A DNA stretch of 64,000 nt from Prochlorococcus sp. AG-402-M15. Its GTDB lineage: Bacteria; Cyanobacteriota; Cyanobacteriia; PCC-6307; Cyanobiaceae. The stretch is from positions 62,001 to 126,000 of the forward strand of contig QCIP01000004.1 of NCBI GenBank assembly GCA_003216615.1. The letters are read 5' to 3'. The position numbers and the translations under genes are program-made. This document shows, one piece after another, positions 1 through 64,000 of the stretch. The notes beneath the pieces were generated by a model. It made no database searches. It saw nothing but the letters and a program-made list of their open reading frames with translations, and was not told the origin of the DNA. The first letter of the stretch is position 1, and each line of letters opens with the position of its first letter.

Positions 1-2
1 GG

Positions 3-224
3 CATGAAAGAGAAGTAAATAATCCCCAGTTTTTTAAAGTAATCGAACCTGTGTCAACTATGCCTATAGTGCTAAGAATTGCGATTATGATTTTCGGCCA
101 TTTCAAGTCTTTTTTATTTCTACTGCTTAAAGTTTTAAGGGCCATACAAATTGAAAGTTTGTTATTTGCATTTTCTATCTTAATATTATCTTGGCATGAT
201 AGTTGTGTACGAAATGCTGTTTAA
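3..224 (+). CDS. C-terminal end of a cut-off membrane protein (unidentified)
   Basis: One frame is open from the left edge of the window to a TAA at 222-224, giving about 73 residues of a protein whose start lies outside. The visible part has a hydrophilic stretch, then one or two hydrophobic segments (residues about 25-65), and ends near a Cys-containing tail. An open frame this long is unlikely by chance in DNA this AT-rich, but it is short and I do not recognise the family. It runs in the same direction as rimO, which starts 29 bases downstream. Confidence 0.42.
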   Translation, partial: HEREVNNPQFFKVIEPVSTMPIVLRIAIMIFGHFKSFLFLLLKVLRAIQIESLLFAFSILILSWHDSCVRNAV

Positions 225-253
225 ATCTTTAAATTCTTAATTTTTTCAAGTTT

Positions 254-1618
254 GTGAAACAAAATAGTCTCAAAGTTAAAGATAAAAAAATATCTAAGAT
301 TGCATTCAGTCATGTTGGTTGTGAGAAAAATCTTGTTGATACTGAACATATGCAAGGCTTATTAGATAAAGAGGGTTATGAAGTTGACAGCGATATAAAT
401 GATGCAAATATTGTCGTTGTAAATACTTGCAGTTTTATTGAAACTGCTAGAGAAGAATCTATTAGAAAAATTCTAGAATATATAAATCAAGGAAAGGAAG
501 TAATTGTTGCAGGCTGTATGGCTCAGCATTTTAAAGATGAACTTTTAAAAGAAATACCTGAAATAAAAGCTTTGGTTGGAACAGGAGATTATCAAAAGAT
601 AGCCAAGGTTTTGAATAGAGTAGAAAAAGGACAAATTGTTAATGAAGTTTCAAAAATTCCTGAATTTATTGCTGATGAGGTAATACCTCGTTATTTAGAT
701 AAAAAAAAATTTGTTGCTTATCTTCGGATTGCTGAAGGTTGTGATTATAAATGTGCTTTTTGTATTATTCCAAAGTTGAGAGGTCCTCAAAGAAGTAGAA
801 CAATAGAATCTATAGTTTTGGAAGCTAAAAGTCTTGCAAAACAGGGTATTCAAGAAATCATACTAATTAGTCAAATAACAACTAATTATGGACAAGATAT
901 TTATGGAAAACCCTCATTAGCCAAACTTTTGAATGAGCTTTCAAAAGTTTCAATTCCTTGGATAAGGATACATTATGCTTATCCAACTGGTTTAAATGAT
1001 GAAGTTATTAGAGCTTTTAAAGATTCAAAAAATATAGTACCTTATTTTGATTTACCACTTCAGCATAGTCATCCAGATGTTTTGAAGAGCATGAATAGAC
1101 CTTGGCAGGCTTCTTTGAATGAATCCATTTTGGGCAAAATTAGAGAAGAAATTCCATCTGCTGTATTAAGAACCAGTCTCATTGTTGGTTTCCCAGGAGA
1201 AAAAAAAGAACATTTTGAACACCTTCTTAAATTTTTGAATAGGCACAAGTTTGATCATGTAGGTGTTTTTATTTTTTCTCCTGAGGAAGGAACTTCAGCT
1301 TTTGATTTACCAAATAGAGTAATCCCAGAGGTGGCAGAGGCAAGAAAAGATAACGTTATTTCAGTTCAACAAAATATCTCTAAAAATAAAAATCAGTCAT
1401 ATGTTGGTTCAAAAATGAAGATTTTGGTAGAAAAAATATCAGATAATAACGAATTAATAGGTCGGTCCTACAATTTCGCGCCCGAAATTGACGGGAATGT
1501 GATTTTATCTATTAATGCTAATAATGATTTGAAAAATTTTATTGGTAAATTTGTTGAAGCAAATATTTCTTTTGCGGATGAATATGATTTGTATGGAGAG
1601 ACTATAAAAATTTTGTAG
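254..1618 (+). CDS. rimO: Ribosomal protein S12 methylthiotransferase RimO
   Basis: This is a radical-SAM enzyme that adds a methylthio group to an aspartate of ribosomal protein S12. The N-terminal UPF0004 domain shows three cluster-ligand cysteines (Cys23, Cys59, Cys88). The radical SAM motif CxxxCxxC is at Cys163, Cys167 and Cys170. The C-terminal ~65 residues fit a TRAM RNA-binding domain. The length of 454 residues is normal for the family. The start is a GTG; the next residues read directly into the conserved N-terminal strand. MiaB is the close paralogue, but the '[10 protein letters not shown]' form of the first cysteine motif is typical of RimO. Confidence 0.93.
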
Positions 1619-1623
1619 TGTTT

Positions 1624-1716
1624 TTAAATTAATTTAACTGCTCTTAATAGCTTATCCAATGCGAAAGCAGCTCCAAAACCAAAACCAATAAATGCAAAAA
1701 AGAAAATGATGTTCAT
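1624..1716 (-). CDS. petL: PetL-like small subunit of the cytochrome b6f complex
   Basis: This 30-residue open frame sits between rimO and the DUF4346 gene. It has one Gly/Phe/Ala-rich transmembrane helix (residues 3-20), and its C-terminus ends in a short basic tail 'RAVKLI'. From memory, the cytochrome b6f subunit PetL of other cyanobacteria is about 31-32 residues with one helix and a tail ending 'KSIKLI', so PetL is the best match. It would stabilise the b6f dimer in the thylakoid. PetM and PetN are alternatives, but their tails differ. No clear ribosome-binding site is visible, and the call rests on size, topology and tail. Confidence 0.6.
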   Translation of the reverse strand: MNIIFFFAFIGFGFGAAFALDKLLRAVKLI

Positions 1717-1780
1717 TAATTTTTTTATTTTTATTTAATTTAACATCAGATGAAAAGATTAGATTTTTTCGTTTAATTTC

Positions 1781-2167
1781 TTAATCTTGGATATATGGTA
1801 ATTTTTTGTATAAACATTCTTCTGCTTTTTGTAGTTCCCGGCCTAAATATAGAGCATGATCGAATCTGGTTATTAAGTCATTTCTTTCTTCAGTTATCAA
1901 TATTCCAAGTTGTTTTGCACTAATACCTTCAAAAACTTCATTACTAACTCTTTTATTTTGAGAGTCGCATTTAATTGGTTCATTTGTTTCTGGGTCAAGC
2001 GCATATCCGTCATCATCAATATTATTTAAAAAGTGCTCTAAAATTATTTTATTTTCTTCTAAATCTACTTTTATAATAAAATAACCGTTTGGATCTAAGT
2101 CTATATATCGGTTGGATAGATTATTATCAATCTTTACTTTTTCATCGAAACTTTTGGTAGAATCCAT
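1781..2167 (-). CDS. DUF4346-type conserved cyanobacterial protein
   Basis: This is a soluble 128-residue protein with no membrane segment. The central part (residues 24-60) reads as a two-stranded unit with 'GYFIIKVD' followed by 'KIILEHF'. The C-terminal part carries a helix with 'HALYLGRELQKAE'. This pattern matches what I remember of the DUF4346 family, which in some cyanobacteria is fused to a pterin-binding domain. A pterin-related gene (double PTPS) lies 2 kb upstream on the same strand, which may or may not be meaningful. The molecular function is not known to me. Confidence 0.6.
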   Translation of the reverse strand: MDSTKSFDEKVKIDNNLSNRYIDLDPNGYFIIKVDLEENKIILEHFLNNIDDDGYALDPETNEPIKCDSQNKRVSNEVFEGISAKQLGILITEERNDLITRFDHALYLGRELQKAEECLYKKLPYIQD

Positions 2168-2228
2168 CCTTAGAAGTTAATAACAAACTATATTACTAAT
2201 ATAATCTTTGGTAAAGCCAAATAATTTT

Positions 2229-3383
2229 TTATTTAAAGGGTATAGATTTATTTTCAAAATAAATTTCCATCTCGGTTTGTTTATTCACTTCATTTAGCCA
2301 AGTTTTAACTATATTTTCCATATTTTTGTCAAACCACTTATGTAAGCTTATGGAGCTTTTTGCAAAAAACCCCCTCCTTCTTTTATGTTTTCCACCTGCT
2401 CCAGGATCAAAAAAATGGATACTATTTTTTATTGCCCATTCAATTGGCTGGTAGTAGCATAATTCAAAATGTAAATTAGATATTTCTTCTTGACTACCCC
2501 AGTACCTACCCCATAAGTTGTTTTTATTTTTAACGCACATCGACATCGCAAAAATATCGTCAGAATTTTTTTTTGATGCACTAAAGAGCAAAAGATTTTT
2601 TTTACTATCAACAATTTTTTCGAAAAATGTAGATGTTAGATATTTACTGCCCCAGACTCCCCACCTTAAACAGTGCTGCTCATAAAAATTATGCATTTTT
2701 TTGAGGATTTCTTGGTTGATATCATCTTCATTAAAAATTTCTAATTTAATACCTTTTTTAGTAATTGATTTCCTCTCTTTTTTTATATTTTTTCGTTGAT
2801 TAGAGTTAAATCTAGAAAGAAAATCATCAAAGGTTTTTTCTCCATTACTCTTCCATTCACTGCTGGAATTTATCCATTCATGGTATCCAAAAGATTTAAG
2901 ATGGTTGCCCCAGCTTTCATTAACATATAAAAAATTGCAACTTAAAATTTTGTTTGTAATCGCAAAGTTTTCGATATGGTTTATCAGTAAATTTGTAATT
3001 TCTTTCTTATCTTTATTGTTTTTATAAAGAAATTGATACCCATTTACAGGACTATAAGGACTCATTCCAATTAATTTAGGGTAATAATTTAAATTCAGCT
3101 CTTGAGCCAATCTTGCAAATGATTGATCAAAAATAAATTCTCCATAACTATGATTTTTTAAAAAAAGTGGAGCAATTCCTAATATTTCTTCATTTTTATA
3201 AGCAACAAAATATAAGGGCTGCCAACCAGTTTCTCTTGAAACACTTTTTGATATTTCAAGGTTTTTAAGCCAATTCCATTCATAAAATGGATTGTTGATT
3301 TCATTTGCTAATTCATTCCATATTCCCTTGGAGATTTCCTTAATTGAAAATTTGACTTCAACTTTATGTATTTTTTGGTTCAT
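2229..3383 (-). CDS. FemAB/GNAT-like protein (COG3146, peptidogalycan biosynthesis-type)
   Basis: This 384-residue cytosolic protein resembles the FemAB-like branch of the acetyltransferase superfamily (PF04339). The basic stretch 'NQRKNIKKERK' around residues 195-210 and the near-C-terminal 'FDPGAGGKHKRRRGF' at about 325-340 are hallmarks of the family. Members are thought to transfer an acyl or aminoacyl group, but the substrate is not established. It is followed closely on the minus strand by the RibD-C-like and PTPS genes further upstream, so it may be the tail of that run. The length is typical. Confidence 0.75.
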   Translation of the reverse strand: MNQKIHKVEVKFSIKEISKGIWNELANEINNPFYEWNWLKNLEISKSVSRETGWQPLYFVAYKNEEILGIAPLFLKNHSYGEFIFDQSFARLAQELNLNYYPKLIGMSPYSPVNGYQFLYKNNKDKKEITNLLINHIENFAITNKILSCNFLYVNESWGNHLKSFGYHEWINSSSEWKSNGEKTFDDFLSRFNSNQRKNIKKERKSITKKGIKLEIFNEDDINQEILKKMHNFYEQHCLRWGVWGSKYLTSTFFEKIVDSKKNLLLFSASKKNSDDIFAMSMCVKNKNNLWGRYWGSQEEISNLHFELCYYQPIEWAIKNSIHFFDPGAGGKHKRRRGFFAKSSISLHKWFDKNMENIVKTWLNEVNKQTEMEIYFENKSIPFK

Positions 3384-3400
3384 ATATTATTTAATTTATT

Positions 3401-4051
3401 TCAAATTTTTTTGTAATGAATGTGGATTTCATTATTCATTAAATTTTTAATTGATTTTATTTCCCATAGTCTTTTGAGATTAAAAATCTCATTTGTTTGT
3501 TTTGGAGGGATCCATGTATATATACCTCCAAGAATTCGTGGAATTATTGTAATTTTTATATCTGTTATTAGATCCTCTTTCATAAATGAATTTATAAGTT
3601 TTGCACCTCCCAAAAGAGCTAGATCATTTATCCCTTGTTTTTTGAGTGAAATTAAAGTTTCTCCCCATGAATTTTCGTAAAGGAGTTTTTTCTCGAAGTC
3701 ATTATTCAATGAATCATCAATTTTACTTGAGCTTATTAACCATCTTCTAATTGGTTGACGAAAATATTTCCAATTATGGTTAAATTTTTTGCTATTTGAA
3801 GCAATTATAGAAATTGGTTGGTTTTTTGATATCTTTACTTCGTCATTATCATAGAGATTTTTAATTAGGTAAGTTGATTGATGAGCTCTTAAAGTACCTA
3901 AACCAAAAATGGTAGCATCAACCATTGATAAGTTTTGATTTAATATTTTTTTATCTTCTTCGCTTCCAAGATGCGATTCTCCACCTGAAGGAAATGCAAT
4001 TCTCCCATCAAGACTAGATGCTATAAATATTATTACTCTTGGAATACTCAA
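3401..4051 (-). CDS. RibD C-terminal / dihydrofolate reductase-like reductase
   Basis: This 216-residue protein is built from the RibD C-terminal fold only, with no deaminase half. The N-terminus shows 'SLDGRIA' (residues 13-19), and the NADPH-binding strand 'LLGGAKLINSFMKE' lies near residue 155, both typical of pyrimidine reductases of riboflavin synthesis and of RibD_C paralogues. Its start overlaps the end of the PTPS gene by 4 bases, so the two are probably translated together. The substrate could be a riboflavin intermediate or a pterin; the overlap with PTPS favours a pterin link, but that is inference. Confidence 0.75.
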   Translation of the reverse strand: MSIPRVIIFIASSLDGRIAFPSGGESHLGSEEDKKILNQNLSMVDATIFGLGTLRAHQSTYLIKNLYDNDEVKISKNQPISIIASNSKKFNHNWKYFRQPIRRWLISSSKIDDSLNNDFEKKLLYENSWGETLISLKKQGINDLALLGGAKLINSFMKEDLITDIKITIIPRILGGIYTWIPPKQTNEIFNLKRLWEIKSIKNLMNNEIHIHYKKI

Positions 4052-4974
4052 GTTTGTGTGACTAAACTATTTTCAAATTTCAACTTCAATGAATTAGATA
4101 ACTTTTGATCAACAAAAATTTCTGCAGCATTATTTGGGCTCTCTTGAAGTCTTATTTTGTATAATTTTGCACCAAGTTCATGTATTGGTTTTTTAAGAAT
4201 ATCAGAAATATATAAAGCTATATTTTCAGCAGTTGGAACACAACTTTGGAAAAATTCGATATCTTTGTTTAGAAAAGTATGATCTAGTTGTTCAACAACT
4301 AAATCATTAATTATTTCTTGGAGGGCAGATAAGTCGCAAACCATTCCAGTTCTCTTATCAATTTCTCCTTTTACAGTTATATCGACAAGATAGTTATGAC
4401 CATGTCCATTAACTCTGGCACATTTCCCATAGATTTTTTTATTTTCATCAAAGGATATCTCTTCTTTTGCAAGTCTATGAGCAGCTGCAAAATGAGTTTG
4501 TACTGTTAAAAATGCTTCCATGTTTTTTCCAAAATAATCTGCCCATAAATTTGGGTTTTCATAAAGCCTTAGACTTGTAAGAGGTAAATCATCCTTAAGA
4601 CGATTCCAAATGACCTTCACTAATGCCTCAGTTGTGGGTAGTATACCCTCTTGATTATGAACATTAAATTCAGGCCAGACTTCATTTAAAAAACGAAAAT
4701 CTAATTGTTCAGTGACTTTATCTTTAATAGAATGTTTTACATCAGAGAGATTTAGTACCATTCCATCAGAGTCTAGTTCTCCACCCATTGAAACAATAAG
4801 TTCATAATTATGACCATGACCTGGTGCAATACTGCACTTTCCAAAAAGAGATAAATTTTCTTCTGGACTTTTTTCAGGAAGCCAATAACGGTGACTAGAA
4901 CTAAAGCAGGCACGTCGAGTTATGACGCATTCACGTCCTTTTCCATGTAATGGTTTGGATTGTGTAGAAGTCAT
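4048..4974 (-). CDS. Tandem 6-pyruvoyl-tetrahydropterin synthase (two PTPS/QueD domains)
   Basis: Two PTPS domains lie head to tail in one 308-residue chain, about residues 15-145 and 155-295; usual PTPS or QueD proteins have one domain of 120-150 residues. Each domain keeps three zinc-binding histidines (His28/53/55 and His166/191/193) and the nucleophile cysteine (Cys47 and Cys185). The Asp-His pair of the catalytic triad is intact in domain 2 (Asp231-His232), but in domain 1 the histidine is Phe93. The conserved glutamate is present in both (Glu116, Glu250). The Cys-to-His spacing is like that of the eukaryotic enzyme. The product is probably a pterin or 6-carboxy-tetrahydropterin. The gene overlaps the RibD-C-like gene. 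Confidence 0.88.
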   Translation of the reverse strand: MTSTQSKPLHGKGRECVITRRACFSSSHRYWLPEKSPEENLSLFGKCSIAPGHGHNYELIVSMGGELDSDGMVLNLSDVKHSIKDKVTEQLDFRFLNEVWPEFNVHNQEGILPTTEALVKVIWNRLKDDLPLTSLRLYENPNLWADYFGKNMEAFLTVQTHFAAAHRLAKEEISFDENKKIYGKCARVNGHGHNYLVDITVKGEIDKRTGMVCDLSALQEIINDLVVEQLDHTFLNKDIEFFQSCVPTAENIALYISDILKKPIHELGAKLYKIRLQESPNNAAEIFVDQKLSNSLKLKFENSLVTQT

Positions 4975-5024
4975 ACCTGTCTGCGATAATACTATCTTAA
5001 GGTTTTAAATACGCTTTTGTCTTT

Positions 5025-5582
5025 ATGGAACAATCCATTATCGAAAAAACAGTTCATACTATCAAGGGCAGAAGCATATTTTTAATAGGAATGATGGGTT
5101 CTGGTAAGTCACAAACTGGTTTGAAGTTGGCTGAATTATTGAAGTATAAATACATTGATTTAGATTCATTAATAGAGAAGTTGGCAAAAAAATCTATCAA
5201 TCAAATTTTTAATGATGAAGGAGAAGAAAATTTCCGTGAATTAGAAGCAAACTGCCTCAAAGAAACTATCAAAATTCCTTCATTAGTAATCTCAACTGGG
5301 GGAGGAATAGTTACCAAATCGGAAAACTGGGGAATCTTAAGACAGGGAATAATTGCTTGGATAGATCTCGATAAAGATATAGCAATTGAAAGATTGAAAA
5401 ATGAAATTGAAAACAGGCCACTACTTAAGGGAAAGAATTTAAATGATTTATATATGAGCATTTTTCAAACTAGAGAAAATTTGTATTCTCAAGCAGATTT
5501 AAGAATTCAGGTAAAAAGGGAAAATATTGAAGAAGTTGCTATGAAAATAATCAATGCAATTCATAAAGAAATAATTAGTTAA
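5025..5582 (+). CDS. aroK: Shikimate kinase
   Basis: This enzyme phosphorylates shikimate in the common aromatic pathway. The P-loop lies at residues 22-29 (GMMGSGKS), the shikimate-binding DxD at Asp45/Asp47, and the conserved Gly-Gly-Gly substrate loop near residue 91. The 185-residue length is normal. It is a single-gene unit divergent from the PTPS gene 50 bases away, and its stop overlaps the stop of the convergent CRR7-like gene by 4 bases. trpB, another aromatic-pathway gene, lies far away in this window. Confidence 0.95.
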   Translation: MEQSIIEKTVHTIKGRSIFLIGMMGSGKSQTGLKLAELLKYKYIDLDSLIEKLAKKSINQIFNDEGEENFRELEANCLKETIKIPSLVISTGGGIVTKSENWGILRQGIIAWIDLDKDIAIERLKNEIENRPLLKGKNLNDLYMSIFQTRENLYSQADLRIQVKRENIEEVAMKIINAIHKEIIS

Positions 5583-5836
5583 TCTGGTTCAATTCTTACT
5601 GCAAACCATTTGATAACGTATCCTAATTTTATTTCTAATTCATAAGTGCTTTCCAACAATTCTTCAAAAAATTCCTGATCAGGATCTTCTATATTTTGAT
5701 ATATTGTTTGTGTTTCTGTCTTACTAAGCCAATTCTTTAACCATAAAATTGCTTCTTGCTTTGATACAATTTTTTCTTTTGAATCTGGCTCTAGTAATAC
5801 ATAATGATCTGATGCTCTTATTAGTGGATTTGACAT
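5579..5836 (-). CDS. CRR7-like protein (possible NDH-1 assembly factor)
   Basis: This is an 85-residue, acidic, soluble protein. The N-terminal 'DHYVLLE' strand followed by an amphipathic helix ending 'WLKNWL' resembles the CRR7 family (formerly DUF3571). In plants CRR7 is needed to assemble the chloroplast NDH complex. Several NDH-1 subunit genes are in this window, including ndhO 8 kb away. The start codon at 5834-5836 is separated by a single base from the start of the divergent exported-protein gene, so the promoter must lie inside that neighbour. Family assignment is from memory. Confidence 0.55.
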   Translation of the reverse strand: MSNPLIRASDHYVLLEPDSKEKIVSKQEAILWLKNWLSKTETQTIYQNIEDPDQEFFEELLESTYELEIKLGYVIKWFAVRIEPD

Positions 5837-5837
5837 A

Positions 5838-6545
5838 ATGAAAATTCTTCTTGGATTAATTCTTTGCTTGACTTTTCAAGGAATTTTTTTAGAAAGTTCT
5901 TTCGCTCTAGTAGATTCTAACGTACGAGAGTTTTTGGAAAATCGTGTAAATCAATGGCCAGAATTATATTTGCCAAATTTTCAATTATCTGAAACTTCTA
6001 AAGATTTAATTTATCCTAAATGGTTCGAGGGGAATTGGCTTGTTACCTCTCAAGATATAATTAATGATTCGGAAGAGCCAGTTATTTATAAAGTAAATTT
6101 CTTTAAGAATGATTCAGATTTAATTGTTGGTAATCGTGCAAAAAATTCTGAATCTATTGGAAAAGCAATATTTGGTGACACCTTAATCAAGGTTGTAAAT
6201 GATCCTCAATCAATTAATAATCAAATTATTTATTTAAAAGATGATTTTTATATTGATTCAAGAATTACAGGGAGAAATCAGATACAAGATGATGATATTT
6301 TTTTCGCAGATGAGCTAGTTATACAAACAGCGCATAAGCCAGGTGCTTCAAGGATTAATCAGGTAGAGACAATTAGTCAATTTCAAAAATGTTCCGAAGA
6401 AATATTGGAAGTTAATAATTCAATCAAACCATCAATTTGTGGAGTGCAATATGTCGCTTCTTATGGTTCAAAAGTTGGTGATCATTCTATTCATGCTATT
6501 AAAACAAAAAAATATAAATTGACTTTTGAATTTATTGAGAGTTAG
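5838..6545 (+). CDS. Exported conserved cyanobacterial protein (DUF6816-like)
   Basis: This 235-residue protein has an N-terminal signal peptide: a charged start, a hydrophobic core at residues 3-20, and a small-residue cleavage region ending 'SFA' near residue 23. The mature part has 'WPELYLPNF' and 'YPKWFEGNW' motifs, seen in thylakoid-lumen-type conserved proteins of cyanobacteria and plastids, probably of the DUF6816 family. It is likely periplasmic or lumenal, with a lipocalin-like beta-rich fold as a guess. Cysteines near positions 188 and 200 could form a disulfide. The function is unknown. Its 3' end overlaps the convergent GST gene by 14 bases. Confidence 0.6.
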   Translation: MKILLGLILCLTFQGIFLESSFALVDSNVREFLENRVNQWPELYLPNFQLSETSKDLIYPKWFEGNWLVTSQDIINDSEEPVIYKVNFFKNDSDLIVGNRAKNSESIGKAIFGDTLIKVVNDPQSINNQIIYLKDDFYIDSRITGRNQIQDDDIFFADELVIQTAHKPGASRINQVETISQFQKCSEEILEVNNSIKPSICGVQYVASYGSKVGDHSIHAIKTKKYKLTFEFIES

Positions 6546-7257
6546 CACTAAAAAGATATTCTTCTAGGTTGTTCCTCCACATGAAAAGATTTTCTAGATA
6601 AGGGTTATTTATGTATTCTTGACTCCCCTCTCCTGAAAGAATTGGCCCTGCAGACTTGGGAAATTTAAGAAGGGATAATTGAGCTGCAATTGAAATATCT
6701 GCAATTGATAAACTATCTCCAACTAAATATTTTTTGTTTATCAAGGCTTTTGATAAAGATTCCAGTAATTTTTGGAGTTCTAAATTATCTTTAGAAGACA
6801 AAACTACATTAGAGATTTTGCTAAGATTTTCAAAAGGTAATTTATCAACAATACTTTTAACTGAAGAAGGTATTTCATCTGGAAGTAATGCAGTTCTTAG
6901 CTGTGGATTTTCTATTGCAGATTTTATTAAAGCTTTTCTACAAGTTTTAGCCATTGTTGTATCTGCCCAGTCTTCAATGAGTTTGCATTGTGCAAATAAT
7001 ATTGGGTCCTCAGGAAAAAGTGGATTGTTATCATTTTTTTTATCTATATATTCGCAAATAGTTGAAGAGTCATTAACAATTTGATCATTACTATCGACTA
7101 TTACAGGGACTTGTTTTTGACCTGATAATTTAAAGATTTCAAATTGACCTATACCAGGTGTGACTTCTTCAACTCGATATTGTAGTTTTTTTGCATGAAG
7201 AGCCATTCTTGTTTTTAAACAAAAAGCACTATGCCTAAATTGATATAATGTAATCAT
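6532..7257 (-). CDS. Glutathione S-transferase family protein
   Basis: This is a two-domain GST of 241 residues. The N-terminal thioredoxin-like fold (residues 1-80) carries a possible active-site Cys13 in 'SAFCLK', the cis-proline motif 'VPVIVD' and the 'DSSTICEYI' segment that contacts the glutathione gamma-glutamyl group. The C-terminal all-helical domain has the usual 'LSIADIS' N-capping motif near residue 185. The substrate is unknown; roles in reductive detoxification or oxidative stress are usual for the family. It stands alone, divergent from the DUF751 gene. Confidence 0.88.
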   Translation of the reverse strand: MITLYQFRHSAFCLKTRMALHAKKLQYRVEEVTPGIGQFEIFKLSGQKQVPVIVDSNDQIVNDSSTICEYIDKKNDNNPLFPEDPILFAQCKLIEDWADTTMAKTCRKALIKSAIENPQLRTALLPDEIPSSVKSIVDKLPFENLSKISNVVLSSKDNLELQKLLESLSKALINKKYLVGDSLSIADISIAAQLSLLKFPKSAGPILSGEGSQEYINNPYLENLFMWRNNLEEYLFSANSQ

Positions 7258-7311
7258 GCTGTTTAATGTTTGTTAAAACTTAGCTAAAAAAGTAATCTAT
7301 TTGTGGAGCTG

Positions 7312-7515
7312 ATGGGCGAATTTTTCTCTAATGTTGCAAGATATCCCAAGTATTTACTATCCATCATTGTTGGGGGACTTGTAGCATTGCTTGAACCTTT
7401 ATTCAAGAATAGATCAAATCCACTCACCATAGTAGGTTTGATATCTTCTGTCTTAAGTGCTTTCATAACTCTTTATTTTGTATTGCAAGCAATGACAAAC
7501 CCAATGAATTTATAA
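7312..7515 (+). CDS. DUF751 / Ycf33-type small membrane protein
   Basis: This 67-residue protein has two transmembrane segments (about residues 12-32 and 38-60) and the 'FFSNVARYPKYLLSI' N-terminal signature of the DUF751 family. I chose the ATG at 7312; a GTG at 7303 in the same frame would add three residues, but GGAG at 7305-7308 looks like part of the leader. It is the first gene of a tight run with rbfA (5-base gap) and hemD, which suggests cotranscription. The function is unknown; plastid homologues (Ycf33) point to the photosynthetic membrane. Confidence 0.75.
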   Translation: MGEFFSNVARYPKYLLSIIVGGLVALLEPLFKNRSNPLTIVGLISSVLSAFITLYFVLQAMTNPMNL

Positions 7516-7520
7516 TTATA

Positions 7521-7913
7521 ATGCCAAAAAATTACCGTCTTGCAAAAGTTTCTTCTCTTTTGATGAAAGAAATAACCCTTATTTTACAAAATGATTTGGA
7601 TAATGATCTTATTAGAGATTATTTCGTCAATATTTCTAAGATTGATTTATCAGGTGATTTGCAACACTGTAAAATTTACATAACTTCAACTGCTCAAGAT
7701 AAAGTGAGGAAAGAGATTGTGGCAAATTTGAATACTGCTAAAAGCTCCATAAGGCACAGTTTAGGAAAAAGAATAGAGATGAGAAGAGTTCCAGAGATAA
7801 TTTTTAAAGACGATGTTGTTCTTGATAAAGGATTATCAGTCTTGAAACTTCTCGATGAATTAAAAAATAAAAATCAAAAAAATAATGTTGAGGACACGGA
7901 TGCCAATAGTTGA
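7521..7913 (+). CDS. rbfA: Ribosome-binding factor A
   Basis: RbfA is a KH-fold protein that binds the 30S subunit and helps mature the 5' end of 16S rRNA, notably in the cold. The 130-residue length is normal. The N-terminal helix 'RLAKVSSLLMKEITLIL', the 'LQHCKIYIT' strand and the 'MRRVPEIIFKDD' motif are characteristic. It overlaps the chosen start of hemD by 14 bases, so the two are probably translationally coupled. Confidence 0.94.
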   Translation: MPKNYRLAKVSSLLMKEITLILQNDLDNDLIRDYFVNISKIDLSGDLQHCKIYITSTAQDKVRKEIVANLNTAKSSIRHSLGKRIEMRRVPEIIFKDDVVLDKGLSVLKLLDELKNKNQKNNVEDTDANS

Positions 7914-8697
7914 TCTACCCCTTGATCAAAGAAATATAATTATTACGCGATCAAAAGAAGGGATATTAGATATAAGAAAGATATTCACAAGCAAGGGCGC
8001 TAATGTATTTGATTTGCCTGCAATAAGCATTGGAGATCCTGATGATTTGAATCCTCTTGACGAAGCATTAAATCAAATAAATGATTTTCATTGGATTATT
8101 TTTTCCAGTAGTAATGGGATCAAATTTGTGGATAAAAGACTGAGATACTTTAATAGTTCATTAAAAGAGAGTTCTAAAAAAACAAAAATCGCTGTAGTCG
8201 GAGAAAAAACCTCAAAAACTCTTGATGATTTTGGGATCAAGGCTGATTTCATACCTCCAGAATTTGTTGCTGAAAGTTTAATTGATAATTTCCCAGTATC
8301 TGGTTATGGACTTCGAGTCTTTGTACCAAGAGTTCAAACAGGTGGTAGGGATCTAATTGCAGATCAATTTAGAAAGTCTGGTTCACGTGTTTTTGAGGTT
8401 GCTGCATATGAAACAAGATGTCCTGAATCAATTCCGGAAGAAACAATTGATATTATTTCTAATCGAAAAGTCGATGCAATTATTTTCTCAAGCGGTAAAA
8501 CCGTATCAAATTCTGCTTTTTTACTAGAAAAAAAACTTGGTCAACAATGGTTAGAATATTTTGATCAAATTAAGTTGTTAACTATTGGACCTCAGACAAC
8601 AAAAATATGTAACAAGATTTTTGGAAGAGTTGATAGTCAGGCACAAAAATATACTTTTGAGGGACTACTAGATGTAGCAATTAATATTTTTAGTTAG
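7900..8697 (+). CDS. hemD: Uroporphyrinogen-III synthase
   Basis: HemD cyclises hydroxymethylbilane to uroporphyrinogen III, the shared precursor of heme and chlorophyll. The sequence shows the two-lobed pattern of the family: 'IIITRSKEG' at the start, 'IIFSSSNGI' in the first lobe and 'DAIIFSSGKTVSN' with 'LLTIGPQTTKI' in the second. I chose the ATG at 7900 because GAGG at 7890-7893 is well placed before it; an ATG at 7885 would add five residues. With chosen starts it has 265 residues. It overlaps the end of rbfA. chlM elsewhere in the window works later in the same pigment pathway. Confidence 0.9.
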   Translation: MPIVDLPLDQRNIIITRSKEGILDIRKIFTSKGANVFDLPAISIGDPDDLNPLDEALNQINDFHWIIFSSSNGIKFVDKRLRYFNSSLKESSKKTKIAVVGEKTSKTLDDFGIKADFIPPEFVAESLIDNFPVSGYGLRVFVPRVQTGGRDLIADQFRKSGSRVFEVAAYETRCPESIPEETIDIISNRKVDAIIFSSGKTVSNSAFLLEKKLGQQWLEYFDQIKLLTIGPQTTKICNKIFGRVDSQAQKYTFEGLLDVAINIFS

Positions 8698-9163
8698 AAA
8701 AATTTTTTGTATAGTTCTTTTCAACTAAATCTTTGAACCTATCAATATTGGCCTGTAATTCGTTTGTAACCATTTTGCCTAAAATGTTTTCTTCCATAAA
8801 CCGGGCAATCATTTTAGGTAGCTCATAAGTTATGGCTAAATTTACCGTTGTGATTTGATCAGTTTTACTTTCGAAAACTACTGATCCCTCAGTTGGTAAA
8901 CCTCCTATAGATTTCCATTTAAGTTTGCTGTTTTCGACCCTTTCTGTAATTTGAGCTTTCCATTTAAACCTAAACCCATTTGCAGCCAAAGTCCATTCTG
9001 TTAAATCTGGTAAAGTATTAGTTTCTTCATCAACTGTTTTTACAGATTCAATCCAGCTCATCCAAAGTGACATGGAGTCTAAATCGCTCCATGTATTCCA
9101 AACATTTTCAATAGGCGCATTAACAACTGTTATTACGTCATGTTTTAGCCAAGTACCCATCAA
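8690..9163 (-). CDS. SRPBCC (START-like) family protein beside crtQ
   Basis: This 157-residue protein has the SRPBCC/polyketide-cyclase-like layout: 'VNAPIENVWNTWSDLDS' at the start, a central beta-rich part, and a long C-terminal helix ('NELQANIDRFKDLVE'). Such proteins hold hydrophobic ligands in a deep pocket. Its start lies immediately beside the stop of crtQ with no intergenic gap and it follows crtQ on the same strand. Cotranscription with a carotenoid desaturase suggests it handles a carotenoid or another lipid, which is inference. Its end overlaps hemD by 8 bases. Confidence 0.8.
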   Translation of the reverse strand: MMGTWLKHDVITVVNAPIENVWNTWSDLDSMSLWMSWIESVKTVDEETNTLPDLTEWTLAANGFRFKWKAQITERVENSKLKWKSIGGLPTEGSVVFESKTDQITTVNLAITYELPKMIARFMEENILGKMVTNELQANIDRFKDLVEKNYTKNFSN

Positions 9164-10618
9164 TTAACTTACTGCAAGATTTTTTGCTAATTCTGCTTGT
9201 TTCTCTAAAATTGCAGCAGCAGCTAAATGACCACTCATTGTAGCTCCCTCCATAGAGTCTATGTAATCTTGTTTTGTGTAACTACCAGCCATGAAGAAAT
9301 TAGATATAGATGTTTTTTGATCGGGCCTGAATGGTTCCATACCAGGCGATTCTCTATAGAGTGATTGTGGAATTTGTACTACATTACTCCAAAGTAATTT
9401 AAGGTTTTTTGAGGATGGAAATAGACGACGAACCTCTTTATCTATTTCTTTTGTAATTCTTTCTGTAGATCTTCCCATCCATCTATCGCCGGGAGTTAAA
9501 ACACATTGGAGGAGTGATCCCATATCTTTTTTTCTGTAATCTACAGGACTTGCTAGTGCTAAATCAGCAAAACAACTGAAAGAGGCATCAGCAGAATAAA
9601 GAAGGTTATCTAGTCCAATTGGTGAGTTTCCAGTATTATCTTTTTGTAATTCGGTAACCCAACCGTCGTATCTTAATTGGATTGTGGCAACAGCAACAGC
9701 TCTAAGTTTTTTTAAACCTTCAAATTCTTTAAATTGATACCATTCTTTTGGAATTATTTTTTTTATTCCAGGAACATCACAGGCAGCTAGGAATTTATCT
9801 GCAAATACTGCCTTAATTCCTTCAGGAGAAGATATTTTTAACTGATTAACTGAGTAAGAGGAAGATTCCTTTTCATAAATGATTTCTTCTACCTTATGGT
9901 TAAGATGGATTTTTGCCCCTTTGTTTTTGATGTAGTCGACAATAGGTTGAGTTAACCACTTATGTGGAGAACCTTTTAAAAGATTCAGTTTTGAGGCTTC
10001 TGTTTTTGAAGCAAACATCATGAAGATAGTTAGCATGCATCTTGCTGAAATATCTTTGCAATTAATAAAACCTAAAGCATATGCGATAGGATCCCACATT
10101 CTTTCTAAGCTTTTTTCACTTCCACCATGGTTTAAAAACCATTCTTTAAAACTAATTCTATCTAGATCTCTAATTATTTTCATTGCGCCTTCATAGTCTA
10201 TCAATCCTCTAACTATTGGGCTTGTTCCTAAAGCTAAGGCATTTCTGAACTTATCTACCCAACTAAGTTGTTCAGTGGTAAAAAAAGCTTTTAATCCATT
10301 AAATGGAGCACCCAAGGGAAATTTGAAATCTAAAGATTTTAAATTTCCACCATTATTGATGAATAGATGAGTATGATCTTTCGGGAGTAAATTATCTAAA
10401 GCTCCCACTTTTTTCATTAGTTTAAACAGATTTGCATAATTGTAAAAAAATACATGTAAACCCATTTCTATGTGGTTGCCATCCTTATCTTCCCAACTTC
10501 CTACTTTACCTCCCCAAAATGACCTGCTCTCGAAAATTTCAACTTCGTGACCTTCATCAACTAAATTGACTGCCGCTGTAAGACCAGCTAATCCAGAACC
10601 AACTATTGCGATTTTCAC
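9164..10618 (-). CDS. crtQ: Zeta-carotene desaturase
   Basis: This flavin-dependent desaturase converts 9,9'-di-cis-zeta-carotene to lycopene isomers at the thylakoid membrane. The FAD dinucleotide-binding motif is at residues 7-12 (GSGLAG), followed by an acidic residue at the end of the second strand (E28). The C-terminal flavin motif '[19 protein letters not shown]' near residue 440 is typical of plant-type desaturases. The length of 484 fits Zds. It differs from crtP in this window, which has the phytoene desaturase form. It heads a two-gene unit with the SRPBCC protein. Confidence 0.92.
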
Positions 10619-10693
10619 TTTTTCTTAAAATTATAACAAATCAAGTTTGGATATTGTTTGTTCTATGCATCCTATTGATTAAGTTTTTATATT

Positions 10694-11110
10694 ATGAATA
10701 GTAGTAATCCTTTGTTTATGGAAAATGTAGAAGTTAAACAGGAAATTAAGAATTCTGATGATGGCAAAGGTATCTTAATTACGAATGATGCCATAGAGCA
10801 AATTTCAAATTTATTAAATGGCCAAAGTGATAAAAAAGCACTAAGGGTAGGAGTAAGATCAGGGGGTTGTAGTGGGATGAGTTATACGATGGATTTTATA
10901 GGAAGTAATGAAATAAATCCCGATGATAAAGTTTATGATTATTCATTAAAAGCTGATCAAAGCTTTCAAGTTGTTTGTGATCCTAAAAGTTTATTATATA
11001 TTTACGGAATGCAATTAGATTTTAGTAAGGAATTAATTGGCGGTGGCTTTAATTTTGTAAATCCTAATGCTTCTCAAACTTGCGGTTGTGGAAGCTCTTT
11101 TGCAGTTTAA
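10694..11110 (+). CDS. A-type iron-sulfur carrier protein (IscA/SufA/HesB-like)
   Basis: This 138-residue protein keeps the three cluster-ligand cysteines of A-type carriers: Cys59 in 'GGCSGMSY' and Cys130/Cys132 in the C-terminal 'CGCGSSF'. Such proteins bind Fe-S clusters or iron and pass clusters to target enzymes. The first ~25 residues are a less conserved extension. It lies six bases before a TPR gene on the same strand. A cysteine desulfurase that could supply sulfur is near 60 kb. Confidence 0.92.
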   Translation: MNSSNPLFMENVEVKQEIKNSDDGKGILITNDAIEQISNLLNGQSDKKALRVGVRSGGCSGMSYTMDFIGSNEINPDDKVYDYSLKADQSFQVVCDPKSLLYIYGMQLDFSKELIGGGFNFVNPNASQTCGCGSSFAV

Positions 11111-11116
11111 TTAATA

Positions 11117-11545
11117 ATGAATATGGAAATTAATCCCATTGAAGAGGATTTTAATGAAGCTCTTTCAAGATATAAAGCTGGTCAGGATTTAATTCCTATC
11201 GTTCAAGATTTTCAAAAAATTATACAGCAAATACCAAATCATTTTGCTGCTTGGACTTGTCTATCATGGCTTCAATTACTTCTGAAAAATAATGAAGAAG
11301 CTTTGGCTGCTGCCAGACAAGCTGTTCGATTAAATCAGCAAGATCCACAAGCAAGAATGAATTTGTCTTTGGCTCTTTTAGCTACCAATAATAAAGGTGT
11401 TAGGGATCATATTGAGTTAATAAAAAAAATGTCTATTATGATTCCTGATGTGAAAAGTGAGTTGAAAGAATCTGTTGAAGACGGTTTAAGTAGATATCCA
11501 GATTGGCCTGAGTTGACCAAAGTTAAAAAATGGTTGGAATTTTAA
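11117..11545 (+). CDS. TPR-repeat protein
   Basis: This 142-residue helical protein has at least two TPR-like units: 'HFAAWTCLSWLQLLLKNNEE' type helices at residues 41-62 and 'AARQAVRLNQQDPQARMNL' at 65-85. It lacks a signal peptide. TPR proteins mediate protein-protein contact and the partner here is unknown. An ATG at 11123 is an equally possible start. It lies between the Fe-S carrier gene (6-base gap) and the LpxB-like gene (1-base gap), so the three probably form one transcription unit. Confidence 0.75.
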   Translation: MNMEINPIEEDFNEALSRYKAGQDLIPIVQDFQKIIQQIPNHFAAWTCLSWLQLLLKNNEEALAAARQAVRLNQQDPQARMNLSLALLATNNKGVRDHIELIKKMSIMIPDVKSELKESVEDGLSRYPDWPELTKVKKWLEF

Positions 11546-11546
11546 A

Positions 11547-12758
11547 TTGTTAAAAATTTTAATATTAAGTAATGGGCATGGAGAAGATCTATCTGGGAGT
11601 TTAATAGCTAAGCAATTCGTAAAAAGTGGTTATTCTGTTAATGCTTTGCCAATTGTTGGTAAAGGAAACTATTATGAAAAAGAAAAAATTAAGATTATTG
11701 GAAAAAATAAAGAATTTAGTACTGGAGGAATTGGCTATAATTCTTTTAAGGGAAGATTAACTGAGATATTTGGAGGAGAAATATTTTATCTTCTAAAAAA
11801 ATTATATTTAACTTTTCAAATAAGAAAAAAATATGATTATTTTTTGGTAGTTGGAGATATTGTTCCAGTTTTTTTTGCATGGTTTTGTAAGAAAGATTTT
11901 TTTACATATCTAGTTGCTTATTCCAGTCATTATGAAGGTAAGTTAAAATTACCATGGCCTTCTAAATTTTTCTTGCTCTCACAAAAGGCAAAAACAATAT
12001 ATACCAGAGATTCTCTTACAGCTAATGATTTAACTTTGCAATTAAAAAGGAAAGTATCTTTTTTAGGCAATCCATTTATGGATAAGTTTATTTCTAGAAA
12101 TAAAGAATTAAAGAAATCTGAATTTAGTATTGGATTATTTCCAGGAAGTAGATTCCCCGAGATTTTAGATAATTTTGTTTTGATTTTAGAAGTATTAGAG
12201 GCATTGTCAGATTTAAGATATTTTCAAAAAATTGAGTTTAATTTTGCAATAGTTAATGCTTTATCTTCATCAAAAATAAAGGATATATTTCAAAATAGAG
12301 GATGGTTAAAACTAGAACAAGTAAAAGAGAAGTATCTCTTGAAATTCCAATATAAATCATTAGAAGTGAATATATATTGGAATAATTTTGAAAAAATATT
12401 ATTGAAAAGTATATGCTGTATCAGTATGGCAGGAACGGCAGCAGAGCAAGCGATCGGATTAGGAAAACCTGTAATTCAGATTGAAGGTAAAGGTCCACAA
12501 TTTACAAAATCTTTTGCTGAAGCTCAAAGACGTTTACTTGGAAAATATGTTTTTTGTGCCAGTAATTATAAAAATAAGAATGATCAAATAAACCAGACAA
12601 TAAAATTGATCATAAAAGTAATATATCTAATAAAACTAAATAAGAAGTTTATGATCTCATGTAATGAAAATGCCAAAAAAAGACTGGGTGAAAACAAAGC
12701 TTGTCTTAAAATGGTGGATGATATGAATATTGTTATAAAAAATGACCAAGGAAAATAA
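11547..12758 (+). CDS. Lipid-A-disaccharide synthase-related glycosyltransferase (TIGR03492-like)
   Basis: This 403-residue protein resembles the LpxB-related family found in cyanobacteria. It opens with 'LILSNGHGEDLSG', shows 'FPGSRFPEIL' in mid-sequence and a 'MAGTAAEQAIGLGKPVIQ' donor-site motif near residue 292, as in GT-B glycosyltransferases. The true substrate is unknown and need not be lipid A. The start is a TTG one base after the preceding stop, and the conserved N-terminus begins right there. Its end overlaps the next small membrane gene by 17 bases. Confidence 0.8.
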   Translation: MLKILILSNGHGEDLSGSLIAKQFVKSGYSVNALPIVGKGNYYEKEKIKIIGKNKEFSTGGIGYNSFKGRLTEIFGGEIFYLLKKLYLTFQIRKKYDYFLVVGDIVPVFFAWFCKKDFFTYLVAYSSHYEGKLKLPWPSKFFLLSQKAKTIYTRDSLTANDLTLQLKRKVSFLGNPFMDKFISRNKELKKSEFSIGLFPGSRFPEILDNFVLILEVLEALSDLRYFQKIEFNFAIVNALSSSKIKDIFQNRGWLKLEQVKEKYLLKFQYKSLEVNIYWNNFEKILLKSICCISMAGTAAEQAIGLGKPVIQIEGKGPQFTKSFAEAQRRLLGKYVFCASNYKNKNDQINQTIKLIIKVIYLIKLNKKFMISCNENAKKRLGENKACLKMVDDMNIVIKNDQGK

Positions 12759-13011
12759 TCAAAATAACTTAAAACAAATTATCGATAATTTGTTATTAAT
12801 AAATTTATTTACAGTAATTTTTTTTGCAATATTTTTTATTTTTGCAATCATCATGCAATTAAATGGGATATTTATTTTTATAAATTTTATTCAGAGAGTT
12901 TGGAATCCTCTTATAGTCCCATTAATAACGATTCTTATTATTGGTGCTTTAGTAAACGGTATTAATTCTTGGTGGAGGCGTAAATTGCTTTCTCAAGAAG
13001 AGGATATTTAA
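12742..13011 (+). CDS. Small two-helix membrane protein, unknown
   Basis: This 89-residue protein has a hydrophilic head and two predicted transmembrane helices (about residues 16-42 and 52-72), then a Trp-Trp-Arg-Arg-containing tail. The start overlaps the end of the LpxB-like gene by 17 bases, which suggests translational coupling and perhaps a shared membrane task. Its 3' end overlaps the convergent epimerase gene by 50 bases. I do not recognise a named family. Confidence 0.65.
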   Translation: MTKENNQNNLKQIIDNLLLINLFTVIFFAIFFIFAIIMQLNGIFIFINFIQRVWNPLIVPLITILIIGALVNGINSWWRRKLLSQEEDI

Positions 13012-13888
13012 AATCATAGTTTTTGAGTTTGCTGCTTATTACTTTTTGTCCTTCTAATACAACTTTTGCTCCATCTCCTAATAATATTTTTAAAACCGCT
13101 CCAGGCACTGGAAGTAAATTAGGTCTATGCAAACATTTTCCTAAAGTCTGAGAAAAGTCTCTCATTAATACTGGATTTGGTGCTACAGCATTAAATACTC
13201 CTGAATACTTTTTATCAACTAATGCTTGAGTAATTAACGAACATAAATCACTTCTATGAATCCAACTCATCCATTGCTTACCATCTCCAATTGGTCCTCC
13301 TAATCCAACTTTAAATATAGGGAGCATTTTCCCTAATGCTCCTCCATCTGCTTCTAGAACAATTCCAATTCTAAAAATAACTAATCTTGAGAAAAATGGT
13401 TTTTCTGCAGCGACATCTTCCCATTGTTTGCAAAGATTAGCTAAAAAGTCTTTTCCTCCAATACTATTTTCAGTGAATTCTCCATACAAACTTGTACCGT
13501 AATAACCTATTGCTGATCCATTTATAATGACTTTTGGGTTGATTTTGCAGTTTTTAAGAGTCTTCATCATAAATTTCGTAGTGTTAATACGACTATTTTC
13601 AATCTCCTGTTTTTGTGCAGAAGTCCATTTCTTTTCTGCTATGGGTTCTCCCATTAAGTTAATAATTCCATCTGTCTCTCTTAAAATATTTAGAAGATTT
13701 TCGTTATTCCAGTTTTTTTCTTTTGTTAAATCTATTTGAAAAAATTTAAATTTATTGAAATTTAAATCAAGCTTTAATTTACTTATGGGTTTTCTACTTA
13801 CAATCAATATTTCGTGATTTTCATTGAGCAGTGTTGGTACTAATTCTTTACCAACAAATCCAGTGCAGCCGAGAAGTAAAAGACGCAT
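12962..13888 (-). CDS. NAD-dependent epimerase, TIGR01777 / SulA-homologue family
   Basis: This is an extended short-chain-dehydrogenase-fold protein of 308 residues. The N-terminal NAD(P)-binding motif GxxGxxG is at residues 7-13 (GCTGFVG), followed by 'GIINLMGEPIAEKKW' and the 'SAIGYYG' region with a catalytic-type Tyr. The C-terminal DUF1731-like part has 'RPNLLPVPGAVLKILLG'. Older annotations call it a cell-division inhibitor (SulA) homologue, but the fold says oxidoreductase/epimerase. The plant homologue (GC1/AtSulA) is plastid-located. The substrate is unknown. It stands alone between ndhO and a convergent membrane gene. Confidence 0.88.
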   Translation of the reverse strand: MRLLLLGCTGFVGKELVPTLLNENHEILIVSRKPISKLKLDLNFNKFKFFQIDLTKEKNWNNENLLNILRETDGIINLMGEPIAEKKWTSAQKQEIENSRINTTKFMMKTLKNCKINPKVIINGSAIGYYGTSLYGEFTENSIGGKDFLANLCKQWEDVAAEKPFFSRLVIFRIGIVLEADGGALGKMLPIFKVGLGGPIGDGKQWMSWIHRSDLCSLITQALVDKKYSGVFNAVAPNPVLMRDFSQTLGKCLHRPNLLPVPGAVLKILLGDGAKVVLEGQKVISSKLKNYDFKYPLLEKAIYASTKN

Positions 13889-14024
13889 ATTTTATAGATA
13901 TTTATCATTTAAGGTTATTAAATTTTTTAGAAGTTTGTAATTATTATTCAGTTATCAATTTTTTTAAATATTTATCAAACAAGTTTTTGTATAATAAATC
14001 TCAAATAACTTTTTTGAATTTATT

Positions 14025-14261
14025 ATGACAGATTCTATTCCAAAGCAACCTCTCAAGAAAGGAAGTTTAGTTTTTGTCGATAGAGAAAATTATATAAAAA
14101 GTATTGAGGCGCTAGCTAGCGATAATGACTTTCCTAATTATGTCTTTGAAGGACCTGGAGAGATTCTTTCAGTCAAAGACGAATATGCTCAAGTTCGATG
14201 GCGCAGGCCTGTTCCAGATGTTTGGTTGAAATTGGATCAACTTAAAGAATATATTCAATAA
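14025..14261 (+). CDS. ndhO: NAD(P)H-quinone oxidoreductase subunit O
   Basis: NdhO is a small peripheral subunit specific to the cyanobacterial/plastid NDH-1 complex, on its cytoplasmic side. The 78-residue sequence has the family's 'LKKGSLVFVDRENY' opening, an SH3-like middle with 'YVFEGPGEIL' and the ending 'VPDVWLKLDQL'. It is a single-gene unit that converges on the J-domain gene with a 10-base gap. The other ndh genes of this window lie between 38 and 63 kb. Confidence 0.93.
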   Translation: MTDSIPKQPLKKGSLVFVDRENYIKSIEALASDNDFPNYVFEGPGEILSVKDEYAQVRWRRPVPDVWLKLDQLKEYIQ

Positions 14262-14271
14262 ATTTTTATAT

Positions 14272-14949
14272 CTAAAAGTTTTTATTTTTTTTCTCTGCAG
14301 ACATCCTTGATTGAATTCTTTTTGCTTCTTTAATCATTTCTTTACCATCAAATAAGTAATCATCTACGTATCCTTGTGTATATCTATCAAATTCTGATAG
14401 TGCATCTTTAACTTTTGAAAAACAATGATACAGATCTAGGCCTAAAGCTGTAATAGACTTTGGAACTACTTTTTTGTTATAAATTTTTTCAACTTTTTCA
14501 ATTTTCTTTTGTGAAAGACTAATATAAATGCAAAAATTTTCTATTAGTTGGTCATCATATGGATCGGCAGAAAGTTCTTTGATTTCGTTATTCAAAGGTT
14601 TAATTATTCGGCTAATTAATCTATTGATTGGAGTGTAAATTTCTTTAATCCATGTTTCAACTTCTTTATCTTTAATTGCAGAATTATATTTTTTGGAATT
14701 AAATTTCTCTTCCCAATTTTCATTAAATGAATCCAATGATGAATTGGAAGAGAAAAAATTTCTATCATATCGTTCTTTTTTTATAGGGTCATTTAGAGTC
14801 TCCCAGGCATTTTGTATTGCAAGAAAACGTTCTTTTTCTCCGCCTGCATCTGGATGATGTTGCTTAACTAAAGAACGATATGAAGATTTAATTTCACTTT
14901 TGGTTGCATTTTTTTTGAGGCCTAATTCTTCATATAAATTTTTTTTCAT
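14272..14949 (-). CDS. J-domain (DnaJ-like) protein
   Basis: The first ~65 residues form a J domain with the essential His32-Pro33-Asp34 motif between helices II and III and the closing 'LNDPIKKERYDR'. The remaining 160 residues are helical, charged and lack the Gly/Phe, zinc-finger and substrate domains of true DnaJ, so this is a type III J protein that would direct an Hsp70 to a specific client. The client is unknown. The gene starts 15 bases after cysK on the same strand, so it may be cotranscribed with it. Confidence 0.88.
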   Translation of the reverse strand: MKKNLYEELGLKKNATKSEIKSSYRSLVKQHHPDAGGEKERFLAIQNAWETLNDPIKKERYDRNFFSSNSSLDSFNENWEEKFNSKKYNSAIKDKEVETWIKEIYTPINRLISRIIKPLNNEIKELSADPYDDQLIENFCIYISLSQKKIEKVEKIYNKKVVPKSITALGLDLYHCFSKVKDALSEFDRYTQGYVDDYLFDGKEMIKEAKRIQSRMSAEKKNKNF

Positions 14950-14964
14950 TTTATTAATTAGGGA

Positions 14965-15933
14965 TTAAAGATAACCATCTTTTCTGGCTTGAATTGAGTG
15001 ATTCGATTCAAACATTGCTGTTGATAAATATCTTTCACCAAAACTTGGAAGAATTACTATCAATCTTTTATTCATTAGTTCTTTGCTTTCACCAATTTTT
15101 ATTGTTGCTGCTAGAGCTGCACCGCTGCTGATTCCTGATAAAAGACCTTCCAATCGAGCCAATAAACGTCCATAATAAAATGCTTCATCATCATCTATTT
15201 TTATAATTTCGTCAATTAATTTAGTATTCAGGACTTTTGGTACGAAACCTGCTCCTATTCCTTGAATAGAATGAGATCCTGCTTCTTCTCCGGAAATGAC
15301 AGCACTTTTTTTGGGCTCTACAGCATAAATTTTGCAATTTGGATTAACTTTTTTCAAAAAACGTGCGCAACCAGTAATTGTTCCTCCTGTGCCTACTCCT
15401 GTAACTAGTCCATCTAACTTATTGTTGCATTGGGCCCATATTTCTTGAGCCGTTGTTCTTTCATGAATATCTGGATTAGCAAAATTTTCAAATTGATTAA
15501 ATTGATAGCTATTTGCAATGCTTGAAGACAACTCATTAGCTAAATCTAAAGCTCCTTTCATTCCTTCTTTACCTGGCGTTAGCTGTAATTCAGCTCCATA
15601 TGCTCTCAACATTGCCCTTCTTTCAATACTCATCGTATCTGGCATAGTTAAGATCAATTTGTAGCCTTTTGCTGCCGCAACCATTGCTAATGCTATGCCA
15701 GTATTTCCACTTGTTGCTTCAATTAACGTTGTTTTATCTGGTGTTATCAATCCTTCTTCTTCAGCTTTGCATAACATTGAATAAGCGATGCGATCTTTAA
15801 CGGACGCTGATGGATTGAAACTTTCTAGTTTGGCTATTATTTCTGGATAACAATTAAAATACTTTCTTATTCGATTTAATTTAACTAAAGGGGTATTTCC
15901 AACTAGAGAAGTTATATCATTTGCTATTTCCAT
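14965..15933 (-). CDS. cysK: Cysteine synthase (O-acetylserine sulfhydrylase)
   Basis: This PLP enzyme makes cysteine from O-acetylserine and sulfide. Lys46 in 'SASVKDR' binds PLP, the substrate loop 'TSGNTG' is at residues 74-79, and the phosphate-binding 'GTGGTITG' motif lies near residue 180. The 322-residue length is normal for CysK/CysM. It is divergent from the UPF0367 gene across a ~150-base spacer. cysC in this window acts earlier in sulfate assimilation. Confidence 0.93.
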   Translation of the reverse strand: MEIANDITSLVGNTPLVKLNRIRKYFNCYPEIIAKLESFNPSASVKDRIAYSMLCKAEEEGLITPDKTTLIEATSGNTGIALAMVAAAKGYKLILTMPDTMSIERRAMLRAYGAELQLTPGKEGMKGALDLANELSSSIANSYQFNQFENFANPDIHERTTAQEIWAQCNNKLDGLVTGVGTGGTITGCARFLKKVNPNCKIYAVEPKKSAVISGEEAGSHSIQGIGAGFVPKVLNTKLIDEIIKIDDDEAFYYGRLLARLEGLLSGISSGAALAATIKIGESKELMNKRLIVILPSFGERYLSTAMFESNHSIQARKDGYL

Positions 15934-16085
15934 GAAAGATTATTTAAATTGCAAAATTAAATCTCATATTTACATGATAATTGTATTTAAAGATCGTATA
16001 TATAATTTTCTCAAAATAATTTATTTAAAATAACTTTCTACGCAAAAATATTTATTATTATAAAAGGTAGTTTTTTGTAATGATT

Positions 16086-16361
16086 ATGTATTCGCTTGAA
16101 CTAAGTCTGAGATATTCACCTTTCCCACTTTCAATTCAGAAGAAAGAATTTGAAGATGTTAAAAGAATTTATGATGAAATAAAAAGTTTAATGCATGAAA
16201 CTTCAGAATCCTCCAAATTGATTGAATTAATGTGTGACAAAGTGAAAGATAAATTAATTGCTGTAAGAGTTAAAGAAATCATTTCTATTCAGATATATGA
16301 AAAATCATCAGTCGCAGGAGGAGCTAAAAGACCAGGATTTTCTCTCAACATAGATTCATAG
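16086..16361 (+). CDS. UPF0367 family conserved cyanobacterial protein
   Basis: This 91-residue protein is almost uninterrupted family consensus as I remember it: 'LSLRYSPFPLSIQ' at the N-terminus, a helical middle, and 'SVAGGAKRPGFSL' at the C-terminus. It has no signal peptide or membrane segment. I use the ATG at 16086; an ATG at 16080 would add two residues. The ABC ATPase gene starts six bases after its end. The function is unknown. Confidence 0.85.
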   Translation: MYSLELSLRYSPFPLSIQKKEFEDVKRIYDEIKSLMHETSESSKLIELMCDKVKDKLIAVRVKEIISIQIYEKSSVAGGAKRPGFSLNIDS

Positions 16362-16366
16362 AATTA

Positions 16367-17041
16367 ATGCAAGATTCTCTTGAAAATCAAGTTCCTCATA
16401 TTTATTTCAAAGATGTCTCTTTTTCATATCCTGGAAAAAATGAAAATTTAATTTTTAAATGCAATTTCTCAATAAATAAACCTGGATTTTGGATGGTCGT
16501 CGGTAAAAACGGAAGTGGAAAAAGTACCCTTTTAAAATTAATTAATGGAATAATTAAACCCAAAAATGGAATTATTAATTCTAAAGCAAATATAGGGATG
16601 GTATTTCAAAACCCTGATCATCAAATATTGATGCCAAATTGCAGGAGTGAACTCCTAATTAACATTAATCAAAATATAAGTGATTATGAACTTAATAAAA
16701 GAATTGAATATGTGCTTGATCAGGTGGGATTGACTGGTTTTGAAAAAAGGCCAGTACACACTTTAAGCGGTGGTCAAAAACAACGCCTAACTATTGCATG
16801 CGCTCTTATAAGTAATAGAAATTTTATTCTTTTGGATGAGCCTACAGCTTTACTTGATCAAACCAGCCAATTAAAAGTTTTAAAAACTATTAAAAATCTT
16901 ACAAGTAACCATAAAAAACCTTTATCTGCTTTATGGATTACTCATCGTTATGAAGAATTAACTTACGCAGATTCAGTAGCAGAGTTGAAAAATGGTTTTT
17001 TATCTAGCTGGATAGAACCATCAAAATTTCAATATAATTAA
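16367..17041 (+). CDS. ABC transporter ATP-binding protein (CbiO/EcfA-like)
   Basis: This 224-residue ATPase has a Walker A at residues 46-54, the Q-loop at Gln81, the signature LSGGQ at 133-137, Walker B with catalytic Glu158, and a switch histidine in 'WITHRYEE'. The sequence most resembles energy-coupling ATPases for cobalt or vitamins. No permease or substrate-binding gene is nearby: upstream is UPF0367 and downstream is tRNA-Asn. Its partner must be encoded elsewhere, or UPF0367 may be involved, but nothing here shows that. Confidence 0.87.
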   Translation: MQDSLENQVPHIYFKDVSFSYPGKNENLIFKCNFSINKPGFWMVVGKNGSGKSTLLKLINGIIKPKNGIINSKANIGMVFQNPDHQILMPNCRSELLININQNISDYELNKRIEYVLDQVGLTGFEKRPVHTLSGGQKQRLTIACALISNRNFILLDEPTALLDQTSQLKVLKTIKNLTSNHKKPLSALWITHRYEELTYADSVAELKNGFLSSWIEPSKFQYN

Positions 17042-17050
17042 TTTTTTGAC

Positions 17051-17080
17051 TTGTCATAAGGCACTTTAAAGAGCTAAATT
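17051..17080 (+). promoter_or_regulatory. Candidate promoter of tRNA-Asn
   Basis: A TTGTCA at 17051-17056 and a TAAATT at 17075-17080 are separated by 18 bases, a housekeeping-sigma type arrangement. Transcription would begin around 17087, a few bases before the mature tRNA 5' end. This is by eye only. Confidence 0.35.
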
Positions 17081-17090
17081 CATTTTATAT

Positions 17091-17151
<61 letters not shown>

Positions 17152-17162
<11 letters not shown>

Positions 17163-17187
17163 TTCAATAAACGTCAAGAGACTTCAA
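17152..17187 (+). repeat. Left attachment repeat (3' end of tRNA-Asn plus trailer)
   Basis: The 36 bases consist of the last 11 of tRNA-Asn and 25 of trailer, and recur exactly at 18179-18214. Beyond the exact part, similarity continues at the same 1,027-base offset through the terminator and into the DUF805 genes. Confidence 0.85.
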
Positions 17188-17226
17188 GTAACTTCATGCG
17201 ATGTCATATTACTTGAGGTCTTTTTT
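17181..17226. terminator. Intrinsic terminator between tRNA-Asn and the DUF805 gene
   Basis: An 11-bp stem with one G-T pair (17181-17191 with 17210-17220) is followed by a CTTTTTT run ending at 17226. It would stop tRNA-Asn transcription. The sequence at 18208-18253 is the diverged homologue with a poorer stem but the same T-run. Confidence 0.6.
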
Positions 17227-17815
17227 AATCTATATGTTTGCTTAGGATTTGTTTCCTCATGTATTTATATTCCTCTTCATCAATAGTGCCTTTAGTTAAT
17301 AAATCTTCTACTTCAGAAAGTCTGTCTTGCAATGTCATAGGTAACCTTTTTTCTCTTGATGGACTCAAATAGAAAATTAATAATATAATGCCACCAAGAA
17401 AAGGAATTAAACTTATCAGTATCCACCAAGGATTTTTGGCAGCATCTCTCAAACGACGAACTTGAAGAGAAATACTCGGGATTAAAGAAACTGCAGAAAA
17501 ACCATAAATAGATACTAAAATATATGCTCTTATACCAGTCCATTGATAGTAAGTAAAATCATAACCTAATCCATAATTTATATCTAAAAAGAGGGTAATA
17601 CTAATTAGGACTGAAAATAAATATAGTAAAAAAATCAATACTTGAGTAATCCAGAAATCTCTTCTTTTTATTTTGCCGTTGAAATTAAAAGAATATTTCC
17701 AGAACTTTGCTAATCTGCCATCTGGTGGCGTGCCACCAATTTTGTCTCCGGACGTCCCTACTTCAAATCCAGCATAAACAGCAAAACAACATAATAGAAA
17801 AGTGAAGGTAATCAA
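17225..17815 (-). CDS. DUF805-SHOCT membrane protein, copy 1
   Basis: This 196-residue protein has an N-terminal hydrophobic segment, a DUF805 region with about four transmembrane helices (residues 50-155, with 'RRDFWI' and the conserved 'RRLRDAAKNPWW'), and a C-terminal SHOCT domain ('RLSEVEDLLTKGTIDEEEY', 164-182). Such proteins are membrane proteins of unknown function; SHOCT is thought to aid oligomerisation. The start is a TTG; no in-frame ATG exists upstream before a TAA. It lies inside the tRNA-Asn element and its last 80 residues are roughly 88% identical to copy 2. Confidence 0.85.
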   Translation of the reverse strand: MITFTFLLCCFAVYAGFEVGTSGDKIGGTPPDGRLAKFWKYSFNFNGKIKRRDFWITQVLIFLLYLFSVLISITLFLDINYGLGYDFTYYQWTGIRAYILVSIYGFSAVSLIPSISLQVRRLRDAAKNPWWILISLIPFLGGIILLIFYLSPSREKRLPMTLQDRLSEVEDLLTKGTIDEEEYKYMRKQILSKHID

Positions 17816-17882
17816 TTCTCTGATTTAAGTAATTAATATTTTACACATCAGAATTAATTTAAAAACAAAAATGAACCAAACT

Positions 17883-18074
17883 TCACCAATCACTTCTTTT
17901 CCCATCTATCCACTGCTCAATTTGATATTTAAGAAACCCGATTCTTTTGGGAGATAGTTGATGTTTTGGTGGAAAGGTTCCTTTTTCTACTCCGCGATTG
18001 ATAGTTGAAACCGAAAGTCCAATTAGATTTGATACTTCTTTGATGCTCAAAAAATGTCGTTTTTGATAGTCCAT
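17883..18074 (-). CDS. AlpA-family excisionase / phage-type regulator
   Basis: This 63-residue protein is a winged-helix MerR/AlpA-like DNA-binding domain: 'FLSIKEVSNLIGLSVSTINR' forms the helix-turn-helix and 'FPPKHQLSPKRIGF' with 'IEQWIDGK' completes the fold. AlpA proteins regulate or direct excision of integrated elements. It lies about 100 bases from the right attachment repeat, a normal place for xis or alpA, which supports a mobile origin of the 17.15-18.2 kb segment. No integrase is next to it. Confidence 0.85.
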   Translation of the reverse strand: MDYQKRHFLSIKEVSNLIGLSVSTINRGVEKGTFPPKHQLSPKRIGFLKYQIEQWIDGKRSDW

Positions 18075-18089
18075 AATGCGAATAAAATG

Positions 18090-18109
18090 TGTGGCATTTA
18101 TGTGGCATT
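18090..18109. repeat. Tandem TGTGGCATT pair upstream of alpA
   Basis: TGTGGCATT occurs at 18090-18098 and again at 18101-18109, an 11-base period (one helical turn). It lies 16 bases before the alpA start on the minus strand, a good position for an operator or recombination-factor site. Confidence 0.45.
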
Positions 18110-18133
18110 GATTGGATTTTTCCGATTTCTTTA

Positions 18134-18170
18134 CTTCAACCGCAGTCAGAGTGCTTCAAATTCACTTCAA
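18134..18170. promoter_or_regulatory. CTTCAA cluster beside the right attachment repeat
   Basis: CTTCAA occurs at 18134, 18154 and 18165 (the first and last as CTTCAACCG) and again at 18209 inside the repeat. Repeated short sites next to an attachment core are what arm-type recombinase sites look like; this is inference. Confidence 0.3.
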
Positions 18171-18178
18171 CCGACTCT

Positions 18179-18214
18179 CGCCCGGGGAGTTCAATAAACG
18201 TCAAGAGACTTCAA
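18179..18214 (+). repeat. Right attachment repeat (tRNA-Asn 3' fragment)
   Basis: The 36 bases are an exact copy of 17152-17187. The base before it differs (T instead of C) and no tRNA body precedes it, so it is a displaced tRNA end left by integration. Confidence 0.85.
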
Positions 18215-18251
18215 TTAACTGTATGTGATGTCATGCTACTTGGGGTCTTTT

Positions 18252-18905
18252 TTAATCTAAAAATTTAAGAAGTATTTGTTTTCTCATGTATTTATATTCC
18301 TCTTCATCAATAGTGCCTTTAGTTAGTAAATCTTCTACTTCAGAAAGTCTGTCTTGCAATGTCATAGGTAATATTTTTTTTCTTGATGGACTCAGATAGA
18401 AAATTAATAATACAATTCCTCCAATAAACGGAACAAAACTGATAAGAATCCACCACGGGTTTTTGGCGGCATCTCTCAAACGACGTACTTGAAGAGAAAT
18501 AATCGGTATTAAAGTAACTATGGAATACGCATAAATAGGTAAGAAAATATACGGCATTACATTTACATCATTGTTAAATAATGTGCGTTTTAAACCGTAG
18601 AAAACATAAGTACTGTTATTGATGTCTAAAAATAGACAAATCCCTAATAAGACTAGAATAATGATTTTAATTAATAACCATGCCTGAGTAATCCAAAAGG
18701 TTCTTCTTGTTGTAGTACCTCTAAAATCAAAAGAACGTTTCCAGAATTCAATTAAATAAATAAATGAGATTATTGCTAGTTCTTGTTTGAAATGGATACC
18801 AGAATCTTCAATTTTTGCAGCGATTGCAAGAATAACAATTAAACAAAAAATGCAAATAAAAGTTGCTAAAATATGAGTTAATTTCTGGTATTTTATACAT
18901 AAAAA
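18252..18905 (-). CDS. DUF805-SHOCT membrane protein, copy 2 (no canonical start codon)
   Basis: The only in-frame ATG (18557) would give 101 residues and cut the DUF805 domain in half. Translating further upstream, the same frame stays open to a TAA at 18906-18908, and the extra residues continue the homology to copy 1, including 'EFWKRSF', 'FWITQ' and 'LFLDIN' at matching places. I found no ATG, GTG or TTG in this extension. The gene therefore starts at a non-standard codon (ATA/ATT type) or has lost its start and is decaying. The SHOCT domain is intact. Its 3' end sits at a 1,027-base offset from copy 1. Confidence 0.6.
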   Translation of the reverse strand, partial: FLCIKYQKLTHILATFICIFCLIVILAIAAKIEDSGIHFKQELAIISFIYLIEFWKRSFDFRGTTTRRTFWITQAWLLIKIIILVLLGICLFLDINNSTYVFYGLKRTLFNNDVNVMPYIFLPIYAYSIVTLIPIISLQVRRLRDAAKNPWWILISFVPFIGGIVLLIFYLSPSRKKILPMTLQDRLSEVEDLLTKGTIDEEEYKYMRKQILLKFLD

Positions 18906-18922
18906 TTATCTGAAATCAATTA

Positions 18923-20155
18923 TTAAAAACTTTCAATTAATTCTTTGGTTGAATAAATCCCAACAAATGGTGCTGTAATTTCTTTAAGCACGCCTGTAGT
19001 TTTTCCTAACATACTATTTTTAACAGTTATTAAATCTCCTTCTTTTACAAAAGGATTTCTTTTGGAACCTCTTTTTGCTTTTGCATAATATGAAATTGTT
19101 TTCTTTACAACTGTCCCATCTGCTTCGTATCTAATTAAAACTATCTTTCCTGATAAAGGTTTTATTGGTCCAGTCAAATCAATCACATCTGATAATGTAG
19201 CTTCTAAGGGTAATTTTATATTTCCAGGATTTTCGACTCGACCAAAAATATCTACTGTTATGAATTTTGGAGAAATACCACTTAAAACAGATTTTGGAAT
19301 TTGATTTGTGGAAGACTGACTTAATTTTGGAAGAAATATACTATCTCCGTCAAATATACGTAAATCATTACTATCATCTAATTCATTCAAAAAAGAATTT
19401 AGGTTAATAAAAGCTCTTTTTTTGCCTCCACCTTTACCAAGAGGTACATCTCGGATAATTTCTATCCTAGATAAATCAGTTAAGGAAGTTATACCACCTG
19501 CTTTCAGAATAACGTCAGAAATAGTAGTTATATTTTCACTAGTTCTTTTGATATTGAAAGAATTATCTGATGATTGATTACTTGATTCAATCTTGCTCTT
19601 AGCAGTAGGTTTCTTAAGCTGATTCACATTAGAATCAGCATCAATTTGTGATTCTAAGAAAAAGCTTGATGTGTAAGAAGGGAATTTATATAATCCTGGA
19701 TTTCTAACTTCACCTTTAATTGATACTGTCAAAGGCTTAAAAGTTGCAATTCTTACTGTTATATTGGGATATCTAATGAATTCAAAATATTTTTTATTTA
19801 ATAATTTAGATAATTCAGATAGTGTTAAACCTCGAACATAAGTTTCATATATTTCTGGAAGCAATATTTCGCCCTCTGGGTTAACTTCATAATTTCCATT
19901 AAACATTTCCAATTGAAAATCAATTGATAAAACATCACCCGTATCAATTATGTAATCTTGTAACTCTTCTTTAGACTTCAAATAGTCAATTGGAATGTCG
20001 TTTTTATCCTTAGGGTTTGAATTATTACTTTCTGCTTTGGATAAATCAAAAATAAAAAAAGAAATTAAAAAAAAACCAATTAAAAAGGTTTTTGAATTCC
20101 ATTTAAAGGAAAATAATCTTTTAAATTTATTCTCAAGTATATTTTGTAAACTCAA
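18923..20155 (-). CDS. Polysaccharide export protein (Wza-like, Poly_export plus SLBB)
   Basis: This 410-residue envelope protein has a signal segment (hydrophobic residues about 24-40, ending near 'SKAES'). A Poly_export domain follows at 65-145 ('YIIDTGDVLSI', 'EGEILLPEI', 'YPNITVRI'), then SLBB-type beta-grasp units near 147-260 and 285-360. Such proteins form the outer-membrane exit for capsule or exopolysaccharide. No Wzc, glycosyltransferase or polymerase gene is next to it, so it is an orphan within the accessory zone. It may act with a distant polysaccharide cluster. Confidence 0.83.
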   Translation of the reverse strand: MSLQNILENKFKRLFSFKWNSKTFLIGFFLISFFIFDLSKAESNNSNPKDKNDIPIDYLKSKEELQDYIIDTGDVLSIDFQLEMFNGNYEVNPEGEILLPEIYETYVRGLTLSELSKLLNKKYFEFIRYPNITVRIATFKPLTVSIKGEVRNPGLYKFPSYTSSFFLESQIDADSNVNQLKKPTAKSKIESSNQSSDNSFNIKRTSENITTISDVILKAGGITSLTDLSRIEIIRDVPLGKGGGKKRAFINLNSFLNELDDSNDLRIFDGDSIFLPKLSQSSTNQIPKSVLSGISPKFITVDIFGRVENPGNIKLPLEATLSDVIDLTGPIKPLSGKIVLIRYEADGTVVKKTISYYAKAKRGSKRNPFVKEGDLITVKNSMLGKTTGVLKEITAPFVGIYSTKELIESF

Positions 20156-20199
20156 AAGATTGCAAAAATAAACAGAATTAAAACTATCTTACTATTAAT

Positions 20200-20448
20200 C
20201 TAGATAAATAGATAACTAGATAAATAAATATCTAGATAATATATTTGTTTATTGTTGTTTTTTTCAAGTTTGGTAATTATTTTTTCAATTTCTAAGAGCT
20301 TTTCTTCAATAGTCTTCATACCGTCTTTACTCATTGGACTTACATATTGCTGAAGAATACTCGATATGTATTCTCCAAGTGCTTTACCTTCTTTTGTCGA
20401 TTGAACTTTTAAATTTTTTAATAAATCAGCATTGATATTGATATTTAA
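20200..20448 (-). pseudogene. Decayed ribbon-helix-helix (CopG/Arc-type) gene
   Basis: A frame of 82 codons is open between stops at 20449-20451 and 20200-20202 but has no usable start codon at its head. Its N-terminal half reads 'INADLLKNLKVQSTKEGKAL' and then 'EYISSILQQYV', the strand-helix-helix pattern of CopG/ParG-like DNA-binding proteins. A different frame just upstream reads 'ELKKNII', as expected for the missing N-terminus, so a single frameshift is likely. A coiled Glu/Lys-rich tail follows, and the stop falls within an 8-base tandem repeat. RHH proteins usually act as antitoxins or plasmid regulators; no partner is visible. Confidence 0.5.
20201..20240. repeat. 8-base tandem repeat (TAGATAAA-type, five units)
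   Basis: Five 8-base units run from 20201 to 20240: four begin TAGATAA and one (20225-20232) is degenerate. The array covers the 3' end of the decayed RHH frame. Since 8 is not a multiple of 3, unit gain or loss would shift that frame. Confidence 0.65.
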
Positions 20449-20451
20449 TTA

Positions 20452-20757
20452 TGTTCTTTTTTAATTCATATATTTTGTGAGTTTCTTTTTTGTTAAAAAG
20501 TGGTTAGTCGAATATATATATGTGGGTAAATTTAATGTATTATTAAAATCAGTAAATAGAACATCAAAATTAATTTAATAATCTTATGAAAATATTATTT
20601 TAGTAACTATAATTACATGTTTTAATAACAGTATTTAGAACATTTATAAAATTCTTTAAATAAACAAAAAAATAAGATCTTTAATTTATTTGTACGTTCC
20701 ATATAATCAAGATATATTTTATGTTTTTACAGTCTGAATTACGCCTTTCAGGAAATT
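20452..20757. other. AT-rich intergenic stretch with no gene seen
   Basis: This roughly 300-base stretch has no convincing frame on either strand, no RNA structure I can support, and no clear repeat apart from two loosely similar 'AAATAGAACAT'/'ATTTAGAACAT' words at about 20555 and 20632. It separates the RHH remnant from the next minus-strand gene. Confidence 0.5.
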
Positions 20758-21117
20758 CTAGTCATTCCACATATCCTTTTTCTCTTGATCTAAATTATTT
20801 CTTTCAATTAATTCTATTCTTTGTTTCTGAGAATCTAATTCTGTTTCAAAACCGTTTTTCTCGTCAATGTAATTTGTTTTTATTTCTAGGATAATTATCT
20901 CAAATTGCTCTCCAAAAAAATCTGACATTTCTCTCCATGCTTCCATTTCTTCTTCTTTGTCAATAGTATCGTTTATTTGATGAGAAATAATTTCTTGTAC
21001 ATATTGTCTAAGCTCTTGATGACTCATAGATTCAACTTTTTTTTGAATATAAAATTCTTTAATTTTTTCTAGTTGTTTTTTTGATAAATCAGAATAGATA
21101 AATGATTTTTTTTTCAT
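20758..21117 (-). CDS. Unknown charged coiled-coil protein
   Basis: This 119-residue protein is very rich in Glu, Lys and Gln and is predicted almost wholly helical. Residues 10-60 ('SKKQLEKIKEF', 'SMSHQELRQYVQEIISHQI') and 85-115 look like coiled-coil segments, and there is no signal peptide or membrane helix. I think similar proteins occur in several copies in picocyanobacteria, but I cannot name a family. It sits in the accessory zone just upstream of rpaA, on the other strand, and its function is not inferable from context. Confidence 0.65.
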   Translation of the reverse strand: MKKKSFIYSDLSKKQLEKIKEFYIQKKVESMSHQELRQYVQEIISHQINDTIDKEEEMEAWREMSDFFGEQFEIIILEIKTNYIDEKNGFETELDSQKQRIELIERNNLDQEKKDMWND

Positions 21118-21429
21118 AAATACTTAAATTTTTTTTAATATAGACAAAATTATTAGTTTAAACACTCAGAAGAAATCAAAAACTTTAAACTCAGTTAAAT
21201 TCTCTTTGAAAACTAAGAATCAACATTTAATTTGATTTTCAGATACATTATTATGACTGTCTGAATTAGATATTTTTTAAATTAAATCATTATTTTTAGT
21301 GTCTGATTATTAAGAAAAAGTAAATAGAATCGAAAGAAATTGTAAAATTTATACTTTTAAAAAATATGCAATTTCTCTCTAATACCTTGCTATTATTAAG
21401 TTAATTCATAAATCTAATTGATAAAATTG

Positions 21430-21457
21430 TTTACACTAATTCAGCAATCTTTATAAA
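21430..21457 (+). promoter_or_regulatory. rpaA: Candidate rpaA promoter in a 394-base leader region
   Basis: TTTACA at 21430-21435 and TATAAA at 21452-21457 are spaced by 16 bases, which would place a start near 21464, about 48 bases before the rpaA ATG. The rest of the 21118-21511 spacer holds nothing I can name. GTTTACA also resembles one half of the HLR1 box bound by RpaB, but a second half at the required 2-base spacing is not evident. Confidence 0.4.
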
Positions 21458-21511
21458 TTCTTGAGAGAATCATAGTACAAAAACTTAATTTTAATTTAAT
21501 AGTCTATAAAT

Positions 21512-22294
21512 ATGAAAATTTCAATCCTTTTAATTGAAGATGATCGTGATATGCGAGATTTGGTGGCTAGGCATTTAGAACATTCTGGGTTCGATGTACA
21601 AAAAGCTGAAGATGGCATTAAAGGACAAGCATTAGCCCTTCAATACTCACCAGATTTAATACTCTTAGATTTAATGCTTCCAAGTGTTGATGGATTAACT
21701 TTATGCCAGCGTCTTAGAAGAGATGAAAGAACTTCAAATATCCCAATTTTGATGATAACTGCATTAGGTGGCCTTAAAGATAAAGTGACTGGGTTTAATT
21801 CTGGAGCAGATGATTACATTACTAAACCCTTCGATCTAGAAGAATTACATGTACGTATAAAAGCATTATTAAGAAGAACCAACAGAGCACAATTGAATTC
21901 TAGTAACCAGCAAGAAATACTAAATTATGGCCCTTTAACTCTTGTTCCGGAAAGATTTGAAGCTATCTGGTTTGAATCTCCTGTTAGATTAACCCATCTT
22001 GAATTTGAATTGCTTCACTGTCTCTTGCAGAGACATGGTCAAACTGTATCGCCAGCATTAATTCTTAAAGAAGTTTGGGGATATGAACCTGATGATGATA
22101 TTGAGACCATAAGAGTTCATATTAGACACTTACGCACTAAATTAGAACCTGATCCACGTAAGCCTATATATATAAAAACTGTATATGGTGCTGGATATTG
22201 TCTTGAGTTACCTATTGGTTCTAAAGTTGAAGTTGCTAGGCAAGAGTTTATTCAAGCAAGAAATCCTAATTTGATAAATTCTGCCGTAGATTAA
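21512..22294 (+). CDS. rpaA: OmpR-type response regulator RpaA
   Basis: RpaA is the main output regulator of the cyanobacterial circadian clock, phosphorylated by SasA. The receiver domain (residues 1-120) has the phospho-acceptor Asp53 and the switch lysine in 'DDYITKPF'. The winged-helix domain (about 140-235) contains '[21 protein letters not shown]' type motifs and '[19 protein letters not shown]', which I recognise as RpaA rather than RpaB. A short tail follows. It is a single-gene unit with a long 5' spacer; its stop overlaps that of the convergent holB. Confidence 0.92.
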
Positions 22295-23259
22295 TCTCTT
22301 ATTTCTTCTATTGAAATTTTTAAAAAAGTAATTTCCCATGCCAACCTTGGTTGAATGTTTTTTCTTAAGAGATATTTTAAATTTTCAAGTTTTTTAACTA
22401 AACCAATACTTTTTGTATTTCTCCACCACATAGTTTGAATTAAATTGACTAAACAAATCTGTTGATAAATTTCTAATTTTTCAGATATTAATTGAGATAC
22501 TTCTAATATTTCCAGACTATTTTTTATTGGAGAATCTAATTTACTTATAATTTCATCTGAAATATCGTTCCAAATTTCAATATTTTTCAATAATTGATTT
22601 GGAGATCCATTTGCAGAGTTTATTAAATCTTCAGATTTTAATTTTGTATTAATGTTTAATTTAGAAGTATCTAAATAGTTTTCCAAAATTGACTCTATTT
22701 GTTTACTAGAAAAGGATCGAAATCTGACTATTTGACATCTTGAGATGACCGTATCTAGGAGAAGGTTCAATTTAGATGTTAGTAAAATAAAAATGCCATT
22801 ACTAGGTTCTTCTAATGTTTTTAAGAGACAATTTGATGCTGCTTCGTTTAAGAGGTGTGCATCAATAATTAAAACAATTTTTTTTTCTGAGTCTATTGAT
22901 TTCTGACCAAGAAAAGTTTTGATATTACGTATTTGAGCAATTTTAATAATCTCAGATCCACTTTTTATTGTTTTTTCAATATCGGAACTTCTTGAACTTT
23001 TAGTTTTCAAAAGAGAATCAGGTTCGATAATTAAAAAATCAGGATGGTTATTGTTGTTAATTCTCTCTTCAACATTCTCTCTTGGTGAAGATTGTTTGAA
23101 TATCTCTTTTATAAATCGAAGAGCAGTTTGCTTTTTCCCTACTCCTTCAGCACCATAAAATATATAACCATTAGCAAATGATTTGTTTTTAATTATGCAT
23201 TTAAGATAGGTATTGATTTCTTCATTAAATAAAAAATTATTTTTTTTAACCTCAATCAT
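22291..23259 (-). CDS. holB: DNA polymerase III delta-prime subunit
   Basis: This AAA+ protein is a fixed part of the clamp loader. Residues 29-40 hold a P-loop-like '[12 protein letters not shown]', the sensor region includes '[18 protein letters not shown]', and the 'SRCQIVRF' arginine-finger motif follows. The 322-residue length is normal. It overlaps tmk by 4 bases, the common tmk-holB pairing of many bacteria, which supports the call. Upstream on the same strand is the copper ATPase. Confidence 0.9.
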
Positions 23260-23894
23260 TTTTTATTGGAAAAATTGTTTAGTACAGTCTCTTTAATTTG
23301 ATCAGCAATAGTTTTAATATTTTGAGAGGCAGATATTACTTTCCAGTTTTTTTCTTTGGCAATTAGTTTGAATCCTTCATTTACTTTTTCTAAAAACTTA
23401 ATCCCTTCTGACTCTATTCTATCTGGAATTTTATTTTTTCTTCGGAATATACTCTCTTCTGGAGAAATTTCTAATAAAAAAGTTAGATCAGGAGATTCTC
23501 CTTGACACACAATAGATTCAATATTTTTAATTATTTCTAAATTTATATTTCTTCCATAACCTTGATAAGCCAGGGTGGAATCGGAGAATCTATCACTTAT
23601 TACCCAATCATTGTTATTTAAAGCAGGTGAAATAATTTTTGAAACGTGTTCAGCTCTATCAGCTGAATAAAGTAATAATTCCGCAAGCGATGAAGGCTTG
23701 TTATTTTCATTATTATCAAGGATCAGTCCTCTAAGTTTTTTTCCTAAAAGACTGCCTCCCGGCTCTCTTGTTGTGATTAATTGAGACCCTTTCTTAATTA
23801 GACCACTATAAGGTAGCCATTTAGAGAGTTCATCTATTTGGGTAGTCTTACCACATCCATCAATACCCTCAATAACGATAAATTTTCCTTTCAT
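23256..23894 (-). CDS. tmk: Thymidylate kinase
   Basis: Tmk phosphorylates dTMP to dTDP. The P-loop '[10 protein letters not shown]' is at residues 10-19, the DR[FY] motif appears as 'SDRFSDST', and 'TREPGGS' with the family arginine lies near residue 43. The 212-residue length is typical. It starts right after the end of the copper ATPase gene (no gap) and overlaps holB by 4 bases, forming a three-gene minus-strand run. Confidence 0.94.
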
Positions 23895-26189
23895 TTAATC
23901 CAAAGATAAAGCATTAATTACAACTGTAATAGAGCTAGTAGCCATCAATAATGCTGCTATTGAGGGAGTAAGAAGAATACCGTATTTAGGGAATAAAATC
24001 CCGGCTGCTAAGGGTATAGCTAGTAAGTTGTAACCAAAAGCCCATATAAGATTTTGCTTTATTTTTCTTATAGTTTTTTTTGCAAGATTTAATGCATAGG
24101 GTAATCCATTTAGTTGATCTCCCATTAATACTACATCTGCATTCGCCTTGGCTATTTGAGTCCCTGATCCTACCGCAATTCCTAAGTCTGAGGATGCTAA
24201 GGCTGGGGCATCATTAATACCATCACCAATCATTGCAACTTTATTATTGATTTTTAAATTTTCTATAGTCTTGAGTTTCATTTGAGGAAGAAGATCCCAT
24301 TTTACTTCTGTTTCTTTACAACCAATTTTTTTTGCTAAAGCTAAAACTGTTTGTTTTCTATCTCCACTTAAAATATTAATTTTAAATTTGTTTTCTCTTA
24401 AATTTTGAACTGTTTTGATTGAATCATTTCTCAGTAAATCTCCTAACAAGATAAAGCCTAGCAACTTCTCATCGACACTTACTCCAATGATTGTATTCGT
24501 TTTTGTCTCTTCATTTGTAATGACTTTTTTTGCATCACCATCAATAATTATTCCTTTACTTAATAGCCATTCAACATTTCCAATATTGATAAGTCCATTA
24601 ATTGAATCAAGTTCTCCAGAAATACCTCTACCTGTATGGGTGAAAATTTTTTTTATTGGAAATAAACTTAAATTTTGTTTTTTTGCCTCTTGAATTAATG
24701 CTTTAGCGATTGGATGTCTGCTTTCCTTTTCTAAACTGGCAGCTATTTTTAACAAAAATAAATGATCATTATTATTTTTATAATCAACTATGAAAGGCTC
24801 ACCTTTTGTTAGAGTGCCTGTTTTATCAAAAATAATGTGATTAATTTTTGAGGCTATTTCTATTTTATCCCCTCCTTTGAATAAAATCCCTTTTTTTGCT
24901 GCTTTACCTGATGCGACAGTTATTACAGTTGGTGTGGCTAAACCCAATGCACAAGGACAAGCTATTACTAAAACAGCAATTGACAGTTGAATTGCTAAAC
25001 TCAAGAAATTCTCAGCATTACTACCAAGCGAACTATGAAGTGTGTGGCTTGAGTGAGTTATGAATTGATTATTATGACTTAATAAATCAGGCCAAAAGTT
25101 TATTGCCACCTTCCACCAAAAGAAGAAGGTTAAAGTAGCAAAAATAAGTACAAAGTAAGTAAATTTTCCTGCAACTTTATCAGCAATTCTTTGAATTCGA
25201 GGTTTTTTAGCGTTTACAGATTCAATAAGACTTACTAGTTTTGCAAGAGAAGAATCCCCACCTACCTTTTGAACTTTAAGTCTAAGAGTTGAATTAAGGT
25301 TTAAAGATCCACTAGATAAATTATCGCCTTCTTTTATTTCGATAGGTTTGGATTCTCCAGTAATATGTGAAACATCAACATATGAATTACCTTGAATAAC
25401 AATGCAGTCTGCAGGTACTCTGTCTCCTGCTAAAACTTGAATCTCCTGATCAGGTCTTAAAGAGTTTACCCTTATTGACTTGATTTGATTATCTTTTGTG
25501 TAGATATTTGCCATTTCAGGTTGAAGATCTAATAACTCGCCAATGGATGAACCAGTTTGGTATCTAGCTCTTTCTTCTAAGAAACGCCCAATCAGTATAA
25601 AACCTAATAGCATAACTGGTTCATTAAAAAAACAAGGAAAACCAGTGGTAGGGAATATTAAGGAGAGAAGACTTGTTGTATATGCGCTAGTTACTCCAAG
25701 AGCTACTAAAGAATCCATATCCGGAAGGTTATTAATAAATGATTTAAATCCATTCATAATTATTCCTCTGCCAGGAAATAATAAAGCTAATGTTGCTAAT
25801 GAAGCGTGAAAAAATATATTACCTATTATTGGAAAATTTATATATCTTCCTTCTGCCAGATGACCTAAACCTGAAAATAATAAAAGTAGGAGGGCAAAAG
25901 TTAGTTTTTCCCATTGATTATTCCACTTCTTTTTTTTTTCTAATTCTGCTTTATTTATTTTTTTTGAAAAATCATTTATGTAAATCTTTGATGGGAAACC
26001 ATTTTCTTTTAGGTTTTCGAGAACTGTTTCTATTTCTATATGTTTCTGGGTAATTTCAAAATATGCACTTTCAGTGAGTAAATTAACAGAAACATTTTCA
26101 ATACCTTCAGAATTATTCAATATTTTTTCAACAGTACTAACACAACCTCCGCACTTCATTCCTGTGATGCTTAATTGAATGCTCTCCAT
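23895..26189 (-). CDS. Copper-type P1B ATPase (PacS/CtaA-like)
   Basis: This 764-residue transporter begins with a heavy-metal-associated domain with GMxCxxC at Cys13 and Cys16. About eight transmembrane helices follow, with the ion-pathway motif Cys411-Pro412-Cys413, the phosphorylated Asp455 in DKTGT, and the 'GDGINDAPAL' hinge motif near residue 655. The CPC motif indicates Cu(I). Cyanobacteria use such pumps at the plasma membrane (CtaA) or thylakoid (PacS) to supply plastocyanin; sequence alone does not decide which. A His-rich lumenal loop (residues 372-385) precedes the CPC helix. Confidence 0.9.
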   Translation of the reverse strand: MESIQLSITGMKCGGCVSTVEKILNNSEGIENVSVNLLTESAYFEITQKHIEIETVLENLKENGFPSKIYINDFSKKINKAELEKKKKWNNQWEKLTFALLLLLFSGLGHLAEGRYINFPIIGNIFFHASLATLALLFPGRGIIMNGFKSFINNLPDMDSLVALGVTSAYTTSLLSLIFPTTGFPCFFNEPVMLLGFILIGRFLEERARYQTGSSIGELLDLQPEMANIYTKDNQIKSIRVNSLRPDQEIQVLAGDRVPADCIVIQGNSYVDVSHITGESKPIEIKEGDNLSSGSLNLNSTLRLKVQKVGGDSSLAKLVSLIESVNAKKPRIQRIADKVAGKFTYFVLIFATLTFFFWWKVAINFWPDLLSHNNQFITHSSHTLHSSLGSNAENFLSLAIQLSIAVLVIACPCALGLATPTVITVASGKAAKKGILFKGGDKIEIASKINHIIFDKTGTLTKGEPFIVDYKNNNDHLFLLKIAASLEKESRHPIAKALIQEAKKQNLSLFPIKKIFTHTGRGISGELDSINGLINIGNVEWLLSKGIIIDGDAKKVITNEETKTNTIIGVSVDEKLLGFILLGDLLRNDSIKTVQNLRENKFKINILSGDRKQTVLALAKKIGCKETEVKWDLLPQMKLKTIENLKINNKVAMIGDGINDAPALASSDLGIAVGSGTQIAKANADVVLMGDQLNGLPYALNLAKKTIRKIKQNLIWAFGYNLLAIPLAAGILFPKYGILLTPSIAALLMATSSITVVINALSLD

Positions 26190-26308
26190 ATTTTCACTAT
26201 AAAAGCATATTAATGCTTAACTTTCTTTTACTATAATAATAAATGTTATAGACTTTTTAAATAGTTATTTTTAAAAATTACTATACTTATTTTATTAGAT
26301 TTAAAGCA

Positions 26309-26830
26309 GTGCCCAGTAATCAAAACAGAGACAATTTTATTGATAAAGCTTTTACTGTAATTGCAGAATCTATAGTCAAAATAATGCCTATTGCAGAGAA
26401 GGAAAAAAAAGCTTATATCTACTATAGAGATGGCCTAGCGGCTCAAAATAATGGCGATTATTCGGAAGCATTGGAGTATTACAAAGAGAGTTTGTTACTT
26501 GAAGAAAATAAAATAGATAGGGGTGAGACCCTAAAAAATATGGCAATAATATACATGAGTAACGGTGAAGAGGATTTGTCTATTGAAACTTATGAAAAGG
26601 CATTAATTGAAAATCCTAAACAACCATCATGTCTTAAAAATATAGGTTTAATTTATGAAAAAAGGGGAAGATACGCTGAACAAAATGGTGATTTAGATCA
26701 GAGAGATATTTGGTTTGATAAAGCTGCTGAAGTATGGTCTAAAGCAGTGAGATTATATCCTGGTGGTTATCTTGATATTGAGAATTGGCTAAAAAACTCA
26801 GGAAGAAGTTCAATAGATATGTACCTCTAA
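26309..26830 (+). CDS. ycf3: Photosystem I assembly protein Ycf3
   Basis: Ycf3 is a thylakoid-associated TPR protein needed for photosystem I assembly. The N-terminus '[16 protein letters not shown]' is characteristic. Three TPR units are visible at about residues 35-68 ('[20 protein letters not shown]'), 69-102 and 112-150. The length of 173 is normal. The start is GTG at 26309, immediately before the conserved N-terminus. It is divergent from the copper ATPase gene and convergent with radA. Confidence 0.94.
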
Positions 26831-26838
26831 TATTTTTT

Positions 26839-28191
26839 TTACTGTCGAAAAGAATAAACTAGTGCTTCTTTAATATTAGAAATCTCTTTGATATTGATTA
26901 TATTTTTAAAATTATTATTTAGATCCTCTTCTAATTTTGGTACCACAATATTTTTGATTCCTAGTCTTGCAGCCTCTTCTATCTTTGTTCGAAGGTTATT
27001 TGTTTTTCTAACTTGACCACTTAAACCCAATTCTCCAATAAATGAGCTACTCGCCAAAGGAGGAATATTTTTCAAACTTGATAAAATTGATATTGCTACA
27101 CCTAAGTCAGAAGAAGGATCGTTTATTGCAAAACCTCCTCCTGTAGCTACATAACAATCAAATTCTGATAATTTAATATCTACATGTTTTTCAATAACAG
27201 CTAGAATTTGATGTAATCTGTTTATATTAATTCCAGTAGTAGTTCGTCTTGGGTTACTATAAAAAGTCTTACTTACAAGTGCTTGAATATCTACTGCTAA
27301 GGGTCGAGTGCCTTCATTAGTTATTGTAGTTGCTACACCGGAAATGTTTTCTTTATTTGTAAAGATTGAACTTGGGTTTTTTATCTCTCGTAAGCCTGCT
27401 TCGAGCATTTCAAAAATTCCAATTTCAAAAGTCGATCCAAATCGATTTTTTATACTTCTTAGTAATCTATGTGAAGAAATCTTATCTCCTTCAAAGTTTA
27501 TTACTACATCAACTAAATGTTCTAGAGTTTTTGGACCCGCTAAGGCACCATCTTTCGTAACATGACCAATAATTAGAAGTGCAATATTGTTGTCTTTAGC
27601 TAGATTTTGCAATTCAGACGAACATGCTCTTACTTGTGAAACTGATCCTGGCGAACTTTCCATCTCATGATTATGGATAGCTTGAATACTATCAATAATT
27701 GCGAAACTTGGATTTATACGTTTGATCTCTTCAATTATTTGGGATAAATTAGTTTCTGCTAAAATTTTTAGATCAAAACTGTCTTGTTTCAATCTTTCCC
27801 ATCTTATTTTTACTTGTTCAAGAGATTCTTCTGCAGTAACGTATAAAACTTTTTCACTGAGAGATATTTTTCCTGCTGATTGAAGAACTATTGTGCTTTT
27901 GCCTATTCCTGGTTCTCCTCCAATTAAGACTACAGAACCAGGGACTATCCCACCTCCAAGAACTCGATCAAACTCTTTAAATCCACTGGTAAATCTTGAT
28001 ATTTTTTTAGATGAAATTTCATTAAATGGTATAGCTTTTTTACTATTTTTTATATCTTGATATTTTGATCTCTTGCTTTTGATTTCTTCAACAATGGAAT
28101 TCCATGAGTTGCAATTAAGGCATTTCCCAAAGTATTGAGAAGTTTCAGTTCCACAATTTTGACAAATAAAAGTCGACAATTTGCTAGACAT
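26839..28191 (-). CDS. radA: DNA repair protein RadA
   Basis: RadA is a RecA-like helicase that promotes branch migration in recombination. The N-terminal C4 zinc finger uses Cys10, Cys13, Cys24 and Cys27. The Walker A is at residues 92-100 (GEPGIGKST), and the RadA-specific KNRFG motif is near residue 252. A C-terminal Lon-like domain with 'DLGVAISILSSLKN' completes the 450 residues. It stands alone, divergent from rpaB. Confidence 0.95.
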   Translation of the reverse strand: MSSKLSTFICQNCGTETSQYFGKCLNCNSWNSIVEEIKSKRSKYQDIKNSKKAIPFNEISSKKISRFTSGFKEFDRVLGGGIVPGSVVLIGGEPGIGKSTIVLQSAGKISLSEKVLYVTAEESLEQVKIRWERLKQDSFDLKILAETNLSQIIEEIKRINPSFAIIDSIQAIHNHEMESSPGSVSQVRACSSELQNLAKDNNIALLIIGHVTKDGALAGPKTLEHLVDVVINFEGDKISSHRLLRSIKNRFGSTFEIGIFEMLEAGLREIKNPSSIFTNKENISGVATTITNEGTRPLAVDIQALVSKTFYSNPRRTTTGININRLHQILAVIEKHVDIKLSEFDCYVATGGGFAINDPSSDLGVAISILSSLKNIPPLASSSFIGELGLSGQVRKTNNLRTKIEEAARLGIKNIVVPKLEEDLNNNFKNIINIKEISNIKEALVYSFRQ

Positions 28192-28298
28192 TAAGTTTTT
28201 GAATAAAGTAATGGAACTAGAATGTTTGGGATATTGCCCCTCTACAAGTTAGATTAGGTTAATAATAAATTCTCTTACTGATTAGCTAATAGAAACAA

Positions 28299-29045
28299 AT
28301 GGCTCTATCTAGTCAAACTAAAGAAACAATCCTTGTCGCAGATGACGAGGCAAGTATTAGAAGAATTCTGGAGACGCGTCTCTCCATGATTGGCTACAAA
28401 GTTGTAACTGCAAGTGATGGTAAAGAAGCACTAAAGTTATTTAAAGATTATGAGCCTGACTTAGTAGTACTAGACGTTATGATGCCAAAGTTAGATGGTT
28501 ATGGAGTTTGTCAAGAATTAAGGAAAGATTCTGATGTTCCAATTGTTATGTTAACTGCATTAGGAGATGTTGCAGATAGGATAACAGGATTAGAATTAGG
28601 AGCTGATGATTATGTAGTGAAACCATTTAGTCCTAAGGAATTAGAGGCTAGAATTAGGTGCGTTCTTAGAAGAATTGACAAAGAACAAATTCCTGGAATG
28701 CCTAATTCAGGATTAATTTTGGTTACTGATATAAAAATTGATACAAATCGAAGACAAGTTTTTAAAAATGATGAGAGAATTAGATTAACTGGAATGGAAT
28801 TTAGTCTCTTAGAACTTTTGGTAAGTAGGTCAGGAGAGCCATTTAGTAGAGGAGAAATTCTAAAAGAAGTTTGGGGATATACACCCGAGAGACATGTCGA
28901 TACAAGAGTAGTAGATGTTCACATATCAAGATTAAGATCAAAACTTGAGGCTGATCCGGCAAATCCTGAATTGATATTAACAGCAAGAGGCACAGGATAT
29001 CTTTTTCAAAGGATTGTCGATATTTCTCCTTTTGATAGTAAATAA
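28299..29045 (+). CDS. rpaB: OmpR-type response regulator RpaB (Ycf27)
   Basis: RpaB is an essential regulator that represses high-light genes through HLR1 boxes and governs photosystem gene expression. The receiver domain has Asp59 as the phospho-acceptor and 'DDYVVKPFSPKELEARI' around the switch lysine. The winged-helix domain (about 150-240) shows 'RLTGMEFSLLELL' and 'RVVDVHISRLRSKLE', matching the plastid Ycf27 type. It ends directly against plsX with no gap, so the regulator and the lipid genes may be cotranscribed. Confidence 0.93.
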   Translation: MALSSQTKETILVADDEASIRRILETRLSMIGYKVVTASDGKEALKLFKDYEPDLVVLDVMMPKLDGYGVCQELRKDSDVPIVMLTALGDVADRITGLELGADDYVVKPFSPKELEARIRCVLRRIDKEQIPGMPNSGLILVTDIKIDTNRRQVFKNDERIRLTGMEFSLLELLVSRSGEPFSRGEILKEVWGYTPERHVDTRVVDVHISRLRSKLEADPANPELILTARGTGYLFQRIVDISPFDSK

Positions 29046-30464
29046 ATGGGGAAAGAAATTGCACATAAAATAAACAAGTCCAGAGCTATCAGAAGATTAG
29101 TTATTTGGTACAAAAGAAACTCTGCTGTAACTTCAATAGTAGATGGTGCTGCGAGTTCTGCAGTAACAGCTAGTAATATGGCAGGTAACGTAGTATCTGG
29201 TGCAGGTTCTGTCGTTAGCACAGCTAGTAATGTTGCTAGTAATATGGCAGGTAATGTTGCAGGGAATGTGGTTTCAAGCGCTGGATCTGTCGTGAACACT
29301 GCTAGCAGTGTAGTTTCAAATGCTAGTTCATTGGCTAAAAACACTTTACAGCCATTAGTTTTTGACCCTTTAAAAAGATTACAAAATAACGATAATACTT
29401 TAGATAAGGTGGAGGAGTCGCAATCTAATAGAATTTGGATTGCAGTTGATGGCATGGGCGGAGATTATGCTCCTGGGCCAATTCTTGAGGGTTGTCTTGA
29501 AGCAATAAACAGATTTCCAATAAATATTAAGTTTGTTGGCAATATTGAAAAAGTTAAAAATTCAGCAGAAACAACTGGTTTATTTGAAATACTTGAAAAA
29601 GAAATAGCAAATAACCGTCTTGAATTAATTGATAGTGGAGACCCTATTGGAATGAATGAAGAGGCTACTGCAGTCAGAAAAAAGAAAAAAGCAAGTATTA
29701 ATGTTGCAATGGATTTAGTCAGGAATAATAAAGCGCAAGCTGTTTACTCAGCTGGTAATTCAGGCGCAATGATGGCTTCTGCCATATTTAGAATTGGTAG
29801 ATTGAAAGGGATTGATAGACCCGCTATAGGAGCATTATTTCCGACAAAGGACCAATCTCGCCCTGTATTAGTTTTAGATGTTGGCGCAAATACAGATTGT
29901 AAACCCTCTTATCTTCATCAGTTTGCTCTTCTAGGTAATATTTATGCAAAAGATGTCTTGCAAGTAAAAAAACCAAGAATTGGCCTTTTAAATATCGGAG
30001 AAGAAGAATGCAAAGGTAATGATTTATCCCTCAAAACATATGAACTACTTTCTACTGAAAAAAGCTTTTATTTTAGAGGGAATTGCGAGGGTAGAGACGT
30101 ATTGTCAGGTGATTTTGATGTGGTCGTCTGTGATGGGTTTACCGGAAATATATTATTAAAATTTCTTGAGTCTGTGGGTGGTGTTTTATTAGATATTTTG
30201 AGATCTGAGCTGCCAAGAGGGAGGAGGGGAAAAGTTGGTTCAGCTTTTTTAAAAAGTAATTTACTCAGAATAAAAAAAAGGTTAGATCATGCTGAACATG
30301 GTGGTGCTTTATTACTTGGGGTAAACGGTATTTGTGTGATCGGTCATGGTAGTAGTAAGTCTTTATCAGTTGTTAGTGCTCTTCGCTTGGCTCACTCCGC
30401 TGTGAATCATAACGTGATGGAAAATTTAAATCAACTTCAAAAGCTTCAAGTTTTAAATTCTTAA
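29046..30464 (+). CDS. plsX: Phosphate acyltransferase PlsX with a long repeat-rich N-terminal extension
   Basis: PlsX converts acyl-ACP to acyl-phosphate for phosphatidate synthesis. The catalytic part begins near residue 129 ('IAVDGMGGDYAPG') and is about 344 residues, the usual full length. Before it lie ~128 extra residues: a basic Arg/Lys/Trp segment (8-25), then Ala/Ser/Val/Gly/Asn-rich repeats (about 35-99) in which an eight-residue word 'ASNMAGNV' recurs 22 residues apart. The repeats look like an amphipathic or small-residue helix and may tether the enzyme to membrane. It heads the run plsX-fabH-fabD-plsC. Confidence 0.92.
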   Translation: MGKEIAHKINKSRAIRRLVIWYKRNSAVTSIVDGAASSAVTASNMAGNVVSGAGSVVSTASNVASNMAGNVAGNVVSSAGSVVNTASSVVSNASSLAKNTLQPLVFDPLKRLQNNDNTLDKVEESQSNRIWIAVDGMGGDYAPGPILEGCLEAINRFPINIKFVGNIEKVKNSAETTGLFEILEKEIANNRLELIDSGDPIGMNEEATAVRKKKKASINVAMDLVRNNKAQAVYSAGNSGAMMASAIFRIGRLKGIDRPAIGALFPTKDQSRPVLVLDVGANTDCKPSYLHQFALLGNIYAKDVLQVKKPRIGLLNIGEEECKGNDLSLKTYELLSTEKSFYFRGNCEGRDVLSGDFDVVVCDGFTGNILLKFLESVGGVLLDILRSELPRGRRGKVGSAFLKSNLLRIKKRLDHAEHGGALLLGVNGICVIGHGSSKSLSVVSALRLAHSAVNHNVMENLNQLQKLQVLNS

Positions 30465-30473
30465 AACATATTT

Positions 30474-30493
30474 AGTCAAATTTATGTTTGACT
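30474..30493 (+). other. Small hairpin between plsX and fabH
   Basis: A 7-bp perfect inverted repeat (AGTCAAA at 30474-30480, TTTGACT at 30487-30493) with a 6-base loop lies in the 53-base spacer. No T-run follows, so it is not a clear terminator; it could tune fabH expression or be chance. Confidence 0.25.
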
Positions 30494-30517
30494 TATATAA
30501 GTAATTAAAAAATTCTT

Positions 30518-31525
30518 TTGGAAGGAATAAAGTTTAATCAAGTTGGAATCGCGTTTAAAGGGAGTGGAAGTTATGTACCCGATCAAATACTAACCAATCA
30601 GAAAATTAGTCAAAAGGTAGATACTAGTGATGAATGGATAAAATCTAGAACTGGCATTTCTGAGAGAAGAATTGCTGGCTTTGGAGATAACGTCTCTGAG
30701 ATGGGTTATAAAGCTGCACTAACTGCGATTAAAATGGCTAATTGGGATATCAAAACTATTGATTTGATTGTTTTAGCTACTTCTACTCCGAATGATTTAT
30801 TTGGTTCAGCGCCATCTATTCAAGCTAAATTGGGAGCTAATAATGCTGTGGCTTTCGATTTAACTGCTGCATGTAGTGGTTTTTTATTTGCCTTAATAAC
30901 AGCCTCACAATTTTTAAAAGGGGGTAGTTTTAAAAGGGCAATTGTTATAGGAGCTGATCAATTATCAAGCTTTGTTGATTGGAATGATAGAAGAAGTTGT
31001 ATTCTCTTTGGAGATGGTGCGGGTGCATTAGCAATTGAAGCGACAAGTGAATTTGATAATTTAATTGGTTTTGATATGAGAACTGATGGGCAAAGAGGTT
31101 CTTTTCTTAATCTTCCATCAAAAAATAATGAGGATTCAATAATTGAAAACATTGATTTTTTAAGTGGAGGTTTTGCTTCAATTAAGATGAATGGTCAGGA
31201 AGTGTATAAATTTGCAGTTAGAGAAGTTCCGATAATTCTTGAAAAGTTGTTTATAAGAAATAACTATAGTTCTGCTGAAATTGATTGGCTTGTATTGCAT
31301 CAAGCTAATCAAAGAATATTAGATTCTGTAGGAGACAGGTTAAAAATTCCTAGAGAAAAAATCCTAAGCAATTTAGATAAATATGGCAATACTTCAGCAG
31401 CAACAATCCCTCTCATGATGGATGAGGCTATTAGGAATAATAGAATTAAACAAAATGATATTATTGCCACAAGTGGTTTTGGTGCTGGGCTAAGTTGGGG
31501 TGCAGCCCTCATTAAATGGGGTTAA
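30518..31525 (+). CDS. fabH: 3-oxoacyl-ACP synthase III
   Basis: FabH starts fatty-acid chains by condensing acetyl-CoA with malonyl-ACP. The nucleophile is Cys119 in 'TAACSGF', with the catalytic His in 'LHQANQRI' near residue 262 and Asn in 'YGNTSAA' near 292. The length of 335 is normal. The start is TTG at 30518; the following residues match what I remember of Prochlorococcus FabH N-termini. It follows plsX by 53 bases and overlaps or abuts fabD depending on the fabD start. Confidence 0.94.
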   Translation: MEGIKFNQVGIAFKGSGSYVPDQILTNQKISQKVDTSDEWIKSRTGISERRIAGFGDNVSEMGYKAALTAIKMANWDIKTIDLIVLATSTPNDLFGSAPSIQAKLGANNAVAFDLTAACSGFLFALITASQFLKGGSFKRAIVIGADQLSSFVDWNDRRSCILFGDGAGALAIEATSEFDNLIGFDMRTDGQRGSFLNLPSKNNEDSIIENIDFLSGGFASIKMNGQEVYKFAVREVPIILEKLFIRNNYSSAEIDWLVLHQANQRILDSVGDRLKIPREKILSNLDKYGNTSAATIPLMMDEAIRNNRIKQNDIIATSGFGAGLSWGAALIKWG

Positions 31526-31542
31526 CAACAAATAGGAACATT

Positions 31543-32439
31543 ATGACAGTTGCATGGGTATTCCCTGGACAGGGTTCGCAAAAAATTGGGATGGCAAAAC
31601 AAATTGAAAATTTGCCTACAACAAAATATAGGTTTAGTTATGCTTCTGAGATATTTGAGAGGAATTTATTTGAAATTTGTGAGTTAAATTCTGAACTAAC
31701 AAATCCTCTTAGTGATTTGAATAACACAAGAAATACGCAAATTTGTCTTTTTTTAGTTGAATCGATTTTATTAGATTCCTTAAAGGCTAATGGTTTTAAA
31801 CCAACTTATGTTGCTGGGCACAGTCTAGGAGAAATTACGGCACTATATTGTGCGGATGTTTTTTCATTCGAAGATTGTGTATCACTAATAAAAGTGAGAT
31901 CTCAATTAATGGTAGATTCTGGGAAAGGATCTATGGCAGCAGTAATTGGTTTTGATAGAGATCAACTTGATTTAAAAGTAAAAAAAATTGAAGATATTGT
32001 AATTGCTAATGATAATAGCTCCTCCCAAGTTGTCTTATCAGGATCTAATGAAGCGTTAGATAATTTATCTAAAGAAATTTCTTGTAAAAGATTCTTGAAA
32101 TTAAATGTTTCAGGTGCATTTCATTCACCATTCATGGATAAGGCTGCATCAAAATTTTCTGAGTATTTAAAGCAGATTAAATTTAAAAATCCTTCTATCC
32201 CAGTAATAAGTAATTATGATCCTTCACTGTGTAGCGATCCAAATGAGCTAAAAATTAGACTAGAAAATCAAATGTGTAATGGGGTTAGGTGGCGAGAAAC
32301 TATGGATTTAATGGCAAAAGATAATGATCTTCATATTGTTGAAATTGGCCCCTCAAGCGTACTTAGTGGTTTAGCAAAAAGACATCTTAAGAATGTAAAA
32401 ATTTCTCAAGTTTCATCTCCTGATCAAATAACTTATTAA
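31543..32439 (+). CDS. fabD: Malonyl-CoA:ACP transacylase
   Basis: FabD loads malonate onto acyl carrier protein. The N-terminal 'FPGQGSQ' motif is close to the start, the active-site serine lies in 'GHSLGE' near residue 94, and the catalytic His appears in 'SGAFHSPFM' near residue 203. I chose the ATG at 31543, preceded by AGGA, giving 298 residues; an ATG at 31516 overlapping fabH would add nine non-conserved residues. It sits between fabH and plsC in the lipid run. Confidence 0.93.
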   Translation: MTVAWVFPGQGSQKIGMAKQIENLPTTKYRFSYASEIFERNLFEICELNSELTNPLSDLNNTRNTQICLFLVESILLDSLKANGFKPTYVAGHSLGEITALYCADVFSFEDCVSLIKVRSQLMVDSGKGSMAAVIGFDRDQLDLKVKKIEDIVIANDNSSSQVVLSGSNEALDNLSKEISCKRFLKLNVSGAFHSPFMDKAASKFSEYLKQIKFKNPSIPVISNYDPSLCSDPNELKIRLENQMCNGVRWRETMDLMAKDNDLHIVEIGPSSVLSGLAKRHLKNVKISQVSSPDQITY

Positions 32440-32444
32440 GTCTT

Positions 32445-33065
32445 ATGAAAAATGCTATTTTTCAAAAATTAATTTATCAATTAGTTAGCAAACTGTTTGT
32501 ATTTCCTATTTATAAACTCGTATTTCAAGGTCATTTAATAGGTAGAGAAAATATTCCGCAAAAAGATTCTTTTATAATGGTTTCTAATCATGGCTCTTTA
32601 CTTGATCCTCCTTTATTAGGACATGCTATTGGACGGAATATATCGTTTATGGCAAAGGCAGAGCTTTTTAAAATACCTTTTCTTGGCTTTGTTATAAAGT
32701 CTTGTGGTGCATATCCTGTAAAAAGGGGAATTGCTGATAAAAATACTATTAAAACAGCATGTAAAAAATTATCAGATAATAATTCTATTGGAATTTTTAT
32801 TGATGGCACTAGACAAAAAAATGGGAGGGTTAATAAGCCAAAACAAGGAGCTGCATTATTAGCCTTTAAAAATCAAAAATTATTATTGCCTGTTGCAATA
32901 ATTAATTCACATAAACTAATAAAATTTAAATTCTGCATTCCTTTATTTTCAAAAATAGTTATTAAAGTAGGAAAGCCAATTCAACCTCCACAAAGCTCTT
33001 TAAGAGGTGAACTGAATTCTGTAACTATGCACCTTCAAGAGAATATTAATAATTTGATTGGATGA
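32445..33065 (+). CDS. plsC: 1-acyl-sn-glycerol-3-phosphate acyltransferase
   Basis: This membrane-associated acyltransferase of 206 residues has the catalytic His49-x4-Asp54 motif ('HGSLLD') and the substrate-binding 'FIDGTRQ' block near residue 118. It makes phosphatidate, the step after PlsX/PlsY. The N-terminal part includes a hydrophobic segment likely to sit in the membrane. The start is 6 bases after fabD, so it closes the plsX-fabH-fabD-plsC cluster. It converges on tsaB. Confidence 0.92.
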   Translation: MKNAIFQKLIYQLVSKLFVFPIYKLVFQGHLIGRENIPQKDSFIMVSNHGSLLDPPLLGHAIGRNISFMAKAELFKIPFLGFVIKSCGAYPVKRGIADKNTIKTACKKLSDNNSIGIFIDGTRQKNGRVNKPKQGAALLAFKNQKLLLPVAIINSHKLIKFKFCIPLFSKIVIKVGKPIQPPQSSLRGELNSVTMHLQENINNLIG

Positions 33066-33069
33066 ATAC

Positions 33070-33723
33070 TTAGTTAATTGGAGACATAGGGTAAAGGGGT
33101 AAAACTTTTTGCCATGACCTTATAGTCGTTTTTAATAAATTTTTATTTGATAAATTAAGTAATTCTCTTAAATCTTCTTCATCTACATAATTAGCCTTAA
33201 AAAAAAGTTCTTTACTCTTTAATTCTTTCATAACTTTTGGTAAAACTATTTCTCGAATCCTTAGATCTGAATTGTTTGCTTCGTTGTTACAGATCTCATA
33301 TTTACCTGCAATAAATCCTTTATGTTTTAATTTTTTGTAAATCCAGAATGATTCTTTGTTTGTAGAAATATTATTTCTTGATGCAATTCTTTTTGCCATT
33401 ATTTCAAATGAACTAAAACTGTCTAAAGGACAAATTATTTGTTGTGAAATAGTTCTTGCTAAAACTACAATAAGTCTTGAGGCATTAAAATTTCCTGGTC
33501 CTATACTGACAGATATCTTATTTACTTTTTGTAAATTTTTTTTGGAAATAAATTTGTTAAAATCGACAATTAAATTGTTACATAAGTCTTTATCAAATTT
33601 TTTTATAAATAATTCATCAGTTTCAGGATTATTGTTTTTTCTATATCCAAAACTAAAAGAATTGTCTGTACTATGTATAACTAATGTAGGGAATTTTGGT
33701 CTTGGTTTGAGATTATGTTTCAT
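33070..33723 (-). CDS. tsaB: tRNA t6A-modification protein TsaB
   Basis: TsaB is a catalytically inactive paralogue of TsaD that scaffolds synthesis of threonylcarbamoyl-adenosine at tRNA position 37. The 217-residue sequence shows the family block 'KISVSIGPGNFNASRLIV', related to the 'GPGSFTGLRIG' signature of YeaZ, and the usual N-terminal 'LVIHSTDNSFSFGY' strand. The sequence is more divergent than in most bacteria. Its start is 9 bases after the end of ycf34 on the same strand. Confidence 0.85.
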   Translation of the reverse strand: MKHNLKPRPKFPTLVIHSTDNSFSFGYRKNNNPETDELFIKKFDKDLCNNLIVDFNKFISKKNLQKVNKISVSIGPGNFNASRLIVVLARTISQQIICPLDSFSSFEIMAKRIASRNNISTNKESFWIYKKLKHKGFIAGKYEICNNEANNSDLRIREIVLPKVMKELKSKELFFKANYVDEEDLRELLNLSNKNLLKTTIRSWQKVLPLYPMSPIN

Positions 33724-33732
33724 CTATTACAT

Positions 33733-33984
33733 TTAAACGGGCAATTCCAAACCTGGATTCAACTTAGACCATTTACCAAATTCACTCTTGAAACTTTCAC
33801 AAGATTGAACATCCCAATCAGTTTTGTAAGCACCATCATTATCTTTAACTATACTTACATGAATGAATGGTTTTTTTGCTTTAAAATCAGGTAAATCACA
33901 AATATTATCAACACCGTGATTATTTTCAACTTCATGATAAGTGATACATCTATCAACCCATTTACAGTTGATGCAAATGCACAT
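33733..33984 (-). CDS. ycf34: Ycf34 iron-sulfur protein
   Basis: Ycf34 is a small cyanobacterial/plastid protein reported to bind an iron-sulfur cluster and affect photosynthetic electron transport. Cysteines cluster at the N-terminus (Cys2, Cys4, Cys7, Cys13 in 'MCICINCKWVDRC'), with another near residue 62. I chose the ATG at 33982-33984 because the family begins at this motif; an ATG 42 bases upstream would overlap the divergent cca gene. The length is then 83 residues. It lies just upstream of tsaB. Confidence 0.88.
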   Translation of the reverse strand: MCICINCKWVDRCITYHEVENNHGVDNICDLPDFKAKKPFIHVSIVKDNDGAYKTDWDVQSCESFKSEFGKWSKLNPGLELPV

Positions 33985-33996
33985 AATTAAAAAAAA

Positions 33997-35217
33997 ATGA
34001 AACGTAAGGATATTCTCACTGATCATACACTAATTGTTGATAAATTAGAAAAAAGCATAAAATTTTATAATTGGAATTCTATCTTATCTTTTTTACCTAA
34101 AGGATCATATTTAGTTGGTGGTTATATTAGGGATATTATTTTGGAAAGAGTAATTGAAGATGTGGATGTTGATATTGTGGTACCTTGTGATGCTATCGAA
34201 ATTGGAAAAAAAATTTCAGATGATATTGGGTCTAAATTTATAATCTTAGATAAGAAAAGAGAAGTCGTAAGAATTATTATTAGTCATATTTCAATTGATA
34301 TTGCTAATCAGATTTCCTCTACAATTAAAGGAGATTTGAGTAAAAGAGACTTTTCTATTAATTCAGTTGCTTTTTTATTTGATAAAAGGTGTTTGTTCGA
34401 TCCATTAAATGGCATAAAAGATCTAGAATTGTCTTTGTTGAGTACATATTCAGAAACAAATTTGCTGAATGATCCCCTACGCATATTAAGGTGTTTTCGA
34501 TTTGTTTCAGAATTGAATTTTAAAATTGATCTCAAGCTACTTACTTTTATAAAAAAAAATAAAGATACATTATATCTTGTTGCCAAAGAGAGGATTAACT
34601 ATGAAATAAGGAAAATAGTAAATGGGAAAAATGCTCTTGAAGCTGTATTTTTGTTAAAAAAATTTAATATATTTGGATCTGATAATTTATATAAAGATTC
34701 TTTTTTTTTGGATTTAAAGAATATTAATTATGCAGAACTTAATCAGAATGAAAAGGAGACATTTTTACCATTTTTTTATATTACCCAAATTTTAGATGAA
34801 GTATCTCTGAAAAAATTTAAATTTAGTAAAGCTGAAATTAGAAAAACTAAGTTATTGAGAAAATGGCACTATTTGTTAAAGAATAAAAAGATTGATCAGT
34901 TAAATGAATTAGATAGATTTGAATTACATAAAGAATTAGAGATGTTTCTTCCATCTTTTATTTTTTATTTGCCTGAAAATTTACGCTTTGATTGGCTAAA
35001 TAGATGGCGTGACAAGGATGATAAATTATTTCATCCCTCAAATTTACTTAATGGTGAAGTAATCAAAAAAAATTTGAAAATAATGGACGGACCTATTTTA
35101 GGAGAGCTTTTACAGTATCTTTCAAAGGAGCTTGCATACAAAAGATTGAATAATTTTGATGAAGCTATTTATGAAGCAAAGCAATGGATTGAACAAAATG
35201 CGCCAAAATGTGATTAA
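33997..35217 (+). CDS. cca: tRNA nucleotidyltransferase (CCA-adding type)
   Basis: This class II polymerase family enzyme repairs or adds the 3' CCA of tRNAs; the tRNA-Asn gene here encodes no CCA. The 'LVGGYIRDIIL' nucleotidyltransferase motif is near residue 40, the metal-binding acidic pair appears in 'DVDVDIV', and the 'RDFSINS' and 'NDPLRILRCFRF' motifs follow. The 406 residues include a C-terminal helical part of family length. It may be an A-adding or a CCA-adding enzyme; I cannot separate these by eye. It diverges from ycf34 by 12 bases. Confidence 0.9.
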   Translation: MKRKDILTDHTLIVDKLEKSIKFYNWNSILSFLPKGSYLVGGYIRDIILERVIEDVDVDIVVPCDAIEIGKKISDDIGSKFIILDKKREVVRIIISHISIDIANQISSTIKGDLSKRDFSINSVAFLFDKRCLFDPLNGIKDLELSLLSTYSETNLLNDPLRILRCFRFVSELNFKIDLKLLTFIKKNKDTLYLVAKERINYEIRKIVNGKNALEAVFLLKKFNIFGSDNLYKDSFFLDLKNINYAELNQNEKETFLPFFYITQILDEVSLKKFKFSKAEIRKTKLLRKWHYLLKNKKIDQLNELDRFELHKELEMFLPSFIFYLPENLRFDWLNRWRDKDDKLFHPSNLLNGEVIKKNLKIMDGPILGELLQYLSKELAYKRLNNFDEAIYEAKQWIEQNAPKCD

Positions 35218-35275
35218 ATACACATAGCTTAGTTTTGTTTAGAAGTTCAGACTTCAAAATTATTTTTAAAAATTT

Positions 35276-35695
35276 ATGAGCATTCGCATTTACATTGGCA
35301 ACTTAAAACAAGGATTTAATCCTAAAGAATTTGATACGCTTTTAAAATCAGTTTCTGAATCGATTCGATTTAAAGCGGTTTTAGATAAGGAAACTAAGGA
35401 ATGTAGGGGATTTGGCTTCGCGACAACAAATAATGAAGAGAATGCTAATTTACTAATTCAGAAATTAAATGGTTTTGAATTTAATGGTTCCAAATTAAGA
35501 GTAGAGCTTTCAGATAAGAAAGATTCTGCTTCAAAAAAAAGAAATAATGGAAACTTAAATAAGAATAAAAAGAGGAAAGATTTTAAGAAAATTGTCCATA
35601 GTGACGCTCCTAATCTTGAAGCACCTGACCCAAGATGGGCGGGGGAATTATCTAAATTAAAAGATTTGTTGGCCAATCAGAAGACACCTGTTTGA
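35276..35695 (+). CDS. RRM-domain RNA-binding protein
   Basis: One RRM fills residues 1-82, with RNP2 as 'IYIGNL' and RNP1 as 'RGFGFATT'. A basic Lys/Asn/Arg-rich linker (83-110) and a short acidic tail follow. Cyanobacterial Rbp proteins of this type bind RNA and several are cold- or membrane-associated mRNA factors. The gene lies just before crtB on the opposite strand, with stops adjacent. Confidence 0.9.
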   Translation: MSIRIYIGNLKQGFNPKEFDTLLKSVSESIRFKAVLDKETKECRGFGFATTNNEENANLLIQKLNGFEFNGSKLRVELSDKKDSASKKRNNGNLNKNKKRKDFKKIVHSDAPNLEAPDPRWAGELSKLKDLLANQKTPV

Positions 35696-36604
35696 TTATT
35701 TGATTCGAGAAATTAAAAAAGATATAGGTATCTCAAAAGCTTTTACTGAATTTTTTACAAAAGCTCTGTTGTTAAAAACGTCATAATCTAACCTTTCAAT
35801 AGAATCTAATATTCCTCTGTAGAGACGTAATGATGTCCAAACTGGCCATCTTGCGTCAGAAGATAACCACTTAATCCCATCTTCAGACTTTTGGAACCAA
35901 TCGCGGGCTCTTGTTAATTGAAATTTCATTAGTGCCTTCCATTGATAATTTATTTCACCTTTTAAAAGTTCCTCTTCAGAATAATTAAATTTTTTAATAT
36001 CTGCCTGAGGAAGATAAATTCTACCTCTTTGCCTATCTTCACCTACATCTCTCAATATATTTGTTAATTGATTTGCTATTCCTAAAGCTATTGCTGCTTC
36101 TGAAGGGTCAGGCTTGTCACTCCAGGGAGCTGATGTATAAGCGCTATCAATTCCCATTACATTCTGAGTCATTAAACCGACAGTCCCTGCGACTCTATAA
36201 CAATAGAGTTTTAATTCATCAAAATCTTTGTATCTAAATTTATTAAGATCCATCCTTTGACCCTTAATCATATCTAAGTAAGGTTGAATACTTTGTGGAT
36301 ATTTTTCAATTGTATCTAATAAAACGGCATCTAATTCCGATTTAATATTCCCTTTAAATACAGCCTTTGTATTTTCTTCCCATTCATCTAAATTATTTGA
36401 AAGCTCATCTTGAGATTTAGTGGAAGCTTCTAAGCTATCCATTATTTCATCCGTTCTTCTACACCAAACGTAAATAGCCCAAATAGCTTTTCTCTTTTCT
36501 AGTGGTAATAGAAGAGTTCCCAAGTAAAAAGTTTTAGCCCATTGCTGAGTTTCTTTACGGCATGTCTCGTATGCTTTATCTAGTTGAGAAATTGAATTTT
36601 TCAA
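35696..36604 (-). CDS. crtB: Phytoene synthase
   Basis: CrtB condenses two geranylgeranyl diphosphates into phytoene, the first carotenoid step. Both Asp-rich metal motifs of trans-isoprenyl synthases are visible: 'RRTDEIMD' near residues 49-56 and 'DVGEDRQRGRIYLP' near 190. The length of 302 is normal. It follows crtP on the same strand with a 37-base gap, the standard crtP-crtB pair of cyanobacteria. Confidence 0.95.
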   Translation of the reverse strand: MKNSISQLDKAYETCRKETQQWAKTFYLGTLLLPLEKRKAIWAIYVWCRRTDEIMDSLEASTKSQDELSNNLDEWEENTKAVFKGNIKSELDAVLLDTIEKYPQSIQPYLDMIKGQRMDLNKFRYKDFDELKLYCYRVAGTVGLMTQNVMGIDSAYTSAPWSDKPDPSEAAIALGIANQLTNILRDVGEDRQRGRIYLPQADIKKFNYSEEELLKGEINYQWKALMKFQLTRARDWFQKSEDGIKWLSSDARWPVWTSLRLYRGILDSIERLDYDVFNNRAFVKNSVKAFEIPISFLISRIK

Positions 36605-36641
36605 AAAGTTTTAGAAGAATTTAGGAATTTTCTTGAAATGT

Positions 36642-38075
<1,434 letters not shown>

Positions 38076-38123
38076 TTAAAGTTAGGACATAATAATTTTT
38101 TTCGTTGATTATTTCGCAAAATT

Positions 38124-38471
38124 ATGGAAAAAATGCTTTTAAAATCGACAACTCGACACGTAAGAATTTTTACTGCTGAAGTAGTTGATGATCAATTACA
38201 GTTTCATCCCAACAAACTGACTCTTGATTTAGATCCCGATAACGAGTTTATTTGGAACGAAAATTCTTTGAACAAAATAAATGAAAAATTTAATGAATTA
38301 ATAAAAGAGAGAGCAGGCAAGGATTTAGATGATTATGAACTTCGGAAAATAGGTTCAGAAATCGAAGGTCTAATTAAATTTTTGCTTCAAAATGGGCAAT
38401 TAAGCTATAACCCTGATTGTAGAGTAATGAACTATTCAATGGGTTTACCAAAGACAAATGAAGTATTGTGA
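38124..38471 (+). CDS. ndhM: NAD(P)H-quinone oxidoreductase subunit M
   Basis: NdhM is a peripheral NDH-1 subunit specific to oxygenic phototrophs. The N-terminal '[16 protein letters not shown]' and the '[13 protein letters not shown]' stretch, then '[11 protein letters not shown]' at the end, match the family. The length of 115 is normal. Its stop overlaps the GTG start of the DUF3172 gene by 4 bases, so the two are translationally linked. Confidence 0.93.
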
Positions 38472-39094
38472 ATAGACCACCCTCAAATAGAAGGCCTAGG
38501 AGAGGCTCAAATAGAAGTTATTACTCTTCAAATCTAAGAGATGGCGATCCTTATGAACAAAGAAATACTCGATTGCCTACCTCTTCATCTGAACAAAAGA
38601 TTAACTTCAGTACAGGAACCATTGCTGTTCTTGCGGGAGTATTAATTCTAGGAGTTGGTATAGGGAGCGCGATTACCAGTACGACAGATGGAGGTCAGGG
38701 AAATATAGCTAGTCAACAACAATTAGATATGGCTGTTCCAGATCCTGAATTTTGCAGACAATGGGGTGCAAGCGCCTTTGTTATCGATGTTGAAATGTAT
38801 ACGACTCTCAATCCTTCTACGAGTTTCGTAACCCAACCAGCTCTCCAGCCAGGTTGTGTTATTAGAAGAGAGAATTGGACAGTTTTACAAAAACAAGGAG
38901 CAATTAGTAACGAAGATGTAAGAGAATGTAAGCAAAGAATGAATACCTTTGCTTATATTGGGTCTATACGAGATAAACCAATTGTTAAATGCGTTTATCA
39001 AACTGATGTCAATGAAAATAAATTTATAATCAAGGGCGATGGACAAGCAGAAGATGGGGGAGTAGGAATTAATAAAGAAGCAATTCAGTTCTGA
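38468..39094 (+). CDS. DUF3172 membrane-anchored protein
   Basis: This 208-residue protein has an Arg/Ser/Asn-rich N-terminal tail (1-42), one transmembrane helix (about 47-68) and an extracytoplasmic domain with several conserved cysteines ('DPEFCRQWG', '[11 protein letters not shown]', 'VRECKQRMN', 'IVKCVYQ'). This layout matches the DUF3172 family. It overlaps ndhM by 4 bases, which suggests a role near NDH-1 or the thylakoid membrane, but no function is known. The start is GTG. Confidence 0.8.
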
Positions 39095-39101
39095 TTAATT
39101 T

Positions 39102-40046
39102 TTATGTTTGTCTTAATGGGCTTTCTAAACTAGCAAATTGAGGAAGAATATTTTTTTTAAAGACTTCAGATGCTCTTGAAGTATATCTTGATGGATTAGT
39201 AATCAATTTAAGTTCTCTTTCAACTTCTAAGTCAGCAACGAATGCTTTGTGGATTGTTCCGGCCGCTAATTCTCTTTCAATAGAAACAACTGGTAAAAAC
39301 GAAGCCCCAAGACCTGATTGAACTGCATTCTTGATTGCTTCAAGAGAGTTGAGTTCCATCTCAATTTTTAATCTTTGAATGTCAAGTCCAGAATCTTTAA
39401 GGAGTTTATCAACAACTTTTCTTGTTGTAGATTGAGAGTCTAATGTTACAAAATTTAATTTATATAAGTCTTCCTTTAAAAGTTCTTTTTTACTAGAAAG
39501 TTGGTGTTTAGGGGGTAAGACTAATGCTAATTCATCGGTTGCATATGGAATTACTTGTAATAAATTTTCTAAATCGCTTGGTAATTGTCCTCCAATTATG
39601 GCTAGGTCAATTTGTCCATTTGCAACACTCCAGCCAGTTCTTCTAGTACTGTGTACTTGAAGTTGAACAGATACTTCAGGATATTTTTGTCTGAATAGTC
39701 CTATCATCCTTGGCATTAAATAAGTTCCTGTTGTTTGACTGGCTCCAATAACAAGTGTCCCACCTTTTAAGCTATTTAAATCCTCTATTGCTTTACAAGC
39801 TTCATCGCATTGATTCAAAATTCGTTCGCAATATTCAAGGAGTAGTCTTCCTGCTTCTGTTAACAGAGCTTTTCTGCCACCTCTATCGAAAATTGTGATT
39901 TCAAGTTGTTTTTCTAGATTTTGAATTTGCAAACTAACAGCAGGTTGGGTTACATATAAGAGATCTGCAGCCTTTTTAAAACTTCCTTCAGCTGCTATAG
40001 CTTTTAGTATTCTTAATTGGTCAAGAGTAAATGGTAATTCTGGCAT
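39102..40046 (-). CDS. rbcR: LysR-type regulator RbcR (Ycf30-like)
   Basis: This 314-residue LysR-family regulator has an N-terminal helix-turn-helix at residues 5-64 ('[20 protein letters not shown]') and a two-lobed effector domain from about residue 95. The sequence fits the RbcR/Ycf30 group that controls Rubisco and carbon-concentration genes; CmpR and NdhR are related. It starts 83 bases from a divergent Z-ISO-like gene and shares a regulatory region with it. Confidence 0.85.
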
Positions 40047-40129
40047 TTATTATGCCTACAATTATTTATAATTCTAATGCTTAGAAGCATTCTTGTTAAG
40101 AACAAAAATTATTTGAATAATTTAAATTT

Positions 40130-40858
40130 ATGGATACTCATAAAACTTCTCTGGTAATTTTGTTTTTGATTTTGATTTTTGCATTAATTCATAGTGGTGG
40201 AGCTGCTTTAAGAATCAAAGCAGAATCTATAATGGGACCAAGATTATGGAGGTTATGTTTTGTTTTCTTAAGTTTGCCATCTGCAATTATCTTGATTAGT
40301 TACTTTTTGGCTCATAGATACGACGGAATCAGATTATGGAATTTTCAAGGCAATCATTTCGTTTTTATAATGGTTTGGTTTTTAACTGCAATAAGTTTTT
40401 TATTTTTATATCCTGCCACTTACAATTTGCTTGAAATTCCGTCTGTTTTTAAACCTAAAGTGCGAATTTATGGAACTGGGATAATGAGAATCACAAGGCA
40501 TCCTCAAGCATTTGGTCAGATAATTTGGTGTTTTGCACATACTTTATGGATTGGTTCATCATTTACATTAATAACTTCCATTGGCTTAATTTTGCATCAT
40601 CTTTTTGCAATCTGGCATGGAGATAAGAGATTAGCTAATAGATTTGGAGAGGAATTTGAAAAATTTAAAAAAAATACTTCCATAATCCCCTTTATGGCAA
40701 TACTTGAAGGAAGGCAAGAATTTAAAATTAAAGAATTTTTTAGGTTATCTCAACTGGGCATATTGATTGCAATAGCTGTACTTTGGTGGTCCCATAAGTA
40801 CATAAATATTGCTGTTAGAACATTTAATTCATCATTTTTGTCGGAATTTTTCAATTAA
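40130..40858 (+). CDS. NnrU-family protein, probable 15-cis-zeta-carotene isomerase (Z-ISO)
   Basis: This 242-residue integral membrane protein has about six transmembrane helices. It carries the 'RITRHPQAFGQ' block (His124), His137, and 'LHHLFAIWHGDKR' (His156, His157, His163), which match the heme-ligand regions I remember from plant Z-ISO, an enzyme that descends from NnrU. Z-ISO isomerises the 15-cis bond between the PDS and ZDS steps. crtB-crtP lies 2 kb upstream and crtQ is also in the window, which supports a carotenoid role. A denitrification NnrU role is unlikely here. Confidence 0.72.
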   Translation: MDTHKTSLVILFLILIFALIHSGGAALRIKAESIMGPRLWRLCFVFLSLPSAIILISYFLAHRYDGIRLWNFQGNHFVFIMVWFLTAISFLFLYPATYNLLEIPSVFKPKVRIYGTGIMRITRHPQAFGQIIWCFAHTLWIGSSFTLITSIGLILHHLFAIWHGDKRLANRFGEEFEKFKKNTSIIPFMAILEGRQEFKIKEFFRLSQLGILIAIAVLWWSHKYINIAVRTFNSSFLSEFFN

Positions 40859-40891
40859 CAGTTTAAAATCAAGATATAAGTTTTTTAAAAC

Positions 40892-42913
40892 ATGCCTCAA
40901 GCTTCAGAAATTGCCTGGTTAATTCCTGTTTTTCCACTTATTGGAGCAGTGCTTTCTGGTTTAGGGTTGATAAGTTTTAACAAGAAAATTAATAATTCTA
41001 GGGGAATTGTTTCTTTAGGTCTGATTTCTTTTGTTGGTATATCTGCGGTAATTAGCTACAAAGCTCTATTTGAACAAGTTAATGGTTATCAATCAGTAGA
41101 AAAATTATTTGTATGGGCTAATGCTGGCGATTTCACAATCCCTATGGGCTTTGTCCTTGATCCTTTGGGTAGTGTAATGCTTGCTTTAGTAACCACAATA
41201 ACACTGTTGGTAATGATTTACTCTCATGGTTATATGGCCCATGACAAGGGTTATGTAAGATTTTTTACATATTTAGCCCTTTTTAGTAGTTCAATGATGG
41301 GATTAATAATTAGTCCAAATTTGTTAGAAATTTACGTTTTTTGGGAATTAGTTGGAATGTGTTCTTACCTACTGGTAGGTTTTTGGTACGACAGAGATGG
41401 TGCTGCCCATGCTGCGCAAAAAGCATTTGTTGTTAACAGGGTAGGAGACTTTGGATTATTACTAGGTATTCTGGGTTTATTTTGGGCAACTAATAGTTTT
41501 GATTTTAATGAAATAGCTACTGGAATTTCTCAATCTATATCTGATAATTCAATACCTATTTGGGCTGCTTTAAGCCTTTGTTTTTTAGTTTTTTTAGGAC
41601 CAATGGCAAAATCTGCGCAGTTTCCTCTTCATGTATGGTTGCCAGATGCTATGGAGGGACCGACACCAATTTCTGCACTTATACATGCAGCTACAATGGT
41701 GGCTGCAGGAATATTTCTAGTAGCTAGGCTACAACCTCTATATTCAATATTTCCCTCTATCCAGTTCATTATTGCTTTAGTTGGTACCATTACTTGTTTT
41801 TTAGGCGCTTCTATAGCTTTGACCCAAATGGATTTAAAAAAGGGATTAGCATACAGCACCGTTTCTCAGCTTGGCTATATGATGCTCGCCATGGGTTGTG
41901 GAGCTCCAATAGCAGGAATTTTCCATTTGGTTACTCATGCTTGCTTTAAAGCAATGCTGTTTTTAGGATCTGGTTCTGTGATACATGCTATGGAAGAAGT
42001 AGTAGGACATCAACCGGTTTTGGCTCAAGACATGAGATTAATGGGTGGTTTAAGAAAAAAAATGCCATATACATCTGCAACCTTTTTAATAGGTTGTGTG
42101 GCAATTAGTGGTATTCCTCCGTTGGCAGGTTTTTGGAGTAAAGATGAGATACTTGGAAATGCATTTATATCATTCCCAGCTTTTTGGTTTATAGGCCTCT
42201 TAACAGCTGGTATGACTGCTTTTTATATGTTTAGGCTTTATTTCTTGACATTTGAGGGTGATTTTAGAGGGGATAATAAAGAATTACAAAAAGAGCTTTT
42301 AATAGCTTCCAAAGTTAATCCAGATGAAGAAAATGAAGAAGAGCATGCAGAACATGGCCATATACATGAGTCTCCTTGGTCAATGACATTCCCCTTGGTA
42401 TTTCTAGCTGTGCCATCAGTAATTATTGGCTTTATGGGACTTCCATGGGATAGTAAATTTGCAAATTTACTAGATCCTGAAGAGGCAGAGATTGCTACAA
42501 AAGCTTTCGAATTAAAAGAATTTTTGCCTTTGGCGATAGCCTCAGTTCTGATCGCATCAAGTGGTATCTTTATTGCTTATCAGGCATATTTTGTTAAAAA
42601 AATTAATTTGTCAATTTTATTTGCAGAAAAGTTTCCTACTATCAACAAGTTTTTATCGAATAAGTGGTATCTTGATGACCTTAATGAAAAACTTTTCGTA
42701 AAAGGTAGTAGAAAACTAGCTAAAGAAGTTTTGGAAGTTGATTCTAAAGTTGTAGATGGCGTCGTGAATCTCACAGGACTTGTAACTTTAGGTAGTGGAG
42801 AAGGTCTAAAATATTTCGAGACCGGTAGAGCCCAATTTTATGCTCTTATTGTATTTGGAGGAGTAATTTTATTAGTTGCCATATTTGGCTTTCAATCTCC
42901 TCAAGTAACTTAA
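40892..42913 (+). CDS. ndhF: NAD(P)H-quinone oxidoreductase subunit 5
   Basis: NdhF is a large proton-pumping membrane subunit related to Mrp antiporters. The 673-residue sequence has about 15 or more transmembrane helices and the antiporter core motifs, including 'ELVGMCSYLLVGFWYDR' and 'HVWLPDAMEGPTPISALIHAAT'. A hydrophilic Glu/His-rich insert sits near residues 478-494. It precedes ndhD by 84 bases, a pair often found together. It is the NdhF1-type used in respiratory and cyclic flow. Confidence 0.95.
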   Translation: MPQASEIAWLIPVFPLIGAVLSGLGLISFNKKINNSRGIVSLGLISFVGISAVISYKALFEQVNGYQSVEKLFVWANAGDFTIPMGFVLDPLGSVMLALVTTITLLVMIYSHGYMAHDKGYVRFFTYLALFSSSMMGLIISPNLLEIYVFWELVGMCSYLLVGFWYDRDGAAHAAQKAFVVNRVGDFGLLLGILGLFWATNSFDFNEIATGISQSISDNSIPIWAALSLCFLVFLGPMAKSAQFPLHVWLPDAMEGPTPISALIHAATMVAAGIFLVARLQPLYSIFPSIQFIIALVGTITCFLGASIALTQMDLKKGLAYSTVSQLGYMMLAMGCGAPIAGIFHLVTHACFKAMLFLGSGSVIHAMEEVVGHQPVLAQDMRLMGGLRKKMPYTSATFLIGCVAISGIPPLAGFWSKDEILGNAFISFPAFWFIGLLTAGMTAFYMFRLYFLTFEGDFRGDNKELQKELLIASKVNPDEENEEEHAEHGHIHESPWSMTFPLVFLAVPSVIIGFMGLPWDSKFANLLDPEEAEIATKAFELKEFLPLAIASVLIASSGIFIAYQAYFVKKINLSILFAEKFPTINKFLSNKWYLDDLNEKLFVKGSRKLAKEVLEVDSKVVDGVVNLTGLVTLGSGEGLKYFETGRAQFYALIVFGGVILLVAIFGFQSPQVT

Positions 42914-43033
42914 TTTCAATTGTGTGTCTTCACTGTCCATTGGGTGAAAAAATACAGATAATTTCTAGACTTTGTTTAAGATAAATTTCTTATTAAATTG
43001 AGTACTTATTTTTTTACACATTTTGCGATACAA

Positions 43034-44638
43034 ATGTTAGGAACTTTAGGAGCTGGATTATCTACTTTCCCTTGGCTGTCGGCTTCAATTTTGTTCCCAA
43101 TTGGTAGTGCTTTTGTTATACCTTTTTTCCCAGATAAAGGAGATGGTAAAGAGGTTAGATGGTTTGCTTTGTCTATTGCATTAATAACTTTTTTAATAAC
43201 TGTAGGTTCATATATAAATGGCTTTGATATTAAAAATGAAAATGTTCAACTTAAAGAAAATATTAGTTGGCTCCCTGATTTAGGTCTTACTTGGTCTGTC
43301 GGCGCTGACGGTATTTCGATGCCTTTAATATTATTAACTAGTTTTATAACTGCCTTAGCAGTTTTAGCAGCATGGCCAGTTAAGTTCAAACCAAAATTAT
43401 TTTTCTTTTTAATCTTGGTGATGGATGGTGGGCAAATCGCAGTATTTGCAGTTCAAGATATGCTTTTATTCTTTTTAACTTGGGAACTTGAATTGATTCC
43501 CGTATACTTATTACTGGCTATATGGGGTGGCAAAAATAGACAATATGCAGCAACGAAATTCATTATTTATACAGCTGGGAGTTCGATATTTATCCTCTTG
43601 GCAGCATTAGCAATGGGTTTCTATGGAACAGAAATTCCAAATTTTGAGTTTTCTCACTTAGCAGCTCAAGATTTTAGTCAAAAATTCCAAATTCTCTGTT
43701 ATGTCGGTCTCTTAATTGCATTTGGAGTAAAACTCCCAATAGTTCCTCTTCATACTTGGCTTCCAGATGCTCATGGAGAGGCTACAGCTCCTGTTCATAT
43801 GCTTTTAGCTGGAATTTTATTGAAGATGGGAGGATACGCTCTTTTAAGATTTAATGCACAATTATTACCAGTTGCACATGCACAATTTGCCCCTTTATTA
43901 ATAGTCCTTGGAGTAGTAAATATAATTTATGCTGCATTAACTTCTTTTGCGCAAAGAAATCTCAAAAGAAAAATTGCATACAGTTCTATTAGCCATATGG
44001 GTTTTGTCCTTATTGGAATAGGAAGTTTTAGTAGCCTCGGAACAAGTGGAGCAATGCTACAAATGGTTAGTCATGGATTAATTGGTGCTAGTTTATTTTT
44101 TCTTGTAGGAGCTACTTATGATAGAACAAAGACTCTTAAACTTGATGAAATGAGTGGTGTAGGGCAAAAAATGAGAATCATGTTTGCCTTATGGACTGCT
44201 TGCTCTCTTGCTTCACTTGCTTTGCCAGGTATGAGTGGATTTGTGTCCGAATTAATGGTATTCACAGGATTTGTTACCGATGAGGTTTATACACTTCCAT
44301 TTAGAATAATTATGGCTTCTTTAGCTGCTATAGGTGTGATACTTACTCCTATTTATTTACTTTCAATGTTACGAGAAATTTTCTTTGGTAAAGAAAATCC
44401 AAAATTAACCGAAGAAAGAAAACTTATTGATGCTGAACCTAGAGAAGTTTATATTATTGCTTGTTTACTTTTACCAATAATTGGAATTGGTTTATATCCA
44501 AGATTAGTTACTGAAAGTTATCTTGCATCTATTAATAATTTAGTTGATAGAGATTTAAGTGCAGTTAAAAGTTCTGTTAAAACAAATATCTTCTCGGGAA
44601 CAAAAAAAAGTGAGATTTTAAAGGCTCCTTCAATATAG
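43034..44638 (+). CDS. ndhD: NAD(P)H-quinone oxidoreductase chain 4
   Basis: NdhD is another antiporter-like subunit of the NDH-1 membrane arm, with about 14 transmembrane helices. Core motifs '[18 protein letters not shown]' and '[20 protein letters not shown]' are clear. I chose the ATG at 43034, which begins 'MLGTLGAGL' as in related proteins (534 residues); a TTG at 42998 would add 12. It follows ndhF on the same strand. Confidence 0.94.
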
Positions 44639-44761
44639 TTTTTAAAATTAATGCAATATTGTTTTGCGTTAAATAAATAAGAAGATATCTTATGAGTAGT
44701 TATTAATTAATTTAAGGTAACTTATTTAAATTCTATTGATAGGCAACAATTAGGGCCTAGA

Positions 44762-45583
44762 TTGTTGATCAAATTTCTTCAAGACGCCGCAGGGAAGGGT
44801 GATCTTGATCCATGGGATATTGATGTAATAAGTGTAATTGATAGCTTTTTAGACCAATATTCAAATAATTTTAAGAAAACTTTATATAGTCAGAATTCAT
44901 ATCATAAAGATTTATCTGAGACAAGCGAGGCATTTTTTGCGGCTTCTGTACTCGTTAATTTGAAGGCTCAAGTTTTGGAGTCTGATGTTTTCAAAGAAAA
45001 ATCATCAGATTTTGAAGATGATTTTGATTTAGATGATCAAGATTGGATTGATCAAGAATTTGATATTCCAAAATACCCTGAAAAATACCTAAGGAGAAGA
45101 TCGATAGCACAACCAATTCTTAAACGCACAACAACATTGGGAGAATTGGTAAGTCAATTAGAGTCTATTGCTGAAGTTATAGAAACTCAAGATCTTTTAT
45201 TAATGAAGAGAAAAAGAAATAAAAAATATTCTGATAGGGCTTTAATTTCTCAAGTTAAATCTTTAGCGCATCGAGAAAAACTACCTGAAACTACAAAAGA
45301 ATTAGGGAAATTTATTGATGGTTGGGAAAAAGCATTACAGTGGACAGACTTTGAATACTTAGTTGAAATTTGGCAAACGGTTGTAAAAAATGATTTAGAT
45401 AAAGATCGTCTTGGGGTCTTTTGGGCTTTATTATTTTTATCATCTGAAAACAAAATTGAGATTAAACAAATTAATTCCTTATATGGACCAATTCAAATTA
45501 AAAGAATAATACCTGAAGGAGGCTTAGCTCAATTGCCTATAGATAATCTTGAGATAAAAAAAAACTATAGCTCTGCTTTTTAG
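44762..45583 (+). CDS. scpA: Segregation and condensation protein A
   Basis: ScpA is the kleisin that works with SMC and ScpB in chromosome condensation. The N-terminal 'LDPWDIDVISVIDSFL' block is typical and the C-terminal helices fit. The coordinate given starts at TTG 44762, but the family's 'GARLAIRLLQDAA'-like beginning seems to extend upstream: codons from about 44741 encode 'RQQLGPRLL', in frame and open back to a TAA at 44708-44710. No ATG, GTG or TTG lies in that stretch, so the real start may be an ATT at 44735 or similar. The function call does not depend on this. Confidence 0.85.
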   Translation: MLIKFLQDAAGKGDLDPWDIDVISVIDSFLDQYSNNFKKTLYSQNSYHKDLSETSEAFFAASVLVNLKAQVLESDVFKEKSSDFEDDFDLDDQDWIDQEFDIPKYPEKYLRRRSIAQPILKRTTTLGELVSQLESIAEVIETQDLLLMKRKRNKKYSDRALISQVKSLAHREKLPETTKELGKFIDGWEKALQWTDFEYLVEIWQTVVKNDLDKDRLGVFWALLFLSSENKIEIKQINSLYGPIQIKRIIPEGGLAQLPIDNLEIKKNYSSAF

Positions 45584-45631
45584 TAGCTTAATAGTAATAA
45601 CGTATAATCTTTAAAAAGGGATTTTGAATTC

Positions 45632-46810
45632 ATGAAGGCAATGATACTTGCGGCAGGTAAAGGTACACGTGTTCAGCCAATAACTCATATTATTCCAAAA
45701 CCAATGATACCTATTTTACAAAAACCTGTAATGGAGTTTTTATTAGAACTTTTAAAAGAGCATGGCTTTAAAGAGATAATGGTTAATGTTTCTCACCTCG
45801 CTGAAGAAATTGAAAATTACTTTAGGGATGGTCAAAGATTTGGTGTGGAGATAGCATATAGTTTTGAAGGCAGAATTGAAGATGGTGAATTAATAGGAGA
45901 TGCTTTAGGTTCTGCAGGAGGATTAAAAAAAATTCAAGATTTTCAAAAATTCTTTGATGAAACTTTTGTTGTACTATGTGGCGATGCTTTAGTTGACTTA
46001 GATTTAACTCAAGCGGTTAAAAAACATAAGGAAAAAGGAGCGATAGCAAGTTTAATAACTAAAAAAGTAACTAGAGATCAAGTATCAAGTTATGGCGTAG
46101 TAGTTTCAGATGATAATGGACGTATAAAGGCTTTTCAAGAAAAGCCATCTGTAGATGAAGCTTTAGGTGACTCTATTAATACAGGTATTTATCTGTTTGA
46201 ACCTGAAATTTTTAATTACATCCCATCAGGTGAAAAATTTGATATTGGTGCGGATCTCTTTCCAAAACTTGTTGAAATGAATTTGCCATTTTTTGCACTA
46301 CCAATGGATTTCGAATGGGTAGATATTGGAAAAGTTCCTGATTATTGGAGTGCTATTCGCAATGTATTACAAGGCAAGGTAAGACAAGTAGATATACCTG
46401 GCAAAGAAATTAAACCTGGAGTTTTTACCGGATTAAATGTTGCTGCTAATTGGGACAAAGTTGATATTACTGGTCCAGTATATATAGGTGGAATGACAAG
46501 AATAGAAGATGGTGCAACAATTATTGGCCCTGCAATGATTGGCCCAAGCTGTTGTATTTGCGAAGGTGCAACAATTGATAATTCAATTATTTTTGATTAT
46601 TCCAAAATTGGCAATGGTGTTCGACTTGTAGATAAATTAGTATTTGGACGTTATTGCGTAGGCAAAAATGGAGATCACTTCGATTTGCAAGATGCATCTT
46701 TGGATTGGTTGATAACAGATTCTAGAAGATCTGATATGACCGAACCATCTCCTCAGCAGAAAGCAATGGCAGAATTATTAGGTACTGATTTGATTAATAT
46801 TCCAGATTAA
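45632..46810 (+). CDS. Sugar-phosphate nucleotidyltransferase with left-handed helix domain
   Basis: This 392-residue enzyme belongs to the NDP-sugar pyrophosphorylase family. The N-terminal Rossmann-like domain begins with 'MILAAGKGTRVQP', keeps Lys23 in 'PKPM' and an acidic metal site in 'CGDALVDLD'. From about residue 255, hexapeptide-type beta-helix turns follow ('GPVYIGG', 'GATIIGPAMIGP'). Activities in the family are GDP-mannose or glucose-1-phosphate nucleotidyl transfer; the exact sugar is unclear. It converges on metF with overlapping 3' ends. Confidence 0.85.
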   Translation: MKAMILAAGKGTRVQPITHIIPKPMIPILQKPVMEFLLELLKEHGFKEIMVNVSHLAEEIENYFRDGQRFGVEIAYSFEGRIEDGELIGDALGSAGGLKKIQDFQKFFDETFVVLCGDALVDLDLTQAVKKHKEKGAIASLITKKVTRDQVSSYGVVVSDDNGRIKAFQEKPSVDEALGDSINTGIYLFEPEIFNYIPSGEKFDIGADLFPKLVEMNLPFFALPMDFEWVDIGKVPDYWSAIRNVLQGKVRQVDIPGKEIKPGVFTGLNVAANWDKVDITGPVYIGGMTRIEDGATIIGPAMIGPSCCICEGATIDNSIIFDYSKIGNGVRLVDKLVFGRYCVGKNGDHFDLQDASLDWLITDSRRSDMTEPSPQQKAMAELLGTDLINIPD

Positions 46811-47684
46811 GACAAGCTTTTTCAAGAATCTCAGGGATTAAGTGTTCCATCTTAACTGCCATTAGATGAATCCCATTCGCTATGTTATAAAAGTCTTGAG
46901 CTTGTTCAGCAGCAATTTGAATACCCTCTTCTAAGGGGTTTTTGGCATCTTTAAGACGATTTAATATATTTTCAGGTATGTTTGCACCAGGGACGTATTT
47001 ATTTATAAAAAGGGCATTTTTGTAAGACTTTAATAGGAATACACCTGCAATTACAGGAATCTCAAGGGGTTCCGCTATTTTTTCGCAAAAATTTATTAAA
47101 TTGTCTCTTTCCATAACCATTTGAGTTTGAATGAATTGAGCTCCAGCCTCTTTCTTTTTTCTTATTCTATTTTCTAAACTTCTTTGATTTTTACAACTTG
47201 GATCTGCAGCAGCTCCTGCATATATAAATGTTTTTTTATCGGGAAGTTCCCCAAAAGTAGGATCAATTCCTTTATTAAAGGCCTGAATTTGTTGTAGCAA
47301 TCTTACTGACTCAAACTGATGTACCGCTTTAGCATCTTGTTGATCCCCAGCTTTTACTGAATCACCTGTAATACATAAGATGTTTTTAATTCCTAAAGCA
47401 TTTGCTCCCAGAATGTCTGATTGTAAAGCAATTTTATTACGATCTCTGCAAGATATTTGCATTACTGGTTCTATCTCATTTTCCAGTAATAGTTTGGACA
47501 TTGCCAAGCTGCACATTCTCATTACAGCCCTGCTTCCGTCGGTAATGTTAACAGCATGTACATTTTCTTTCAAAAGTTGTGCTATCTTAATAGATCTTAT
47601 GGGGTCTCCACCTCTAGGGGGCATTAACTCTGCCGTTATTACTTTGGATTTTTTTTCTAAAGTCTGCTGAAGTTTTGATTTCAA
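46794..47684 (-). CDS. metF: Methylenetetrahydrofolate reductase
   Basis: MetF reduces 5,10-methylene-THF to 5-methyl-THF for methionine synthesis. The TIM-barrel flavoprotein shows 'ITAELMPPRGGD' at the start, 'NITDGSRAVMRM' and the 'CRDRNKIALQSDILGA' region of the flavin site, and 'QTQMVM' further on. The length of 296 is normal. It shares 17 bases with the end of the convergent nucleotidyltransferase gene and is divergent from the PedR-like regulator. Confidence 0.92.
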   Translation of the reverse strand: MKSKLQQTLEKKSKVITAELMPPRGGDPIRSIKIAQLLKENVHAVNITDGSRAVMRMCSLAMSKLLLENEIEPVMQISCRDRNKIALQSDILGANALGIKNILCITGDSVKAGDQQDAKAVHQFESVRLLQQIQAFNKGIDPTFGELPDKKTFIYAGAAADPSCKNQRSLENRIRKKKEAGAQFIQTQMVMERDNLINFCEKIAEPLEIPVIAGVFLLKSYKNALFINKYVPGANIPENILNRLKDAKNPLEEGIQIAAEQAQDFYNIANGIHLMAVKMEHLIPEILEKACLNLEY

Positions 47685-47760
47685 TTGCTTTTTTTCCTAA
47701 TCGGTTAACAAGTGTAATGGGATTGCTAAACTTAATTAATATAAAAAAGGAACTGTTTAA

Positions 47761-48039
47761 ATGCAAATGGTTGAAGAAGAAGTAAACAACATTGATATGA
47801 TGGGTCTCTCAACAAGAGAGATGGAAATCATTGATCTAGTAGCTGATGGTCTTACTAATCAAGAAATTGCAGTAAAATTAACTATCAGTAAAAGAACTGT
47901 TGATAATCATGTAAGTAATATGTTTACAAAAACAGGTTCCAAAAATAGAGTAGCACTTTTAAATTGGGCAATGGATAATGGAAAGATTTGCAGAGACGGA
48001 TTTAATTGTTGTTCCCTTCCGGACTCTGATCAAGATTAG
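47761..48039 (+). CDS. LuxR-type small regulator, PedR-like
   Basis: This 92-residue protein is a LuxR/GerE helix-turn-helix domain without a receiver: 'LSTREMEIIDLVADGLTNQE' and 'LTISKRTVDNHVSNMFTK'. The C-terminal tail contains Cys77, Cys83 and Cys84. The size, domain and C-terminal cysteine resemble PedR of Synechocystis, whose activity is controlled by thioredoxin through a cysteine. A redox role is therefore plausible. Its 3' end overlaps the convergent 61-residue gene by 38 bases. Confidence 0.78.
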   Translation: MQMVEEEVNNIDMMGLSTREMEIIDLVADGLTNQEIAVKLTISKRTVDNHVSNMFTKTGSKNRVALLNWAMDNGKICRDGFNCCSLPDSDQD

Positions 48040-48187
48040 TACCCCTTCCTTTTTTTGTATAGTTAGCTAAATCCATTAAACAATAATTTGTCGAACTTAA
48101 TTCGAAGAGTTCAGCATATGCTATGCAGGCATCTTTGTCCGAATCAACAAATCTTAAGATTCCTTCCTTGTCGTAAAGACCATACAT
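48002..48187 (-). CDS. Small conserved picocyanobacterial protein
   Basis: This 61-residue protein has an N-terminal 'MYGLYDKEGILRF' strand pair, an 'ACIAYAELFEL' helix and a basic, disordered tail. It is soluble and lacks a signal. Similar short proteins seem to occur in marine Synechococcus, so I treat it as real although its end lies over the end of the PedR-like gene. The function is unknown. Confidence 0.6.
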   Translation of the reverse strand: MYGLYDKEGILRFVDSDKDACIAYAELFELSSTNYCLMDLANYTKKGRGTNLDQSPEGNNN

Positions 48188-48281
48188 TTAAAGAAGAGAA
48201 AATTTATTACTAAAATATAAAGAAAATATAAAGGATAGATGGTTCCTTTGACTAGTTATTTTTGAAAGTTGTCAAATATTT

Positions 48282-48749
48282 CTACTTCCATTTTGAAAAA
48301 GGTTTGTTAAGAAGACTAAAGTTAGAGTAATGTTTCATTCCAGTTATTTCTCTTGATATAAATGAAGGGAGATTTAAATCTTCCTCTTCTCTTGAGAGTT
48401 CAATTTCAGCAATTTCAAGTGGATAATTATTTTCTTTAAAGCAATCTATAATCCAAGATTTTTTTTCAACTTCTAAAAAAAATCTTTCTTTTTTTATAGT
48501 ATTAGATAGATTTGACATTATTGTTTCACCATCTTTTCGTGGAATTGAGTATTCAAATTCAAAGTTGGTAAAGCTTTCGATATGTTTTTTAAGAGCAATT
48601 TTAAAGTCTTTGCCCGTAAACCTTATTCTTATAATCCAATCATCTAAAGTTTTTGTTAAATATCCTTGTTCAATGAAAATCTTTTTTGTGATGAATTTTT
48701 TCCAATGATCATTTTTTATAAGAAATCGTCTTTCTATTTCTAAGGCCAT
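48282..48749 (-). CDS. CYTH-domain (triphosphate tunnel) protein
   Basis: This 155-residue protein starts with the CYTH signature 'EIERRF' at residues 4-9, followed by alternating Glu/Lys/Arg-rich strands that would line a tunnel binding triphosphate ('IRIRFTGKDFKIALK', 'FEFEYSIP'). Bacterial members act on tripolyphosphate or have unknown substrates. It begins immediately after nadK ends (no gap), so the two share a transcript. Confidence 0.87.
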   Translation of the reverse strand: MALEIERRFLIKNDHWKKFITKKIFIEQGYLTKTLDDWIIRIRFTGKDFKIALKKHIESFTNFEFEYSIPRKDGETIMSNLSNTIKKERFFLEVEKKSWIIDCFKENNYPLEIAEIELSREEEDLNLPSFISREITGMKHYSNFSLLNKPFSKWK

Positions 48750-49661
48750 TTAATTTTTTGGATTTTTTAGAGATAAATCTCCTTTCCAATCTAGTTTTTT
48801 TATTAAGGTATTGTAATAGTTAATGCTCTTTTTAAATTTTATTATTTTGCAGGGTGATTTCCCTTTCTTAATCTCACAATAATAATTTTCTTTAATGGTC
48901 ATACATTTTGAACCGTCTCTCCATAATTTAATTGCCCCTTTACTTTTTTTTACTGGTTTAATAATTACCCTACTAGTATTAGGTATAACGATTGGTCTAC
49001 TAGCTAAACTCATTGGGCATATAGGGTTTATTAGCATTGCATCTATATGAGGATGCACAATTGGACCACCTGCAGCCATTGAGTATGCTGTCGAACCAGT
49101 AGATGTAGAAATAATCAATCCATCACCTTTATATTCATTCACCTTCTCGTTATCTATTTCAATTTGTATTTGGTTGGTAGGAGAAATATCCTCTTCAACA
49201 GATTTAAAATAAAAATCATTTAATGCATCGTAACTTTTTATAATTTTTTTTTCAGGACTTGTCCCACTAATACAAACATTACAATTTAATCTATTACGAA
49301 AGTCAATTATGTATTCTTCATTTTCAAGGATTTCAATAAAAGATTTGTCAAATAAAAATTCTTTTTCTTGAGTAAGAAACCCCAAATTACCACCAATATT
49401 AATGCTCAATAAAGGAATATCATAATCCGCTAATGCATTTGCACATTTAAGGAAGGTTCCATCTCCACCAAGCACTATTCCAATGTCTGGTTGTGATTCT
49501 GAATTACAAAGATATTTTTCAATTTCATCTTCATGAAAATCACTTTCAATCCTTTTTGATTTAATATTTTTAGCTTTAAGAACTTCTTCACAGAATTTTG
49601 AAGCCTCTAGAGCTATAGAACTATCTGAACGATATACAATGAGCACTAATGAAAGTTTCAT
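48750..49661 (-). CDS. nadK: NAD kinase
   Basis: NadK phosphorylates NAD to NADP. The diagnostic '[10 protein letters not shown]' motif is at about residue 64 and the Gly-rich second motif '[21 protein letters not shown]' spans about 180-199. The length of 303 is normal. It lies between the ndhA-I-G-E operon (upstream, 10-base gap) and the CYTH gene on the same strand, so it may be part of the ndh transcript. Cyanobacteria have two NAD kinases; only one is seen here. Confidence 0.93.
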
Positions 49662-49670
49662 TTAATGTTT

Positions 49671-49991
49671 TTACCATTTTAATAAATTAAAACTTTCCAT
49701 ATCTACAGTCACCCTATTTCTATAAAGAGATAACAATATAGCTAATCCAACGGCTGCTTCTGCGGCAGCAACAGTAATCACAAAAATCGCAAAAACTTGT
49801 CCTTGAATTAAATTATTATCAATATAAGAAGAAAACGCCATCAAGTTTATATTTACCGCATTGAGCATTAATTCAATGCTCATAAGAACTCTGACAGCAT
49901 TTCTGCTATTTAATAATCCCCAAATACCAATGCAAAATAGTGCTGAAGATACTATCAAAAAGGCTTGAAGAGGAATTGATTCTAAATTCAT
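49671..49991 (-). CDS. ndhE: NAD(P)H-quinone oxidoreductase subunit 4L
   Basis: NdhE (NuoK-like) is a three-helix membrane subunit of NDH-1. The 106-residue sequence has the conserved acidic residue in '[16 protein letters not shown]' and another in '[11 protein letters not shown]', both needed for proton transfer. It is the last gene of ndhA-ndhI-ndhG-ndhE, following ndhG by 18 bases. Confidence 0.95.
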
Positions 49992-50009
49992 AATAAGAAA
50001 GTCGTAAGG

Positions 50010-50609
50010 TTAATTTTTATTTGTAAGTAATGGTTCTGATGATTTCTCAATCAACTCTTGATCAACAGGTAGTCCTGTCGAAATATCTTTGCTCATTACA
50101 TCTCTTCTAGCTAAAACAATAGCCCCAATCATTGCCATTAAAAGTAAAACTGAAGCTACTTCAAATGGGAGTAAATAATCACTAAATAGATGCTCACCAA
50201 TCCTAATAGTTGATTCTTCTCCAATTGAGTTTTGAGGATTTGATAGACTCCATACACTGGTTAAGTCAACTCTTATTAAGAGACTGAGTAGGGTTAAACA
50301 TATCGATGTTGATATAATTCTTCTCGATTTAATATCATTGATAGGCTTTAAATCTTCTTTTTTATTAACTAGCATTATTGCAAAAATTATTAATACATTA
50401 ACTGCACCTACATAAACTAAAACTTGTGCTGCAGCAACAAAACTTGCATTTAAAAGAAGATATAATCCTGCCACACTCATGAAGACACCTCCAAGGAGAA
50501 AGGCTGAATAAACAATACTTTCGAGCAATACAACGCCCAATGCTCCAATAAGGACAACTAAAGATAAAACTGTAAAACAAATAAATTGTGTTGTTATTGC
50601 GATTGACAT
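50010..50609 (-). CDS. ndhG: NAD(P)H-quinone oxidoreductase subunit 6
   Basis: NdhG (NuoJ-like) has five transmembrane helices in 199 residues, with 'ASFVAAAQVLVYVGAVNVLIIF' as the conserved third-helix region. The C-terminal hydrophilic tail is longer than in bacterial NuoJ, as usual in cyanobacteria. It lies between ndhI (13-base gap) and ndhE in the ndhAIGE operon. Confidence 0.94.
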   Translation of the reverse strand: MSIAITTQFICFTVLSLVVLIGALGVVLLESIVYSAFLLGGVFMSVAGLYLLLNASFVAAAQVLVYVGAVNVLIIFAIMLVNKKEDLKPINDIKSRRIISTSICLTLLSLLIRVDLTSVWSLSNPQNSIGEESTIRIGEHLFSDYLLPFEVASVLLLMAMIGAIVLARRDVMSKDISTGLPVDQELIEKSSEPLLTNKN

Positions 50610-50622
50610 AAATTAATGGAAA

Positions 50623-51249
50623 TTAATTAGTTTGATTAGAAACTTTATCTTTATTTTCATTGGATTCAGGCCTCATCCAATCATAGACTTCTTCAGGTAA
50701 TTTACCAACTCTAGTATCTGAGTCTGGGATTTCATGAGGGTCCATGACACCTTTAGGAAGATAAGCAAGTTCTCTTAGAGCTTTAACCGATGGATCCGTT
50801 GTCACATTTGTAGGTAGTCTACCAAGTGCGACATTGTCGAAATTTAGATTGTGTCTGTCGAAAGTAGCTAATTCATATTCTTCGGTCATTGATAGACAAT
50901 TAGTTGGACAATATTCAACGCAATTTCCGCAAAATATACAAACTCCAAAATCGATTGAATAATTTCTAAGTTCCTTTTTTTTGGTTTCTTTATTCATTAC
51001 CCAATCAACTACTGGGAGATTTATGGGACATACTCTCACACAAACTTCACAAGCAATACATTTGTCAAATTCATAATGTATCCTTCCTCTATATCTTTCT
51101 GAAGGTATTAATTTTTCATATGGATATTGGACAGTAACAGGTCTTCTTCGAAGATGATCAAAAGTTACCGATATACCATTGTATAAATATTTGCCAGCAT
51201 TAAATGCTTCTTTGATATAGCTATTAATTTGTTGAAGGAAATTGTTCAT
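50623..51249 (-). CDS. ndhI: NAD(P)H-quinone oxidoreductase subunit I
   Basis: NdhI carries two [4Fe-4S] clusters that pass electrons from the soluble arm towards plastoquinone. Two CxxCxxCxxxCP motifs are visible: '[16 protein letters not shown]' at residues about 64-79 and '[16 protein letters not shown]' at about 103-118. The length of 208 is normal. It follows ndhA by 68 bases in the ndhAIGE operon. Confidence 0.96.
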
Positions 51250-51317
51250 TTTGAAGAATTTACTTAGTTATTTTATTTTAGTGGAATAATTTGAAATTTA
51301 AGTATTTTTACTTAAAT

Positions 51318-52436
51318 TTAACCTCCAAAAAATTGTGGAAAAGCAAGTTTTAATCCTGCAGTTATCAAAAGATTAGCAAGAGAAATTGGAAGAAGAAACT
51401 TCCATCCTAGATCTAAAAGTTGATCAATTCTTACTCTAGGAGTTGTCCAACGTAATAATATTGCAATGAACACTAAAAGATATGCTTTTAAAACAGTCAT
51501 TACAATGCCTATTGATGCAGTGAAAACCTGTATGAAGGGTGCATTAATTGGCAAATTAAGAAACTTAGCTATTAATTCAACTGGAATAGGAAAACCCCAT
51601 CCTCCCAAATAAAGTATTGATACCAATAATGCTGAAAGAATCAAATTAATGTAACTGCCAAGGTAGAACAATGCGAATTTCATCCCTGCATATTCAGTTT
51701 GATATCCTGCAACTAATTCTTCTTCAGCTTCAGGTAAGTCAAATGGAAGTCTTTCACATTCTGCAAGAGCACAAATCCAAAAGACTATAAAACCAACTGG
51801 TTGTCTCCAAATATTCCAACTTAGGATTCCAGCGCCACTTTGTTGGTTAACAATATCAATAGTACTTAGAGAATTTGTCATTAGTACGATAGCCAGTACA
51901 GATAAAGCTAAAGGTATTTCGTAACTTATTGATTGAGCGGCTGCTCTTAATCCTCCTAATAATGAATATTTATTGTTTGATGCATATCCGCTCATAAGAA
52001 GTCCAATTGGTTGGATACTACTTAAAGCGATCCATAGGAAAATTCCAATACCAATATTACTTATTAAAAGATTTTGTCCAAAAGGAACAATTAACCAGGA
52101 GAGGATCACTGGGACAAGAACTAATATAGGTCCTGCGGTGAAGAGAATTGCATCCGCTTTAGCAGGGATAATATCCTCTTTAACAAGTAACTTAAGACCA
52201 TCTGCAATTGGTTGGAGGATGCCAAGCGCTCCTGCATATTCGGGTCCTATTCTTTGTTGAGCAGCCGCAGATATTTTTCTTTCAAGCCAAACTGTCACTA
52301 AAACACCAACAACTGCAGCTACTAAAACTAATAGCATAGGAAGAGGGAGCCAAATTATATGAGCAATTTCACTAGAAAGGCCAAAACCTTTTAAGAATTC
52401 ATTAAAACTATATTCGAGATCTAATCCGTATTCCAA
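51318..52436 (-). CDS. ndhA: NAD(P)H-quinone oxidoreductase subunit 1
   Basis: NdhA is the membrane subunit that forms much of the quinone site. The 372-residue protein has eight or nine transmembrane helices and the family blocks '[20 protein letters not shown]' and '[18 protein letters not shown]'. It opens the ndhA-ndhI-ndhG-ndhE operon. The citrate synthase gene lies 75 bases upstream on the same strand. Confidence 0.96.
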
Positions 52437-52511
52437 AATTTTTACGTTATTTACTTAATACATTAACTCTTCACAAACAATATGTGTGTTTTTTATGAAA
52501 AGCTACAAATA

Positions 52512-53657
52512 TTATTCCCTATTTTCTAGGCTGATCCAATCTCTTGGCACTGAACCAGTATAGATTTGAGATGGTCTGAAAATTCTATTTGCTCCAAGTT
52601 GCTCTCTCCAATGAGCTAACCAACCAGCAACTCTAGATATGGCAAAAATTGGAGTAAATAAATCACGAGGAATACCAAGTTTTCTATAAACAAGACCAGA
52701 ATAAAAGTCCACGTTGGGGAATATACCCTTAGGTCCAAGTCTTGGTATTGCCTCTGCCTCAATTGATTTAGCAACTTCATACATTTCATCTGCTCCAAAC
52801 CTAATAAATAGCTCTTCTGCCAGTTTTTGAAGAATAATTGCTCTTGGATCTTTGACTTTGTATTCTCTATGACCGAAGCCCATTATCTTACTTTTGTTTT
52901 TAATCGCGTTATCCAAAAATGAAGCTGCATTTTCTGGGGTTTTGATTTCTTCTAACATTGCAATCACATCTTCATTTGCTCCTCCATGAAGCGGGCCAGC
53001 TAAGGTCCCTACTGCAGAGGCGATGACAGCATACGGGTCTGTAAGAGTGCTTGCGGTCACTCTGGCGCTGAATGTACTGGCGTTTAAACTATGTTCTGCA
53101 TGTAGAATTAAACATCTATCAAAGACTTTTGCAGCTATGGGATCTTGTTCTTTTTCAGTTAGCATGTAAAGAAAATTTGATGAGTAAGTTAAATCGTCTC
53201 GCGGTTGAATAGGGTCTTGTCCCTTTCTAATAAGTTGAAACGCAGCGATCATAGTAGGTATTTTTGCTATTAGTCTTATCACTGCGTTATAAATGTAATT
53301 GGGATCATCTATTGCTCTACGTGAATAGAAAAGACCCAAAGAAGCTGCACTAGATTGAAGAGCGTCCATAGGATGACCTGTCGCAGGGAAACATTTCATC
53401 ATATCTCTAACTCTAAAACTTAACCTACGATGCATCTGAACTTCTTGTTCAAAATCTCTTAGCTGAATAGCTGTTGGCAATTCACCCCAAATCAATAGAT
53501 AAGCAGTTTCTAAAAAACTACTTTTTTGCGATAGTTCCTCAATTGAGTAGCCTCTGTATAATAATTTACCCTTATTGCCGTCAATATCACAGATAGATGA
53601 ATTAGTAACTGGGACTCCTTCTAATCCTGGTTTTAAAATTAGTTTTTTGTTCTCCAA
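52512..53657 (-). CDS. gltA: Citrate synthase
   Basis: This enzyme condenses oxaloacetate and acetyl-CoA. The catalytic residues are seen in 'LHAEHSLNASTFSAR' (about residue 190), 'AGPLHGGANEDV' (about 225) and 'MGFGHREYKVKDPRA' (about 264). At 381 residues it is the short, Gram-positive-like type common in cyanobacteria. It lies 75 bases upstream of the ndhA operon and 124 bases downstream of the start of a DUF3352-like gene's end. Confidence 0.94.
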   Translation of the reverse strand: MENKKLILKPGLEGVPVTNSSICDIDGNKGKLLYRGYSIEELSQKSSFLETAYLLIWGELPTAIQLRDFEQEVQMHRRLSFRVRDMMKCFPATGHPMDALQSSAASLGLFYSRRAIDDPNYIYNAVIRLIAKIPTMIAAFQLIRKGQDPIQPRDDLTYSSNFLYMLTEKEQDPIAAKVFDRCLILHAEHSLNASTFSARVTASTLTDPYAVIASAVGTLAGPLHGGANEDVIAMLEEIKTPENAASFLDNAIKNKSKIMGFGHREYKVKDPRAIILQKLAEELFIRFGADEMYEVAKSIEAEAIPRLGPKGIFPNVDFYSGLVYRKLGIPRDLFTPIFAISRVAGWLAHWREQLGANRIFRPSQIYTGSVPRDWISLENRE

Positions 53658-53781
53658 TTTCTTGATTCAATATCAAATACTTATAGATTAAAGATAGTCA
53701 AATAATTTTTAATTAACCACAAGTTATCAACTTAAAGAAAATTTAAATTGGTTTTATTTGTGAGTTTGTTTGAAAAACTTT

Positions 53782-55248
53782 TTAAAGTATTTTAAATATT
53801 GTTTCTGTATAAAGAATTGGAGTTTTTTCAGGAATAGATTGTTTTATGATTTCTAGAGATTCTTCATTTGATATTTTTAAAATATTTCTAATCAGGAAAT
53901 TAAGATCTTCCAAATTATAAAAATATTCAATTTTATTAGAATTTGCACCACTTATATCAACTTTTGCATAAAGAAAAGCAGATTTATCTTTATTACCTTT
54001 TAGGCTAAAAAATTTCTTTGAAATTGTTTCTAATTTTTTACCGTTAATTAAAAAATTACTTATGATTTGCAAACCACCTGATTCTGTTGAATAGATATTT
54101 TCAAAAGTTAATTGTTTGATTACATCGTCTTTTTCTTCAAGAATATTTTTGGAATACATCGAGTAGATATTTTCATTTTTTTTCAAAGTATATTTGTTGA
54201 AATCTTTTAACTTTTTCATATCACTTAAATCAATTTGATCTTCAGTATTTTTTTCAAATATTATGAGCCATTCCTTATTTGAATTGAGAATTAAAATATT
54301 TTGATTTGCTTTCTGATTAAACTCTTCAAAAAAACTGTTTTCAAAATCATTTATTAAAGGTTTTAGATATTCCTCAAAAATTTTTTTTTCACTAAAAATA
54401 GAAACTTGAGGATTATCTTTATTCGTGCTCTCTTTATTTATTAAATTATCATAAGCAAGAATATCAAGATTTTTTTTATGATTTAGTAAATATGATTTTA
54501 AAATTAAATATTTATTATTTAGATCAAAAGTTGTAGCTATAACATCGTAATTTTTCTCGTGAAAAATTTCATTATTAAAAAATACACTTTCCCCAAATTT
54601 ATTTGTAAATAATATATTTTTTTCGTTTTTTAGTCCAAGAAGTTCTCCCTCATATTGAAATTTGTTTTCTTTAAAATCATTAATAGAGTTAATACTATTT
54701 TTGATTAATTTTTTATCTGATGAAGCAATTATATAATTATCTTCGGTCCGATATATAAAGTTAAGGAAATTTAATTTATTTTCTCTAAAAATAGGTATTA
54801 TTTCATTAGTCTGATCAATTTTTTTGGATAGATTTAATATATCATCTAGGTTTTTTTCTGGCTTAATTTTAAATACGATTAAAATATCATCTTTAAGATT
54901 TTTATCATTCTCAAAAGTTGATATTATAAGTTCATTATTATAAATATCTTCTAATTTATTGTTGCCTAGATCTATACCTAAGTAATCTAAAATAGAATCT
55001 TTTATTAAAATAAAGTTATCTTGACTTTTTATATTTTTTTCTTTTTCATTATTGTTAACAATATTAAAACTATCTAAATTTGAAATAAATAATAATTTAT
55101 TGTTTTCAGGTATATATTTTAAGATATTTAGTTGCTCAATATTTGTACTCTGCTCCTTATTTTTATTAGCAGAAACTTTTTTAAAACCAAAAAAGAGTAA
55201 TAAAGATAATAATATTATTATTGCTACTACTCTAAATTTCATTATCAA
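53782..55248 (-). CDS. Membrane-anchored DUF3352-like protein, rapidly evolving
   Basis: This 488-residue protein begins with a transmembrane or signal segment (residues 7-22) and continues as a large Lys/Asn/Ile-rich extracytoplasmic region. The pattern 'LKYIPENNKLLFISNLDSF' after the anchor and 'ILYTETIFKIL' at the end resembles DUF3352 proteins of cyanobacteria, but the sequence is very divergent and poor in Gly/Ala. No enzyme motif is visible. It sits upstream of gltA on the same strand. The function is unknown. Confidence 0.65.
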   Translation of the reverse strand: MIMKFRVVAIIILLSLLLFFGFKKVSANKNKEQSTNIEQLNILKYIPENNKLLFISNLDSFNIVNNNEKEKNIKSQDNFILIKDSILDYLGIDLGNNKLEDIYNNELIISTFENDKNLKDDILIVFKIKPEKNLDDILNLSKKIDQTNEIIPIFRENKLNFLNFIYRTEDNYIIASSDKKLIKNSINSINDFKENKFQYEGELLGLKNEKNILFTNKFGESVFFNNEIFHEKNYDVIATTFDLNNKYLILKSYLLNHKKNLDILAYDNLINKESTNKDNPQVSIFSEKKIFEEYLKPLINDFENSFFEEFNQKANQNILILNSNKEWLIIFEKNTEDQIDLSDMKKLKDFNKYTLKKNENIYSMYSKNILEEKDDVIKQLTFENIYSTESGGLQIISNFLINGKKLETISKKFFSLKGNKDKSAFLYAKVDISGANSNKIEYFYNLEDLNFLIRNILKISNEESLEIIKQSIPEKTPILYTETIFKIL

Positions 55249-55331
55249 TGTTTATTTTTATTTTTAACAATAAATTTCCTACTGCAACTTAATTTATTAA
55301 ATTGTAAATAACATATAATTTATCCTATCAA

Positions 55332-55682
55332 TTGGGAAATTATCCAAAATCTATAAATGCTTCTAGTCTCAATGATTGGTTTAATTCTGAGAAAGAAGAT
55401 CCAGTCTTGATTGATGTAAGAGAACATTCAGAGCTTGAAATAGCTCGTTTCTCAAAAGAATTTTTACATATACCAATTAGTAAAGTTACATCTGAATACG
55501 TTGAAGAAATATTTGCTGGTTTATTAGACAGAGAAATTGTTGTTACCTGTCATGCAGGAATAAGAAGTTATAATTTTTGTCAATGGTGCTTAGATAATAA
55601 TATTGTGAGCGAAATATGGAATTTGGAGGAGGGTATTGATGGATGGAGTAGATATATTGACCCATCAATTCCAAGGTATTGA
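55332..55682 (+). CDS. Rhodanese-like sulfurtransferase
   Basis: A single rhodanese domain fills 116 residues: 'LIDVREHSELEIARF' at 26-40 and the active-site loop 'VTCHAGIRS' with Cys73 as the persulfide-carrying residue. Cyanobacterial members of this size may act in sulfur delivery or redox signalling. The start is TTG at 55332. It is convergent with trpB, the stops being adjacent. Confidence 0.88.
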   Translation: MGNYPKSINASSLNDWFNSEKEDPVLIDVREHSELEIARFSKEFLHIPISKVTSEYVEEIFAGLLDREIVVTCHAGIRSYNFCQWCLDNNIVSEIWNLEEGIDGWSRYIDPSIPRY

Positions 55683-56927
55683 TTAAATATCTAATGAAGA
55701 TGCAACAGTATTAACATCTTTGTCGCCTCTCCCAGAGCAATTGATAACTATATGAGTATCTTTTTCAAGAGTAGGACATAATTTATCTAACCAAGCAAAA
55801 GCATGGGAAGTTTCAAGTGCTGGTATAATTCCCTCAAGTTCACTAACAAGTCTCAAAGCATCTAAGGCTTCTTGATCTGTCACTGATCCATATTCTGCTC
55901 TACCTATATCTTTTAAATGGCTATGTTCAGGTCCTACTCCAGGGTAATCTAAACCCGCACTTATTGAGTGAGCTTCTTGTACTTGACCATTATCATCTTG
56001 TAAGAGAAGACTCATTGATCCATGCAAAATTCCAACTGACCCTTTAGTGATAGTTGCAGCATGTTTGTTAGTATCAACTCCGCTTCCTGCGGCTTCAATT
56101 CCAATAAGTCGTACAGAAGTTTCTTTAACAAAAGGGTGGAAAAGGCCCATTGCATTTGATCCCCCACCTACACAAGCAAGCAAAATATCGGGTAAAGATC
56201 CAAATGATTCCAAACATTGTTTTTTAGTTTCTTCTCCTATAACGGCATGAAAATCCCGCACAATTTTTGGGAAAGGGTGTGGGCCGGCAACAGAACCTAA
56301 AATGTAGTGTGTGGTTTCGACATTAGAAACCCAATCTCTAATTGCTTCACTAGTAGCATCCTTAAGTGTTGCAGTTCCAGAATTTACAACTTTAACTTCA
56401 GCTCCTAGAAGTTTCATTCTGAAGACGTTAAGGGATTGTCTTTTTATGTCTTCAGCACCCATATAGATAATACATTTCAAGCCAAATCTCGCACAAACAG
56501 TAGCGGTAGCAACTCCATGCTGACCTGCTCCAGTTTCTGCAATTATTCTTTTTTTGCCCATTCTTATTGCTAATAAAGCTTGTCCAAGGGCATTATTAAT
56601 TTTGTGAGCACCAGTATGATTTAAATCTTCTCTTTTAAGCCATATTCTTGGAGTTGCTTGTTTAGTTTTGTAATGTTCAGTAAGTCTTTTGGCTTCATAC
56701 AGTGGTGTTTCTCTTCCTACATAAGTCTTAAGTAGATGATTTAATTCTTTTACGAAAAGTTTATCTTTCCATGCATTTGATGCAGCTGTTTCAAGCTCAA
56801 AAAGAGCAGGCATTAGCGTTTCAGGAACATATTGACCACCATATTTTCCAAATCTTCCCTCTTTGGAGGGTTGATTTAAATCGTCATTTTTATAATTCTG
56901 ATCTTTGCGAGAAAATGTACTTACCAC
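55683..56927 (-). CDS. trpB: Tryptophan synthase beta subunit
   Basis: TrpB condenses indole and serine using PLP. Lys109 in '[10 protein letters not shown]' forms the Schiff base, 'GGSNAMG' is the phosphate-binding loop near residue 255, and 'AETGAGQHG' is the indole-tunnel region. The N-terminal ~20 residues are a less conserved extension of usual cyanobacterial length. No trpA is nearby. It is divergent from the SUI1 gene by 40 bases. Confidence 0.95.
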
Positions 56928-56967
56928 TTTATTTTATAGAATAAGTATTAACTAACTATAGATTATA

Positions 56968-57288
56968 TTGAAAATAATGGGAAAAAAGAATTGGATTGAA
57001 TTTGATAATCAAGAAAAAAAATCTGAAGAAACAGCTAAGGTAGATACTTTTAATAAAAGAGCGAAAATAAATATCTCAAAACAAAAAAAAGGTAAAAAGG
57101 GCAAGACTATCACTTTAATTAGAAATTTAGGAACTGAGGATGAAATCTTATTAAAAGAATTACTAAAAAAAATTAAAGTTTTTTGTGGTACTGGAGGAAC
57201 ATTAATTGATAGTAATATCCAGTTACAGGGTGATATGGTATCGAAATCAATTGAGTTTCTTCGTAAAGAGGGATTTTATAATTTATGA
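56968..57288 (+). CDS. SUI1/eIF1-type translation factor (YciH-like)
   Basis: This 106-residue protein has a C-terminal SUI1 domain (about 45-104) with 'KVFCGTGGTLIDSNIQLQGD', similar to eukaryotic eIF1 and bacterial YciH. The N-terminal half is basic and disordered. YciH-type factors monitor start-codon recognition, which may matter in a genome with several TTG/GTG starts. It lies just before cysC on the same strand. Confidence 0.88.
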   Translation: MKIMGKKNWIEFDNQEKKSEETAKVDTFNKRAKINISKQKKGKKGKTITLIRNLGTEDEILLKELLKKIKVFCGTGGTLIDSNIQLQGDMVSKSIEFLRKEGFYNL

Positions 57289-57318
57289 AGCAAGGGTTAG
57301 GATAGGTTTTTAATTTTG

Positions 57319-57954
57319 ATGATGCAAAAAATGAAAGAACAAGATCAAAAAAAGTCAACCAATATAAAGTGGCACAATTTGACTATTGATAGAGAAAAGT
57401 TAGAGAAAATGAGAGGTCATAAAGGTATGGTTATCTGGTTTACAGGTTTATCTGGCTCTGGTAAAAGTACTTTGGCAAATGCTTTAAATGAAGTTTTACA
57501 CTTAGATGGTTTTTCGACTTACGTGTTGGATGGAGATAATATTAGACATGGTTTATGTAAAGATCTTGGGTTTTCGGATGAAGATAGAGAAGAAAATATA
57601 AGAAGAATTGGAGAAGTTGCAAATTTATTTATGAATGCTGGGATAATAACTATTACAGCATTCGTTTCACCATTTATTAGCGATAGAGATAAGGTGAGAA
57701 AAATTATTGGATCTAAGGATTTTATTGAAGTTTATTGTGCTGCAGATATCAAAGTTTGCGAAAATAGGGATACCAAAGGTCTTTATAAGAAAGCTCGTTT
57801 GGGTGAAATTAAGGATTTTACAGGGATTTCTAGTCCATATGAAGCTCCTCATAATCCAGAAATTGTTGTTGATACAGGTTCGTTAGATTTAAATGATTCT
57901 GTTGAAAAAGTTATTAACTATCTTAAAAAAGAAAACTTTCTTAAAAAGGCCTAA
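57319..57954 (+). CDS. cysC: Adenylylsulfate kinase
   Basis: CysC phosphorylates APS to PAPS in sulfate activation. The P-loop 'GLSGSGKST' is at about residue 44, 'LDGDNIRHGLCKDLGFS' binds APS, and the 'RDTKGLYKKA' lid region is present. The start is uncertain: ATG at 57319 is used, and ATG 57331 or a TTG at 57316 are possible. It follows the SUI1 gene by about 30 bases. Confidence 0.93.
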   Translation: MMQKMKEQDQKKSTNIKWHNLTIDREKLEKMRGHKGMVIWFTGLSGSGKSTLANALNEVLHLDGFSTYVLDGDNIRHGLCKDLGFSDEDREENIRRIGEVANLFMNAGIITITAFVSPFISDRDKVRKIIGSKDFIEVYCAADIKVCENRDTKGLYKKARLGEIKDFTGISSPYEAPHNPEIVVDTGSLDLNDSVEKVINYLKKENFLKKA

Positions 57955-57969
57955 TAGAAAAATATTAGT

Positions 57970-58506
57970 TCATTTTTTTTGAAGATAATTGTTAACTCCA
58001 ATAGTTGATAACTTATTATTTTTAGTTCTTACCTGTTTATGAAGATTGTCTCTGAATTCTTTTAAATTTTTCTTTATAGATTCATCAAATAAACTAATTA
58101 TCTCTATTGCCAATAATCCAGCATTCTGACCTCCATTAATAGCAACTGTTGCTACTGGTATCCCAGCTGGCATTTGAACAATTGATAAAAGAGAGTCAAT
58201 TCCCTTAAGTGTCTTACTCTCTACTGGTACTCCAATTACAGGAATGCACGTTATGGATGCCAGCATTCCTGGAAGATGAGCAGCACCACCAGCTCCGGCA
58301 ATTATTACTTTTATGTTTTCTGATTCTGCATTTTTTGCATAATCCATCATTTCAATAGGTGTTCGATGGGCAGAAAGTATACAAACTTCAGTTTTTATTC
58401 CAAATTCTCTTAAAATGTCAATTGCAGGTTTCAATGTTTTTAGATCTGAATCACTACCCATTACGACAGCGATTTTATAAATATCTTTAGAATTCAATTC
58501 TGACAA
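57970..58506 (-). CDS. purE: N5-carboxyaminoimidazole ribonucleotide mutase
   Basis: PurE rearranges N5-CAIR to CAIR in purine synthesis. The N-terminal 'VMGSDSDLKTLKPA' and 'LSAHRTPIEMMDYA' motifs, and the 'AGAGGAAHLPGM' loop, are family hallmarks. The 178 residues include a short basic C-terminal tail. It is a single-gene unit divergent from chlM. Confidence 0.95.
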   Translation of the reverse strand: MSELNSKDIYKIAVVMGSDSDLKTLKPAIDILREFGIKTEVCILSAHRTPIEMMDYAKNAESENIKVIIAGAGGAAHLPGMLASITCIPVIGVPVESKTLKGIDSLLSIVQMPAGIPVATVAINGGQNAGLLAIEIISLFDESIKKNLKEFRDNLHKQVRTKNNKLSTIGVNNYLQKK

Positions 58507-58595
58507 AATAACAAATCAATTCTTTCCTATAATGGCGTGCAATTAATTTGACGCCAGTTAGTTAGTATAAAAAGAAGAGATTTTCATAGAATATT

Positions 58596-59297
58596 ATGAC
58601 GACAAATAAGATTATCGAGAAAAGTGAAGTTCGGGAATATTTTAATGGTACTGGCTTTGAAAGATGGAACAAAATTTATAGCAAATCTGATGAAATTAAT
58701 ACAGTTCAGAAAAATATTAGAAAAGGACATCAAAAAACTGTAGATGATGTAGTCTCATATATCAAAAATTATCCTGAATTAACAAAAAAAAGTTATTGTG
58801 ATGCAGGATGTGGTGTTGGAAGTCTATCAATACCATTACTTAGACTAGGTATAAAAGAATTACAGGTAAGCGATATTTCTGTTGAAATGATTAAAGAAAC
58901 AAAGAAACGCATTAATGAATTAGGTTTGAATCAAGGTATGATCAAATATGAAGTCTGTGATTTGGAAAAATTAAAAGGGTTATTTGATGTTGTAGTTTGT
59001 TTGGATGTGTTTATTCATTATCCTCAACCAGTTGCTGAGGAAATGGTCCAACATCTATGTGACTTAAGCAAAGAAAAACTTATCGTAAGCTTTGCTCCAT
59101 ATACTCCAGTTCTTGCTGTACTAAAAAATATTGGGAAGTTATTTCCTGGGCCAAGTAAAACTACAAGAGCCTATACATTGAAAGAGAGGGGAATTATTAA
59201 TGCTGCTAAAGAAAAAGGATTTAACGTGGTTCACAAGAAATTAAATCAAGCTCCTTTTTATTTTTCAAAACTAATTGAATTCGAAAAAATTAAATAA
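58596..59297 (+). CDS. chlM: Magnesium-protoporphyrin IX O-methyltransferase
   Basis: ChlM methylates Mg-protoporphyrin from SAM in chlorophyll synthesis. The SAM-binding motif 'YCDAGCGVGSLSIPL' is at about residues 68-82, and the flanking 'REYFNGTGFERW' start and 'FAPYTPVLAVLKNIG' block are specific to ChlM. The length of 233 is normal. It converges on the Rre1-like regulator with stops adjacent. hemD in this window acts earlier in the pathway. Confidence 0.94.
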   Translation: MTTNKIIEKSEVREYFNGTGFERWNKIYSKSDEINTVQKNIRKGHQKTVDDVVSYIKNYPELTKKSYCDAGCGVGSLSIPLLRLGIKELQVSDISVEMIKETKKRINELGLNQGMIKYEVCDLEKLKGLFDVVVCLDVFIHYPQPVAEEMVQHLCDLSKEKLIVSFAPYTPVLAVLKNIGKLFPGPSKTTRAYTLKERGIINAAKEKGFNVVHKKLNQAPFYFSKLIEFEKIK

Positions 59298-59298
59298 T

Positions 59299-60027
59299 TT
59301 ATTTTACTAAATGATTTTCAAGTGCATAACGGACTAATTCGGTTCGGCTAGATGTACCTGTTTTGATAAAAAGTCTACTTACATATTTTTCAACATTTCT
59401 AATAGATGTTTCAAGCTGTCTTGCAATTTCCTTGTTCATCAGTCCCTCTGCTACCAGTTGAAGTACACTTGCTTCTCTTGGAGTAAAACTAGGAAGATTT
59501 ATCTTACTTTCTGAATTATTTGGATTTTGGTCTGTGAGCATAGATTTTATTTCAGTAATTTGCTTCGCCATTTTGCTTACGTCAATATCTGCGAATCGTG
59601 CTGCTTCTTTTAGTAAACGTTCTTGTCTATTGATTACATTTTTAACTCTTGCAGCTAATTCATCCGGGTCAAAAGGTTTGGAAATATAATCATCAACTCC
59701 TGCAAGATAACCTTCTGTTCTGTCTAGGGTCATTCCTTTTGCAGTTAGAAAAATAACTGGAGTTCCTCCTAATTTTTCATCCTCTCTAATTTTTTCTAAT
59801 AAAGCATAACCGTTAGCTCGGGGCATCATAATGTCGCTTATTATCAAATCGGGAAAAATTGTTTGAGCTTTTTCCCAACCATCCTCTCCATCAACTGCAG
59901 TAAATATTTCAAAGCCTTCATCTTCTAGAAATGTTTTAACAGCTGTTCTTAAACCAGGCTCATCATCAACCAATAAAATTCTTGATTTTCTTACAGTTTC
60001 ATTATTTATTTGATTGATTTCATTCAT
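59299..60027 (-). CDS. NarL/LuxR-type response regulator (Ycf29/Rre1-like)
   Basis: This 242-residue regulator has a receiver domain (residues 15-130, phospho-acceptor Asp near 66 in 'LIISDIMMPRANGY', switch Lys in 'DDYISKPFDPDE'), a linker, and a C-terminal LuxR helix-turn-helix ('FTPREASVLQLVAEGLMNKE', 'RNVEKYVSRL'). It resembles the Ycf29/Rre1 group that acts with Hik2-type kinases in stress responses. NblR is a weaker alternative, since NblR has an OmpR-type output domain. No kinase gene is beside it. Confidence 0.85.
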   Translation of the reverse strand: MNEINQINNETVRKSRILLVDDEPGLRTAVKTFLEDEGFEIFTAVDGEDGWEKAQTIFPDLIISDIMMPRANGYALLEKIREDEKLGGTPVIFLTAKGMTLDRTEGYLAGVDDYISKPFDPDELAARVKNVINRQERLLKEAARFADIDVSKMAKQITEIKSMLTDQNPNNSESKINLPSFTPREASVLQLVAEGLMNKEIARQLETSIRNVEKYVSRLFIKTGTSSRTELVRYALENHLVK

Positions 60028-60086
60028 TTTTTAAATTCTTTAATTTGATTTTTTAGTAATAATGAGAATTTTATATACTAAATACA

Positions 60087-61232
60087 ATGCTATCAACTCC
60101 TATACTACTAGACTTTCAATCTTCAACTCCTTGCTCTAAAGATGTTGTTGATTCTATGAAACCTTTTTGGAGTGAGATATTTTCTAATCCTTCAAGCAAA
60201 TCTAATTTGGCTGGTATCAACGCAAGCGCTATATTGGAAGCCTCAAGAGAAAAAATAGAACAAAATTTATTTCTTAATAATAAAAAGGTTATTTTTACCA
60301 GTGGGGCAACAGAATCTAATAATCTAGCTTTATTAGGTTTTGCAAGAAATTACCACAAAAAAACAGGGAATTATGGACATATAATTACCTTAAAAACGGA
60401 GCATAAAGCTGTACTAGAGCCCCTAAACCAACTAAAAAAAGAGGGATTTATGGTTACAGAAATTACTCCTGAAAGAGATGGCATAATTTCAGAAGAACAG
60501 TTCAAAAAGAATATTAGAGAAGATACATTTATGGTTAGTGTCATGATGGCAAATAACGAAATAGGAGTTATTCAGCCTATAGAGAATATCTCAAAGATAT
60601 GTAAATTGAGAGGAATAACTTTTCACTCTGATTTTGCGCAATGTTTAGGTTATGTCCAGTTAGATAATCTTCTATCAGATGTAAATATGATAACGATGAG
60701 TTCTCATAAAATTTATGGTCCCAAGGGGATAGGACTTCTTTTGATTGATCAAGATATTACTCTTGAGCCTTTAATTGTTGGAGGAGGGCAGGAATATGGT
60801 CTTAGATCTGGTACTTTACCTCTCCCTTTAGTAGTTGGCTTTGCTAAAGCAATAGAGATCGCGGTTTTTAATCAAAAAAATAACGCTGAGAAATTAATTT
60901 TGTATAGGAATAACCTTTTAAAAGGTTTGTTAGAAAATAATTCTGGTTTATTAATTAATGGCTCGATTAAAAAAAGATTACCTCACAATTTAAATCTGAC
61001 TGTATTGAATTTAAACGGAGCAAAGTTTCATAAACTTTTAAAATCTAAAATAATTTGTTCTAGTGGATCGGCATGCAGTAATGGTGAACCATCTCATGTT
61101 TTACTCGCCTTAGGTAGATCTTTTAAAGAAGCAGAATCTTCAATTAGGTTAAGTATTGGATTAAGCACTAATTCAAAAGATATAGAACAAGCAATTCATA
61201 TTCTTACAAATGCGATCAAATCATTACGTTAG
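60087..61232 (+). CDS. Cysteine desulfurase (IscS/NifS type)
   Basis: This PLP enzyme takes sulfur from cysteine for Fe-S clusters and tRNA thiolation. Lys208 in 'SSHKIYGPKG' binds PLP and the nucleophile is Cys330 in 'GSACSNGEPSH', within a loop of group I length. The length of 381 is typical for IscS-like proteins. Cyanobacteria also have SufS; this is the NifS/IscS branch. It is divergent from the Rre1-like gene. Confidence 0.92.
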   Translation: MLSTPILLDFQSSTPCSKDVVDSMKPFWSEIFSNPSSKSNLAGINASAILEASREKIEQNLFLNNKKVIFTSGATESNNLALLGFARNYHKKTGNYGHIITLKTEHKAVLEPLNQLKKEGFMVTEITPERDGIISEEQFKKNIREDTFMVSVMMANNEIGVIQPIENISKICKLRGITFHSDFAQCLGYVQLDNLLSDVNMITMSSHKIYGPKGIGLLLIDQDITLEPLIVGGGQEYGLRSGTLPLPLVVGFAKAIEIAVFNQKNNAEKLILYRNNLLKGLLENNSGLLINGSIKKRLPHNLNLTVLNLNGAKFHKLLKSKIICSSGSACSNGEPSHVLLALGRSFKEAESSIRLSIGLSTNSKDIEQAIHILTNAIKSLR

Positions 61233-61264
61233 AAATTATTTGCTCTTTAACATGCATTTTCTCC

Positions 61265-62167
61265 TTAATTTATTTGAGCAATTCTTAATTTTCCACTTCT
61301 AGCTCTTTTATTTAGTTCGACTTCTTTTTCGGAGGGAGTTATTGGCTTTTTTGTCAGGTTTTTTAGTCTTTGATCATTCTTAAAAGAACTTTTAACTAAC
61401 CTATCCTCCAGGGAATGAAAACTAATAATAGAAATAATTCCGCCCGGCAGAAGCCATTCAGGAACAACTTGCAAAAATTTTTCTAATACTTCAATTTCTT
61501 TATTAACGGCAATTCTTAGTGCTTGAAATGTTCTTGTCGCTGGGTGTATTTTTTTATATCTTTGTTTTGGTGGGAAGCAGCCGGCAATAGAATAAGCTAA
61601 CTCTTTTGTACCAGAATATTTCCCATTTTCCTTCAAATCAATTTTTATTTTCCTAGCAATCTTTCTTGATAATCTCTCATCTCCATATTTAAAAATTAGG
61701 TTAGCTAGATCTTTTTCACTTAAATTCTCAATTAATTTTTCTGCATCAACCTCAAGAAAAGGATTCATGCGCATATCAAGTGGACCATCTTTTCGGAAAC
61801 TAAATCCTCTTTTTGGGTCATTAATTTGATTACTATTTACTCCAAGATCTGCAATCACAAAAGAAACTTTTTCTTTTGGTACAAAATCCGCAAAATTTGA
61901 AGCCCTTATATCAATCCTATTTTTAAATTCATCAAGTTTTTTTGATGCTGATTTTCTTGCGAATGGATCTTGATCAAGTCCAATTATATTTAAATCCGAA
62001 TATTTTCTCAATAAATGATAAGAGTGTCCGCCTCCGCCTAAAGTTGCGTCTATTCCTTTAAGTTGGTTGTTTTTTATTAGTGGGTAATGCTCTATTGAGG
62101 CCATAATCTCATCTGTCATAACTGATTTATGATTGAAAAAAGATGAATCAGATAGTTCAGTTTGCAT
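61265..62167 (-). CDS. rsmH: 16S rRNA m4C1402 methyltransferase
   Basis: RsmH (MraW) methylates cytidine 1402 in 16S rRNA. The 'GIDATLGGGGHSYHLL' SAM-binding block near residue 40, 'LDQDPFA', and 'GGIISIISFHSLEDRLVK' in the C-terminal half are diagnostic. The length of 300 is normal. It stands alone here rather than in an mra/fts cluster, and is divergent from ndhH by 38 bases. Confidence 0.95.
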   Translation of the reverse strand: MQTELSDSSFFNHKSVMTDEIMASIEHYPLIKNNQLKGIDATLGGGGHSYHLLRKYSDLNIIGLDQDPFARKSASKKLDEFKNRIDIRASNFADFVPKEKVSFVIADLGVNSNQINDPKRGFSFRKDGPLDMRMNPFLEVDAEKLIENLSEKDLANLIFKYGDERLSRKIARKIKIDLKENGKYSGTKELAYSIAGCFPPKQRYKKIHPATRTFQALRIAVNKEIEVLEKFLQVVPEWLLPGGIISIISFHSLEDRLVKSSFKNDQRLKNLTKKPITPSEKEVELNKRARSGKLRIAQIN

Positions 62168-62205
62168 AACTTTCGACTAAGATTTATTTAGAAGTTAAAT
62201 TTCGA

Positions 62206-63393
62206 ATGGCTCAGCTAGAGACTAGAACAGAACCAATGGTGGTCAATTTTGGCCCTCACCATCCCTCAATGCATGGGGTTTTAAGGTTAGTTGTAACTCT
62301 TGATGGAGAGAATGTCATTGATTGTGAGCCTGTAATTGGATATTTACATAGAGGAATGGAAAAGATAGCTGAAAATAGGACAAATGTAATGTATGTCCCT
62401 TATGTAAGCAGAATGGATTATGCAGCAGGAATGTTTTATGAAGCTATTGTAGTAAATGCTCCTGAAAGATTAGCTAATATTCCTGTTCCTAAAAGAGCTA
62501 GTTACATCAGAGTTCTTATGCTGGAACTTAATCGTATTGCTAATCATCTTTTATGGCTTGGCCCCTTTTTAGCAGACGTAGGAGCTCAAACTCCATTTTT
62601 CTATATTTTTAGAGAAAGAGAAATGATTTATGATCTTTGGGAAGCTGCTACTGGACAAAGGCTTATAAATAACAATTTCTTTAGGATTGGTGGTGTCGCA
62701 TGTGATCTCCCATACGGATGGATAGAAAAATGTATAGACTTTTGCGATTGGTTCGGTCCTAAGATAGATGAATATGAAAAATTAATCACAAATAATCCAA
62801 TTTTTAGAAAAAGAATTGAAGGTCTCGGAACAATACAAAGAGACCAGGCAATTAATTGGTCTTTGTCTGGGCCAATGCTTAGAGCTTCTGGAGTTTCCTG
62901 GGATTTAAGGAAAGTGGATAGTTATGAATGTTATGAAGATTTTGATTGGCAGATTGCTTCACAAAAAGAAGGAGATTGTTATGCGAGATATCGAGTAAGA
63001 GTTGAAGAAATGAGACAATCACTAAGCATCATTCGCCAAGCCTGCAAAATGATTCCAGGTGGTCCAACAGAAAATTTAGAAGCTCAAAGAATGGCGACTG
63101 AAGATAAGAAAAGTGAAATATTTGGGATTGACTATCAATATGTAGCTAAGAAGGTTGCTCCAACTTTTAAAATTCCTAACGGAGAATTGTATACAAGATT
63201 AGAGTCAGGTAAAGGAGAAATAGGTGTATTTATTCAAGGAAATAATGAAGTTACCCCATGGAGATTTAAAATTAGAGCAGCTGATTTAAATAATCTGCAA
63301 ATATTGCCTCATATCCTTAAAGGTGCCAAAATCGCCGATATTATGGCAATCCTTGGCTCAATAGATGTCATTATGGGATCTGTTGATAGATAA
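62206..63393 (+). CDS. ndhH: NAD(P)H-quinone oxidoreductase subunit H
   Basis: NdhH is the 49-kDa-type subunit of the NDH-1 connecting arm, related to the large subunit of NiFe hydrogenase. The N-terminal '[16 protein letters not shown]' and '[17 protein letters not shown]' motifs form part of the quinone-binding region, and the C-terminus '[19 protein letters not shown]' matches family ends. The length of 395 is normal. The DHNA-CoA thioesterase gene follows 9 bases downstream on the same strand. Confidence 0.96.
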
Positions 63394-63402
63394 GTTCTTT
63401 AA

Positions 63403-63855
<453 letters not shown>

Positions 63856-63859
63856 ATTA

Positions 63860-64000
63860 TTATTTTTTAAATTTATAGTTTATTTTTTCTGTACTGGCAT
63901 TTTTGTTTTTAACAATCCACTTTTCAGGTTTTTCATGTTTAGGCCAATTTTGAGAAAATTTTTTTAATAAATTTAATGAATTTTTAATATTTTTATGATT
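63860..64000 (-). CDS. menE: C-terminal end of an acyl-CoA ligase, probably MenE
   Basis: The frame from the right edge to a TAA at 63860-63862 encodes 46 residues ending 'STEKINYKFKK', preceded by 'KPEKWIV'. This is how AMP-forming ligases end: a strand with Pro-x-x-Trp-Ile and then a Thr/Gly-Lys-Ile-Asn-Tyr-type tail carrying the catalytic lysine. With a DHNA-CoA thioesterase next to it, o-succinylbenzoate-CoA ligase (MenE) is the best guess. It is convergent with that gene, 4 bases apart. Confidence 0.6.
   Translation of the reverse strand, partial: NHKNIKNSLNLLKKFSQNWPKHEKPEKWIVKNKNASTEKINYKFKK

Follow-up and report, generated by a model that had tools for sequence, protein, structure and literature searches.

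A probable minimal integrative cassette lacking its own integrase at the tRNA-Asn gene of Prochlorococcus

The segment at positions 17152-18178 of the window, the whole 64-kb stretch of Prochlorococcus DNA that was analysed, is probably a minimal non-autonomous integrative cassette, which, judging from its sequence, would be moved by a recombinase acting in trans with an AlpA-like protein as directionality factor, and would accrete in tandem with others of its kind. Its att-bounded structure, the empty sites, its recurrence elsewhere, an attachment-site architecture common to cassettes with varied cargo and a similarity that crosses lineages were established by comparison with relatives. The window belongs to an assembly of 1.6 Mb in 26 contigs (genome G000), and the relatives named, among them AG-355-M18 (G071) and AG-670-O17 (G199), are single-cell records of Prochlorococcus. 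The features of the region are as follows.

17090..17163, forward strand: tRNA-Asn(GTT), the integration target (ARAGORN), intact
17152..17187, forward strand: putative att1, 36-nt repeat that takes in the final 12 nt of tRNA-Asn; core CGCCCGGGGAGTT
17165..17230, forward strand: right arm of att1, TCA at +9, +19, +29 and +39 after the 13-nt core, T run at the end
17225..17815, reverse strand: left DUF805 copy, a membrane-protein gene carried by cassette 1 as cargo (PF05656, 67.8 bits; PHROG 12855, membrane protein)
17883..18074, reverse strand: alpA-like gene, putative recombination directionality factor (PF05930, 37.2 bits; PHROG 66)
18119..18178, forward strand: left arm of att2, TCA at -43, -33 and -23 from the core, in the same phase as in other sites
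18179..18214, forward strand: putative att2, shared by cassette 1 (distal end) and cassette 2 (proximal end)
18252..18905, reverse strand: DUF805 right copy, cargo of the decayed cassette 2 (open frame; first ATG/GTG/TTG at 18557)
18904..20226, reverse strand: separate island segment (84.7% identity to G068 at its tRNA-Asn island), with an SLBB gene inside
20456..20757, no strand: host flank, homologous to empty sites
20758..21117, reverse strand: DUF7326 gene (profile match), right boundary of the island
21512-22294: rpaA-like response regulator, after DUF7326

ARAGORN found one tRNA in the whole 64-kb window, and since it places tRNA-Asn at 17090-17163, the exact 36-nt repeat (17152-17187 = 18179-18214, offset 1,027) contains the final 12 nt of this gene, followed by 24 nt past the gene end; this confirmed the first-pass annotation, which had reported a 36-base repeat with the tRNA-Asn 3′-end at 17152 and 18179. 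Further copies of the first 14 nt of the repeat (at most 1 mismatch, both strands, 64-kb window) were not found beyond these two, and the 36-nt exactness together with this result ruled out a chance repeat. The tRNA-Asn sequence is identical over 74/74 nt in the five relatives G071, G199, G103, G229 and G202, in agreement with the proposal that integration restores the tRNA. Around the repeat, a 300-nt repeat family at 17145/18172 has 88% identity. The similarity had been described as continuing past the repeat at one offset with no indels; it is gap-free at +1,027 until it declines near 17530, but the next block, 17631-17704 / 18673-18746 (73%), sits at +1,042, and therefore a 15-nt shift lies further in. 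A terminator had also been placed in this continuation, and a T run indeed ends the stretch, but a simple scan of 17100-18400 flagged no terminator behind tRNA-Asn.

Cassette 1 consists of att, DUF805, alpA and att over about 1,027 bp (1,026 from core start to core start), and DUF805 and alpA are the two genes identified between the two cores. The 63-aa product of 17883-18074 passed the AlpA profile with 37.2 bits against a cut-off of 21, its PHROG being annotated as excisionase and transcriptional regulator, so that the AlpA-like gene noticed inside the element beside the right repeat is borne out. The two genes had been called DUF805-SHOCT; both open reading frames passed the DUF805 cut-off of 25.7 bits (67.8 and 63.6), but both proteins stayed under that of SHOCT (PF09851; 15.4 vs 27 bits). 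Relatives of DUF805 in PHROG 12855 are membrane proteins of the moron class, and one may guess that the protein has an envelope effect useful to the element or the host. The tyrosine recombinase profile PF00589 had no match in the window island or on contig C4 of the window genome, in line with the integrase noted as absent from the element, and a search with one query protein found in the window island no integrase of the type carried by the G050 island L048. The att-bounded structure upholds the view that the element is small and brings a DUF805 gene of its own, placed next to its tRNA-Asn attachment site.

A region search against 200 genomes of the genus matched 195, and among the matches listed most end near the tRNA end. 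From among the matches listed, 120 loci were fetched, partly chosen for interest, and therefore the fractions below do not describe a random sample. Eight of the 120 loci were not closed by DUF7326; the bounded islands, including the window, numbered 113, with 44 shorter than 380 bp, 13 of 380-900 bp and 56 of at least 900 bp. Two further loci, L158 (G229) and L160 (G202), were added by hand for their DUF805 genes and enter the TCA, flank, segment and identity counts. An internal core with at most 1 mismatch is present in 44/113 islands and in 40/56 large ones. Of the 44 short islands (<380 bp), 43 have no internal core, the exception being L125. The interval from tRNA-Asn to DUF7326-rpaA is thus occupied to very different extents and is an integration hot spot in Prochlorococcus; as the first-pass annotation had hoped to see on comparing the tRNA-Asn to rpaA interval, empty sites and genomes with a single DUF805 both exist. 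Among islands with an internal core (at most 2 mismatches), the flank to the right of the last core aligned to an empty site over at least 70 nt from the core in 28/56, and such an alignment of at least 70 nt was obtained on the tRNA side in 3/56, which is the pattern predicted by site-specific insertion at the tRNA end. At a looser threshold of E<1e-3, the counts were 41/56 to the right of the last core and 24/56 on the tRNA side, and the last cores of the remaining 15/56, the window included, had no empty-site match. In the window, homology to empty-site flanks starts at 20456 at the earliest and near 20485 in most alignments, and neither the last att nor the initial ~45 nt of the host flank was found in alignments to empty sites.

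The same DUF805-alpA layout occurs at this site in four other genomes (0.97-1.06 kb), with a longer variant in a fifth. Measured from core start to core start, the att-bounded cassettes are 972 bp in G103, 1,023 bp in G229 and 1,061 bp in G202, where the cassette is the second in its island and is followed by an empty-site-like flank; G199 has two such segments of 993 and 1,047 bp, the longer of which is damaged. The longer variant, in G071, consists of a DUF805 gene with one stop, a piece of alpA, two extra open reading frames and then a full alpA. The cargo of other alpA cassettes differs: L038 and L039 encode a 123-aa protein that matches nothing in Pfam, L040 a DNA methylase next to a 398-aa protein, L049 a zinc-ribbon protein and L043 a nuclease-like one. 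In total, 73 att-to-att segments were delimited, cores with two mismatches being counted on condition that a phased TCA stood in the arm; their median length is 1,090 bp and 47 are at most 1.5 kb. Among them, alpA was found in 25 and not detected in 48, 22 carry alpA and no L048-type integrase, and 4 carry this integrase or a remnant of it. The distribution of alpA was further assessed in 56 whole genomes, which were chosen for island cores and did not include G011 (L114; alpA, no core): PF05930 gave 24 matches in 19 genomes, and 22/24 lie inside the tRNA-Asn island (20 by coordinates, of 22, plus those of G229 and G202 inside L158 and L160). A search of 50,697 phage records gave no match, and viral contigs gave only five distant AlpA relatives (38-39%); both results count against the favoured reading, as do the 48 segments in which alpA was not detected.

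The cassettes with other cargo have in common with that of the window not only alpA but also an att site in which TCA recurs every 10 bp, and the right arm at 17165..17230 is 95% identical to that of the L038 cassette with its different cargo. At 61 internal sites with at most 1 core mismatch, TCA stands at -43, -33, -23 and -13 in 38, 50, 28 and 12, respectively. When the comparison was confined to 24 arms less than 70% alike, 43 TCAs fell on the phased positions, compared with 2.1 on average and never more than 8 when the arms were shuffled 2000 times, and three or four phased TCAs were present in 9/24 arms versus 18/1160 control stretches from islands. At the tRNA, the right arm had at least two phased TCAs in 24/58 occupied islands versus 2/44 short ones. 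The signal is thus clearest on the left arm and weaker on the right arm. Such 10-bp-phased repeats beside a short core may represent the arm sites of a tyrosine-recombinase system.

Elements that carry an integrase, which had been suggested as worth looking for, do exist at the tRNA-Asn site (L048, L068, L133). L048 in G050 is a 7.1-kb element, from the tRNA end to +7090, in which integrase and alpA occur together; its integrase is a Phage_int_SAM_3 match that PF00589 misses. An additional L048-type integrase is present in L130, whose island is not closed, and PF00589 matches lie inside the tRNA-Asn island, by coordinates, in 2/56 genomes (G082 and G180); these counts derive from one query protein and PF00589, by which other families may be missed. 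L094 spans 3.2 kb and retains the two termini of the L048 element (551 and 116 nt, 89-93%), so that it looks like a deletion derivative of this type, as do, by their left ends, L053 and L112. Elsewhere in the window genome, L174 (G000:C13:15000-28000) holds at 5135-12192 an integrative element with a 457-aa integrase, a serine resolvase and a DUF5906 protein with weak primase similarity; no tRNA was found in this stretch and no PF05930 match in the element. Away from the tRNA-Asn island, L175:1427-2596 (G000:C5) encodes a 389-aa tyrosine recombinase, and a tyrosine recombinase frame of 386-398 aa is present in 46/56 genomes, called one gene by length only. The L048-like integrase, the C13 integrase and the 386-398-aa tyrosine recombinase are candidate recombinases.

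The integrase-bearing elements at the same site and the apparent derivatives L094, L053 and L112 speak for an alternative that we consider unlikely, namely that the cassettes are dead, immobile remnants of larger integrase-bearing elements, in the manner of decayed tycheposons or CIMEs, which lost the integrase after integration and in which cargo and alpA would persist by chance or selection. The decay of cassette 2 in the window and the stop in the G071 copy fit such an origin as well. However, the 1-kb DUF805-alpA layout with both cores is found in five genomes including the window, alpA and the arm are kept beside unrelated cargo, and alpA and the arm match G199 better than core genes do. 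Because the layout is recurrent and alpA and its arm stand beside unrelated cargo, independent decay would hardly have produced the cassettes.

The descent of the cassettes was compared with that of core genes. Against the distant G199, identities are 74.7% for the ABC gene, 77.8% for a 93-aa ORF, 71.8% for DUF7326, 82.8% for rpaA and 68.8% for holB, and they rise to 90.0% for alpA, 92.0% for the arm and 92.7% for the right arm plus SHOCT end. Against G103, the flanking genes reach 86-91% and the remainder of DUF805 69.0%. Since the cassettes depart from core-gene similarity, transfer between lineages would be the simplest reading of these comparisons. It is opposed by the alpA genes of G071, G103, G229 and G202 (84.7-88.9%), which are about equal to or below core genes, the excess similarity of alpA and arm over core genes being confined to G199.

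Homologous recombination has left its mark on the cassettes. In five windows of the alignment the left DUF805 copy is 91-97% identical to that of G071. Over columns 75-175 this identity drops to 78%, compared with 93% to G199_b and 90% to the right copy (Fisher p 2.6e-6 for this mosaic contrast, with sites that are not independent). The 3′-end of the left copy is recombinant, and therefore homologous recombination also acts here. Together with the similarity to G071, which breaks within alpA and resumes at the second alpA, this mosaic favours the suggestion that recombination in shared stretches (tRNA, right arm, alpA and DUF805 3′-end) spreads the cassettes and that the core matters little. 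As the principal route it is nevertheless improbable, since the boundaries match the 13-nt core in segments otherwise little alike, and match empty sites.

In three windows over the N-terminal parts, the left copy is 43-63% identical to the right copy and 91-95% to that of G071; the mosaic identities therefore imply that the two copies are not a recent duplication and that their shared 3′ part was exchanged or homogenised. A duplication in which the tRNA 3′-end and DUF805 were copied in tandem on the spot and later diverged, which the first-pass annotation had set against its own reading and which the collinear similarity at +1,027 might suggest, was rejected on this three-way comparison as very improbable, given that only the 3′ part is similar, that the left N-terminal part is far closer to G071, that the unit is single in G103, G229 and G202, and that the right copy has no alpA behind it. 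Two DUF805 copies at the tRNA-Asn island occur in G000 and G199 only, and both genomes keep a core between the copies, so that no strain with two DUF805 genes and no tRNA fragment between them, the other objection foreseen, was encountered.

The distal DUF805 copy had been taken for the resident allele of the host, and this part of the earlier interpretation fell. Close DUF805 relatives (E<=1e-44) were found in 7/266 genomes of the genus, many of them incomplete, and six of the seven lie at the tRNA-Asn island; since such relatives are rare and concentrated at the island, an older cassette is the best interpretation of the distal copy. This reading also follows from its start, the first in-frame ATG/GTG/TTG lying halfway in at 18557 and leaving 101 of 217 open-frame codons, and from the homology to G068 that begins at 18904. 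Neither alpA nor a distal att of cassette 2 was found behind the right copy, and a deletion join at 18904 may have replaced them. The segment beyond this point carries a polysaccharide-export (SLBB) gene at 18923-20155, island cargo common to the window and G068. In G199 the distal copy is damaged as well, with five stops in DUF805 and one in alpA. An allele swap, in which each integration would set a new DUF805 gene beside the tRNA and displace the host's resident one, accords with an intact proximal and a displaced distal copy, but was rejected as having next to no probability, because no resident gene is seen, close relatives being present in 7/266 genomes and short islands and empty sites being without DUF805. 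The paired genes are best read as cargo of successive arrivals, in which cassettes accrete and nothing host-owned is swapped. Repeated insertion leads one to expect the newest cassette by the tRNA and the oldest outside; proximal copies decay too, as the one in-frame stop in the tRNA-proximal DUF805 of G071 indicates, which counts against a clean order of new proximal and old distal copies. The suggested search for DUF805 beside other tRNAs turned up little: in G105 a weaker relative (38-39%) lies ~1.2 kb from tRNA-Pro, where 12 kb of sequence gave no AlpA match and the surrounding 3.5 kb no att core, and for a close relative in G225 neither a tRNA within 12 kb nor a core within 3.5 kb was found.

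For the recombinase, the role of AlpA and present mobility, which we infer, the favoured reading of a trans-mobilised cassette would run as follows. The circular form would contain left arm, core and right arm in this order. A recombinase would join the circle to the tRNA end, where the 12 nt of the cassette would rebuild the tRNA and older cassettes would be pushed outward. This enzyme would probably be a tyrosine recombinase from elsewhere, either from a same-site element like that of G050 or a resident chromosomal one, acting in trans. AlpA would probably attach to one of the arms and direct the reaction, with excision being the direction favoured by its family (PHROG 66). In the window, a cassette of the same family would already have been in place when the new one integrated on its tRNA-proximal side, and the displaced older one would have been decaying since.

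Several known systems resemble this arrangement in part. In the excerpts of PMC10872708 and PMC10187409 consulted, which describe the tycheposons of Prochlorococcus after Hackl et al. 2023, these elements share with the window cassette the genus, a tRNA-associated integration and a variable cargo; like them, the cassette integrates at a tRNA with a repeated tRNA end, and the same tRNA-Asn hosts the integrase-bearing L048 in G050. Tycheposons, however, are given in the excerpt of PMC10872708 as 4-200 kb long with a tyrosine recombinase, whereas the cassette has 1,027 bp and none. CIMEs, as far as the excerpt of PMC5704250 (citing Pavlovic 2004) presents them, keep both att sites, lack integration and transfer genes and lie in tandem with a relative; the cassette, with its two genes between cores on both sides, likewise has no such genes, and differs from this account in its own alpA and its recurrent one-gene layout. 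The Dehalococcoides ssrA islands, as PMC3146451 describes them, are also tandem units, flanked by pieces of a stable RNA gene and in some cases devoid of an integrase, but use a serine recombinase, unlike the alpA and phased TCA arms here. Similarly, the additive flexible genomic islands of Methylophilaceae have tRNA-end repeats (tRNA-Lys) and a variable island of 330 bp-42 kb, and their description in the excerpt of PMC10872708 does not include the alpA and att anatomy seen in the window. As these sources indicate, there is precedent for units bounded by RNA-gene fragments, for accretion in tandem and for elements that keep both att sites but have no integrase (PMC5704250, PMC3146451, PMC10872708). 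A cassette of 1 kb that recurs at the Prochlorococcus tRNA-Asn with a single gene, alpA and phased arms was found nowhere in the parts of the literature searched, a scope that lay outside the main tycheposon study and gives no proof of absence.

Integron gene cassettes are likewise short units stacked at one site by an enzyme acting in trans. The window cassette resembles them in its short stacked units and, by inference, in the trans enzyme, but its site is a tRNA 3′-end, its units carry their own alpA, and its boundaries are a 13-nt tRNA-derived core with phased arms, unlike attC. A tentative extension, possible at most, is that an integrase-free system exists in which ~1-kb units, each with cargo, its own recombination gene (alpA or a 105-aa protein) and a TCA site phased by the helical turn, are stacked at tRNA-Asn by a trans-acting recombinase, possibly the ~389-aa tyrosine recombinase. 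If true, a streamlined genome would contain a system of gene exchange resembling that of integrons. Prochlorococcus genomes are small and the gene pool of the genus is large; to our knowledge, the routes by which single genes arrive are incompletely known, and the cassette may be a minimal route to gene gain with a borrowed enzyme. At 1 kb, a unit that combines its two att sites with a directionality gene would be about the smallest integrative element imaginable, and its site, with the 13-nt core and 10-bp-phased arms, offers a handle for finding the enzyme. Paired genes beside a tRNA, moreover, need not be a host allele and an invader, as both can be successive cargo.

A second family of cassettes was observed in the same island. 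No alpA was detected in it, and the first 90 aa of the 105-aa protein conserved in the slot of alpA have no Pfam match. The frame of this protein ends 98 bp before the core in 8/8 islands compared (L078, L100, L098, L123, L144, L120, L153 and L081), which have an arm of their own.
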